A stretch of 36,550 nt of DNA from a virus, in IMG/VR virus record IMGVR_UViG_3300009788_000078, positions 1 through 36,550 of that record, one strand, 5' to 3'. Every line of letters starts with the position of its first letter. The stretch's first letter is position 1. Below, one piece after another: positions 1-36,550 of this stretch. The position numbers were made by a program, and so were the translations under genes. The notes under the pieces are model-generated. The model saw only the letters and a list, made by a program, of their open reading frames with translations. It did no database searches and was not told the origin of the DNA.

Positions 1-123
1 GCCACAAGTAGCATTTGCTTGTTATGCCCTCCAAAACCCGACGTTGATGAGGACCGATTAGAGATCATTGAGAAAGGCATGTTGGCAATAGTTTCGATGC
101 TAGATGAGGATGCAAGAAAGAAA
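1..123. repeat. Terminal redundancy, copy 1: circular join of the element
   Basis: The first 123 bases are identical to bases 36428-36550. The repeat lies inside the integrase reading frame and keeps that frame intact across the join. It is therefore read as an assembly overlap of a circular molecule, not as a biological direct repeat. The implied circle is 36,427 bp. Longer reads across the join would settle this. Confidence 0.93.
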
Positions 124-168
124 TTAAAGGAACTAGGCATTGTTATGCCTGTTTCTTTGAAAGACTAA
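1..168 (+). CDS. int: Tyrosine recombinase (integrase), C-terminal end continuing from 36550
   Basis: This is the 3' end of the integrase that starts at 35249. Base 1 is in frame with it (residue 394 of 448) and the TAA stop is at 166-168. The segment starts with the second half of the C-terminal zinc ribbon (ICLLC supplies the third and fourth Cys). A charged helical tail ending in VSLKD follows. The 3' end overlaps the convergent minus-strand gene ending at 143 by 26 bases. No hairpin terminator is evident between the two. Confidence 0.9.
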   Translation, partial: ATSSICLLCPPKPDVDEDRLEIIEKGMLAIVSMLDEDARKKLKELGIVMPVSLKD

Positions 169-304
169 GTTTCCTGTTAAGGATCACATAGAGTTTGCCT
201 AACTGATGCAGGTCAAATTGCTTGGTTTCGAATTCTTGCATGAATAATTCAAAATCCTCATCAGGCATCTTTGTAATTGATTTAGTTTCAGTTTCGCTAC
301 CCAT
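143..304 (-). CDS. Small hypothetical protein, 53 aa, last gene of the left operon
   Basis: The ATG start at 304 is preceded by a clear Shine-Dalgarno sequence (AAGGAGGTG, about 11 bases upstream) that lies inside the preceding gene. The product is MGSETETK... to ...LSLSKKQA. It is acidic in the first half (DEDFELFMQEFE), basic at the end, and predicted all-helical with no signal or membrane segment. It is the most promoter-distal gene of the 18 kb left operon and converges on the integrase, overlapping its last 26 bases. No family is recognised. It is supported by the ribosome binding site and operon position only. Confidence 0.6.
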   Translation of the reverse strand: MGSETETKSITKMPDEDFELFMQEFETKQFDLHQLGKLYVILNRKLSLSKKQA

Positions 305-434
305 TCTTTTCTTTCACCTCCTTGTAATTGATTCCGTACTTGTTCAGGAGTTCTCCGGACCTTGGACAGAATCGCCAGATATCCCACATGATCATCGGGA
401 GGCGCAGTAGGAACGGTTTGTTTCTGTCGTTCAT
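297..434 (-). CDS. Small hypothetical protein, 45 aa
   Basis: The ATG at 434 overlaps the stop of the upstream gene as ATGA. The Shine-Dalgarno sequence is in that gene's last codons (GATGAGGTGAGCGA). The product starts MNDRNKPFLLRLPM and contains a WDIWRFCPRSGELLNKYG stretch, so it is basic and aromatic. It ends KEVKEKNG, where the final codons carry the ribosome binding site of the 53-aa gene. The spacing and coupling are what mark it as real. No homologous family is recognised and no function is proposed. Confidence 0.55.
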   Translation of the reverse strand: MNDRNKPFLLRLPMIMWDIWRFCPRSGELLNKYGINYKEVKEKNG

Positions 435-790
435 TCGCTCACCTCATCATAATCTACCAAGAGTTCCCCTTGCAGTTGTCGCACCCAGGGAGTAATCCGT
501 TTTGCCTCGTTCAACGCCTTGATAGCGGTATCAAGGTGCAGGTTCACCATATCGCCCAAGGACCTCCAAAGGACACAACACTGTGCTGCATTATCAAGGA
601 GTTCGACAACCTCCTGTAGTTCTGTTATCTTATGCCTGATATCGCGTACTGTGAATCCGATCTCCATCAATGCAATTTCCTCAACGTGGAACTGGGCCTC
701 TTGTTTCCACGACTGACCAAGGGTTTCATTCCTTGCCCTGGTGGGATTCACCATTTTTCTTGTTGGTTTCTTTTTCAATTCCGTACTCAT
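431..790 (-). CDS. Hypothetical helical protein, 119 aa
   Basis: The ATG start at 790 is preceded by AAGGAGATGA about 10 bases upstream. The N-terminus is very basic (STELKKKPTRK...). The rest looks like a helical bundle or coiled coil (EIALMEIGFTVRDIRHKITELQEVVELLDNAA) with no membrane segment and two adjacent Cys. It is the first gene after the roughly 500-base structured gap 791-1294, so it may be translated from an RNA carrying that structure as its leader. A nucleic-acid-binding role is only a guess from the basic start. Confidence 0.7.
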   Translation of the reverse strand: MSTELKKKPTRKMVNPTRARNETLGQSWKQEAQFHVEEIALMEIGFTVRDIRHKITELQEVVELLDNAAQCCVLWRSLGDMVNLHLDTAIKALNEAKRITPWVRQLQGELLVDYDEVSE

Positions 791-1294
791 AATTCATTCA
801 TCTCCTTGGATACGCCTTCCCTATGTTCGCGAGTGGAACCCTCACAGAACGCAACGAAACACTAGTTTGGTCGGTGCGCGACGCAGTAGAAATGCCTACA
901 CCGTTATGGTGTGGCGTCGCACAGCGACTTTTGAACGGTCGAAATGTGCATTTCAAGGGGGGAAAAACTTGAAGGCAAAGACGACGCAAGGACTTTGGGT
1001 TATGTCTGTAATGCGATAACTGTCCTGTCTACAAGTAAGGGATGTTCAAGCGAGAACTGAAAACAGGCTAAACTAGTAAACCTGTGCGAGTGTCACCATC
1101 TCGCAATTCTTGTTTCTTGATCCCTTACGAAAGGGGTGGAGTCGGCCCGTTCGAGAGTCCCAAAAGAAATTCAGCATAAGAAAGACCATCGGGAACGATA
1201 CGGGCCACATGACTCCTTTGTGCAAATCTGATTGGATTTGCCATTCCAGTTTGCGGTAGATCCTGCAGGACCTACGTTTAGAGGCCGTCGTCGC
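791..1294 (-). ncRNA. Putative structured non-coding RNA or cis-acting region in the left operon
   Basis: This is the only untranslated stretch of about 500 bases in an operon whose other genes touch or overlap. Nearly all of 874-1275 can be folded. There is a hairpin at 874-922 (outer stem GTGC/GACGC with GCGTC/GCAC, inner ACACC-GTTAT-GGTGT). There is a 9-bp stem 1035-1043 with 1120-1128 enclosing ACAGG/CCTGT and TGCGAG/CTCGCA hairpins. There is a 13-bp stem with one 4-base bulge, 1138-1150 with 1200-1216, enclosing ATCG-GGAA-CGAT. Further elements are GCAAATC/GATTTGC (1222-1241) and a near-perfect 20-base palindrome at 1256-1275. Strand is assigned from operon direction. No tRNA, RNase P or known riboswitch signature was recognised. 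A replication origin is the main alternative. Confidence 0.55.
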
Positions 1295-1960
1295 CTATTC
1301 GGTGCATTCCTCCTGTTCGCGAATCTTGCTGGATTCGCCATGTTCTGATAGGAATGGGGCAAGGGGGCCGTCGGCGACGTACTCATCGCCCATACCATCG
1401 AACCCTATTTGCGCAGGTCTGGCAAACAGGTTAATTCGTGGTCCTGGGGTCCAGGATCTAACTAGTTGGTAGAATTTGGCGGGTTTCTCGGAGTGGGTCT
1501 TATTGGGGGCGTAGAACACTCCTGGCATTACCGAATATTTATTGGAGGTCAACTCTCTGAACTGCCCGCGATAGGCAAAAATAACATGGTCGCAGTTCAA
1601 TTCCCCTCGGTGTGCCAATATGACATGTTCAGTGGCCGATTTCACAGGCGACCAGAAGGAAAAGGGATTATCCTTTACCCATGTGAGCATAGTGTGATAG
1701 GTGAATCCCCAATGCTCGAGGATCTCAAGGGCAAGTTGGATTACCGGAATCCCTGTTTTGGTCTTGCCATTCGTGACCCATAGGAAAAGTAGACAATCCT
1801 CTGCAGCATAGTCGTTGATCGGGAAAGCGCGGATATCTTCTACGGACATCGTCCGATATGGAAGGGTTTCTTTCAAAGCGGTCCCTTGCATCTTACTTGG
1901 GACATTTCCGCCAAGTCCCAAAGGCCATGCAAAGTCCGCGACCACAGTTCGATATTTCAT
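1295..1960 (-). CDS. MT-A70-like N6-adenine methyltransferase with altered catalytic motif
   Basis: The 221-residue product matches the MT-A70 (METTL3/Ime4-like) fold expected to transfer methyl from SAM to adenine N6. Visible landmarks are YRTVVADFAWPLG near residue 3, CLLFLWVTN, the WGFTYHTMLTWVK strand and the C-terminal block HSEKPAKFYQLVRSWTPGPRINLFARP. The family's DPPW catalytic tetrad reads DFAW here, so both prolines are missing and activity or target may differ. The start at 1960 is chosen because ATG overlaps the upstream methyltransferase stop as ATGA. It lies directly upstream of the structured region 791-1294. It may protect or mark element DNA, or methylate RNA. Confidence 0.85.
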   Translation of the reverse strand: MKYRTVVADFAWPLGLGGNVPSKMQGTALKETLPYRTMSVEDIRAFPINDYAAEDCLLFLWVTNGKTKTGIPVIQLALEILEHWGFTYHTMLTWVKDNPFSFWSPVKSATEHVILAHRGELNCDHVIFAYRGQFRELTSNKYSVMPGVFYAPNKTHSEKPAKFYQLVRSWTPGPRINLFARPAQIGFDGMGDEYVADGPLAPFLSEHGESSKIREQEECTE

Positions 1961-2604
1961 TCTGTGATCATCTCCGGTATCGGGTCCAAGTGTTCCAGGA
2001 GTATTGATTGATAGGGGGCTTTGTTCTCTATCGCAATGCAAAGAGCAAGGGAAAAGGAATAAGGCACAAGGGAACGCAGACTTGGAGATCTTGGCGCAAG
2101 GTATGAGAACTTGTCCTTGGTGAAATTCTTCCAGTGTGCTTTCGCTACAGGTGTGGTATAGCGCGATGACCAATCAAGGGCGGGTACTTTCCCAAAGAGA
2201 TCGGTCGGTTTGAAATAGGGTGTTCCCCAGTATCCCCATGCGGTAGTTACTGTAGGGATTCCGAGGACCTTACGCATTCGACCTCTTGGATTCTCAATGA
2301 CATAGTATTCCGGATCGGCCCCCTGGATTATCATATTCGTGTGATGCGCCAGTTGCATAGCGATTGCAAGGTACTCCTTATCGGGGGTGTGGTTTGCTAT
2401 TGATAGATATGTGCAGTCGGGAGATGCGAGGATCACATCATATCCCTTGATATCTTCCGATGTGAGGTCGAACACGTCCTTTAACTCGGTGTTGGGGATA
2501 TCCTTGAATTTGGGGTCTACATCGTACCTTACGACCTCATGCCCTCTATCGAGAAAGCCCTGTGAGAAACCACCAAGACCCGAAAAGAGATCAAGTGCAC
2601 GCAT
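1957..2604 (-). CDS. C5-cytosine DNA methyltransferase-like protein (copy 1), short phage type
   Basis: The 215-residue product starts MRALDLFSGLGGFSQGF, the SAM-binding motif I of Dcm-type enzymes. It has the motif IV loop as SPDC (Cys64 would be the nucleophile; the usual sequence is SPPC) and motif VI as IENP at about 103-106. The C-terminal block SLRSLVPYSFSLAL is shared with copy 2 at 12176-12916. At 215 residues it is short and lacks a large target-recognition domain. The ATG directly follows the TAG of the upstream zinc-ribbon gene. No partner restriction enzyme is adjacent, which suggests an orphan methyltransferase protecting or marking the element. Confidence 0.88.
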   Translation of the reverse strand: MRALDLFSGLGGFSQGFLDRGHEVVRYDVDPKFKDIPNTELKDVFDLTSEDIKGYDVILASPDCTYLSIANHTPDKEYLAIAMQLAHHTNMIIQGADPEYYVIENPRGRMRKVLGIPTVTTAWGYWGTPYFKPTDLFGKVPALDWSSRYTTPVAKAHWKNFTKDKFSYLAPRSPSLRSLVPYSFSLALCIAIENKAPYQSILLEHLDPIPEMITE

Positions 2605-2826
2605 CTACTTACCAACCCCCTTGCTTGGCTTACTAAGTGAAAGGATCGAACCACATACCGCACACTTGACTGGATGATCCTCTTTGAATTTTCGTTCCAA
2701 TGCCTCATATTGTACTTGACATGAGAATGACTCTGTTGGAATTATTGTCCGGTGTTTTGCATAGGTTGTGATTCGTAATTTCTCCGGCCCACACTTGGGG
2801 CATTCAACTATCGCGTACACGGCCAT
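2605..2826 (-). CDS. Small zinc-ribbon protein, 73 aa
   Basis: The product has two CxxC knuckles, CPKCG at about residue 9 and CAVCG near residue 55, separated by a basic helical stretch. This fits a zinc ribbon. The ATG at 2826 follows TAG, with GGAGG inside the end of the upstream gene (the ...EEAVA tail). Its own C-terminus KGVGK is encoded by the G-rich ribosome binding region of the downstream methyltransferase. The same tail occurs in unrelated genes at 3346-3537 and 3761-3937. The function is unknown; DNA, RNA or protein contact is plausible. Confidence 0.75.
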   Translation of the reverse strand: MAVYAIVECPKCGPEKLRITTYAKHRTIIPTESFSCQVQYEALERKFKEDHPVKCAVCGSILSLSKPSKGVGK

Positions 2827-3177
2827 CTATGCAACGGCCTCCTCTATCTCAAAACGCTCTTGCAGTAACTTGTAGAACCTACCTGTGAATTCCGTACAGT
2901 CGTTGCATACTCTGAAAGTGAATACCTCTTTGTTCATAGGTTCTACAAGTATCCACTCGTTGTAGTCGTCATAGTCCTGCCCGCAAATGCAACATATATC
3001 AAAACATGACTTTGCCTTGGTGAGGAACCGTTTTGTTTTCTGTACAAGTTCCTCCTCTTTCTTGTTCAACCATTCCAGTATCTTTGTGAGATCATCAGTT
3101 GGTAGGGCGTCGTCATATTGTGCAAGGTGTTTCCTTGCATATTGGACCTCTTTAAGAGAGATTGAAACTATTACCAT
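2827..3177 (-). CDS. Hypothetical protein with zinc knuckles, 116 aa
   Basis: The N-terminal half is helical and charged (LNKKEEELVQKTKRFLTKAK). The C-terminal half has CCICG and CNDC pairs about 30 residues apart, likely one zinc site. It ends ...EIEEAVA, where the last codons GAGGAGGC supply the ribosome binding site of the next gene. The ATG at 3177 is preceded by GGAGG in the previous gene (GGAGGGCGGCGAGTAG). No family is recognised. It sits in a run of at least six small Cys-rich genes. Confidence 0.7.
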   Translation of the reverse strand: MVIVSISLKEVQYARKHLAQYDDALPTDDLTKILEWLNKKEEELVQKTKRFLTKAKSCFDICCICGQDYDDYNEWILVEPMNKEVFTFRVCNDCTEFTGRFYKLLQERFEIEEAVA

Positions 3178-3345
3178 CTACTCGCCGCCCTCCTGATTTT
3201 CTGATAATTTGGCTTTGAGCCATTTTATGAAATGATGCAGATTATATTGGACGTGTTTTGCCAAATCCTCCCGTATCTCTTCCGAGCATTCTTCCTCATT
3301 GGGACAACCCTTACAGTTCTCTTTGCAAGGTTCAGAATCAACCAT
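3178..3345 (-). CDS. Tiny Cys-rich protein, 55 aa (paralogue A)
   Basis: The ATG at 3345 directly follows the TAG of the upstream gene, with AAGGGGTTGG as ribosome binding region. The first 20 residues hold PCKENCKGCPNEEEC, a four-Cys motif almost identical to that in the 34-aa gene at 3939-4043. At DNA level, 3287-3345 and 3985-4043 are about 86% identical. The rest is a helical, His-containing tail (HVQYNLHHFIKWLKAK) absent from the paralogue. A small metal-binding or disulphide module is likely. No function is known. Confidence 0.68.
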   Translation of the reverse strand: MVDSEPCKENCKGCPNEEECSEEIREDLAKHVQYNLHHFIKWLKAKLSENQEGGE

Positions 3346-3537
3346 CTATTTACCAACCCCTTTCTTTATCTCGTTGACACAATCATCCTTCAAATGGGGC
3401 CAAGGTTGAGGGTATAGGATTGGATCGAAACTTAGTTCTCTTGTCCATTTTTGATAATGAAACTCGGTCCACATCAGACTGTCTTGTCTATGTTCCCGTC
3501 GTTGGTTTGTGATATGGGGTTTAATGATCACATTCAT
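3346..3537 (-). CDS. Small hypothetical protein, 63 aa
   Basis: The ATG at 3537 overlaps the upstream stop as ATGA. The product starts MNVIIKPHITNQRREHRQ, has a Trp-rich centre and ends KKGVGK, where the Gly-Val-Gly tail is the ribosome binding site of the next gene. There is no Cys pair, signal or membrane segment. No family is recognised. Confidence 0.6.
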   Translation of the reverse strand: MNVIIKPHITNQRREHRQDSLMWTEFHYQKWTRELSFDPILYPQPWPHLKDDCVNEIKKGVGK

Positions 3538-3764
3538 TCTTTGCTACCTCCTTTCTTTGTCAATGAAATATGTGGGATATTCAACAAGTGTCCAAATGGG
3601 GAATAAACCTCATTACCCGCGGAAAAAACAGCATGATAGTTTCCCTTAGGACCAATAATCCAACCTCGTCCACATCCGCCAACACAAGTATAATCGCGAC
3701 TGTCCGATATCGAATATTTCGCAAGTTTCCCTTTTTCACAATGGGGACAAATAAGATCAGTCAT
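3534..3764 (-). CDS. Zinc-ribbon protein, 76 aa
   Basis: The product starts MTDLICPHCEKGKLAKY and has a second half-site DYTCVGGCGRGW, giving a CxxC...CxxxC zinc ribbon in the first 36 residues. Gly/aromatic-rich sequence and a basic tail (TKKGGSKE) follow. The ATG at 3764 overlaps the upstream stop as ATGA, with AAGGGGTTGG upstream. Single zinc ribbons of this size are often nucleic-acid or protein adaptors; no specific role can be assigned. Confidence 0.72.
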   Translation of the reverse strand: MTDLICPHCEKGKLAKYSISDSRDYTCVGGCGRGWIIGPKGNYHAVFSAGNEVYSPFGHLLNIPHISLTKKGGSKE

Positions 3765-3937
3765 TCTTTACCAACCCCTTTCTTTGGTTCTATTCTTGGC
3801 GCCATAACCAAAGGCAGATGTTCCTCATCCATGTCACTATAATCGTAATTGCACTTGCGTTCTAAAACATCAAAATATGGACACGACCCACCAATACAAC
3901 AATCTCCCCACCAAGCAGGGCATACCGTATATGACAA
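3761..3937 (-). CDS. Tiny Cys-rich protein, 58 aa, TTG start
   Basis: It uses TTG at 3937, with GGAGGTAAGG inside the preceding gene. The product has CPAWWGDCCIGGSCPYF followed by a further Cys (five Cys in 29 residues), then an acidic stretch and the recurring tail KKGVGKE. Its stop overlaps the next ATG as ATGA. The Cys spacing suggests metal binding or disulphides. It fills the space between the 34-aa and 76-aa genes with no spare bases, which is the main argument that it is real. Confidence 0.6.
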   Translation of the reverse strand: MSYTVCPAWWGDCCIGGSCPYFDVLERKCNYDYSDMDEEHLPLVMAPRIEPKKGVGKE

Positions 3938-3938
3938 T

Positions 3939-4043
3939 CTACTCCTTACCTCCTAAGTGTTTAAAGGCGAAAGTCCAGAATCTACATTCTTCCTCGTTGG
4001 GACAATCCTTACAGTTCTCTTTGCAGGGTTTAGATTCGCTCAT
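3939..4043 (-). CDS. Tiny Cys-rich protein, 34 aa (paralogue B)
   Basis: The ATG at 4043 overlaps the upstream stop as ATGA. Almost half of the 34-residue product is the motif PCKENCKDCPNEEEC, shared with the 55-aa protein at 3178-3345. It then ends in FWTFAFKHLGGKE, whose last codons hold the GGAGG of the next gene. The DNA similarity of 3985-4043 to 3287-3345 shows a recent duplication of the 5' end, with unrelated 3' ends joined to it. Confidence 0.62.
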   Translation of the reverse strand: MSESKPCKENCKDCPNEEECRFWTFAFKHLGGKE

Positions 4044-4300
4044 CTACTCGCCGCCTCCCACTGCATGGTAGATGAACGGCGATTTCTTACCAAATTCAAG
4101 TTCGCGTTTGATACGCTCATCAGACATTCTTTCAAACACACCACAAGAATGATCATGCCAAATGTGGTCGTCGGCAGGCTTTCTGCATTTATCGCAACGA
4201 TGTCACAGATTGCACGAAACGCGCGTCTATATTTGCATATCAAACAACAGTCAAAATCAGGAACGGAATGCATATACAACGGATTATGTTTTCCACTCAC
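4040..4300 (-). CDS. Hypothetical protein, 86 aa, GTG start
   Basis: GTG at 4300 overlaps the upstream stop (GTGA) and is preceded by AAGGGGGTAAC. The N-terminal part carries CCLIC and a further AICD Cys. A hydrophobic stretch (TFGMIILVVCLKECLM) could be a weak membrane helix or a buried strand. The tail EAASR encodes the GGCGGCGAG ribosome binding region of the 34-aa gene. No family is recognised. Confidence 0.58.
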   Translation of the reverse strand: MSGKHNPLYMHSVPDFDCCLICKYRRAFRAICDIVAINAESLPTTTFGMIILVVCLKECLMSVSNANLNLVRNRRSSTMQWEAASR

Positions 4301-4431
4301 TCTTTGTTACCCCCTTTCTTTATTCGAAACGTGTAAGTTCCGCCGTTTCTCACGGCCCAACTCACCGCCGCCTGAAAGTCCGAATGTTCGGTTTTCTCGC
4401 CCTTGGTTGTTTCTGCAACGAAAGTGGTCAT
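4297..4431 (-). CDS. Small hypothetical protein, 44 aa
   Basis: The ATG at 4431 overlaps the radical SAM gene's stop as ATGA. GGAGG sits in that gene's last codons (VEVSA tail). The product is MTTFVAETTKGEKTEHSDF..., ending in a short basic segment TYTFRIKKGGNKE. There are no Cys, signal or membrane features. Translational coupling to the radical SAM gene suggests co-expression, but no function can be given. Confidence 0.58.
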   Translation of the reverse strand: MTTFVAETTKGEKTEHSDFQAAVSWAVRNGGTYTFRIKKGGNKE

Positions 4432-5240
4432 GCGGAAACCTCCACTTTCACATCGTCCTTGAGATACCAAATGGTATCGGTGTAACTCTCCTTTACCTCA
4501 TTGAACTGGCGAACGATCTCTTTGTCCGGAAGTGCCGCATCTTTAACAAAGTCCGGAACCTTACCTCTAATGTTCAAGTGCCCGACCCACCATTCCTCCG
4601 GTACGCAACCCACGTCTTCCAAATATCTTGAAGCCTGGTATAGGTCCATTCCCTTGAACATAGGTTCTGTGGATATCCAGGTCTTTTGATCGGAGAACTC
4701 GCTGGACAGGCCAACGATCTCATCTCTGAGATTCGTACCCCTCAAGTAGGTGTGTTCCCAACTTGGGAGTGTGGCATTGGGTTGGAGTTTCCTTGATATC
4801 TCATTATCAAGAGTTGTGATTGTTGCTCCATAGAGAGGGCCTTTTGGCAGGCCGTGAGTATAGAACCCTTGACCCCAACACTTTGAAAGAACCCTGAGAT
4901 GTGGGAGTACTTTCTTTTCATGTTCTGGACTGTCAAGGTAGGTAAGGAGCATATTGGCAGTATCAAGGACTGGTGGTGAGAAAGGATCGTGGGAACTACT
5001 CATCATGATATCCCACTGGCCCTTGTACATCGCACATTCACCAGGAGCCCATATGAATCTCTTAAGTTGCCTTTCAAGTTTGGTGAAATCGTTCTTGATC
5101 CGTAGAGGTTGATTGGCCCAGTCGTACCTTCCGCAGTAACAGTACAGACATCCGCAAGGACATTTACCAACCGCATAGTTCAAGGTCCAGCGCCAGAACG
5201 GACCCATTGATTTCTTGAGTTCTATGATGTTGTTTGTCAA
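4428..5240 (-). CDS. Radical SAM enzyme
   Basis: The 270-residue product has the CX3CX2C cluster motif as CPCGCLYC (Cys27, Cys31, Cys34), which would bind a [4Fe-4S] cluster and cleave SAM to a 5'-deoxyadenosyl radical. It continues with an acidic-aromatic block (WDIMMSSSHDPFSPPV) and a TIM-barrel-like C-terminus. The look is like phage-type radical SAM proteins related to spore photoproduct lyase, but the substrate is unknown. TTG at 5240 is chosen because it overlaps the upstream stop as TTGA with GGAGG 9 bases before. It is grouped with MazG-like and ASCH genes, hinting at nucleotide or RNA chemistry. Confidence 0.82.
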   Translation of the reverse strand: MTNNIIELKKSMGPFWRWTLNYAVGKCPCGCLYCYCGRYDWANQPLRIKNDFTKLERQLKRFIWAPGECAMYKGQWDIMMSSSHDPFSPPVLDTANMLLTYLDSPEHEKKVLPHLRVLSKCWGQGFYTHGLPKGPLYGATITTLDNEISRKLQPNATLPSWEHTYLRGTNLRDEIVGLSSEFSDQKTWISTEPMFKGMDLYQASRYLEDVGCVPEEWWVGHLNIRGKVPDFVKDAALPDKEIVRQFNEVKESYTDTIWYLKDDVKVEVSA

Positions 5241-5584
5241 CTCAAGACCTCCAAAGAAAAGAAATGAGGGATATTGATACAATAAGGTTCGATACGTGAT
5301 CTCTCCTTTCTCAGTTGATGATAGATTATCATCATGGCGAAATTAGCAATATCCGCAGCCTCAGTTATCGACGACTCTTTCTCAAACTCCTTAATTTCCT
5401 CTTTAAGCCGTGAAAAATAATATGATATATCGTCATTTTCGCGATAACTTAGTCCGTATTTAGGAACTCGTGAAAGCAATACTATCAGCAATTTCTCCAC
5501 AACAGGTTTGAAATCCTCACTAAGATCCTCCCATGCAATCCACGCATTAGGAGAATATTTGTTACAAGGATTCTCGATTTTCAA
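5237..5584 (-). CDS. MazG-like nucleotide pyrophosphohydrolase-type protein
   Basis: The 115-residue product has the all-alpha NTP-PPase hallmark of MazG/dUTPase-like proteins: RLKEEIKEFEKE followed after about 10 residues by EAADIANFAMMII (EExxE...EAAD, metal ligands). Such enzymes hydrolyse (d)NTPs to monophosphates and are common in viruses, where they adjust nucleotide pools or (p)ppGpp signalling. The TTG start at 5584 overlaps the ASCH gene's stop as TTGA, with GGGAGGA upstream. The ends are less conserved, so the exact substrate class is open. Confidence 0.72.
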   Translation of the reverse strand: MKIENPCNKYSPNAWIAWEDLSEDFKPVVEKLLIVLLSRVPKYGLSYRENDDISYYFSRLKEEIKEFEKESSITEAADIANFAMMIIYHQLRKERSRIEPYCINIPHFFSLEVLS

Positions 5585-6060
5585 ATCAAGTCCTCCCTAT
5601 ACGACATAGATTGATACCACACATACAAGGGCATTACTCCGAATTCTAGATTGCAGGGTTTGCATTTCCAGATCTGGTCACTAAAGTCACATACTTGTCC
5701 ACATTCAGAACATAACTTGACCAGAACAAATTCATAAACCCAAAGGACCTCGTTCTCGTCGATGGTGTTGCCGTACATCTCGCTAACACCCTTGACGTAA
5801 TCCTCTTTCGAATATCCGCCCTCTAACTGTGCATCATCCTCTGAGATATCACCAAGGCGTTCTGCCCAACGTTTGACGATCCGGACGTGTGCGAACGATT
5901 CTCCGAACATGGTGGTCTTGCATGGTTGGATAGAACCAACTTTCAAAGGAGGAACGACCTTGCCTATCTTTGGTCCTTTCTTGAATCGAGATATGCGTCT
6001 ACGGGTCTGTATCTTGTCGCCTTGTTGAATCTTATCGACATGGAAATCCTTGAACAACAT
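5581..6060 (-). CDS. ASCH-domain protein with C-terminal zinc knuckles
   Basis: The 159-residue product has the ASCH (ASC-1 homology, PUA-like) features: MLFKDFHVDKIQQGDKIQTRR at the start (the T/RR loop), VGSIQPC, and RIVKRWAERLGDISEDDAQLEGG before the last beta strand VLWVYEFVLV. ASCH domains bind RNA or modified nucleosides, and some are hydrolases. After it comes a four-Cys zinc module (CSECGQVC...CKPC). The start at 6060 is preferred because GGGAGGT lies 10 bases upstream; an in-frame ATG at 6078 is part of that ribosome binding site. It is coupled to the MazG-like gene. Confidence 0.8.
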   Translation of the reverse strand: MLFKDFHVDKIQQGDKIQTRRRISRFKKGPKIGKVVPPLKVGSIQPCKTTMFGESFAHVRIVKRWAERLGDISEDDAQLEGGYSKEDYVKGVSEMYGNTIDENEVLWVYEFVLVKLCSECGQVCDFSDQIWKCKPCNLEFGVMPLYVWYQSMSYREDLI

Positions 6061-6392
6061 TATGTCGAAACCTCCCATATCTCCTTTCGAACTAATTTCC
6101 GTTCATCCTCATCATCAATGGCCGCCTCAAGTATCGAATCCACATCTGAATGACAATCCTGTGGATCAACAGGACCATACACTCGAACACCAGTGGCGCG
6201 TTCGAACAAAGCGCCTCGGTACTGTTTAGATTTGAATACGACTTTCACAACCTCTCGTTTCACTGGAAAATCGAACCACCGATGATATGCCTCTGATCGT
6301 CTTGCCTCGGTGGGTGTTTCATAGATTGGATCAGAATCGTGCATTATGTCGCCGTTGTCCTTGGCTGTGATTACTATCTTGTATACCGCCAA
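6060..6392 (-). CDS. Hypothetical protein, 110 aa, TTG start
   Basis: The product starts MAVYKIVITAKDNGDIMHDS and ends in a charged helix (EAAIDDEDERKLVRKEIWEVST). A central part has a beta-rich basic stretch (KREVVKVVFKSKQYRGALFERATG). TTG at 6392 is preceded by GGAGGTCCTAGAC, the same junction sequence used before the genes starting at 6757 and 7343. The stop overlaps the ASCH start as TAATG. No family is recognised. Confidence 0.62.
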   Translation of the reverse strand: MAVYKIVITAKDNGDIMHDSDPIYETPTEARRSEAYHRWFDFPVKREVVKVVFKSKQYRGALFERATGVRVYGPVDPQDCHSDVDSILEAAIDDEDERKLVRKEIWEVST

Positions 6393-6394
6393 GT

Positions 6395-6757
6395 CTAGGA
6401 CCTCCTTACTGTTCCCTCTAATCCAAGGGTTTTCATTGACGCTTCGACTTCCTCAATATCTCCGCGACCATCCATAGCAAGGGATATTATCCTCAATGGA
6501 TGTGCCCTGATTGCCAAGTCGTTTAGTATCATACAATGATTGAATTTCGCCATATGGAAATTCTCTATCGGGTGGCGTATCCTCTCAACGACCTTACTCT
6601 TTTCACGAATGACCGTTTCATAAAACAAGACCTTGCCAGTATTCCCCTTTTCCACACAGTAGAATGTGGCGATCTGTTTAGGTTGTGCATTATTGATCTC
6701 CGTTCTTAGAATGGTGAATCTAACCTCACCTTCAAATTCATAATCTATGTTACTCAT
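6395..6757 (-). CDS. Hypothetical protein, 120 aa
   Basis: A mixed alpha/beta soluble protein (GEVRFTILRTEINNAQPKQIATFYCVEKGNTGKVLFYETVIREK...) ending GTVRRS. The tail Arg-Arg-Ser is encoded by AGGAGGTCC, the ribosome binding site of the next gene. The ATG at 6757 follows GGAGGTCCTAGAT. It has no signal, membrane or zinc motif. It is unrecognised. Confidence 0.62.
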   Translation of the reverse strand: MSNIDYEFEGEVRFTILRTEINNAQPKQIATFYCVEKGNTGKVLFYETVIREKSKVVERIRHPIENFHMAKFNHCMILNDLAIRAHPLRIISLAMDGRGDIEEVEASMKTLGLEGTVRRS

Positions 6758-6759
6758 AT

Positions 6760-7086
6760 CTAGGACCTCCTGCCGTTGCAGCGAATGTGTTCATGGGTGC
6801 AGATGGTATCATCCTCTTTATCGGGCCAGAACTTACGCCTTGTTGTATTACCAACCTCCAACACTTTCTTGAGGTCTTTGTCCTTGAACAATGGTTCCCA
6901 AATCCTCGGGTGTTGGTCCAGTTCATATTCATCGGTCTTGAGGTTCTTTATCAGGAACAATCTGTGATTCTCGGTTCCTTCCCTCCTTTTCTCCACTAGC
7001 ACGTATGTGTAGAAGTAATGGCGTTTCATTGAATAGTCCGGTTCAAGCGGACTCGGTCGTGTGAAATCATGTTCGCAGACTATCAA
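6760..7086 (-). CDS. Hypothetical protein, 108 aa, TTG start
   Basis: TTG at 7086 overlaps the upstream stop as TTGA, with GGAGGTCGAA 10 bases before. A longer in-frame start at 7146 would need a 64-base overlap and is not preferred. The product is basic and aromatic (MKRHYFYTYVLVEKRREG), with DEYELDQHPRIWEPLFKDKDL in the middle and a Cys/His tail CTHEHIRCNGRRS. The final codons provide the next ribosome binding site. No family is recognised. Confidence 0.6.
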   Translation of the reverse strand: MIVCEHDFTRPSPLEPDYSMKRHYFYTYVLVEKRREGTENHRLFLIKNLKTDEYELDQHPRIWEPLFKDKDLKKVLEVGNTTRRKFWPDKEDDTICTHEHIRCNGRRS

Positions 7087-7343
7087 ATCGATTCGACCTC
7101 CGGTTCTGTGGAAGGCGTAGAACGATGTTGAAAACCGCATTTGCAAGCCAACACCTCAACGAATTGGAGTTCCCGATCTTTCATGTAGGAGATTGTTTTC
7201 TTTTCCAAGGTCCCATTACAATCCTCGGCGGGACAATCCGCACCATCAACCAAAGCACCTGCCTTATGGAGTTCCAACAACCGCGCCTTGAAACTCTCAT
7301 TTTCAAACAAGGTCCTGAGTCGTTTCATCTGTTTCGTACTCAA
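7083..7343 (-). CDS. Zinc-ribbon protein, 86 aa, TTG start
   Basis: The N-terminal half is a basic helix (MKRLRTLFENESFKARLLELHKAG). The C-terminal half has CPAEDC and CKCGF, a four-Cys zinc ribbon. TTG at 7343 is preceded by GGGGAGGTCCTAGAG. The tail EPEVESI encodes the GGAGG for the next gene. The layout resembles small DNA-binding or adaptor proteins, but no family can be named. Confidence 0.65.
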   Translation of the reverse strand: MSTKQMKRLRTLFENESFKARLLELHKAGALVDGADCPAEDCNGTLEKKTISYMKDRELQFVEVLACKCGFQHRSTPSTEPEVESI

Positions 7344-7345
7344 CT

Positions 7346-7474
7346 CTAGGACCTCCCCTCTGCATGGTTCAATCCCGATACCTTTACGCGGGTCTTTCGC
7401 ATTTCCACTCCATCTCGTGTGAGATGTTTCTGCATACGCTCATCGATCGTCTTTCTTTCCTTTTTCTTAGTCAT
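7346..7474 (-). CDS. Small basic protein, 42 aa
   Basis: The ATG at 7474 overlaps the upstream stop (TAATG), with GGAGG 10 bases before. The product starts MTKKKERKTIDERMQKHLTRDG and stays strongly basic (RKTRVKVSG). The GRS tail is the ribosome binding site of the gene at 7343. It fills the 130-base space between its neighbours exactly. A nucleic-acid-binding role is plausible from charge alone. Confidence 0.6.
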   Translation of the reverse strand: MTKKKERKTIDERMQKHLTRDGVEMRKTRVKVSGLNHAEGRS

Positions 7475-8166
7475 TACCAAAAATCCTCCATTAAACTGAA
7501 TTTTGCAAGATCCGTCTTTGAGAACACCACAACTCTCCGTGGAATCTTACCAAGGGGAACTGTCAACATACTGGCACGGCTTGAACTGTGACAGATCTCA
7601 TAGGGGATTATCCCCATTGCCAGTAGTTGTTTCAATAAGGGATAATCCAAGAGATAGAACTCTAGGAATTCCCCAGGGGTTTCATCATGGGACGCGTATC
7701 CATAGGCATAATACTCGACGGCCAATTTCGACCAGTCGCCTAATTCGTTACTGTGCCTGTCCTGGAAGTACTCGATGGTGATATCCTGGAATCGTTGATA
7801 GGAGGGTCTACGGAATTTCTCCTGCAGCGTGAACACTACCTTTTCCAGTTTACCTTCCAAGGGTTTCACGTGTATCCTGACATCGATTGCGAATTCCCTA
7901 TCAAGTAAGTGTGTTTCGTGTCCACAGGGGAAACGTTCGATCTGTAGGACTGTTCCGAACCGTGAGAAATAATCGTGGTACTGAACGTCTGCAAGGGTGT
8001 TGGCCCTGTCGGAGAAATGCAGGTCGCCACCGAACCGAGGACCATAGAGACTTACTTTAAGTGAATCACATTGGGATGAATTAACGGGGTCTTGCACACC
8101 GGAGGCGTCGCCTTTGCTTGCAGGCTGGACGACGCTCTTGGTGAAGGCCCCACCTGAGTCGGTCAA
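7474..8166 (-). CDS. Hypothetical protein, 230 aa
   Basis: A soluble alpha/beta protein with a polar, probably flexible first 35 residues. A central domain (YHDYFSRFGTVLQIERFPCGHETHLLDREFAIDVRIHV) and a C-terminal domain with acidic-aromatic helices (PGEFLEFYLLDYPLLKQLLAMGIIPYEI) follow. TTG at 8166 overlaps the upstream stop as TTGA, but its GGAGG is 13 bases away, so a slightly later start is possible. There is no signal or membrane segment. No family is recognised. Being among the larger left-arm proteins, it is a candidate for a replication or DNA-metabolism role, but that is speculation. Confidence 0.65.
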   Translation of the reverse strand: MTDSGGAFTKSVVQPASKGDASGVQDPVNSSQCDSLKVSLYGPRFGGDLHFSDRANTLADVQYHDYFSRFGTVLQIERFPCGHETHLLDREFAIDVRIHVKPLEGKLEKVVFTLQEKFRRPSYQRFQDITIEYFQDRHSNELGDWSKLAVEYYAYGYASHDETPGEFLEFYLLDYPLLKQLLAMGIIPYEICHSSSRASMLTVPLGKIPRRVVVFSKTDLAKFSLMEDFW

Positions 8167-8513
8167 TGTTTCACAGAAACCTCCTTAGTCCACCAATTGA
8201 TTTCGCCATTCTTGATTTTTCTAAGATATGACTCTAACATTTGTTCTGCAATTGGTTTGGCCTCATCTATCGAGTTGAATATTGGACCATATTGAAGACG
8301 TTCAGGAATGGTACGATTTCTTTCAGGTTCAACAAGAAAGAATTTTCCGATATATTCCCTGTCCGGATAATTGGGATTTGTCACACTCCAGATCATAACA
8401 TTTGCGCGTCGAGTGGATCTACCGTCTTTCTTCCTGATGATACATTCCAGGATTGCTCCATTCGGTTCATCAAAATCCGCCCACTCTTTCATATTAAAGG
8501 TGAGTTCACTCAT
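8163..8513 (-). CDS. Hypothetical protein, 116 aa
   Basis: A soluble alpha/beta protein. A beta-rich first half (GAILECIIRKKDGRSTRRANVMIWSV) is followed by a helix (SIDEAKPIAEQMLESYLRKIKNG) and a Trp-rich tail. The ATG at 8513 overlaps the upstream stop as ATGA. It is positioned between a coiled-coil gene and the 230-aa gene and translationally coupled to both. It is unrecognised. Confidence 0.6.
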   Translation of the reverse strand: MSELTFNMKEWADFDEPNGAILECIIRKKDGRSTRRANVMIWSVTNPNYPDREYIGKFFLVEPERNRTIPERLQYGPIFNSIDEAKPIAEQMLESYLRKIKNGEINWWTKEVSVKH

Positions 8514-9076
8514 GCGCTCACCTTACCAATCTCATCGACCTCCTCTTTCAAGGTCTTGTCAACTGGTTGGTTGCCAATGTGTTCGAGAATCCGGTCTTGT
8601 TTCTTTTCCAGGGTTTCCAATCGTTCCGAGAAAAGTTCCCTAACCTCATCTTTCACGATATCCGCGAATGTTTCAGGATTCCAATCGGTTATCTTTGAGT
8701 CGAGTTTTGCAATATCTTTCCTGGTCGCAAATCCCCAACCATCAAAGAGTTCATTCCAGTGTTCGTGCCATTCCTCAGATAGTTCTCTTGTCGCATGATG
8801 CACAAGGAGTTGTAACGAGGTCATGTCCTTGATATCGGGGTAGTGTTCGCCGATTCCAAGAGTGCTTTGGAGTTCGTGTATCATACTCACATAATTAGAG
8901 ATTGATTCAATGTTCGTTTTAATAGCGTCCAACATATCGGTCTTATCTTGTCTTAATGATTCGATCCATTCGGTGTTCTTGTGGACATTATTGTTTATTC
9001 CTTCAAGGCTGAAATCGCCCGTCCAGTCCTCAAGGTCCGATATCCGTTCCTCGATTGGTTTATTCTCTGGATTCAT
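8510..9076 (-). CDS. Coiled-coil protein, 188 aa
   Basis: Long amphipathic helices dominate: EERISDLEDW, NTEWIESLRQDKTDMLDAIKTNIESISNYVSMIHELQ, and a C-terminal coiled coil ELFSERLETLEKKQDRILEHIGNQ. A Trp/His-rich middle (SEEWHEHWNELFDGWGF) separates them. There is no membrane or signal segment. The ATG at 9076 is preceded by GGAGGGGTGAGCGC. It lies close to the HerA-like ATPase gene and may be a scaffold or partner, which the sequence alone cannot show. Confidence 0.66.
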   Translation of the reverse strand: MNPENKPIEERISDLEDWTGDFSLEGINNNVHKNTEWIESLRQDKTDMLDAIKTNIESISNYVSMIHELQSTLGIGEHYPDIKDMTSLQLLVHHATRELSEEWHEHWNELFDGWGFATRKDIAKLDSKITDWNPETFADIVKDEVRELFSERLETLEKKQDRILEHIGNQPVDKTLKEEVDEIGKVSA

Positions 9077-9080
9077 GCGC

Positions 9081-9344
9081 TCACCCCTCCACTGACACGG
9101 CCTCTCCCAGAATGATCTCCTGGAGAAATTTTTCGTCTTTCTTTTTCTGTGGATCTAAAAGTTCTATTTCAAATCCAAAATCGCGGAACTCCTGAATGCC
9201 CCAAGAGCGAATATGATAGTACTCCTTACCGCTGTTGTCTTTTTTCGGGTCTGCATAGACACCCCACCAGCGCTTCATGACTTTCCATTCTCTCGCTCCT
9301 TCGGGAAAAATCCGAAGTCCGTCGTTTCGTTGAATTGCTTTCAT
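9081..9344 (-). CDS. Hypothetical protein, 87 aa
   Basis: The product starts MKAIQRNDGLRIFPEGAREWKVMKRWWGVYADPKKD and ends in an acidic-basic helix (DPQKKKDEKFLQEIILGEAVSVEG). It is soluble and Trp-rich. The ATG at 9344 overlaps the stop of a 20-codon open frame (ATGA) that links it to the HerA-like gene. No family is recognised. Confidence 0.6.
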   Translation of the reverse strand: MKAIQRNDGLRIFPEGAREWKVMKRWWGVYADPKKDNSGKEYYHIRSWGIQEFRDFGFEIELLDPQKKKDEKFLQEIILGEAVSVEG

Positions 9345-9403
9345 ATTATTTCATTTCCTTTAATTTCTGCATTGATTACACAATGATTGTAATTGGTGGG
9401 CAT
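9341..9403 (-). CDS. Possible 20-codon coupling ORF
   Basis: The ATG at 9403 overlaps the HerA-like stop (TGATG) and the frame MPTNYNHCVINAEIKGNEII ends exactly on the next gene's start (ATGA). GGTGG lies about 10 bases before. It may be a translated micro-gene or simply a device that carries ribosomes from the ATPase gene to the 87-aa gene. Confidence 0.35.
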   Translation of the reverse strand: MPTNYNHCVINAEIKGNEII

Positions 9404-11034
9404 CAATGAACCACCTTTGTTTTCAGGAGTCCCTTTTCTCTGGCCTCTGTTGTGGAGATTTTGAACCGATAATACGAGCGGTCAGTTTTCTTATGCTCAA
9501 CATATCTCCATCTTGCAAGTTCAAGCATCGCTTTTCTTAGAGTGGCACTATTCGGAACAGGCCATCCATGAGAAAGGAATTCTTTTGTGATTTCGTTATT
9601 TCGCAACCAAGTACCAACTGGGAATACGCCATCTGCATAAAGAATAACGACCTTACCCAGTATATCCTCATCGTTCAATGTCAGGGGAGGTTGCGTGATG
9701 ATGATGGTCAAGGCGGGTTGCGTGGTTTCAACCGATATCGATTCAGGGACCTTGATTTCCTCTACATTCTGAGGTTCAGGAGGATTTTCTTGTGCCTTGT
9801 CTGATGGTCCCACTATACCTGCGGAAGGATTCTTACTATCCTTTTTCTTGGGTTTCGTCTTTTCATCCAGTTTAACCATTCTTGCATCCAGTTCAGTTAC
9901 TCTCTTTTCGAGTTCTGATATTTCCTTTTTCGAATCTCGTTTCAATTTTTCATATTCCTTAGATAGATCTGTGTACTTGGCCTTCCATGCCATATCATCA
10001 TCTCCTGGTGATTTACCTTCCAATCGTGCAACACTCTTAGCGGTCCGCTTTCCTGATGCCACGTCGATTGCAGTTGCCTCATCGATCCATATGGGCCAGA
10101 TGTAGGTCTTTTTCGCCCACTCATAACTTACAACAAGAAATTCCCCAAGTCCCAGTGTTTGGATTGCCTCAGTATTCACTCCCAGACTCTTTGCCCTGGG
10201 GATCTGTTTTACTGTCCTCTCGGCCTCGTTCAACTCGCCTTGCCTTCCAAGTATCCAGAACTGCATCTGTTTCAGGACATCTTTCGAGATGCCTGTCACG
10301 GTCTGGTCTGCAAGCCACACCCAATTCCTACTTGCCCTCCCCTCACGAATGAATGTCACAATATCCCGACTGCAACCAGAGGTCTGCCCCTGTGGGATGA
10401 ACCGATGCGCCTCATCGATGATTACAGTGATGTCAGTCAAGTTGTCTTGGATGTAATTGATCACGCTTCCTACCACAAGTTGCTGCATCTGAATATCCAT
10501 CTTACTGATATCCAGGACGCTGATACCATCATTCAACTCCAGTCTATCCGACCATTGGAATTTTGAATGTTCCCTCACTAATCGTTTTATGAAATATCTG
10601 AGTATTTTCAAATTGTTCTTGATGTAGCCGCTCCTTTCGGTCTTCATCTCTCTTTCGATGACTTCCAACATATCGTCCCATGATTCGGATTCAGCAACAG
10701 TGTCAAGCAGAGTACCAAATTGTTGTTTGACTGTGAATCTCTCGGTGGTTTCAATAGAGTCTTTGATGACGATTGGCTCCATTTGTTGCTTGATGTAAAG
10801 GGGAATATCCGCATCCATACCACCATAGTCCCTTTTTCTTTTGGCATCAATGATAAGGACCGTACCCTTGGCCTCCTGGATGAGTCGTTGCATCGCCTTG
10901 CTTTTTCCGGTCCCTGTCGTTCCAGCAATGAATGTGTGATTAGGTTCGATTGTTACTGGTTTGACAATCCACTCTTTTTCTTTCTCTAGGTCCTTTGGTC
11001 GGATCTCAAATCCAAGTACTATTTCATTCATCAT
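9403..11034 (-). CDS. HerA/FtsK-superfamily P-loop ATPase (DNA translocase)
   Basis: The 543-residue product has Walker A GTTGTGKS at about 38-45, Walker B ITVIIDEAH at about 202-210 and the HerA-like sensor region (FIREGRASRNWVWLADQT). A coiled coil (about 330-385), a Pro-rich linker and a C-terminal winged-helix-like domain (WPVPNSATLRKAMLELARWRYVEH) follow. Such ATPases pump DNA in packaging, conjugation or end resection. No NurA-type nuclease is adjacent. ATG at 11034 with GGAGATCAT upstream is preferred; TTG at 11076, overlapping the upstream stop as TTGA, is the alternative. It is a candidate genome-packaging or transfer motor. Confidence 0.85.
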   Translation of the reverse strand: MMNEIVLGFEIRPKDLEKEKEWIVKPVTIEPNHTFIAGTTGTGKSKAMQRLIQEAKGTVLIIDAKRKRDYGGMDADIPLYIKQQMEPIVIKDSIETTERFTVKQQFGTLLDTVAESESWDDMLEVIEREMKTERSGYIKNNLKILRYFIKRLVREHSKFQWSDRLELNDGISVLDISKMDIQMQQLVVGSVINYIQDNLTDITVIIDEAHRFIPQGQTSGCSRDIVTFIREGRASRNWVWLADQTVTGISKDVLKQMQFWILGRQGELNEAERTVKQIPRAKSLGVNTEAIQTLGLGEFLVVSYEWAKKTYIWPIWIDEATAIDVASGKRTAKSVARLEGKSPGDDDMAWKAKYTDLSKEYEKLKRDSKKEISELEKRVTELDARMVKLDEKTKPKKKDSKNPSAGIVGPSDKAQENPPEPQNVEEIKVPESISVETTQPALTIIITQPPLTLNDEDILGKVVILYADGVFPVGTWLRNNEITKEFLSHGWPVPNSATLRKAMLELARWRYVEHKKTDRSYYRFKISTTEAREKGLLKTKVVH

Positions 11035-11072
11035 ATGATCTCCAATTTCATCTTGTTTTTGCGTTGCAGAAT

Positions 11073-11465
11073 TCAATAGGAATACACCACCTTACCATTG
11101 GGAAAAGTCCGTCCGCAATACTGGCACCATCGACCCAGAGAGAAACGTCGCGGGTGAGAACCATATCCGCGTTTGACCCCTGATGATAATGTCACAACAT
11201 TATTCCCAGTGTCCTCAAAAGTACAGTAAGGGCAGCGCGGTCGTGGATTGTCATTCCAGTGACGAGTCTGTTTGTAGATCACATTCGCACTTGTAATGAG
11301 AGGGAGTTTTTCGCGTGTGACCAAACTTAGTACAGGTCGCGCCATTTTCTTTCGACCGGTGATTTCCCATTTCCCCTCTATCAACGAATAGATTAGTTCG
11401 GTATCTATGCGTATGAAAATGTCGTGTCCGTCGGGGATTTGCTTTGTGGATTCGTATAACTGCAT
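11073..11465 (-). CDS. Zinc-ribbon protein, 130 aa
   Basis: The first 70 residues are a beta-rich domain (DIFIRIDTELIYSLIEGKWEITGRKKMARPVLSLV). The second half has CPYC and CQYC about 30 residues apart around a Thr/Ser/Gly-rich loop, forming one zinc ribbon. The ATG at 11465 follows the TAA of the 56-aa gene with GGAGG about 8 bases upstream. It is directly upstream of the HerA-like ATPase, so it may be a DNA-contacting partner. No family is recognised. Confidence 0.68.
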   Translation of the reverse strand: MQLYESTKQIPDGHDIFIRIDTELIYSLIEGKWEITGRKKMARPVLSLVTREKLPLITSANVIYKQTRHWNDNPRPRCPYCTFEDTGNNVVTLSSGVKRGYGSHPRRFSLGRWCQYCGRTFPNGKVVYSY

Positions 11466-11636
11466 TTAAAAAACCTCCAAATCGTGGATTTCGGGATTAT
11501 TGAAAATTAAGGCGGTAATAGTGCAAGGATGCCCCTCGTAAACGGGCGCGGGGGAACTCCTAGCGTAAGAATTCGTTTCATACAAACATTTTGATTGCAC
11601 ATGGGGTGCAGAGGCGTTGATTTGACAAAGAATCAT
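11466..11636 (-). CDS. Small hypothetical protein, 56 aa
   Basis: The ATG at 11636 overlaps the upstream stop as ATGA and has CAGGAGGTTA 10 bases upstream. The product starts MILCQINASAPHVQ and ends NNPEIHDLEVF, where GGAGG is again encoded in the last codons. It contains three Cys and no membrane segment. It was found by looking for ribosome binding sites in a stretch that otherwise appeared empty. The function is unknown. Confidence 0.55.
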   Translation of the reverse strand: MILCQINASAPHVQSKCLYETNSYARSSPAPVYEGHPCTITALIFNNPEIHDLEVF

Positions 11637-11749
11637 CGGGCCCTAACCTCCTGGATTTTTCCAACTTTGAACATGGAATGTTCGTAAAGTTCACAGGTAT
11701 TCTCGATAAATCGAATTGAGAACGCGCCGGAGATGTAATGCGTGGCCAC
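11633..11749 (-). CDS. Tiny hypothetical protein, 38 aa, GTG start
   Basis: GTG at 11749 directly follows the TAA of the upstream gene, with CAGGAGGTCG 8 bases before. The product is ATHYISGAFSIRFIENTC... ending KIQEVRAR. Its stop overlaps the next ATG as ATGA. Together with the 56-aa gene it closes the 284-base space between 11466 and 11749, so the operon has no gap here. Confidence 0.5.
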   Translation of the reverse strand: MATHYISGAFSIRFIENTCELYEHSMFKVGKIQEVRAR

Positions 11750-11986
11750 TTAGACGACCTCCTGTTCTGGAATGATTCTCCTGTAGATACTGTATTTCCC
11801 AGGATGACGAACCCAGCCTTTCATCTCATTCATCAGGAGCATCCCTGCTTTTTGTGGGGATTTGCCGATCAGGTCGCCCAGTTGTTTTGGAGTGACCTCG
11901 TCCATTTCTAAAAGGTCAAGGATTTTTTGTGAGTAAGTTCCCAATCTCTCACCATGTCGTTTTCTTGGGATATGTGCGGATTCCAC
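11750..11986 (-). CDS. Small winged-helix-like protein, 78 aa
   Basis: The product has a basic start and a helix-turn-helix-like core: YSQKILDLLEMDEVTPKQLGDLIGKSPQKAGMLLMNE, then a beta-wing-like WVRHPGKYSIYRR. This fits a small winged-helix DNA-binding protein. GTG at 11986 follows TAA with GGGGGG upstream. The tail EQEVV is encoded by the ribosome binding site of the next gene. It could be a second regulator inside the operon. Confidence 0.6.
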   Translation of the reverse strand: MESAHIPRKRHGERLGTYSQKILDLLEMDEVTPKQLGDLIGKSPQKAGMLLMNEMKGWVRHPGKYSIYRRIIPEQEVV

Positions 11987-12175
11987 TTAGGCAACCCCCC
12001 GTTCTTTCAAGATGCGGTCGATGTGGTTGATCTTGTTCTGCCACCTGGTGACCTCGCGCGGCCTATTTGCCCAGAGTTGCTTTAGGTACTGGGCCTCGTC
12101 CTTGTCGTGCAGAAGTTCGGAGTTGGATTTCCGTTCTAGGAAATGGACGTTCTTTCGGACCTTGACCACTGCCAC
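11987..12175 (-). CDS. Small coiled-coil protein, 62 aa, GTG start
   Basis: A charged helical product (FLERKSNSELLHDKDEAQYLKQLW...WQNKINHIDRILKERGVA) with a basic first ten residues. GTG at 12175 directly follows the TAG of the methyltransferase gene, whose EEAV tail holds GGAGG. There is no membrane segment. No family is recognised. Confidence 0.58.
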   Translation of the reverse strand: MAVVKVRKNVHFLERKSNSELLHDKDEAQYLKQLWANRPREVTRWQNKINHIDRILKERGVA

Positions 12176-12916
12176 CTAGACCGCCTCCTCTAGTGTTAGT
12201 TGAATCGGTTCGATATGTTTCGATTCGTAATCTTGTTGGCGTTCTATTGCCTTGCGTAGTGCAAGAGAGAATTCATACGGGATCAATGAACGCAGCATAG
12301 GGGTTGTGAGTTCGCGTGGCATCATACATTCTTTTTCTCTCTTGATGCCTTGCGTTCCTGTTTTAGATCCTCTAGGTGCTTTCTCCCAAGTCACAGGTTT
12401 GGGCCATTCCATCTCCGGCAATCGGCCCCATAGGTACGTAGGTTTGTAATGGCGTTCCCCCCAAGCAGCCCAGAATGTTTCAATAGTAAAATCGCCCCTT
12501 CCAAGAATGTCTTTCATTACTCGGCGCATCATCGCCCTTGGATTTTCCAAGACCCAGAATTTAGGTTCTATCTGGTCCTTCAACCAGAGGATCCTTCGAA
12601 CTAATTCGATTGCGACCTTACAGGCTTTGCTTTTCGGTGTGTGATTTCCATCATCGGATTTAGTCCAATGCGTACTAACTGCACCAACCGAGAATGGTGT
12701 GCAGGGTGGTGAGATTAACATTACATCAGGACGGAACGGTAGATCATCAGGTTCTAATTCCATGATGTCGATAATAGTTGTACGAGAATCGTCTGCAATT
12801 TCCTTTATCACAAAGTAAGGTTCAATGTCGTATCGGCAAACCTCCCAATCCTCACTAAGAAATGCTTGCGAAAAACTCCCAAGTCCGGAGAATAGATCTA
12901 CACAGACCTTTGTCAA
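12176..12916 (-). CDS. C5-cytosine DNA methyltransferase (copy 2), short phage type
   Basis: The 246-residue product has motif I VDLFSGLGSFSQAF, motif IV as the standard SPPC (Cys72) and motif VI LENP at about 123-126. It ends with the SLIPYEFSLAL block shared with copy 1 (1957-2604). It would methylate cytosine C5 in DNA. The target recognition part is short, as in viral orphan enzymes. TTG at 12916 overlaps the upstream stop as TTGA with GGAGG 9 bases before. Having two diverged copies suggests two recognition sites or one redundant copy. Confidence 0.9.
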   Translation of the reverse strand: MTKVCVDLFSGLGSFSQAFLSEDWEVCRYDIEPYFVIKEIADDSRTTIIDIMELEPDDLPFRPDVMLISPPCTPFSVGAVSTHWTKSDDGNHTPKSKACKVAIELVRRILWLKDQIEPKFWVLENPRAMMRRVMKDILGRGDFTIETFWAAWGERHYKPTYLWGRLPEMEWPKPVTWEKAPRGSKTGTQGIKREKECMMPRELTTPMLRSLIPYEFSLALRKAIERQQDYESKHIEPIQLTLEEAV

Positions 12917-13380
12917 CTTGAAACCTCCATGAACTCATCGAGGGTTGCCTGTTCGGGTTCGGGGTTCAATGATGGGATCAAGGGGACTATCTCGCGAAAT
13001 GACTCAATATGTTCTTGTAGGAATTTCATACTGCTCTCATGTCCGAACTGAAAACCACCTGCCATGTTTCCCATATGATGCCAATCCGAGAACCCACAGG
13101 AATCTTTCTCTTGTTCCTGCGCCCAGGTCCCGACCTCAAGGATATCCTGCAGTTGGTCTTCCAGAGTTTCATCAGGCCATAAAGGGTGTCCGAGTCGCCA
13201 TTTTATCCAAGTCTTACCTCTGCGTGGATGCATCCAACTGATACCCACAATGATATCGCCCTGTTGGTAATCCTTACGTTCGCACTTGTGACACCAATGA
13301 CTACCAGCACCTTGAGATTGTGGGTGTTGATGGAACGTGACAGGTCGCGATGTGGATTTACAGATGATGCATTTTGCCAT
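12913..13380 (-). CDS. Zinc-finger protein, 155 aa
   Basis: The product starts MAKCIICKSTSRPVTFHQHP and has CHKC at about residues 29-32, so one N-terminal zinc site. A Trp-rich middle (ISWMHPRRGKTWIKWRLGHPLW) and an acidic helical C-terminus follow. It is soluble. Translational coupling to the C5-methyltransferase (TTGA overlap) suggests it may act with that enzyme, for example in target choice, but this is inference. Confidence 0.65.
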   Translation of the reverse strand: MAKCIICKSTSRPVTFHQHPQSQGAGSHWCHKCERKDYQQGDIIVGISWMHPRRGKTWIKWRLGHPLWPDETLEDQLQDILEVGTWAQEQEKDSCGFSDWHHMGNMAGGFQFGHESSMKFLQEHIESFREIVPLIPSLNPEPEQATLDEFMEVSS

Positions 13381-13500
13381 TCACAACGCCCCCAGTAATA
13401 GGACAAGTGCAAGAGTTAGGATGATCACAGAACCGAAAGCGGTGAGGACTCGTAGGATGAACGTCCCGAAACAATCTGAGCAAGAGTCGCCGGAACTCAA
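13381..13500 (-). CDS. Tiny membrane protein, 39 aa, TTG start
   Basis: TTG at 13500 overlaps the upstream stop as TTGA, with GGGAGGCATC upstream. The first residues carry two Cys (SSGDSCSDCFG). One hydrophobic helix then runs from about residue 12 to the end (SVIILTLALVLLLGAL), so it is a single-pass membrane peptide. The short size and membrane helix recall holin-like or membrane-complex subunits, but there is no firm match. Confidence 0.6.
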   Translation of the reverse strand: MSSGDSCSDCFGTFILRVLTAFGSVIILTLALVLLLGAL

Positions 13501-14321
13501 GATGATGCCTCCCTGCACTTTGGACAATAGACATCCAATGCACCAGAGGGCAAGATGTCTACATTGGCAAAGCATCCATGTTCATCACAGAGCGAATCAT
13601 AATCATCATCTGGGGAAAATAACGGAGGTTTCGATCCCTCCGCCCCATTGTCATGAACAATTTGTTTCACCTCGTGAATCGTATCGAATGGGTGTTGTAT
13701 CCCACGATGAGTATAAGGTGACGGGTCCACGGAAAAAAGAGTTGTAGGTATTACTTGAACCTCATCAAGTCGGCTAGAAAATATCGTGGTTAGGAGGGGG
13801 GAGATGAGAGATGTCCGTTTTCCCGTCTTGGGTGTGATAGTCGCCGTTTTTGTTCTATGGCTCTGTCCTTGCGCCGCGCTATCACCGACAGATTCTAAGG
13901 CCGCATAAGGCGACAGGATAACAGGACCAACCCCGGGAGGTAGTCGATTCTGTTTCCCTGTCTTGGGTTTGGCAGGTGGATCCGTTGAGTACGTTGCTTG
14001 CTGGTTTTGTGAGCAATGCATTGAACCTCCTGCCTTTGGTGTGCAAGGGAGATCCGCTCCGCAGAATGGATCATTCTCTCGACGCCCTTGCTCGTCAGTT
14101 TTTACTTTAGGACTTACACGTCTAAAGGAACGTAAGTGCGTGAATATATTTCTCAACCGTTCACGCGCGGTTGTAGGGGGTTTCGCTATGGTAGGGTTGT
14201 TCACTGAGGTCTGCTTTGCCTGACGTCCTCTATTCCTCCCGTCAGGCGTTTGAGGAGATAAGTTGAATCGTGGCCTCTCGGGCCAGTGTAAGTGATAGTG
14301 GAGGTCCATGAGTTCTTTCAT
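13497..14321 (-). CDS. Largely disordered protein with C-terminal zinc motif, 274 aa
   Basis: Most of the sequence is Pro/Thr/Lys-rich and probably disordered, with recurring short motifs (PKTGKQ, PKTGKR, PKAGG). The last 45 residues contain CDEHGC and YCPKCREASS, a likely zinc site. The ATG at 14321 overlaps the upstream stop as ATGA. Despite the low complexity, the frame is open for 274 codons and coupled at both ends, which supports it being real. The disordered body may be a flexible linker or scaffold. Confidence 0.6.
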   Translation of the reverse strand: MKELMDLHYHLHWPERPRFNLSPQTPDGRNRGRQAKQTSVNNPTIAKPPTTARERLRNIFTHLRSFRRVSPKVKTDEQGRRENDPFCGADLPCTPKAGGSMHCSQNQQATYSTDPPAKPKTGKQNRLPPGVGPVILSPYAALESVGDSAAQGQSHRTKTATITPKTGKRTSLISPLLTTIFSSRLDEVQVIPTTLFSVDPSPYTHRGIQHPFDTIHEVKQIVHDNGAEGSKPPLFSPDDDYDSLCDEHGCFANVDILPSGALDVYCPKCREASS

Positions 14322-14731
14322 GGGGAAACCTCCTGGATTGCCTTGTTCATGGCGTCAAGGGCTTTTTGTCGTCGTGTTTTTGTCATTTCTTTAAAATCAC
14401 GATATTCCTGTATTGGACCCCTGAGCAGGTTATCAAACACTGGATGATTTTCTTTTGTATCACATTCCTTGCAGATTTTGAGCGTTCGTAATTTGGAACG
14501 TGAACTTGTCACTACAGTGATCACATATGCACCATCGCAGAAATCACAACGCCCTTTGAAACAGGTTGCACAGAGGTATAACTTTCTCCGGTCGGTCATT
14601 GCAGGCGCGTGAGTGGATTTCCCACAACAAGAACAAACATAATAACTGGAACGTTTTCTTTCACCTTTTGATACTTCTATCAGTTCAGCGATAAGGTGTT
14701 TTGCCTTCCTTATTTGTAAACTCTGCAACAA
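14318..14731 (-). CDS. Double zinc-module protein, 137 aa, TTG start
   Basis: Four CxxC pairs are visible (CSCC, CATC, CDFC, CKEC), giving two treble-clef or ribbon zinc sites, flanked by helical basic ends (KTRRQKALDAMNKAIQ). TTG at 14731 is preferred over an upstream ATG at 14797 because GGAGG lies 9 bases before the TTG and the longer version would overlap the small membrane gene. A nucleic-acid or protein adaptor role is plausible. Confidence 0.65.
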   Translation of the reverse strand: MLQSLQIRKAKHLIAELIEVSKGERKRSSYYVCSCCGKSTHAPAMTDRRKLYLCATCFKGRCDFCDGAYVITVVTSSRSKLRTLKICKECDTKENHPVFDNLLRGPIQEYRDFKEMTKTRRQKALDAMNKAIQEVSP

Positions 14732-14732
14732 A

Positions 14733-14891
14733 TCACTCGCCCTCCTCTCTCTCATTTCGTAATTGTTCGTAGCGTTCATGTTTGAGAAAGATATCATAGG
14801 TTTTCTCGATCACTCGTAAGATCACCCAAAGAGTACCGAAAAGAATGAGGGTGGTTAATACCCAATCAGCAATGAATGATGCAAACTGCAA
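14733..14891 (-). CDS. Small membrane protein, 52 aa, TTG start
   Basis: TTG at 14891 has GAGGAGGGCG about 9 bases upstream, inside the previous gene. The product has one membrane helix (ADWVLTTLILFGTLWVILRVI) and a charged cytosolic-type tail ending NEREEGE. The junction before it and the junction after it are nearly the same sequence (GAGGAGGGCGAGTGA), so two unrelated proteins both end EEGE. It belongs to a run of membrane proteins from 13381 to 16379. Confidence 0.62.
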   Translation of the reverse strand: MQFASFIADWVLTTLILFGTLWVILRVIEKTYDIFLKHERYEQLRNEREEGE

Positions 14892-14892
14892 G

Positions 14893-15213
14893 TCACTCGC
14901 CCTCCTCTGGTCCCGCGGCGATCAGTTCCTTTCCGAAAGCATCAAGGTCGATTGGTGGTGTATTATCAAGTTGGGCCTCTTTCTGGAACTCGTCGCGAGA
15001 GTCCTGTTCCTGTAGGTCGTAATACTTGAGGCGTTGTGATTCTAATTTCTGTCTGAGAGATACTATCAATGCATCCTTGCTTTTACCTTCCGCCTTCAAC
15101 CTCTCGATGTGATTTGCGTAATGGCGGTTCAGGTCCTTTGCATCTTTGAGTTCTTTCGCAAGTTCACTAGGTTGTTTACCTGCATAGAATTGGGGGTATT
15201 GTCCAGCGGGCAT
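14893..15213 (-). CDS. Coiled-coil protein, 106 aa
   Basis: After a short start (MPAGQYPQFYAGKQP), the product is a long coiled coil: ELAKELKDAKDLNRHYANHIERLKAEGKSKDALIVSLRQKLESQRLKYYDLQE. An acidic tail ends GPEEGE. The ATG at 15213 overlaps the upstream stop (TAATG) with GGAGG in the upstream tail. There is no membrane segment. It may be a cytosolic partner of the neighbouring membrane proteins. Confidence 0.64.
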   Translation of the reverse strand: MPAGQYPQFYAGKQPSELAKELKDAKDLNRHYANHIERLKAEGKSKDALIVSLRQKLESQRLKYYDLQEQDSRDEFQKEAQLDNTPPIDLDAFGKELIAAGPEEGE

Positions 15214-15680
15214 TATTCGACAGCCTCCTCGTCCTTGAACAATCGCAGTAACATCCGACCTCCATAGAGAATTGAGAATATCCCTGAACTTGCGCAGACG
15301 CAGAACACCATTATTGCGAAAAACAGTCCTGCCATAGTGGATGTGGATGACGCCAAAATCAATGAAATGATTATCACAACGATACCAAGGACTATGAAAA
15401 TCACGAACAGTCCGGCGATGATCAGGATGGATGCAACGAGGACCTTAACTCCTGTCTTGGCGATGGGTCCCCAGTTGCGAGGAGTGCGTGGTTGGTTCTT
15501 GGTATCCTCATCAGGGAGATGCCATGCAAGTTCAGAAAGTGCGAAACCCACAGCGATTGCAGTTGCCACAAAGAGGATGAACTCGATATAGTTCAATGCC
15601 TTGTAGAATGCGAATAGGATCAGTACTGCGGTGAACGCCATGACTGCACCGTTGCGGTTGATTGTGAATGTGAAATTCAA
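15213..15680 (-). CDS. Polytopic membrane protein, 155 aa
   Basis: About four membrane helices: residues 11-30 (GAVMAFTAVLILFAFYKAL), 32-50 (IEFILFVATAIAVGFALSE), 78-108 (very Ile/Val-rich) and 115-140. A charged loop of about 25 residues (HLPDEDTKNQPRTPRNWG) and a short charged tail (LLRLFKDEEAVE) are also present. TTG at 15680 follows TGA with GGAGGCGG upstream. It is unrecognised. The order ectodomain protein, polytopic protein, coiled coil suggests one membrane complex. Confidence 0.7.
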   Translation of the reverse strand: MNFTFTINRNGAVMAFTAVLILFAFYKALNYIEFILFVATAIAVGFALSELAWHLPDEDTKNQPRTPRNWGPIAKTGVKVLVASILIIAGLFVIFIVLGIVVIIISLILASSTSTMAGLFFAIMVFCVCASSGIFSILYGGRMLLRLFKDEEAVE

Positions 15681-16379
15681 TCAGACCGCCTCCTGTTCGG
15701 ACTTGGTGACTATGAGGTAAGCAATGACTACCACAAAAACAAAGGTTCCCATAATAATCCAAGGCATAACCTGCCAGTTCGTAATTACCGGATCGTATTG
15801 AGTATCCGTATCGAATACAACAAAGTTGGATAATCTGAAAGTCGGCGTGAAACTTGCAGCATCTCCAAAGGGAGAACCAGGATACCTTCCCTGTCCAAAG
15901 ATCATGATATTGCAAACGTTTGTGATATTCAGTTCGATGGATGAATCAGTTTCTCCAAAGATATCAAAGGCATCGCCCGACCAACCCCCGAGGTTAGTCA
16001 ACACAGTGATCCTTTCGATGTAGAAATCCTCATAGTAGTTCGTGGACTTGGGAATCGTCAGTGTGAAATTACAGGATAGGTCGGTGCCTGACGGTTTAAG
16101 AAAGTAAAAACCCCCACCAACCAACCATGATTCATTTGATAATGTAGGTAGGATATCCACTGAATTATTACCAATGATGCTTGCCTGATACCAAGTCTGA
16201 TTGTAAAGTGTTGTATTTTGATATGCAAATGTGGACCACGAAGTCAGGATAGTCGGCGACTCGTCCAATGGTTCTTGTACTGGATTCAATACCGGATATG
16301 ATAGATATCCCACAAGGAGCAACGCCATCACACCAAATACAAGGATGGTTATCTTACGATTGAAAGTAGAATCATCCAT
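15681..16379 (-). CDS. Membrane-anchored ectodomain protein, 232 aa
   Basis: It has an N-terminal membrane helix (ITILVFGVMALLLVGYLSYPV, about 9-29) and a C-terminal one (VMPWIIMGTFVFVVVIAYLIV, about 202-222). Between them lies an extracellular beta-rich domain with several N-glycosylation sequons (NTT, NQT, NNS, NES, NFT, NIT). The tail is SEQEAV. This two-anchor layout is repeated in the right-arm proteins at 20835-22079 and 29577-33704, so it may be a minor surface or virion protein. ATG at 16379. Confidence 0.7.
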   Translation of the reverse strand: MDDSTFNRKITILVFGVMALLLVGYLSYPVLNPVQEPLDESPTILTSWSTFAYQNTTLYNQTWYQASIIGNNSVDILPTLSNESWLVGGGFYFLKPSGTDLSCNFTLTIPKSTNYYEDFYIERITVLTNLGGWSGDAFDIFGETDSSIELNITNVCNIMIFGQGRYPGSPFGDAASFTPTFRLSNFVVFDTDTQYDPVITNWQVMPWIIMGTFVFVVVIAYLIVTKSEQEAV

Positions 16380-16381
16380 TT

Positions 16382-16831
16382 TCAGACCGCCTCCTGCTCT
16401 GGGGATTTACCAACCCGTTCTTGTTCACGCCTCTCGTTCAATTCGACAAGGCGTTGTCGTCCAGTTTTGTTCTCGCCACACGCACCGCAAGAGTTGAAAA
16501 TTTCCTTGTACTTGTGGTCTGTATAGATCGTATTTTCAGGAATCTCCTTTCCTGTGACAGGACAGGGTTTTCCGGATTCGTGGCGTCTAGTGGATTCATC
16601 ATCGGGCACATTTACCAACCCGCGTTCATGCTTTGTTCCACCAGTCCCGCCTTTTCCAAGATAGGTCCATTTCTGTTTTCCATCGACCTTAACCACATGA
16701 TAGCGATAAGGTCCGCATTTGCCCACCATCTTTGTGATGATGCAGCCGCCAGTTACCAACCCCGCCTTAGTTCCGATTAGGGTTGGTAAGTCCTTGGAAG
16801 AATCGGAAACCTTCGGAACCGCTTCCACCAT
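16382..16831 (-). CDS. Hypothetical protein with Cys pairs, 149 aa
   Basis: A basic central block (KMVGKCGPYRYHVVKVDGKQKWTYLGKG) resembles short 'GPY-Y...W...Y(L/V)GK' domains seen in small archaeal and phage proteins. Downstream are CPVTGKEI and CGACGENKTGRQR (a possible zinc site), and the tail is SPEQEAV. The ATG at 16831 directly follows the preceding gene's stop. A nucleic-acid-binding role is plausible. There is no firm family assignment. Confidence 0.62.
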   Translation of the reverse strand: MVEAVPKVSDSSKDLPTLIGTKAGLVTGGCIITKMVGKCGPYRYHVVKVDGKQKWTYLGKGGTGGTKHERGLVNVPDDESTRRHESGKPCPVTGKEIPENTIYTDHKYKEIFNSCGACGENKTGRQRLVELNERREQERVGKSPEQEAV

Positions 16832-17227
16832 TCAGATCCTCTCCTTGTAGATGAGATACTTGTCACCGGTTGGCACGATATACAGGTTGTACTTTCTGAA
16901 CCAGATACCTTTCACAAGTTTAACACAGAGGGGTTTCACAAACATCCCTTCCATTTCTGCATATGCGGGCGGTTGATTATGATACCATACTGCTCTGAGG
17001 AAATCCCAAGAATGATTAACAATCAATAGATCTCTTTCAAAATCGAACTGATACTCATCAGCATTGATAACTGTGAGATGTCCACCAAAATTCGCAGGAT
17101 GCCAAGAGATTGCTTTCGTTCCTTTCAAGACGGTGTTCAGTTCCTCACACCATTTCTCGCGCTTTGTCAAAATGCGGGATGTTGGTGCGGCTCTCCCTGC
17201 CATTCCAAGTTCTGCAGGATCCGCCAT
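16832..17227 (-). CDS. Hypothetical protein, 131 aa
   Basis: A soluble protein with beta-rich segments (HLTVINADEYQFDFERDLLIVNHSWDFLRAVWYH and KPLCVKLVKGIWFRKYNLYIVPTGDKYLIYKERI). The ATG at 17227 has GGGAGTTCC about 10 bases upstream, in the end of the HNH nuclease gene. No motif is recognised. Confidence 0.62.
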   Translation of the reverse strand: MADPAELGMAGRAAPTSRILTKREKWCEELNTVLKGTKAISWHPANFGGHLTVINADEYQFDFERDLLIVNHSWDFLRAVWYHNQPPAYAEMEGMFVKPLCVKLVKGIWFRKYNLYIVPTGDKYLIYKERI

Positions 17228-17229
17228 CT

Positions 17230-17883
17230 TTAGGAACTCCCTGCAATCTCAGTTGTGTGGGCGGTTCCGAATTGCGGAAGATTACTTACAAGTAGGAACT
17301 CCTCAATAGAGTGTTCGTCTAAGGAACGTCTATGCAATATTGAATGGCATGAAATACAAAGAGGTGCCAAATACCATGATGAATCATTACATCCTTGCAT
17401 TTTATCATGGTCAATATGATGAATGGAAAGACGTTTTCCATTTCGTATCTCTGATTTTCCACATTTAGTACAACGTCCACCAAATTTATTTCTTATTGAT
17501 TCTTTGAGTGTTTCAGTGAATCGATGGCAATAAGGTTCAAAGGATTTACCTCCTTGCCAATTCGGTGAATTCTCACCGCTCATTCGTTCGCTATGTTTCC
17601 ATCCGGTTTCCGGATGTTTGCGATAATGCTCTGTTGTTGCATTTCGTAATCGTTCTATCAGTTCGGGATTTTCCGCATATAATTTATTCTTAATATCAGC
17701 CATCTTTTGACGGAGTTCCGGATTCTCAGCATATCTACGTCTTTGACTAGCGGCCATCATTGCCCGAATTTCTGGATCGTCCATAGGATTCTTTCTTTTC
17801 ATTCGCTCCGAGTGCATCTCTCGGTTTTTTGTTTGCCTAGAAGGATTACCGTCCCCTGTCCATCGTGCACACTGTCCAACCAT
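17230..17883 (-). CDS. HNH homing-type endonuclease with NUMOD3 repeats
   Basis: The 217-residue product starts with NUMOD3-like DNA-binding repeats (NPMDDPEIRAMMAASQRRR, NPELRQKMADIKNK, NPELIERLRNA, then SGENSPNWQGG). An HNH nuclease core follows: CTKCG, SIHHIDHDK and APLCISCHSILH, with paired Cys as zinc ligands and the HH...H active site. This is the layout of free-standing homing endonucleases, which cut a related allele and spread themselves. The ATG at 17883 has GGAGG 10 bases upstream. It may be a hitchhiker in the operon rather than an element function. Confidence 0.88.
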   Translation of the reverse strand: MVGQCARWTGDGNPSRQTKNREMHSERMKRKNPMDDPEIRAMMAASQRRRYAENPELRQKMADIKNKLYAENPELIERLRNATTEHYRKHPETGWKHSERMSGENSPNWQGGKSFEPYCHRFTETLKESIRNKFGGRCTKCGKSEIRNGKRLSIHHIDHDKMQGCNDSSWYLAPLCISCHSILHRRSLDEHSIEEFLLVSNLPQFGTAHTTEIAGSS

Positions 17884-17888
17884 ATTAT

Positions 17889-18149
17889 TCAGGCCTCCGA
17901 CATATTCTTGGTGTGCGATTCAGAAACAGTTCCAATCAAAGGGTCATCCTCGGCGGGAGCAGCGTCGGCCTCTTTGCCATGTTTCTGAGTTGTATCCATC
18001 ATGAACTTAGCATAACTTGGATGGTTCTTTACCCATTCCCAAGTCGCTTTTGTCATGATGCTGGAAGGGTTCTTTTCTTGAGGATCATCTTCAACAATAT
18101 ACTCAAGGATTACTAGAAGGTTATGTGGGATGTACGCACTACTCGACAT
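17889..18149 (-). CDS. First gene of the left operon, hypothetical protein, 86 aa
   Basis: The start ATG at 18149 (MSSSAYIPHNLLVILEYI) is chosen over an in-frame codon at 18179 because GTGGAGAAAG lies about 8 bases upstream and the predicted transcript starts near 18176. The product is soluble: a helical first half, a Trp-containing segment (ATWEWVKNHPSYAKFM) and an acidic disordered tail. It is the promoter-proximal gene of the 18 kb operon, so it is probably among the earliest or most abundant products. It is unrecognised. Confidence 0.65.
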   Translation of the reverse strand: MSSSAYIPHNLLVILEYIVEDDPQEKNPSSIMTKATWEWVKNHPSYAKFMMDTTQKHGKEADAAPAEDDPLIGTVSESHTKNMSEA

Positions 18150-18198
18150 TTCACTTTCTCCACTATGATTATCACACAATGATAAGTCTATACGCTCC

Positions 18199-18206
18199 TA
18201 TATAAA
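18199..18206 (-). promoter_or_regulatory. TATA box of the leftward operon
   Basis: On the minus strand this reads TTTATATA, an archaeal TATA box, preceded by an A/T-poor element. It predicts a start near 18176, about 27 bases before the ATG at 18149. The palindrome at 18216-18232 sits just upstream of it. Confidence 0.7.
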
Positions 18207-18215
18207 CCTATAGGG

Positions 18216-18232
18216 TTTTCATACAGTGAAAA
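18216..18232. promoter_or_regulatory. Operator 1, TTTTCA-N5-TGAAAA palindrome
   Basis: The sequence TTTTCATACAGTGAAAA has perfect 6-base inverted arms. It lies directly upstream of the TATA box of the leftward operon, where a bound regulator could either recruit TBP/TFB or block TFB. The second copy (18280-18296) differs only in one spacer base. Confidence 0.8.
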
Positions 18233-18258
18233 GCATAGTGTATATGCATTATAGGAAC

Positions 18259-18266
18259 TTAAAATA
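18259..18266 (+). promoter_or_regulatory. TATA box of the winged-helix regulator gene
   Basis: TTAAAATA on the plus strand. The predicted start at about 18289 falls inside operator 2 and leaves a leader of only about 11 bases before the TTG at 18300. Binding at operator 2 should therefore repress the regulator's own gene. Confidence 0.6.
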
Positions 18267-18279
18267 AACAAAACTGTCC

Positions 18280-18296
18280 TTTTCATACTGTGAAAA
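18280..18296. promoter_or_regulatory. Operator 2, TTTTCA-N5-TGAAAA palindrome
   Basis: TTTTCATACTGTGAAAA, with the same perfect arms as operator 1 and 64 bases from it. It covers the predicted transcription start of the winged-helix gene and ends 3 bases before its start codon, a classic autorepression position. Confidence 0.8.
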
Positions 18297-18299
18297 CCA

Positions 18300-18605
18300 T
18301 TGGATAGAAATCGACTATGGTGGGCGGAGATAAAAGGAACTATCGAGATATTACTCCGTTTACTTGACGGGCCAGAATACACATCAAAATTCTACAAATC
18401 CGATATTCATCATGAGGGTGTCGCTAGCGCACAAACAGTGAGTCGAATAGTCGGAGTGCTTGTCAAACTCGGCCTCATCGAACGTAACACAGAACAGATG
18501 CGCCCAAGGGTCTATCTCCATCTAACAGGGATAGGGATTGATGTGGCCCACAACCTCAAGGCGATAGAGGATATCCTTAAGGTTCAATCATCAAGTAGCC
18601 CGTAG
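18300..18605 (+). CDS. Winged-helix transcriptional regulator, 101 aa
   Basis: The product (MDRNRLWWAEIKGTIEILLRLLDGPEYTSKFYKSDIHHEGVAS...) has helix-turn-helix AQTVSRIVGVLVKLGLIER followed by a wing RPRVYLHLTGIG, as in MarR/ArsR-like archaeal regulators. It is transcribed divergently from the left operon. The two TTTTCA-N5-TGAAAA sites in the shared 120-base promoter region are its likely operators. TTG at 18300 has no Shine-Dalgarno sequence and the leader would be about 11 bases, so it is probably near-leaderless. It overlaps the convergent gene 18584-18802 by 22 bases. It is the best candidate for the lysogeny or copy-number switch. Confidence 0.8.
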   Translation: MDRNRLWWAEIKGTIEILLRLLDGPEYTSKFYKSDIHHEGVASAQTVSRIVGVLVKLGLIERNTEQMRPRVYLHLTGIGIDVAHNLKAIEDILKVQSSSSP

Positions 18606-18802
18606 CGTTCGCGTTCCGCATCAACAAGTTTCTCCTTGTCCTGTAAGTACGCCTCTCTAACATCCTTGAACAGTTCCGTCATCATTGGGCAATCCATACA
18701 CAGACGCCCTTCCAAGTTGTGGTATTTCTCTGCTTTTTCCCCCAGTAGATCCTGCATCAATGCAAGTATCTTTGTCCTTGTTGTAATGTCCTCATCTTTC
18801 AA
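18584..18802 (-). CDS. Small helical protein, 72 aa, TTG start
   Basis: A soluble helical product (MKDEDITTRTKILALMQDLLGEKAEKYHNLEGRLCMDCPMMTELFKDVREAY...) with one CxxC (CMDC). It has its own promoter: TTATATAGG on the minus strand at 18834-18842, giving a start near 18813. It converges on the regulator gene with a 22-base overlap, so the two transcripts are antisense at their ends. A partial copy of the regulator's operator lies at its start site. It may counteract or tune the regulator; this is inference. Confidence 0.65.
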   Translation of the reverse strand: MKDEDITTRTKILALMQDLLGEKAEKYHNLEGRLCMDCPMMTELFKDVREAYLQDKEKLVDAERERYGLLDD

Positions 18803-18805
18803 TTT

Positions 18806-18824
18806 GTATCACTGTAGGTATTAC
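18806..18824. promoter_or_regulatory. Degenerate operator at the promoter of the 72-aa gene
   Basis: GTATCACTGTAGGTATTAC is a partial dyad. It shares the core CACTGTA with operator 1 read on the minus strand (TTTTCACTGTATGAAAA). It covers the predicted start of the gene beginning at 18802, whose TATA box TTATATAGG is at 18834-18842. Confidence 0.45.
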
Positions 18825-18940
18825 GTGCATTGGCCTATATAACCCCCTAATTATTCCATTAATCCCGTGAAAAATAAATCAAGTATACGTAGAGACTTGA
18901 GATAAATAGAGGTTCGATCGAGTCTTGTTGGGAGATTCGC

Positions 18941-19843
18941 GTGAGAAAAGTAGTTTTTATGCTTGTTCTTTTAGTGGCGATGCTATCACTAACATCTGTA
19001 CAGGTGAGTGCACATACCCTCCAATGGGGCGTAATGCCTGAGAGCCAATTTGAGTTCACAGCACATGGGGAACGAGAGGACATTGGAATTGTGGACCTTG
19101 ACTATTCCCTCACCATCACCGCCCTGGAGTCGATCCCCGCTACGTTCGAATACGCGAATGATTTTCCAAGGACCACCGTATCTCTAAAGGACTTGGATGA
19201 TAATTCAAATCTGGACATGGGAAATGACATATCCACACTTTGCTTTGGATCATACTCTGCCATGCCATTGGGTGACTGGGATTATCTTTCACAGGTCATA
19301 GAGGATTATTCCGTATACCATGATGTTGACTGGTTCAGGGAAATGACGACCTTCGAGAATACGACACACTGGGGGTTTTCAGAGCATTCCGAACATTCCA
19401 GCGCCAGAATATACAAGACAACGATACATCTCAAAGAGAATGGCATCATGGTATATTTCAGTGGCTCCCATTGGAGTTACACAGAACAAATCATGATGGA
19501 GGATGTGACAATCAAACAGATAGTCGATTCAACGACCCCCACCACCACAACGACTACCACGACCTCGACAACCACTACATCAACTACAACCTCCACTACG
19601 ACCACTGATACCGCCGGATCCGGCACGACCTTGGCAATATCCCCTGAACTGGGTTTCGTCCTCATCCTGTTCATTGGGATAATAGGCATTGCAGCATTCG
19701 TGAAACGCGGGAAAACCCCCTCACCAGGTGAAACCCCACTACCGATTAGTCCCGATGTAAAGGTTCTGATAGTTTGTCCTTACTGTGGCGCTAGGAACGA
19801 ACAGGGGATTCTCAAGTGCCAGACCTGTCAAGCGGATATCTAA
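18941..19843 (+). CDS. Secreted, membrane-anchored protein with Thr stalk and cytosolic zinc ribbon, 300 aa
   Basis: GTG at 18941 has GGGAGA about 6 bases upstream. There is a signal peptide at residues 1-25 (VVFMLVLLVAMLSLTSVQVSA) and an ectodomain of about 170 residues with a sequon. A Thr/Ser-only stalk lies at about 195-220, and a membrane helix (PELGFVLILFIGIIGIAAFVKR) follows. After a Pro-rich linker comes a zinc ribbon (CPYCGARNEQGILKCQTC) that would lie in the cytosol. This order is typical of Asgard archaeal surface proteins. A TATA-like AAAAATAAAT at about 18867-18876 fits as promoter. It may have been acquired from the host, or serve as a surface receptor or marker. Confidence 0.78.
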   Translation: MRKVVFMLVLLVAMLSLTSVQVSAHTLQWGVMPESQFEFTAHGEREDIGIVDLDYSLTITALESIPATFEYANDFPRTTVSLKDLDDNSNLDMGNDISTLCFGSYSAMPLGDWDYLSQVIEDYSVYHDVDWFREMTTFENTTHWGFSEHSEHSSARIYKTTIHLKENGIMVYFSGSHWSYTEQIMMEDVTIKQIVDSTTPTTTTTTTTSTTTTSTTTSTTTTDTAGSGTTLAISPELGFVLILFIGIIGIAAFVKRGKTPSPGETPLPISPDVKVLIVCPYCGARNEQGILKCQTCQADI

Positions 19844-19875
19844 AAAGAAAGAATGGAAGTCAAAATTAGACTTCC
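19840..19875 (-). terminator. Hairpin terminator with conserved T-rich tail, copy 1
   Basis: The arms GGAAGTC (19855-19861) and GACTTCC (19869-19875) form a 7-bp stem. On the minus strand it is followed by a CTTTCTTTTT tail, so it would stop the surface operon ending at 19896. It also overlaps the stop of the plus gene ending at 19843. It is 32/36 identical to 34120-34155. A second small hairpin GAGGA-CAG-TCCTC lies beside it. Confidence 0.65.
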
Positions 19876-19895
19876 GAGGACAGTCCTCTCCGAAA

Positions 19896-20672
19896 CTATT
19901 CACTAACAAATCTACTATACGGCAGTGTCAAGTTATTCCTTATCCTGTTGAATTCGCGTGTCTTTTTCCTTGAGGATATTGTTGCTGTCCCGTAGATGGC
20001 ACAGAATGCCAAGAACATGATGTTTCCGATAGGAGCAAGTCCTTCTACAATAGTCAATAGATCGTCAACAGGATCAGGTTCGACGACTCCACCACAGACC
20101 CATTCCCACGAATGCCAGCGCAACTCCCAGACCTGTGATATAACCAATGTGATTTCCAGAGATGCACTCCTTTCGGACAGATTCAACCTGCGCGATATCT
20201 GAAAGTCCATCCTGTTGAATACCAGAATATCATCATCAACATTTCCGTCAACGAATACGTGTCCACTGGTCACATTCAGATGACCGTCGATACCAAAGTA
20301 ATCACCCTCCGATACATTATCATTGGACCATCCGCTCCTATTATACGATGAACCAAATATCTTCAGAGTAAGGGTTTCATTCTCTTGGAAATAATCATCC
20401 GGCATCACTGCTTCCACTGCCACGAACCTGATATGGAACGCGATCAGGGCCGCCCACTCCAATCTATTGTAGTCATAATATGGTTCATATCCCTCGAATT
20501 TACCCACTGGTAAATCAATATAATCATTTATTTCACCGTAGGCACCGAGTGTATATTGCAGTTCAATTCCTTGCACACACCGAGTTGTTATGTCCACATC
20601 ATTCTGTGCCTTAACTGGAACTGCAAGCAATAGCAGGATTCCTAACACTACCAGAACAAGTCCAGACTTCAA
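19896..20672 (-). CDS. Membrane-anchored ectodomain protein, 258 aa, TTG start
   Basis: TTG at 20672 (GGAG 8 bases upstream) puts a signal peptide at the very start (LKSGLVLVVLGILLLLAVPVKAQ). An in-frame upstream start would add an unlikely charged extension. The ectodomain of about 195 residues is beta-rich with sequons (NET, NRS, NVS, NVT, NLS). A C-terminal membrane helix (IGNIMFLAFCAIYGTATI) and a basic cytosolic tail follow. It is the last gene of the second surface operon. A surface or virion glycoprotein is likely. Confidence 0.72.
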   Translation of the reverse strand: MKSGLVLVVLGILLLLAVPVKAQNDVDITTRCVQGIELQYTLGAYGEINDYIDLPVGKFEGYEPYYDYNRLEWAALIAFHIRFVAVEAVMPDDYFQENETLTLKIFGSSYNRSGWSNDNVSEGDYFGIDGHLNVTSGHVFVDGNVDDDILVFNRMDFQISRRLNLSERSASLEITLVISQVWELRWHSWEWVCGGVVEPDPVDDLLTIVEGLAPIGNIMFLAFCAIYGTATISSRKKTREFNRIRNNLTLPYSRFVSE

Positions 20673-20673
20673 C

Positions 20674-20829
20674 TCAATCGCTCCGTTCTTTCTCTTTTCG
20701 CAACTCATCAATCTGTTTTCGAAGGTCCTTTTTCTGTGACTCTAGATCATGAATAATCCGATTTATCCGGCCTATGGCACCCTCGCGTTCTGCAATACGG
20801 ATATCCAACCTTGTGAATTCTTTGCCCAT
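20674..20829 (-). CDS. Small coiled-coil protein, 51 aa
   Basis: The ATG at 20829 lies 6 bases after the upstream stop. The product MGKEFTRLDIRIAEREGAIG... continues as a regular heptad coiled coil (RIIHDLESQKKDLRKQIDELRKEKERSD). The last codons include GGAG for the next gene. It has no signal, so it is cytosolic or interior, and may bridge the membrane proteins' inner tails. Confidence 0.66.
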   Translation of the reverse strand: MGKEFTRLDIRIAEREGAIGRINRIIHDLESQKKDLRKQIDELRKEKERSD

Positions 20830-20834
20830 CGCTG

Positions 20835-22079
20835 TTACCTCATGAACTTCAACACAAAGTAAAGTATCAGCATGACCACAAGTATCCCACCGATCAACAT
20901 CAGAACGAATCCAGGGTCGTTCATTATATCAGACCAGTATTCACTCACACCCGCCCACCATTCATCCACATCGGACCAGAATGTCACCTGCGGTTTGTAG
21001 AAAGTGTTATCCTCGGAGGTTTCTCCCTGTTGTTCTCCAGTAACAACGAGTTTAGTCATCTCAATGGTCGCAGCCACCTTGATCAGTATCTTATATTGCA
21101 CCTTGACGTTTCGAACAGCACAAGAGTCCCAGTGGTTGCCAAATCCAGTAACATGATACTGCGCACCTGCGCCTAACGTACAGGAGGTTTCGATATCCAC
21201 ACTTGAGGGAACATTCAACAAGGCACTATCAGCAGTGAATTCCACAGAATAGGCATCGTTGCTTGTGTCGTGATAGTACATATTGAGTGTGGTACCTGGT
21301 GTAATGACGTTTTGTAAAACATGATTATAGTTCTCAGTTGCACTTTCATCAACAAGTCCAAAGGATCTATCATAGACAATGGCATCGAGAACACCTGCCC
21401 AACCTTCCGTTATGGTGTAGGTTGTGGTCACATTGTTGGCATCTGTAGTGCTATTGTAGACACCTACAGGACTCCAAGGAGCGATAACGAACGATTGTCT
21501 TCCAGCGATATCGAGAACTCCATCCTCGAAATAATAACCCCAATCACCCCATAGGCCAAATGGTATTGAGATCGCAGGGTCCTTGTAGTAGACATCCGCA
21601 CTTGTCTTGTAAGTGATATCAAGTCCATAGTACATGAGGTTGTACTGGTAGACGGTTGTTTCTCCACCCACGGTATAGGATTTCTCCACCATTTTCGCAA
21701 TGACTGGATCGTCCTCATCACCCAATTTAACGTAGGTATCGCCAATCTTTTGTAGATTGTAAGGATTGGATGTTTCAACACTCAATCCAGGCATGGAGAT
21801 ATCGTCGGTTCTAAGACCGTCTTCTGTTTCCAGGGCCAGAATGATACCGTTGACATCATAAGGGGTCCAGTTGTAATCCTCGAAATCACCATCGATATCC
21901 CAATCAGCGATACTATGCTGTCCCATGGGCGTTCGTAGTTTATCATTGGCATCAAGTAGAACTACACCCGATACGATCTCCCCTCCACCTGGATAGGGAA
22001 CACTTGACAGTGAAAGGGCCGCACCCAGCATGATTAAAATGAACGCGACCGCACCTATTTCTTTTGTAATTTTGACCAT
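20835..22079 (-). CDS. Two-anchor membrane ectodomain protein, 414 aa
   Basis: An N-terminal signal-anchor (EIGAVAFILIMLGAALSLSSV, about 7-27) is followed by about 350 residues of beta-rich ectodomain with sequons (NYT-like and NVT sites). A C-terminal membrane helix (PGFVLMLIGGILVVMLILYFVLKF) ends the protein with almost no cytosolic tail. The ATG at 22079 overlaps the upstream stop (TAATG), with GGAGAAATC upstream. It is likely a spike-like surface protein of the particle or envelope. No family is recognised. Confidence 0.72.
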   Translation of the reverse strand: MVKITKEIGAVAFILIMLGAALSLSSVPYPGGGEIVSGVVLLDANDKLRTPMGQHSIADWDIDGDFEDYNWTPYDVNGIILALETEDGLRTDDISMPGLSVETSNPYNLQKIGDTYVKLGDEDDPVIAKMVEKSYTVGGETTVYQYNLMYYGLDITYKTSADVYYKDPAISIPFGLWGDWGYYFEDGVLDIAGRQSFVIAPWSPVGVYNSTTDANNVTTTYTITEGWAGVLDAIVYDRSFGLVDESATENYNHVLQNVITPGTTLNMYYHDTSNDAYSVEFTADSALLNVPSSVDIETSCTLGAGAQYHVTGFGNHWDSCAVRNVKVQYKILIKVAATIEMTKLVVTGEQQGETSEDNTFYKPQVTFWSDVDEWWAGVSEYWSDIMNDPGFVLMLIGGILVVMLILYFVLKFMR

Positions 22080-22810
22080 TATAGATTTCTCCGGATTATT
22101 TTTGAAAGGACGTACACGACCGCTACCATGACGATGAGTGCTACAATGGCAGGTACCGCGTTGATGAGTGATTGAATCACCTGTTGCCTCTGCGATGCAA
22201 AATTAACGGTGGTGTGAGCCACCATTGGAGCAGTGGCATTCTTTGTGACGTGGTAGGTATACATGAATAGGGAATTTCCCACCGTCAGGATGATAATAAG
22301 AAAGATTGGGGCAAGTGCCTGTGTCTGTGCAAAGTACCTGAAATAATGATAACCAACAAAGGGAATGTCACTTGCAAGGATTACCTGTAATGGGTCCACA
22401 CCTTGAAGAAAGAAATCAAATACCTCGTAGACTGCAATGTCGAACAACAATGTTTCGGACACTGGTGCAAGCATGATCAGCCACACCGATTCAGAGGAGG
22501 TATACGAAAAGGCAGGTTCTATGAACGCCACCAGGAGGTTTATACCCACCGTGAAAGCCCCCGATATGAAACCGAGGAGTGCTGCGAAAGTGTCATCTTT
22601 AAGTGTGACACGTTTATTCAAGCGGAATCCCAGAACAGCACAGAATGATAATGAGGCCGCCCAGATGAGAGTATATCCGGACCACCAATAAAAATTCAAT
22701 GTAGGGTCGTTCAAACCCCAGACTGCTGAAAGCAAAGAGAACAGGATAAACATGGCTCCGATGAGTCCTGCATATCCTGGTCCTCGGTACCTAGTTCCTA
22801 TTCTAGGCAC
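22079..22810 (-). CDS. CPBP-type intramembrane protease-like protein
   Basis: Six to seven membrane helices with the CPBP (CAAX protease/Abi) signature in order: a Glu in APVSETLLFD (the first motif is usually EExxxR, here a single Glu and no Arg), FVGYH (FxxxH) and HTTVNF (HxxxN). These residues would bind zinc inside the membrane and cleave membrane-anchored substrates. Its place among membrane-anchored ectodomain genes suggests it processes them. The start is uncertain: GTG at 22810 removes most of the overlap with the upstream gene but lacks a good Shine-Dalgarno sequence; TTG at 22870 is in frame. Confidence 0.72.
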   Translation of the reverse strand: MPRIGTRYRGPGYAGLIGAMFILFSLLSAVWGLNDPTLNFYWWSGYTLIWAASLSFCAVLGFRLNKRVTLKDDTFAALLGFISGAFTVGINLLVAFIEPAFSYTSSESVWLIMLAPVSETLLFDIAVYEVFDFFLQGVDPLQVILASDIPFVGYHYFRYFAQTQALAPIFLIIILTVGNSLFMYTYHVTKNATAPMVAHTTVNFASQRQQVIQSLINAVPAIVALIVMVAVVYVLSKIIRRNL

Positions 22811-22814
22811 CTTC

Positions 22815-23426
22815 CTATGGTGTGGTGAATCCCAAATCGCCTGATATCGATAATGCGACAGTGGTATCAACGTATGTCAAAGACAAGTGCTTTGACAACA
22901 CGAGAGGATCAGTGGTCTTGACATCTCCATCCCCGTCGGTTTCAGTTGCGATCAACGAGTAAGAGAAATCCAACTCGAATGTTGCATCATAGGCCGATAG
23001 GCACATGGATGATAGGTCATACGTGAACGTCCACGTTCCTGCAGTGTCTGTTGCGATTTCTGATTCCACAGTTCCGGTTACATCGACAACGCGCTCGGTT
23101 TCACCTAGCCACGTATGTCTTTGTCCAGTAACGCCTCCAGTGAGTCCCACAGAAACAGTTGATCCATCAGCAACACCCGCTACGTTATATGATACCGTAA
23201 CGACGGCCGTGGTCACTGTCTTTCCTGCAGCATCTTGAAGTGCAAAACTGAACAATGGTATTTCCGAACCTCGCGTGGATGTCTTATAGACTTCATTATC
23301 ATCTGCATCGTAGAGAATGATGGTCATTCCGGTCGTCTTTGGCATTATCTGAGGTACTACAAAAATCACAAGACCGCCCACAACAATGGCGGCAATTACG
23401 ATTCCGATTATTGCATTTCTATTCAC
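22815..23426 (-). CDS. Membrane-anchored beta-domain protein, 203 aa
   Basis: GTG at 23426 has CAGGAGGC 7 bases upstream. An N-terminal anchor (IIGIVIAAIVVGGLVIFVVPQIM) is followed by one Val/Thr-rich beta-sandwich ectodomain (TVTTAVVTVSYNVAGVADGSTVSVGLTGGVTG...). There is no C-terminal anchor. It is placed directly after a hairpin with a T-rich tail, so its expression is probably lower than that of the gene at 23475-24587. A minor surface or pilin-like protein is plausible. Confidence 0.72.
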   Translation of the reverse strand: MNRNAIIGIVIAAIVVGGLVIFVVPQIMPKTTGMTIILYDADDNEVYKTSTRGSEIPLFSFALQDAAGKTVTTAVVTVSYNVAGVADGSTVSVGLTGGVTGQRHTWLGETERVVDVTGTVESEIATDTAGTWTFTYDLSSMCLSAYDATFELDFSYSLIATETDGDGDVKTTDPLVLSKHLSLTYVDTTVALSISGDLGFTTP

Positions 23427-23451
23427 ACATTAGCCTCCTGAAAAAGAAAGG

Positions 23452-23474
23452 GTGATCTCCAGAGAGGAGATCAC
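23452..23474 (-). terminator. Intra-operon hairpin with T-rich tail
   Basis: GTGATCTCC-AGAGA-GGAGATCAC forms a perfect 9-bp stem directly after the stop of the gene at 23475. On the minus strand it is followed by CCTTTCTTTTTC, the same tail as the two other hairpins at 19840 and 34120. It probably reduces read-through from the first to the second gene or protects the 3' end of the first message. Confidence 0.68.
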
Positions 23475-24587
23475 TTACCCATTGTTCCAGTCCCAGTCAC
23501 TACCTGGTGTTCCCAAGTAATAGGCTGCTGAGGCGGTCCACTGGTACTCGACCATCTGTTCGTAGGTCAAACCTGTGCGCAATGCAACTCCATATGTTAC
23601 AATGGTTGTTCCGTTTGCGGAGATAGTACCAACATTGAATTCGATCAATGGTCGTGGTGCGGATGCGTCAGCGGTGTTGTACATGAGGTCTCCCCATGAA
23701 TCACTCACAATGACTGCGCCGTGCCAGTTGGTGTTATCATCGCCTGAGAAATCAAAGTTGGTCGTACTTGGTGATAGGTCGATCTTGTCCTGGATGGTCA
23801 TGTAGATACCAAAGAAATCAGGGGCAAGAATCTGACTTGTCGCTACGTTATTGCTAACAATACCGTCCCACTTGATCCAGAAACCCTCGCTGTAATCAGA
23901 TAGATCTAGATTTGCACCGGCAAACAGATCGCTGTAGATGTACTGGTAATTCACATCTTCCCAGATTCGAGAACTAAGTCCCTTGTCTGCTGCAGAAAGA
24001 ACAACTCTGACCTCTGCCAGGCCTGAGGCGCCTGATAGGGTGTAGTTGTAGTCTGTGGAATCGTCCCAGGTCACACCGTTGATTGTCCCATCATAAGTGA
24101 CAGAATCATCGGTTGCACGGATGAAAACCTGTTCATCAACTGTCTTTGCACTACCATCAGAGTTCCTTTCACCACTCATATGTACTACTGCATAACCAGT
24201 TTGATAGCTAGCGCCGTAGTATTGCAAGTGGATGTCATAACTTGGACCTATGGGATATTCTTTTCCGAACGTATACACTCCCGAACTATCACTACATAGC
24301 CGGAGTTCGTTCGATTGCATTTTCCCATCCCCGCTGGAATCATACCAAGCCGTGACCGTCATACCTGATACGGCCGCGGATGTATCCTCACCGTAAAGGG
24401 TTAACGATCCCTTGCTGGTCTGGATACCAAGTGGAAGGGTGGTTACTGTTGTTGGGTCGGTTGTTGTTGGATCAACCGGTGGTATGGGTTTATCCAGACC
24501 GAAGAAAAACGACCCAGTTAATACGAGGCTTGTGATGATGAGTCCCATCACCACTATTGTCGCTCCTAATACAATATTTCTACTCAA
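23475..24587 (-). CDS. Membrane-anchored surface protein, 370 aa, TTG start; possible major surface protein
   Basis: An N-terminal signal-anchor (NIVLGATIVVMGLIITSLVLTGSFFFG) is followed by a Pro/Thr linker. A beta domain with an EF-hand-like loop (DSSGDGKMQSNELR) and a larger C-terminal domain ending DWDWNNG come next, with no second anchor. TTG at 24587 has GGGAG 10 bases upstream. It is the first gene of its operon and is followed at once by a strong hairpin, a layout seen for highly expressed structural genes. Which virion or surface structure it forms cannot be told from the sequence. Confidence 0.72.
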   Translation of the reverse strand: MSRNIVLGATIVVMGLIITSLVLTGSFFFGLDKPIPPVDPTTTDPTTVTTLPLGIQTSKGSLTLYGEDTSAAVSGMTVTAWYDSSGDGKMQSNELRLCSDSSGVYTFGKEYPIGPSYDIHLQYYGASYQTGYAVVHMSGERNSDGSAKTVDEQVFIRATDDSVTYDGTINGVTWDDSTDYNYTLSGASGLAEVRVVLSAADKGLSSRIWEDVNYQYIYSDLFAGANLDLSDYSEGFWIKWDGIVSNNVATSQILAPDFFGIYMTIQDKIDLSPSTTNFDFSGDDNTNWHGAVIVSDSWGDLMYNTADASAPRPLIEFNVGTISANGTTIVTYGVALRTGLTYEQMVEYQWTASAAYYLGTPGSDWDWNNG

Positions 24588-24933
24588 TTTTTTTCAATCT
24601 CCCGTACGATATATCCGATTCAATGTGATCAAAGAAAGAGGTTGTAATGATATTGCTGGATACATCATACGCTTTTCACTATGTCATGTAATACAAATCA
24701 CTATCTTATTAGTTTTACCACTGAACCGAGTTGTAAATCCAATCGTCTAACTATCACCAAAAGGGCGGAAAACACGTATCCTGATGCATCTGTAAAGCCC
24801 TCACCTTTCAACCCCCACCCCTTTTTCAGGTACTACGTCCCTTTTTTGCAACCGTATCCCATTTCCCCTTGGTACCAGTGGTTGTTTTTTTTAAAATTCC
24901 CGCTTGGTACCATATGCCTGTTCTAAGTGGGAT
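24588..24933. other. 346-base intergenic region: promoter for the surface operon, possible origin
   Basis: No gene is supported here. It separates two minus-strand operons. Visible features are a TATA-like GATATATCC at 24608-24616, a partial regulator site TTTTCACT at 24673-24680, and a G-rich minus strand around 24800-24832 (runs GGGG-T-GGGGG, GG, GGG) that could form a quadruplex. The 10-base palindrome-containing repeat CTTGGTACCA occurs twice, at 24868-24877 and 24903-24912. It contains the next-best origin candidate after 791-1294. Confidence 0.4.
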
Positions 24934-25125
24934 CTAATTATTCCGGTATAGGGATTTTAAAGTTCGTTCAAGGTGGTTGCATCTGTCTATCACTTGCGCC
25001 AGGGTCCTTGAGTCGTGTTTGTGTGTGTGTGTGGGTTTGAGAGGAAGGGGTTGAAAGATTGCGGCGAGTATGCTATCTATTAGATATTCATCTATATTAT
25101 GAAATATGTATACGTGATATGTCAT
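24934..25125 (-). CDS. Small hypothetical protein, 63 aa
   Basis: The ATG at 25125 overlaps the ATPase stop as ATGA, with CCGGAGGC 7 bases upstream. This is preferred to a longer in-frame start that would overlap the ATPase. The product starts MTYHVYIFHNIDEYLIDSIL and has a His-rich linker (THTHKHD) and a helical end (LAQVIDRCNHLERTLKSLYRNN). It is the last gene of the first right-arm operon. No family is recognised. Confidence 0.6.
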   Translation of the reverse strand: MTYHVYIFHNIDEYLIDSILAAIFQPLPLKPTHTHKHDSRTLAQVIDRCNHLERTLKSLYRNN

Positions 25126-26774
25126 TTTAGTGCCTCCGGCCGTCTGAAAGTAAATGTTTTTTGTCCAGTGTCCAGTTGTGGAGGGTGTAGATGCCCCTTC
25201 CACATATCGAAATAGATCATCTCAAGAGGGATATTGTGTTCTTTTGCAAGAGCGGCCTCTTTCTTGGCGATCTCTTTTCGGTTGATACTGGTGACATCGC
25301 GCTTATCATTGAGGCATTTCAGTGAGAGGACCTTTGAGGGGTTGCCATCCTTGTCAAACAGAACGATATCCGGTGAGTCCTCGTTCCCGCCTCCTGCAAC
25401 GTGTGATATCCCCTGGATGGTGAGATATCGGGAATACACGTTCTCGAAAGCATATCCCATTTCCGCAACGAATTCGCCATGCTTGAGCCATCGAGAAACG
25501 GTATCCTGTGTCACCTTTCTATCATGTTCGTTCTTTAGTATAAGGGTGACCTCATCCTGTGAGATATGTTGATAGACGTAGTATTCCAATGCCTTGACAT
25601 GGATCGGGTCACGACCTCTTTCTATCATCCTTGCAAGGACCGCCGCTCGCATATCATCAACTTGCCCTATGTAGGATGTTAGTGGAGGTTTGCCTTTCGA
25701 TGGTGCGCCGTCCATGAGTCTACGTGCCCTTTGTGCAACTGTTTTCTGTTGACTCATGACCAGATTCGTACCACCAATAATTTTCTCGGTACGAACGATC
25801 TCTTCCAGTTTACTCACACTGTAAGATGCGTAACCCATTTTTCTTGCATACTTGATCAGGGCATCCGCAACACGTTCCGCTTTACTACCGGATAGCATTC
25901 CTCCGCCCTCGGTGAGTTGTGTTTGAGTTTCGTGTTTCCATGCAGTGTATGTTTCAAGGAGTTCCGCTGGAAGGTCAAAGGGAACACCGAACATGGCCTC
26001 TACTTGCCAGTTGTTAGTGTTGAATTCCTTTGTGTATAACAAACACCAGTTGATAGAATTCTCCATGTCCTTGAATATTGTTTGGATCAACACGTCACAA
26101 CTGTTGATCAGGGGTCCAAAATCCTCTTTTTCGATGGAACACATATTGACGCTGTGTCTGAATACCCTGTTCGTTCTTGCATTCTGCAGTAATGCCCGTT
26201 GTTCTTTGCGAGAACCCTCTCCGGCCTCCTCCTCGGATTCATCATAACTCACTATAACGGTTTGTTTACGTATCTGGATCGCTGCAAGGAGGTCGTTGGT
26301 ATCGGATGGTGTGCGGGCAAATCCCAGAATTGGATGGATCTTATCATAGGAATCAAATGTTGCTAATATGGCAAGCATCAGGAACATGGAAACCACACTT
26401 TTTCCCGTCCCTGGGTCGCCAAAGATACCCAACCAAACACGGTTCTCCGTCGTGATTTGAAATCTAAAGAGGCGTAATAGACGGTCCCATTCCCATCTAT
26501 GCATCGCAATCCTGCTTTTTCTCCTGTCAAAGGATCTCAATATTCGATTGAGTTCGTCATCCTTTTTGGCAGCCTTTCTCAATCCACTTAGAGCGTAGTC
26601 ATGAGCCATCTTACCATGTGCCGGAGGGACATAATCATCAACACATTCCATGACAATCTTCCGGATATCGGCAATATCGAGAGTTGGAGCGTCTACAGTG
26701 ATATATCGCTTGATTTCCGCGCTCTCCTCAGACAAAGGTTCAACCTTCTGGGACCTTTGGTTCTCCGTAGTCAT
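25122..26774 (-). CDS. P-loop ATPase with HTH-like and nuclease-like C-terminus, 550 aa
   Basis: Walker A GDPGTGKS is at 119-126 and Walker B VIVSYDE at 173-179, followed by arginine-rich and Asn-containing sensor segments (LLQNARTNRVFRHSVN). The middle holds wHTH-like helices (DEVTLILKNEHDRKVTQDTVSRWLKHG). The last 84 residues resemble a restriction-like nuclease core: PD (468-469) followed by SLK (Lys486), where the usual acidic residue is Ser. The ATG at 26774 is preferred to TTG at 26783. It ends the membrane-protein operon, so it may be the packaging or assembly ATPase. A replication initiator role is the alternative. Confidence 0.75.
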   Translation of the reverse strand: MTTENQRSQKVEPLSEESAEIKRYITVDAPTLDIADIRKIVMECVDDYVPPAHGKMAHDYALSGLRKAAKKDDELNRILRSFDRRKSRIAMHRWEWDRLLRLFRFQITTENRVWLGIFGDPGTGKSVVSMFLMLAILATFDSYDKIHPILGFARTPSDTNDLLAAIQIRKQTVIVSYDESEEEAGEGSRKEQRALLQNARTNRVFRHSVNMCSIEKEDFGPLINSCDVLIQTIFKDMENSINWCLLYTKEFNTNNWQVEAMFGVPFDLPAELLETYTAWKHETQTQLTEGGGMLSGSKAERVADALIKYARKMGYASYSVSKLEEIVRTEKIIGGTNLVMSQQKTVAQRARRLMDGAPSKGKPPLTSYIGQVDDMRAAVLARMIERGRDPIHVKALEYYVYQHISQDEVTLILKNEHDRKVTQDTVSRWLKHGEFVAEMGYAFENVYSRYLTIQGISHVAGGGNEDSPDIVLFDKDGNPSKVLSLKCLNDKRDVTSINRKEIAKKEAALAKEHNIPLEMIYFDMWKGHLHPPQLDTGQKTFTFRRPEALK

Positions 26775-27378
26775 CGGTTCCAACCTGCTCAGTCATTTCT
26801 TTGAAAGGAGGCCACCCACCTTTCTTTTTCTCTTTCCCTTGTTTCTTATCGCGGCCCTTTTGTGCGAATCCTGCTTTCTTGCCAGCCTCCACATTGTCCT
26901 CTGATGTGGGGGACCAACCTCTATCCTCAGATTGTTTATCCGAACGATCAAGACCCATTCGAGATACGAAAGTATTCCATTGGTCGTAGTAACTATCGAT
27001 GTTGACAAAACCTGCCTCCCGGATGGATTCAAATGCCTCATAAGTTGGTTTAAGACCCATTTCCTGACTCATCATGAGGAGTGCCTCACTGGATACATCG
27101 CCCTTTTTCTGAGCGCGTTTGATAGAACGATTCATGGATGATATCATTGGTATCAGAGTTAACTTAAGAACAAGGTCACAGGTTTGTGTGATGTGAATCG
27201 AAATACCAATATTATCATACATTCCTGGTGAGGGGGTAAAATCCCTGTGCATGGCAGCACGACAACCCATGACACGCTTGTTGCGTTCTATATCAATCTG
27301 TGAGAGAGTGACTGCAAGCATCCCCGCTCCCATGTAGACATTCTCTTTCATCTCCTCATGTTGTTTGTCATAAGCCAT
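26740..27378 (-). CDS. Hypothetical protein, 212 aa
   Basis: The first 130 residues are a Met/Ile-rich helical domain (VYMGAGMLAVTLSQIDIERNKRVMGC...TCDLVLKLTLIPMISSMNRSIKRAQKKGD). The last 60 are Lys/Gly-rich and disordered (AGKKAGFAQKGRDKKQGKEKKKGG). It has no clear membrane helix. The ATG at 27378 has CCGGAGGA upstream, in the preceding gene. It overlaps the ATPase start by 35 bases, so the two are coupled. The basic tail could bind DNA. It is unrecognised. Confidence 0.64.
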   Translation of the reverse strand: MAYDKQHEEMKENVYMGAGMLAVTLSQIDIERNKRVMGCRAAMHRDFTPSPGMYDNIGISIHITQTCDLVLKLTLIPMISSMNRSIKRAQKKGDVSSEALLMMSQEMGLKPTYEAFESIREAGFVNIDSYYDQWNTFVSRMGLDRSDKQSEDRGWSPTSEDNVEAGKKAGFAQKGRDKKQGKEKKKGGWPPFKEMTEQVGTDDYGEPKVPEG

Positions 27379-27381
27379 GCC

Positions 27382-27690
27382 TCATTCCTCCGGCATGGGT
27401 CCCGACATGATCCGATGCATCTGTATGAGTTTATTTGCAAGCATCAAGGCAGTGTCCTTATCAAGAATGGCACGAACCAGTACTCTGCGGTCAATGGTCT
27501 GCGCAGCATTCGGTCCACTCGCATTCTGTTGGAGGATCTTTTCATCAACTGGTGGTTCATCCACAAAGAAATCAAGATGAATATACCTATTATTCGTGAA
27601 TGTGGTGCCCGTTCCCATTGCCATATGTGTTTTGAAATCATCATCGTATACGTGACGCAATTCAACAGGTCTAATTACACCATCGTTCAT
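27382..27690 (-). CDS. Small soluble protein, 102 aa, DUF3467-like layout
   Basis: A beta-rich first half (VELRHVYDDDFKTHMAMGTGTTFTNNRYIHLDFFVDEPP) is followed by VLVRAILDKDTALMLANKLIQMHRIM, a strand then a helix with small residues. This arrangement recalls DUF3467-type proteins, but the similarity was judged by eye only. The ATG at 27690 overlaps the upstream stop as ATGA, with GGTGG upstream. It sits between the four-helix membrane protein and the ATPase genes and is probably part of the same machine. Confidence 0.62.
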   Translation of the reverse strand: MNDGVIRPVELRHVYDDDFKTHMAMGTGTTFTNNRYIHLDFFVDEPPVDEKILQQNASGPNAAQTIDRRVLVRAILDKDTALMLANKLIQMHRIMSGPMPEE

Positions 27691-28907
27691 ATCATACCAC
27701 CTCTGGCCAGACCCACTATAATCCCTATCATCAGGAATGCCATCATTACAAACACGACGAGGGCATAATCAACATTCGCTCTCTCGCTCTTTGGCCTATT
27801 CGCCTCGGCAAGTTCCTTGATCATATTCTCAGCCAATTCAGCAAGCGCCTTGTACAGGTCCTCCATGTTCTTAGTTTCGACCTCTTCCAATGCTCCAAGA
27901 CGATCCGCTTTTGATTTATTGAGTTGCGTCCTGGTGACAGAGTTCTGTTCCTCAAGATGCACTAGATGACCCACCAACGCCGTCTGTTTATCAGCGGTCA
28001 CAAATTCGCCCTTTGTTATGAGTTCCCAGAAATCCGCCCAATCGAACATATCAAGAATGATTCCTGCTTGTTTGGTCGTCCAAGTAGTTGTTCCTTTACC
28101 TGTGACGGTTTCGAATAATTTCTTGGTAGTATCGCAGAAAATGGACCACATCGGCATTAGGTCTGTATCGATATGAAAACTCTTGAATAGGGTCTTCTGT
28201 TTGACCGGAAGTACCATATCATTGACCTTGTTTCTCGTGATAAGGACGATGTTGTATTTATCATCGCAGAGATATCGGTAATTGTATGACATACCAAGTC
28301 GCTTAAGGATACTTTCTTTAACGGCGGCAAGAAACGTTTCTTTTGCTGCAGGATCCTTGAAGGGGACCTTATCCAATGCTTTCATACCACTGATGATCTC
28401 ACACGCCTTTGATGCAAGTGTTTCTTTCTGTGCGGCGTCAAGTTCCATTTGACTCTTGAGTTCCGCCGAACGTACTTTCAATTCCCTGGGACCGTGTTTG
28501 GCAAAATAACACATCGTTGGTATACTTGGTCCTTTGCCAGCAGACTCAATCTCCTGCATTTTCGTCATGTAATTCGTCCCCATGAACACAGTTATCATAA
28601 TGGCTCCGCCAGAGATGAGGCCAAGGGGAACACCAATCCCACCGACAAAACGCACCGCAATTATAACGATGATGAAAAAGGGAGCCATGCCTGCAAGGAA
28701 ACCCTTTGTCCATCGGTCGTTGTAATGGTCGAACGTGGCAGGGTTCATGTCCTCTATGAACTCAAGTTCGTTGAAATCATGCATTTTGGATTGTTCGCGA
28801 ATATACTGATCAGGACGATACTCAAGGAGATAATAGAGTAGGAGGATCACACCGATGACGGCTGCACCGACACCTGCAGATGCAAGAGGTGATAGGTTGA
28901 GTTGCAT
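27687..28907 (-). CDS. Four-helix membrane protein with large cytosolic domain, 406 aa
   Basis: Membrane helices are at about 10-30, 69-89, 91-112 and 380-403. About 265 residues of soluble, mostly helical domain lie between the third and fourth, with a coiled coil just before the last helix (NMEDLYKALAELAENMIKELAEANR). The ATG at 28907 has TCGGAGGA 9 bases upstream. No family is recognised. As the largest polytopic protein in the operon it could be the membrane platform on which the ATPase acts. Confidence 0.72.
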   Translation of the reverse strand: MQLNLSPLASAGVGAAVIGVILLLYYLLEYRPDQYIREQSKMHDFNELEFIEDMNPATFDHYNDRWTKGFLAGMAPFFIIVIIAVRFVGGIGVPLGLISGGAIMITVFMGTNYMTKMQEIESAGKGPSIPTMCYFAKHGPRELKVRSAELKSQMELDAAQKETLASKACEIISGMKALDKVPFKDPAAKETFLAAVKESILKRLGMSYNYRYLCDDKYNIVLITRNKVNDMVLPVKQKTLFKSFHIDTDLMPMWSIFCDTTKKLFETVTGKGTTTWTTKQAGIILDMFDWADFWELITKGEFVTADKQTALVGHLVHLEEQNSVTRTQLNKSKADRLGALEEVETKNMEDLYKALAELAENMIKELAEANRPKSERANVDYALVVFVMMAFLMIGIIVGLARGGMI

Positions 28908-29216
28908 TCATTCGTCCTCCGATTCCTTGAGTGCCTTGAGTCGGTCCATCTCAATCTGTAATGGTTTCGTTTGAAAGTACATCGCCAATGCCATAAGTGG
29001 GGTATTCATTAAGGTACAGAACACAATAACTAGGGTTCCAATGGTATCATCAAAGATAATGGCAATGATGAGGCCAGCAGCGATTATTATGATAGCAAGA
29101 GTGGCATAAACAAGGGTCACTTTGAAAACGCCCTTTCTTGATGCTAGGATTATTTCCTCAGTCGTATTCTCTTCCGTTTCCGGTTTGGTTTCTTTAGTTG
29201 TGTTTTCTTTACTCAC
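28908..29216 (-). CDS. Small two-helix membrane protein, 102 aa
   Basis: GTG at 29216 has CAGGAGATC 8 bases upstream and overlaps the previous gene by 8 bases. The acidic, Thr-rich N-terminus (about 25 residues) is followed by two membrane helices (VTLVYATLAIIIIAAGLIIAIIF and LVIVFCTLMNTPLMALAMYF) joined by a short loop. A charged helical tail (EMDRLKALKESEDE) ends it. This helical-hairpin shape is like the small capsid or membrane proteins of archaeal spindle-shaped and pleomorphic viruses, but holins look similar. Confidence 0.68.
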   Translation of the reverse strand: MSKENTTKETKPETEENTTEEIILASRKGVFKVTLVYATLAIIIIAAGLIIAIIFDDTIGTLVIVFCTLMNTPLMALAMYFQTKPLQIEMDRLKALKESEDE

Positions 29217-29580
29217 TGTAAGATCTCCTGTATGAATATAATAATGCAACGGCGATGATCCCCGCGAACACCAGTATCAGATAAAGCGAGACGAAATCGA
29301 TAACTTCCACCATCGTTTCCACTCCGATCAACCACAGAGTAAAGACCGTTAGAATACTCGAAAAGAATGGTGCAACGAACACCTTTATCGAGGTCCGCCT
29401 TCCGCCTCCCAACACCAGGATGAACATCAAACTCCAAAGGGTGTTGATGTACAGCAGGTAGGATGTTGTCGCAAATGCGGCGGTAATATCCTGAGTCTGG
29501 ATTATGTTAAAAATTACAACCAACAGTTCTGCAAAGAAACTGTGGACTATTGAAAATACTAACGCTTGTCTGATATTCAT
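29209..29580 (-). CDS. Four-helix membrane protein, 123 aa
   Basis: Four membrane helices cover most of the protein (ALVFSIVHSFFAELLVVIFNII; TTSYLLYINTLWSLMFILVLGG; FFSSILTVFTLWLIGV; FVSLYLILVFAGIIAVALLYSY), with very short loops and a basic C-terminus. The ATG at 29580 overlaps the stop of the giant surface protein as ATGA. Pleomorphic archaeal viruses carry a small multi-helix membrane protein next to a spike gene, and this order is similar. No sequence family was recognised. Confidence 0.7.
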   Translation of the reverse strand: MNIRQALVFSIVHSFFAELLVVIFNIIQTQDITAAFATTSYLLYINTLWSLMFILVLGGGRRTSIKVFVAPFFSSILTVFTLWLIGVETMVEVIDFVSLYLILVFAGIIAVALLYSYRRSYSE

Positions 29581-32500
29581 TTCATTTGCCTCTGTAGTTT
29601 TGCTACCTCGGCCCTGAATTTACGGTCCATTGCCAAGAATAATAGTAACGAAACTATGACTGCTCCTACGGAGATGGTCATGATATCGCCAGAGATATCA
29701 TTGACAACACCGTAAGCAGCATAGGTTTTGATGTCCGGTTCGCCAGCCGATGAAAATACAAAGGTGACATTCACTTGTCCAGACTCAAAAGGCAGTTCAA
29801 TGTTGAATGATCCTTCGACGAGGTCATCTGAACTTACCTCAATTCCATTCTGATATGCAACGTATGAACAACCGAGAGTTGTGGAACCTACTGCGTACGC
29901 ATAATCATCGGTTGTAAAAACTTGAAAATTACGTATTATAAGACTAGGAGGAGGAGCCTTGTTTATCGTTTCACTACCGCCGTTAACAGTGGTGTAATCC
30001 GCCTGATCCACTGTGATATAGATCACTGTGACATTCACCGAACTTGTGCCGTCCGTGAACACCACAGTGGCATTTCCCTCGATGTTGACGTAGGATTTGT
30101 CGAAAGAACAACTAAAGAAATCCCCCGCGTTGATGGTTATGGCTCCTGTTGCCATTACAACTCCCGATTCATAGGCGGTGAATGTAAGCGATGATGTAGC
30201 ACTCCGAACCACTCTGAAACCAACAGTAACGGTTTCGTTATCCTGTCCGATATCTATGGAATCAAGATAGAGGGTCGTTGTAACATCATAGGATCCCCCT
30301 GCCCATTCATCATCAGAGGATGTGTTGAACTTGATGGAAATGATGTGTTTACCGATTGTATTGACAAAATCACTTGATAAAGAAAAGAACCCCGCGGTCT
30401 TTGCACCGGAGGATCGCAAACTGCCATTATCATAGACATAGTAATTGACATTCAAGTTGACCGTTGCGGAGAATATCCACAGGTTGTCATTCTCGCCGTA
30501 ATAAGGATTAGAAAGTGCGATCTCTGTAATAGCAACGGTGTACGAATCGTTATACCAAAAGACATTAGATCCTCCGCAGTCCACCTTGAATGCCACCTGG
30601 TACGTTCCCGCAGTGGTGGATCTGGAATAACTCAGGTAGTTACCCTCCGAATCCGTGTCCTTTTGCACATCATCCTGATAGAGATAAGCAGTCCCGTTGT
30701 CGAATGATGTCTGAACAAAAGCGGTAACAACATCATCGCCAATGGAGAATATGAAAGATTCAATGGAGAACGCCGTCAGGGAATATTCATCATAGGTCCT
30801 ATTCCGCCAAAGAGTTGTGATCCCGTCCGAGAGTTTCAAAGCGGCCCTTACCTCTGCCGGATCGGTGGAACTTGTACGTGTCCAGTTCAGGAAATTACTC
30901 CCTGTGGAGAATGAATCTGTGGCCTCTTGCACGTCATTCAAGTACAGAGTGTAAGTGCCGTCCTTTGTCATATCGAAATTGAATGTGACCTCGTTCTGCG
31001 TGAACCCGAAATCGTAACTGTTGATCGCAAGTGCGGTCTGTGCCACCTCGTAACTACTCTCGAACACATAACTTAATGATCCATTGCTGAACGTGACTGT
31101 GAAATTCACCTGTGAATCAACAGTGGTAAGTTTCGTCCATGCGATGTTCCTAGTCCCACTGGCCACAGAACCGCTATGAGTATCACTTGCGGGGTTGTTT
31201 GTGGACCATTCATTTATGACGTAAGTACAGTCCTTGTTGATCGCAAAGGACCACTGCATCATCGTGAAATCATCACCTGCCCCGAACAGCGTCACGGTAT
31301 CCACGTCTATCTCACTTTCTCGCACCGTGATAGGATAGTAACTAACTGCGGTGTTTGCACCATCGTCCGCCGTGATAATGAATACGTAATCTCCATCGAG
31401 CATTGTATCAAAGGAATACTTGTAGAGCGTGTTATCCACCGTTTCCGTCATGGTGTAATCCACGTCATTGAAACCACTGGGATATTCCAAGGCGTTCAGG
31501 GTCACAGTGTAGAGATCCCAACCATCCGAGGCAAGGACCGTGAACATTACGCTCTCATCATCATACGGATCGGGAGGATTAGCAAATTTCTCACTTATTG
31601 TTGGAGGTGTTGCATCCTCCCAGAATTTCAAATCGTGGATTTCCCAAGAACCTGGCATATCTATCTTAAGATATGGGCTCCCTGTCAAATCTTGAGTGAG
31701 TTCAGTTCTCCAAGTATCTTGTAAGACCCCACCATCATCAATCCAGTTGTAGCCTATTAGATCATCCTGCGAACCATCTATGAACACGGTAGAATTTACA
31801 ATGTTGTAAGTTGCATAATTAATGTCAAGTTCGGGGTCATAATTCATTCGCATATAGTCGCCGTTTGACTCATCATTCTCGCAGTGCAGAACACCATCAA
31901 CCACATAGAAATAATCGTTCGTATCCATATCTGCGTGTTGTGAAAAAGAACTAAAATCCGCGATCGAATAAAATTTTGTATAATTAATCTCTAAAGTGAA
32001 TTTTTCTCCGATTGCATCCAAAACAGAATATATCCAAATGAACTTGTTACTTGAACTTGAAGTATAAGTAGCGACATTCGCTCTTAGAATATGCCAAGCG
32101 GAATCTTCTGTTAGACCATGTGAACCATAGTGACCATCTACATAAGGTCGCCAGTTAACATAGGTTGCACCACCTTCCAAAGTTGCATTGTAATTCAATT
32201 CGTGAAAGGGATAATAGGTCGTTCCTATATCGGAACTTGTAGAAGTTGTATCATATGCAATATTGAAAGCAGCAACATAATAATTCCCGTCGGTATTCTC
32301 TGCTTCAAGGATTAATATCTCGCCATTTGAAGAGGTAGTATAAGTTATGCCCGCACCGCCATCATTAGTAATTCCCTCGGTGGTACTCCCGTCGTGCTGC
32401 ATCCCAAACTCGTTAGCAGGCCCGAGTCGGAAATAATCAAAATATAATCGAACAGCCGTGCCATCCCGAGCCCTGAACCTGATACTTTCAATTGCATGAT

Positions 32501-33704
32501 CAAACATGATGTGGCCTTTTCTTGTCACAAAAGTTTGACTTGAAACATACCACGATGATTCAATCGCGGTAGCAGTTCCTGCTTTATCATCAAGAGAACA
32601 TCCCGTAATCTGGAAGTATGCATGATTCGCACTGGCATTCCTCTTTATCTGATATTCAAAATATAGCGACGTGTTGGCTGCAAAACTAGGAGTGTTAGTG
32701 TACCAATAATCATATGCTGAATCACCAGCGATATCCACATACATGACATCGCTATCCGTTCCCAGATCGGCTGTTGAATCAGGGTCGATATCGGAAACAT
32801 CCGCGAATGACTCCGCGTAGTGGTCCGAGTCGGCAAGGGTCATGTAATCAACATTGATAATCACTTCCATGTAATCAACATAAACAGTCATATCAGGAGG
32901 GGAGCTATCTGCAGTCCACACTCGTATCGTAACCTGTCGGTTTGCAGCATCGTAAAAATCAGAATCCGTTTTTCCGCTTCCATTTTCCCATACGTACGAA
33001 CCACTCTCTAAGAGATAATCCGGTGTAATTCCCGACCATGCAGGAGTATCATAATTATATGCTTGAATCCAACAAGTAGCTGCGCCCCTTTTCGCTCTGG
33101 TATTAACAATTAAAGAATTGAATGTTTCCACCTGTATATAAGGTAATGTAAACACTAAACTGACCCATCCTCTGTTTCCACCTGTGCCCGTTCCAGTATA
33201 GGCGGTTTCATCAACAGTTTGAGTATCAGTATAACTTCCCGTACTGCTATCATCTCCCGCTGTACCTGATGATGCCAACACCGTGAAATTACTGGCAAAT
33301 GCATCCATGTAATGCATAATATCATCATCAAGTGTTTCACTGAAACTCGTTATTGATTCTGTGGACTCTGCTCCATCCGCAGCTTCCAGGAATTGGTTTT
33401 CCTGAACAATCTGAGGATCATCGTTCAATTCCTTTACGACCTGTACATCTCTCACAGTGGGACCCGCAACAAGAGGTGCAATAAATACAAGGATTAGTAG
33501 AACAGGCATAAATTTTGCCCGCAGACGCCTGATGGTCTTGTTCGCGACCCTTAGATCCCGCCTTAATATCGAACATTCATTTGCTTTTTTTGGAAATATC
33601 AATCTCACACCCCATAGAATCAATTTTCCCAGTAATAGAAATGGAATTGATATGACCGCCCATGTTAAGAACAACGATATCCAGAAAGTAAGTTCGCCAA
33701 GCAT
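29577..33704 (-). CDS. Giant membrane-anchored surface protein, 1375 aa
   Basis: Two N-terminal hydrophobic helices (about 5-30 and 63-80, the second ending FIAPLVAGP) flank a basic cytosolic loop. About 1260 residues of ectodomain follow: first beta-sandwich domains with lectin-like look, then from about residue 700 a series of Ig-like domains of about 90 residues with repeated 'Y.Y.ND.....D....G.' units and many sequons. A C-terminal membrane helix (TISVGAVIVSLLLFLAMDRK) and a short coiled-coil tail complete it. ATG at 33704 has GGGG 8 bases upstream. A spike, fibre or adhesin is likely. The 5' half of the ectodomain looks more A/T-rich than the rest. Confidence 0.8.
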   Translation of the reverse strand: MLGELTFWISLFLTWAVISIPFLLLGKLILWGVRLIFPKKANECSILRRDLRVANKTIRRLRAKFMPVLLILVFIAPLVAGPTVRDVQVVKELNDDPQIVQENQFLEAADGAESTESITSFSETLDDDIMHYMDAFASNFTVLASSGTAGDDSSTGSYTDTQTVDETAYTGTGTGGNRGWVSLVFTLPYIQVETFNSLIVNTRAKRGAATCWIQAYNYDTPAWSGITPDYLLESGSYVWENGSGKTDSDFYDAANRQVTIRVWTADSSPPDMTVYVDYMEVIINVDYMTLADSDHYAESFADVSDIDPDSTADLGTDSDVMYVDIAGDSAYDYWYTNTPSFAANTSLYFEYQIKRNASANHAYFQITGCSLDDKAGTATAIESSWYVSSQTFVTRKGHIMFDHAIESIRFRARDGTAVRLYFDYFRLGPANEFGMQHDGSTTEGITNDGGAGITYTTSSNGEILILEAENTDGNYYVAAFNIAYDTTSTSSDIGTTYYPFHELNYNATLEGGATYVNWRPYVDGHYGSHGLTEDSAWHILRANVATYTSSSSNKFIWIYSVLDAIGEKFTLEINYTKFYSIADFSSFSQHADMDTNDYFYVVDGVLHCENDESNGDYMRMNYDPELDINYATYNIVNSTVFIDGSQDDLIGYNWIDDGGVLQDTWRTELTQDLTGSPYLKIDMPGSWEIHDLKFWEDATPPTISEKFANPPDPYDDESVMFTVLASDGWDLYTVTLNALEYPSGFNDVDYTMTETVDNTLYKYSFDTMLDGDYVFIITADDGANTAVSYYPITVRESEIDVDTVTLFGAGDDFTMMQWSFAINKDCTYVINEWSTNNPASDTHSGSVASGTRNIAWTKLTTVDSQVNFTVTFSNGSLSYVFESSYEVAQTALAINSYDFGFTQNEVTFNFDMTKDGTYTLYLNDVQEATDSFSTGSNFLNWTRTSSTDPAEVRAALKLSDGITTLWRNRTYDEYSLTAFSIESFIFSIGDDVVTAFVQTSFDNGTAYLYQDDVQKDTDSEGNYLSYSRSTTAGTYQVAFKVDCGGSNVFWYNDSYTVAITEIALSNPYYGENDNLWIFSATVNLNVNYYVYDNGSLRSSGAKTAGFFSLSSDFVNTIGKHIISIKFNTSSDDEWAGGSYDVTTTLYLDSIDIGQDNETVTVGFRVVRSATSSLTFTAYESGVVMATGAITINAGDFFSCSFDKSYVNIEGNATVVFTDGTSSVNVTVIYITVDQADYTTVNGGSETINKAPPPSLIIRNFQVFTTDDYAYAVGSTTLGCSYVAYQNGIEVSSDDLVEGSFNIELPFESGQVNVTFVFSSAGEPDIKTYAAYGVVNDISGDIMTISVGAVIVSLLLFLAMDRKFRAEVAKLQRQMK

Positions 33705-33895
33705 CGGGTCAGCCCCGCAATATGATCAAGGACACATATCATCGACTCCGGATTACGGATTTCACCACTAGACTGAGTGGTATTACATGAAACATGATTA
33801 CGTGTTACTTGTTTATTAATCTGTCCACTGATTCACTACTGGGGCGGGTGGTATCATGTCGAAAGATTTATCGACATGCAAGGATAGTTTTTCTC
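33705..33895. promoter_or_regulatory. Divergent promoter region with several palindromes
   Basis: This lies between the giant surface gene (minus) and the 65-aa gene (plus). ACCACT-AGACTG-AGTGGT (33764-33781) is a perfect 6-base inverted repeat. A related 26-base sequence (18 of 26 matches) is at 33832-33857. CATGTCGA-N8-TCGACATG (33855-33878) is a perfect 8-base inverted repeat whose spacer AAGATTTA is the TATA-like box of the plus gene. No gene is seen here. Confidence 0.65.
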
Positions 33896-34093
33896 ATGCC
33901 CGATTCACCTATGTACGATTCCGAATATGACTGTGAGATAAAAGGAAAATCCATCAGTTTCTATCACAATACTAAGACGCATCAGTATGATGTTGTCGTG
34001 GATGGTGTGATAGAAAAGAGGATAACCAGGGCAAAAGGAAAAGCGGTCATTGATTTCCTGAAATTCTTGAATATCGGCGATTTCGACGATTAA
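33896..34093 (+). CDS. Small soluble protein, 65 aa, probably leaderless
   Basis: ATG at 33896 is chosen because a TATA-like AAGATTTA (33863-33870) lies about 26 bases upstream, making the message leaderless, and because the region before it holds operators. The product is a compact alpha/beta protein (YDCEIKGKSISFYHNTKTHQYDVVVDGVIEKRITRAKGKAVIDFLKFLNIGDFDD). A palindrome surrounds its own TATA box, which fits an autoregulated small DNA-binding protein, but no DNA-binding family is recognised. Hairpin 34120-34155 follows. Confidence 0.66.
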   Translation: MPDSPMYDSEYDCEIKGKSISFYHNTKTHQYDVVVDGVIEKRITRAKGKAVIDFLKFLNIGDFDD

Positions 34094-34119
34094 TCGAAAG
34101 GTCATGTATTCGTGGATGT

Positions 34120-34155
34120 CTAAAAAGAAAGGATGGAAGTCAATTTTTGACTTCC
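34120..34155 (-). terminator. Hairpin terminator with conserved T-rich tail, copy 2
   Basis: GGAAGTC (34135-34141) and GACTTCC (34149-34155) form a 7-bp stem directly after the stop of the minus gene ending at 34155, followed on that strand by CCTTTCTTTTTAG. It also lies downstream of the plus gene ending at 34093, so it can serve both directions. It is 32/36 identical to 19840-19875. Confidence 0.68.
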
Positions 34156-34601
34156 TAGAATACGAACGCGATATGTAATAGTTCACCTGGCTCGAAATTA
34201 CCACTAGGGACCATCAATCGCCTGTTGCTGGTGATCGCCACGCGCCAGACCACAGGGAGTTTCTGTTCCACATTCCTCCAGGCAAGGACGTTGACGGTCT
34301 TGCCCTGTAACATGTCCATTCCCCAGTATTCCCAATCGGGCAAGGGAATGTAGGATTGATAATATGCGCCATGCTTGTGCGAGCCTACCTTCAGGACACA
34401 ACCAGGATACACGGCTATCGGTTTCAAGTCCCTATCCGCGCACCACTGCAACTGCACACCAGAACCACCACATTCAGGACAGATCATATCAGGGAGCACC
34501 ATACCGCGATAGGCCCATTCAGGGACTGCGGATTCTAAGGGTAGTCCGTTCTCATTTTCGTGGGAATACCACCCACAATAATGATGTATCGTAATTTTCA
34601 T
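34155..34601 (-). CDS. Hypothetical protein with zinc motif, 148 aa
   Basis: Early CGWYSHE and then CPECGGSG plus CADRD and a later Cys form one likely zinc site. The rest is beta-rich (PIAVYPGCVLKVGSHKHGAYYQSYIPLPDWEYWG and VWRVAITSNRRLMVPSGNFEPGELLHIAFVF). The ATG at 34601 overlaps the upstream stop as ATGA. With the next gene it forms a two-gene operon under the promoter at 35034-35086. No family is recognised. Confidence 0.66.
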   Translation of the reverse strand: MKITIHHYCGWYSHENENGLPLESAVPEWAYRGMVLPDMICPECGGSGVQLQWCADRDLKPIAVYPGCVLKVGSHKHGAYYQSYIPLPDWEYWGMDMLQGKTVNVLAWRNVEQKLPVVWRVAITSNRRLMVPSGNFEPGELLHIAFVF

Positions 34602-35023
34602 TTTAACGCACTCCTGGCATTCTTCAGTTTATACTTTAGGAATTTCTTTGCGTCATCCTCGCCTTTCCCCCTCATCCGCCCAATGCGTGCGACCTCATCC
34701 GCCACCACTATCTCAGTGATCTCGCCACCGTACTGTTCTGCCTCATCACGGGTCGCGAATTTTTCAATGTGACCAAGGTCGCCATTGTACTTATCCGCCT
34801 TGTAGATCACATCGCCAAGTATGATCTCCTTTTCCTCCTGCTCCTCAACTTGTTCTTTTTCGGGGCATTTGGGATAATGTGTGACGGTCCAACTGGTAGG
34901 ATTTGTGCCAGTTGCATCAGTGTAACTATCGCCGTATTCCTCAACCCTTTCGAGTTTCCCCTCGCCTGCAGGGACCATCTCCCCGCAGTCCGCGCATCTC
35001 TGTTCGTATTGGTTAACTTTCAT
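34598..35023 (-). CDS. Hypothetical protein with N-terminal zinc motif, 141 aa
   Basis: ATG at 35023 (MKVNQYEQRCADCGEMVPAGEGKLERV) is chosen for its position 11 bases after the predicted start near 35034; an ATG at 35029 is in frame. CADC, a later PKCPE, an acidic linker (EKEQVEEQEEKEI) and a basic C-terminus (KFLKYKLKNARSALK) are visible. It is expressed from a promoter flanked by two TGTGTT-N7-AACACA sites. It may be the repressor of its own operon, but it lacks a recognised HTH. Confidence 0.66.
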   Translation of the reverse strand: MKVNQYEQRCADCGEMVPAGEGKLERVEEYGDSYTDATGTNPTSWTVTHYPKCPEKEQVEEQEEKEIILGDVIYKADKYNGDLGHIEKFATRDEAEQYGGEITEIVVADEVARIGRMRGKGEDDAKKFLKYKLKNARSALK

Positions 35024-35033
35024 AATCATTACC

Positions 35034-35052
35034 TGTGTTATTATACAACACA
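35034..35052. promoter_or_regulatory. Operator TGTGTT-N7-AACACA, site 1
   Basis: TGTGTTATTATACAACACA has perfect 6-base inverted arms. It covers the predicted transcription start of the two-gene operon (34155-35023). The TATA-like TTATATG on the minus strand (about 35057-35064) lies between this site and site 2. Confidence 0.75.
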
Positions 35053-35067
35053 TTTACATATAAGGTT

Positions 35068-35086
35068 TGTGTTATGTGGCAACACA
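35068..35086. promoter_or_regulatory. Operator TGTGTT-N7-AACACA, site 2
   Basis: TGTGTTATGTGGCAACACA has the same arms and spacing as site 1, with centres 34 bases apart. It lies just upstream of the TATA-like box. Two sites flanking one TATA box suggest cooperative repression. Confidence 0.75.
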
Positions 35087-35248
35087 TCGGATATCAAAGC
35101 CCCCATTTTTCGAATGGTTGTGAGTTCTAGCGAAAACGAGAAAGATATGTATAGATTGAGGGCTCTGAAATGCTACTAATATTCAGTAACCCTCAGAATA
35201 GACCAAGTATTACAGGGGTTATGGAATATTATAGGAGATTAATACAGA
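35087..35248. promoter_or_regulatory. Integrase upstream region with nested inverted repeat
   Basis: No gene longer than a few codons is supported here. TGAGGG (35157-35162) pairs with CCCTCA (35190-35195) and CTGAA (35165-35169) with TTCAG (35182-35186), giving a nested dyad. AGGAG at 35233-35237 is the integrase ribosome binding site. The dyad could be a regulator site or an arm-type site for the recombinase. Confidence 0.5.
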
Positions 35249-36550
35249 GTGCCGAGATTAGACGGTATGGGACTACCTACTAAGTATAAGAAATTCTTTG
35301 ATGAGAAACTATCGAACTTGAGTCACTCATACAAGAAAAATTTCATTTCGTTATTACACAGACTTCCACCTCCTGACGAACTTACTACAGAATGGGTGAT
35401 AGAGTTCATCCGGCGACCTGGTAGGACGGGCGGTGCGCTTTCTAACGATACGATCTGCCACGACCTCTTACGTATCCAGATGGTTTCAGAGTACCTTGGA
35501 GAGGACGTGACGAAAGGGATCACACGCCCAAAGAAACGGAAATTGACAAGAAAGGATATTCCGGAAGAGGATGTGGCCCTGCATCTTGTCAGGAATGCAC
35601 CTAATGAGATGACAAGAGCATACATTCACATCTTTACAGAGATGGGGCCCCGTGCGGACGAGGGGCTTAGTATCCAGATCGAGGATATGAAACTGGGAAA
35701 GACGAACATGAGGGTCATGGATGCCATACTGGCAAACAAGAGAGTATCTGGAAGGATGTGGCGTGTTGAACTCACAAGGAGTAAGACGTTCACGCGCCCT
35801 CTGTGGTTATACCATAGCACACCATCAATCCTTGCATGGTTGAAATCGCATCCTGTAAAATCAGGCCCTTTGTTTGTCACTCTTAGGAGAGTGCGTGTGA
35901 ACGGTCGATTGGTGCATAAAGAACTTGGTTATGGACAAATACGACAATATGTTGTCAGGGCGTGGGTGAACTCAGGATTTAGAGATCCGGATGAAACACG
36001 GCGATTAAAATGCTTTATTCGATTTCGCGAACAGACCGATATGGGCACACCTCTTGATAAAATCCCAAAGAACAACGTGGAAAGAAAACTGTTCAAACAG
36101 TTCGTGGCTAACGACTATCCGTTGCGCGATCTACAAAGGGCATTGGACGAACAGATGTCAAGACCTCCGATTCCTGGTGGTCGCCCGATTCATTGTCTTC
36201 GACACCTTGTTGGTACTAGATTTGCCGGTGAGAACATGGCAGAGGAAAAGATGAACAAGGCTCTGGGTTGGTCTGACGATAGCAGGTCACGAAAAAGATA
36301 CATTCACCTGATCGATTCGGACATCGAGGATGAGATGTACAGACGTGCAGGGTTGTTGGACCCAAAAGATGAGAAAAAAATAGACATAGAGGCATGGATC
36401 TGTCCGGTGTGTTCGAACCTGAACCCTGCCACAAGTAGCATTTGCTTGTTATGCCCTCCAAAACCCGACGTTGATGAGGACCGATTAGAGATCATTGAGA
36501 AAGGCATGTTGGCAATAGTTTCGATGCTAGATGAGGATGCAAGAAAGAAA
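35249..36550 (+). CDS. int: Tyrosine recombinase (integrase), 5' part; continues at 1-168
   Basis: The full product is 448 residues (434 here, 14 more at 124-168). GTG at 35249 is preferred to ATG at 35267 because AGGAG lies 11 bases before the GTG. Catalytic residues are Arg135 (GPRADEG), Lys179, His315-x-x-Arg318 (HCLRH), Trp341 in place of the third His, and Tyr351 (KRYIHL). The GWS...YIHL block is the usual archaeal form. A C-terminal zinc ribbon (Cys385, Cys388, Cys399, Cys402) follows, also typical. It would integrate the circle at a chromosomal att site. No attP could be identified by eye. Confidence 0.93.
   Translation, partial: MPRLDGMGLPTKYKKFFDEKLSNLSHSYKKNFISLLHRLPPPDELTTEWVIEFIRRPGRTGGALSNDTICHDLLRIQMVSEYLGEDVTKGITRPKKRKLTRKDIPEEDVALHLVRNAPNEMTRAYIHIFTEMGPRADEGLSIQIEDMKLGKTNMRVMDAILANKRVSGRMWRVELTRSKTFTRPLWLYHSTPSILAWLKSHPVKSGPLFVTLRRVRVNGRLVHKELGYGQIRQYVVRAWVNSGFRDPDETRRLKCFIRFREQTDMGTPLDKIPKNNVERKLFKQFVANDYPLRDLQRALDEQMSRPPIPGGRPIHCLRHLVGTRFAGENMAEEKMNKALGWSDDSRSRKRYIHLIDSDIEDEMYRRAGLLDPKDEKKIDIEAWICPVCSNLNPATSSICLLCPPKPDVDEDRLEIIEKGMLAIVSMLDEDARKK
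36428..36550. repeat. Terminal redundancy, copy 2
   Basis: Identical to bases 1-123. It lies inside the integrase gene, and joining the two copies gives one uninterrupted 448-codon frame. It marks the point where the circular molecule was opened. Confidence 0.93.

Follow-up and report, generated by a model that had tools for sequence, protein, structure and literature searches.

The minus strand at positions 857-1296 of the window, by which we mean the whole stretch of 36,550 nt that was analyzed, is, as judged from its predicted folding, a credible but unproven candidate for a new structured RNA. The region is non-coding, folds with unusual stability, shows a preference for the minus strand, and belongs to no known class. 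It displays generic features of virus-encoded structured RNAs, namely folding beyond that given by its composition, the absence of coding sequence, and strand specificity. An initial annotation had proposed a candidate structured RNA here, and folding energy, strand asymmetry, and the lack of a protein frame support this proposal. If real, the RNA is a minus-strand candidate with defined boundaries, open to direct probing.

The first and last 123 bases of the window (1-123 and 36428-36550) are identical and an integrase gene (35249 to 168, plus strand) spans the joint, so that the genome of the element is circular or terminally redundant and 36,427 bp long. The minus strand carries nearly all remaining genes in tight succession, most of them with Shine-Dalgarno sites. 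Among phage records, the integrase, which contains a C-terminal zinc-ribbon, matched only a Methanomicrobiales virus and an Archaeoglobus virus. In the case of the HerA/FtsK-like ATPase (9403-11076, 557 aa), a 62% relative is present in one IMG/VR contig (L002), and weaker relatives were found in metagenome-assembled genomes (MAGs) of Thermoplasmatota, Thermoproteota, and Asgard archaea, comprising contig L026 (35%) and four that are weaker still. The integrase and ATPase matches bear out the earlier assignment of the element to archaea; judged by its genes, the element is virus-like and archaeal, and very few of its relatives have been sampled.

Several other features of this genome were recorded. 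Two C5-cytosine methyltransferase-like genes (1957-2604 and 12176-12916) and an MT-A70 adenine methyltransferase gene are found together in one 36-kb element, and a gene at 22079-22870 encodes a CAAX-protease (Rce1-like) membrane protein (Pfam E 2e-5). A direct repeat of 62 bp (87% identical, 3287-3348 and 3985-4046) is located close to a row of small genes. The hairpin GGAAGTCAAAATTAGACTTCC / GGAAGTCAATTTTTGACTTCC is present in two 45-nt copies (87%) at 19834-19878 and 34114-34158; the first, located where genes 18941-19843 and 19896-20711 converge, is probably a shared terminator. At 18220-18300, the promoter that serves the minus-strand genes is surrounded by two facing TTTTCACAGTATGAAAA-like palindromes, which are likely repressor operators.

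The candidate RNA occupies most of a 504-nt gap (791-1294) without a convincing open reading frame (ORF) inside the packed minus-strand operon. The largest ORF within the gap has at most 92 aa, and the codon scores of the gap ORFs range from -0.19 to 0.15 bits/codon, compared to a mean of 0.17 for the known genes and 0.27 for the adjacent gene. This poor codon usage ruled out one or more protein-coding genes in the gap, and a protein frame through the region, named beforehand as evidence against a structured RNA, was found neither among the ORFs nor by their codon scores. The ORF of the upstream methyltransferase is open from position 2173, but its start is likely near 1960, and its phage relatives align from ORF residue 62-73. 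Its stop codon (1297-1295) abuts the closing helix P1 of the folded domain. As no TATA-like motif was detected on either strand within 600-1700, co-transcription of the gap with the minus-strand operon is likely. The initial annotation described the operon as having no other gaps, which is roughly right, except that 17.9-18.9 kb and 24588-24933 also lack a convincing gene. The latter stretch (~350 nt, minus strand) did not fold unusually in the scans made.

Table 1. Neighbor genes and predicted structural elements of the candidate RNA (positions in the window).
Feature	Position	Strand	Sequence or description	Support
Upstream neighbor gene	1295-1960	minus	MT-A70-type adenine methyltransferase	Pfam PF05063, E 4e-19
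Downstream neighbor gene	431-790	minus	119-aa protein	Shine-Dalgarno AAGGAG at 803-798
Main domain	973-1296 (324 nt)	minus	five arms closed by P1	z -5.81
Helix P1	1296-1291/978-973 + 1289-1284/985-980	minus		pair probability 0.87-0.93 in five flanking contexts
Arm A	1256-1275	minus	8-bp hairpin GTAGGTCC-TGCA-GGATCTAC	pair probability 0.99
Arm B	1222-1254	minus	two alternative hairpins, one GCAAATC-6-GATTTGC	pair probability ~0.5 each
Arm C	1138-1216	minus	long bulged stem GGAGTC/GACTCC, GGCCCGT/ACGGGCC, TCG/CGA, TCCCGA/TTGGGA	pair probability 0.96-1.0
Arm D	1035-1128	minus	GTAAGGGA/TCCCTTAC stem closing hairpins 1086-1104 + 1063-1085	pair probability 0.84-0.99
Arm D apical loop	1070-1077	minus	ACUAGUUU in 9-nt loop	candidate pseudoknot partner of 861-868
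Arm E	989-1026	minus	hairpin AGGAC/GTCCT + GTTAT/ATAAC	pair probability ~0.82
Hairpin G	870-928	minus	separate, downstream of main domain	pair probability 0.93-0.99 for main helices
3' tail	861-868	minus	AAACUAGU, directly after hairpin G	candidate partner of arm D loop

Folding of the segment 870-1280 gave z-scores of -4.15 for the plus and -5.27 for the minus strand, and none of 100 shuffles folded as well on either strand. The main domain 973-1296 had a z-score of -5.81 on the minus strand, where no shuffle was as good, versus -3.84 on the plus strand, and for 857-1296 on the minus strand a z-score of -5.2 was calculated, again with no shuffle as good. The dense folding noted earlier for 870-1280 is thus present, but these limits are slightly short, as P1 reaches 1296 and the downstream hairpin and tail reach 857. 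Both stems that had been named are found, the 9-bp stem 1035-1043/1120-1128 closing two hairpins and the bulged stem 1138-1216 with 6+7+3(+6) bp.

Calibration against the rest of the genome sets limits to this evidence. The best of 177 minus-strand windows of 410 nt genome-wide was 1026-1435 with a z-score of -6.6 (mean -0.5, sd 1.5), and the next four, with z-scores from -4.4 to -5.6, were situated in coding DNA. A 200-nt minus-strand scan gave a like picture, with one window inside a plain ORF at -4.3. Since coding windows reach a z-score of -5.6, the score of the region is extreme for this genome but not unique, and folding energy alone sets it apart from coding sequence only imperfectly; stable folding by itself is no proof of a functional RNA. 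High-probability long-range helices occurred in 26 of 60 shuffles and in 31 of 65 other windows, and neither in its long-range helices nor in its counts of high-probability pairs does the region leave the range spanned by these two sets. Because shuffles often have such long-range helices, P1 is not exceptional and its strength was withdrawn as evidence.

The structure model was derived from predicted folding of the minus strand, which corresponds to the operon sense, and consists of a five-arm domain followed by a separate hairpin (Table 1). The pair probabilities of P1, arms A, C, D, and E, and hairpin G hardly shifted when between 440 and 900 nt were folded. The minus strand is favored by the G-U pairs in arms A and D, which turn into A-C on the plus strand. 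The loop sequence 1070-1077 and the tail 861-868 can form 8 Watson-Crick pairs with a duplex energy of -8.5 kcal/mol, and in the predicted fold an 8-bp loop-tail pseudoknot between them is possible. As the arm D loop contains the palindrome ACUAGU, loop-loop dimerization is also thinkable. The arm B hairpin listed in Table 1 has a second copy at 1319-1338, GCGAATC-6-GATTCGC, in which one base pair is compensated; this copy is located in the last codons of the methyltransferase gene. In shuffle tests that were both chosen after the sequence had been inspected, a hairpin loop with such an 8-mer complement was found in 2 of 120 shuffles, and the arm B repeat (37-nt match, 27 identities) was equaled in none of 300.

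In agreement with the earlier statement that no known class was recognizable, the Rfam search proposed as a check gave no family match at the gathering score or at E values up to 5. In particular, there was no covariance-model match to group I or group II introns, RNase P, SRP RNA, tmRNA, or Rfam riboswitches, and blastn of the region against phages and plasmids retrieved no homologue. A covariance model of arms C and D (R1) had no match in the loci examined or in 327 archaeal genomes, 80 from the Thermoplasmatota class and 247 from the phylum Halobacteriota; as no positive control exists for this model, the result is weak evidence of absence. Exact matches to the stem pattern in IMG/VR were attributed to chance, as they showed no R1 match and had no gene in common with the element. 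With its nearest relatives the element has only the ATPase in common, or the ATPase plus one more gene (8163-8513 in L002), and the folded RNA is absent from every ATPase relative in the DNA available. Gaps of L002 with low z-scores turned out to be short ORFs or single hairpins. No relative was found for the other proteins of the element. Missing homologues say little, since no close relatives of the element have been sampled. An inserted mobile repeat was rejected, as the element contains no second copy of the region.

The ATPase relative L026, a contig of a Thermoplasmatota MAG (G617:C103), has an orphan folded RNA of its own at 2557-2725 on the minus strand, with a z-score of -5.2. This RNA is closed by the 11-bp stem GCCTCCCGCCG/CGGCGGGAGGC and contains a candidate pseudoknot, TTTAGGA/TCCTAAA, recognized by eye. 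Rfam returned no match for it, 80 genomes of its class yielded no homologue, and BLAST fragments in two genomes were judged to be chance. Like the 973-1296 RNA, it is encoded on the same strand as the related ATPase and some kilobases downstream of it. In contrast, it shows no sequence or covariance-model match with the 973-1296 RNA, has other arms, is GC-rich, and is followed by its own ribbon-helix-helix-like gene (assigned by eye). A second orphan RNA on the contig of a related ATPase suggests that such archaeal elements may carry more of them, too diverged or too rarely sampled for Rfam.

Our preferred reading, held tentatively and with slightly less than even confidence, is an intercistronic structured RNA that belongs to no known class and, once freed from the operon transcript, probably functions as a stable RNA, and probably in trans. 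According to this model, the minus strand would be transcribed across the region as part of the viral operon, with the five-arm domain beginning at the methyltransferase stop codon and hairpin G and the short tail coming after. The RNA would either leave the polycistronic transcript or be protected as part of it, acting as a stable RNA, and pairing of the arm D loop with the 3' tail may compact it. That it represents a new archaeal viral RNA class with five arms, a pseudoknot, a length of ~440 nt, release from the operon, and possibly self-association via ACUAGU in the 9-nt loop, comparable in kind to the ornate RNAs of phages, appears quite unlikely to us.

The opposite assumption, that the intergenic stretch contains no functional RNA and folds by chance or because of decayed repeats or genes, is rather unlikely. 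The folding z-scores of this genome are heavy-tailed, with coding windows down to -5.6, the searches made gave no homologue, and part of arm B resembles a diverged copy of the 3' end of the methyltransferase gene, all of which would fit such an origin. On the other hand, the best window of the genome falls here, in a gap of the kind that a densely packed viral genome should tend to shed, and the region shows strand asymmetry and several helices with probabilities of ~1.0 regardless of the flanks. Unlikely, too, is a cis-acting leader or intercistronic element that tunes the translation or stability of the small genes 431-790, 297-434, and 143-304 relative to the methyltransferase genes. The main domain stops 170 nt short of the next gene, although the region as such lies directly between two minus-strand genes, from the methyltransferase stop (1295) to the start at 790, which has a Shine-Dalgarno sequence at 803-798. 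An AGGAG-ATG-like string follows each of the hairpin copies (1222-1241 and 1319-1338), but these Shine-Dalgarno-like strings either fall inside the methyltransferase frame or lead only into ORFs whose codon scores are poor (0.02-0.04 bits/codon).

A function at the DNA level, with the inverted repeats acting as duplex or cruciform DNA in a replication origin, a recombination site (attP), or a packaging site, is improbable and the least likely of these readings. The region has no iterons, no AT-rich stretch (GC 0.49 versus 0.45 for the genome), and no skew turning point, and the G-U pairs in arms A and D together with the better minus-strand score argue for RNA. Points in favor of a DNA element are the end of the integrase gene (168), ~0.7 kb away, and the dense inverted repeats, which fold on both strands. 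An attP or tRNA-derived integration site was rejected, as the region contains no match resembling a tRNA T-arm and the whole element no tRNA.

Among known viral RNAs, the packaging RNA (pRNA) of the phi29 type is a small structured RNA with loop-loop contacts. The candidate RNA differs from it in having no Rfam match and in being more than twice as long; moreover, the ATPase of the element is HerA/FtsK-like, and a pRNA-dependent motor would be putative at most.

Large structured RNAs have been described from bacterial phages; in a small sample of the literature we found no report of a comparable class for archaeal viruses. ROOL and GOLLD are phage-encoded RNAs with elaborate folds and unknown function that often occur near tRNA islands and form multimers via kissing loops and other contacts (PMC12286853). 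The initial annotation likened the region to these large ornate phage RNAs, which holds true for folding density only; none of the GOLLD/ROOL-defining features tested was found. The candidate RNA measures ~440 nt, in contrast to about 660 or over 800 nt, and belongs to an element with an archaeal host rather than to bacterial phages or prophages. GOLLD and ROOL often lie near a tRNA island, whereas the element studied here is devoid of tRNA genes, and unlike GOLLD, ROOL, and OLE the candidate has neither an Rfam covariance-model match nor a family of homologues. What it has in common with ROOL and GOLLD is that both are virus-encoded and non-coding and adopt a dense multi-arm fold, which in the RNA described here may include a candidate pseudoknot or kissing loop.
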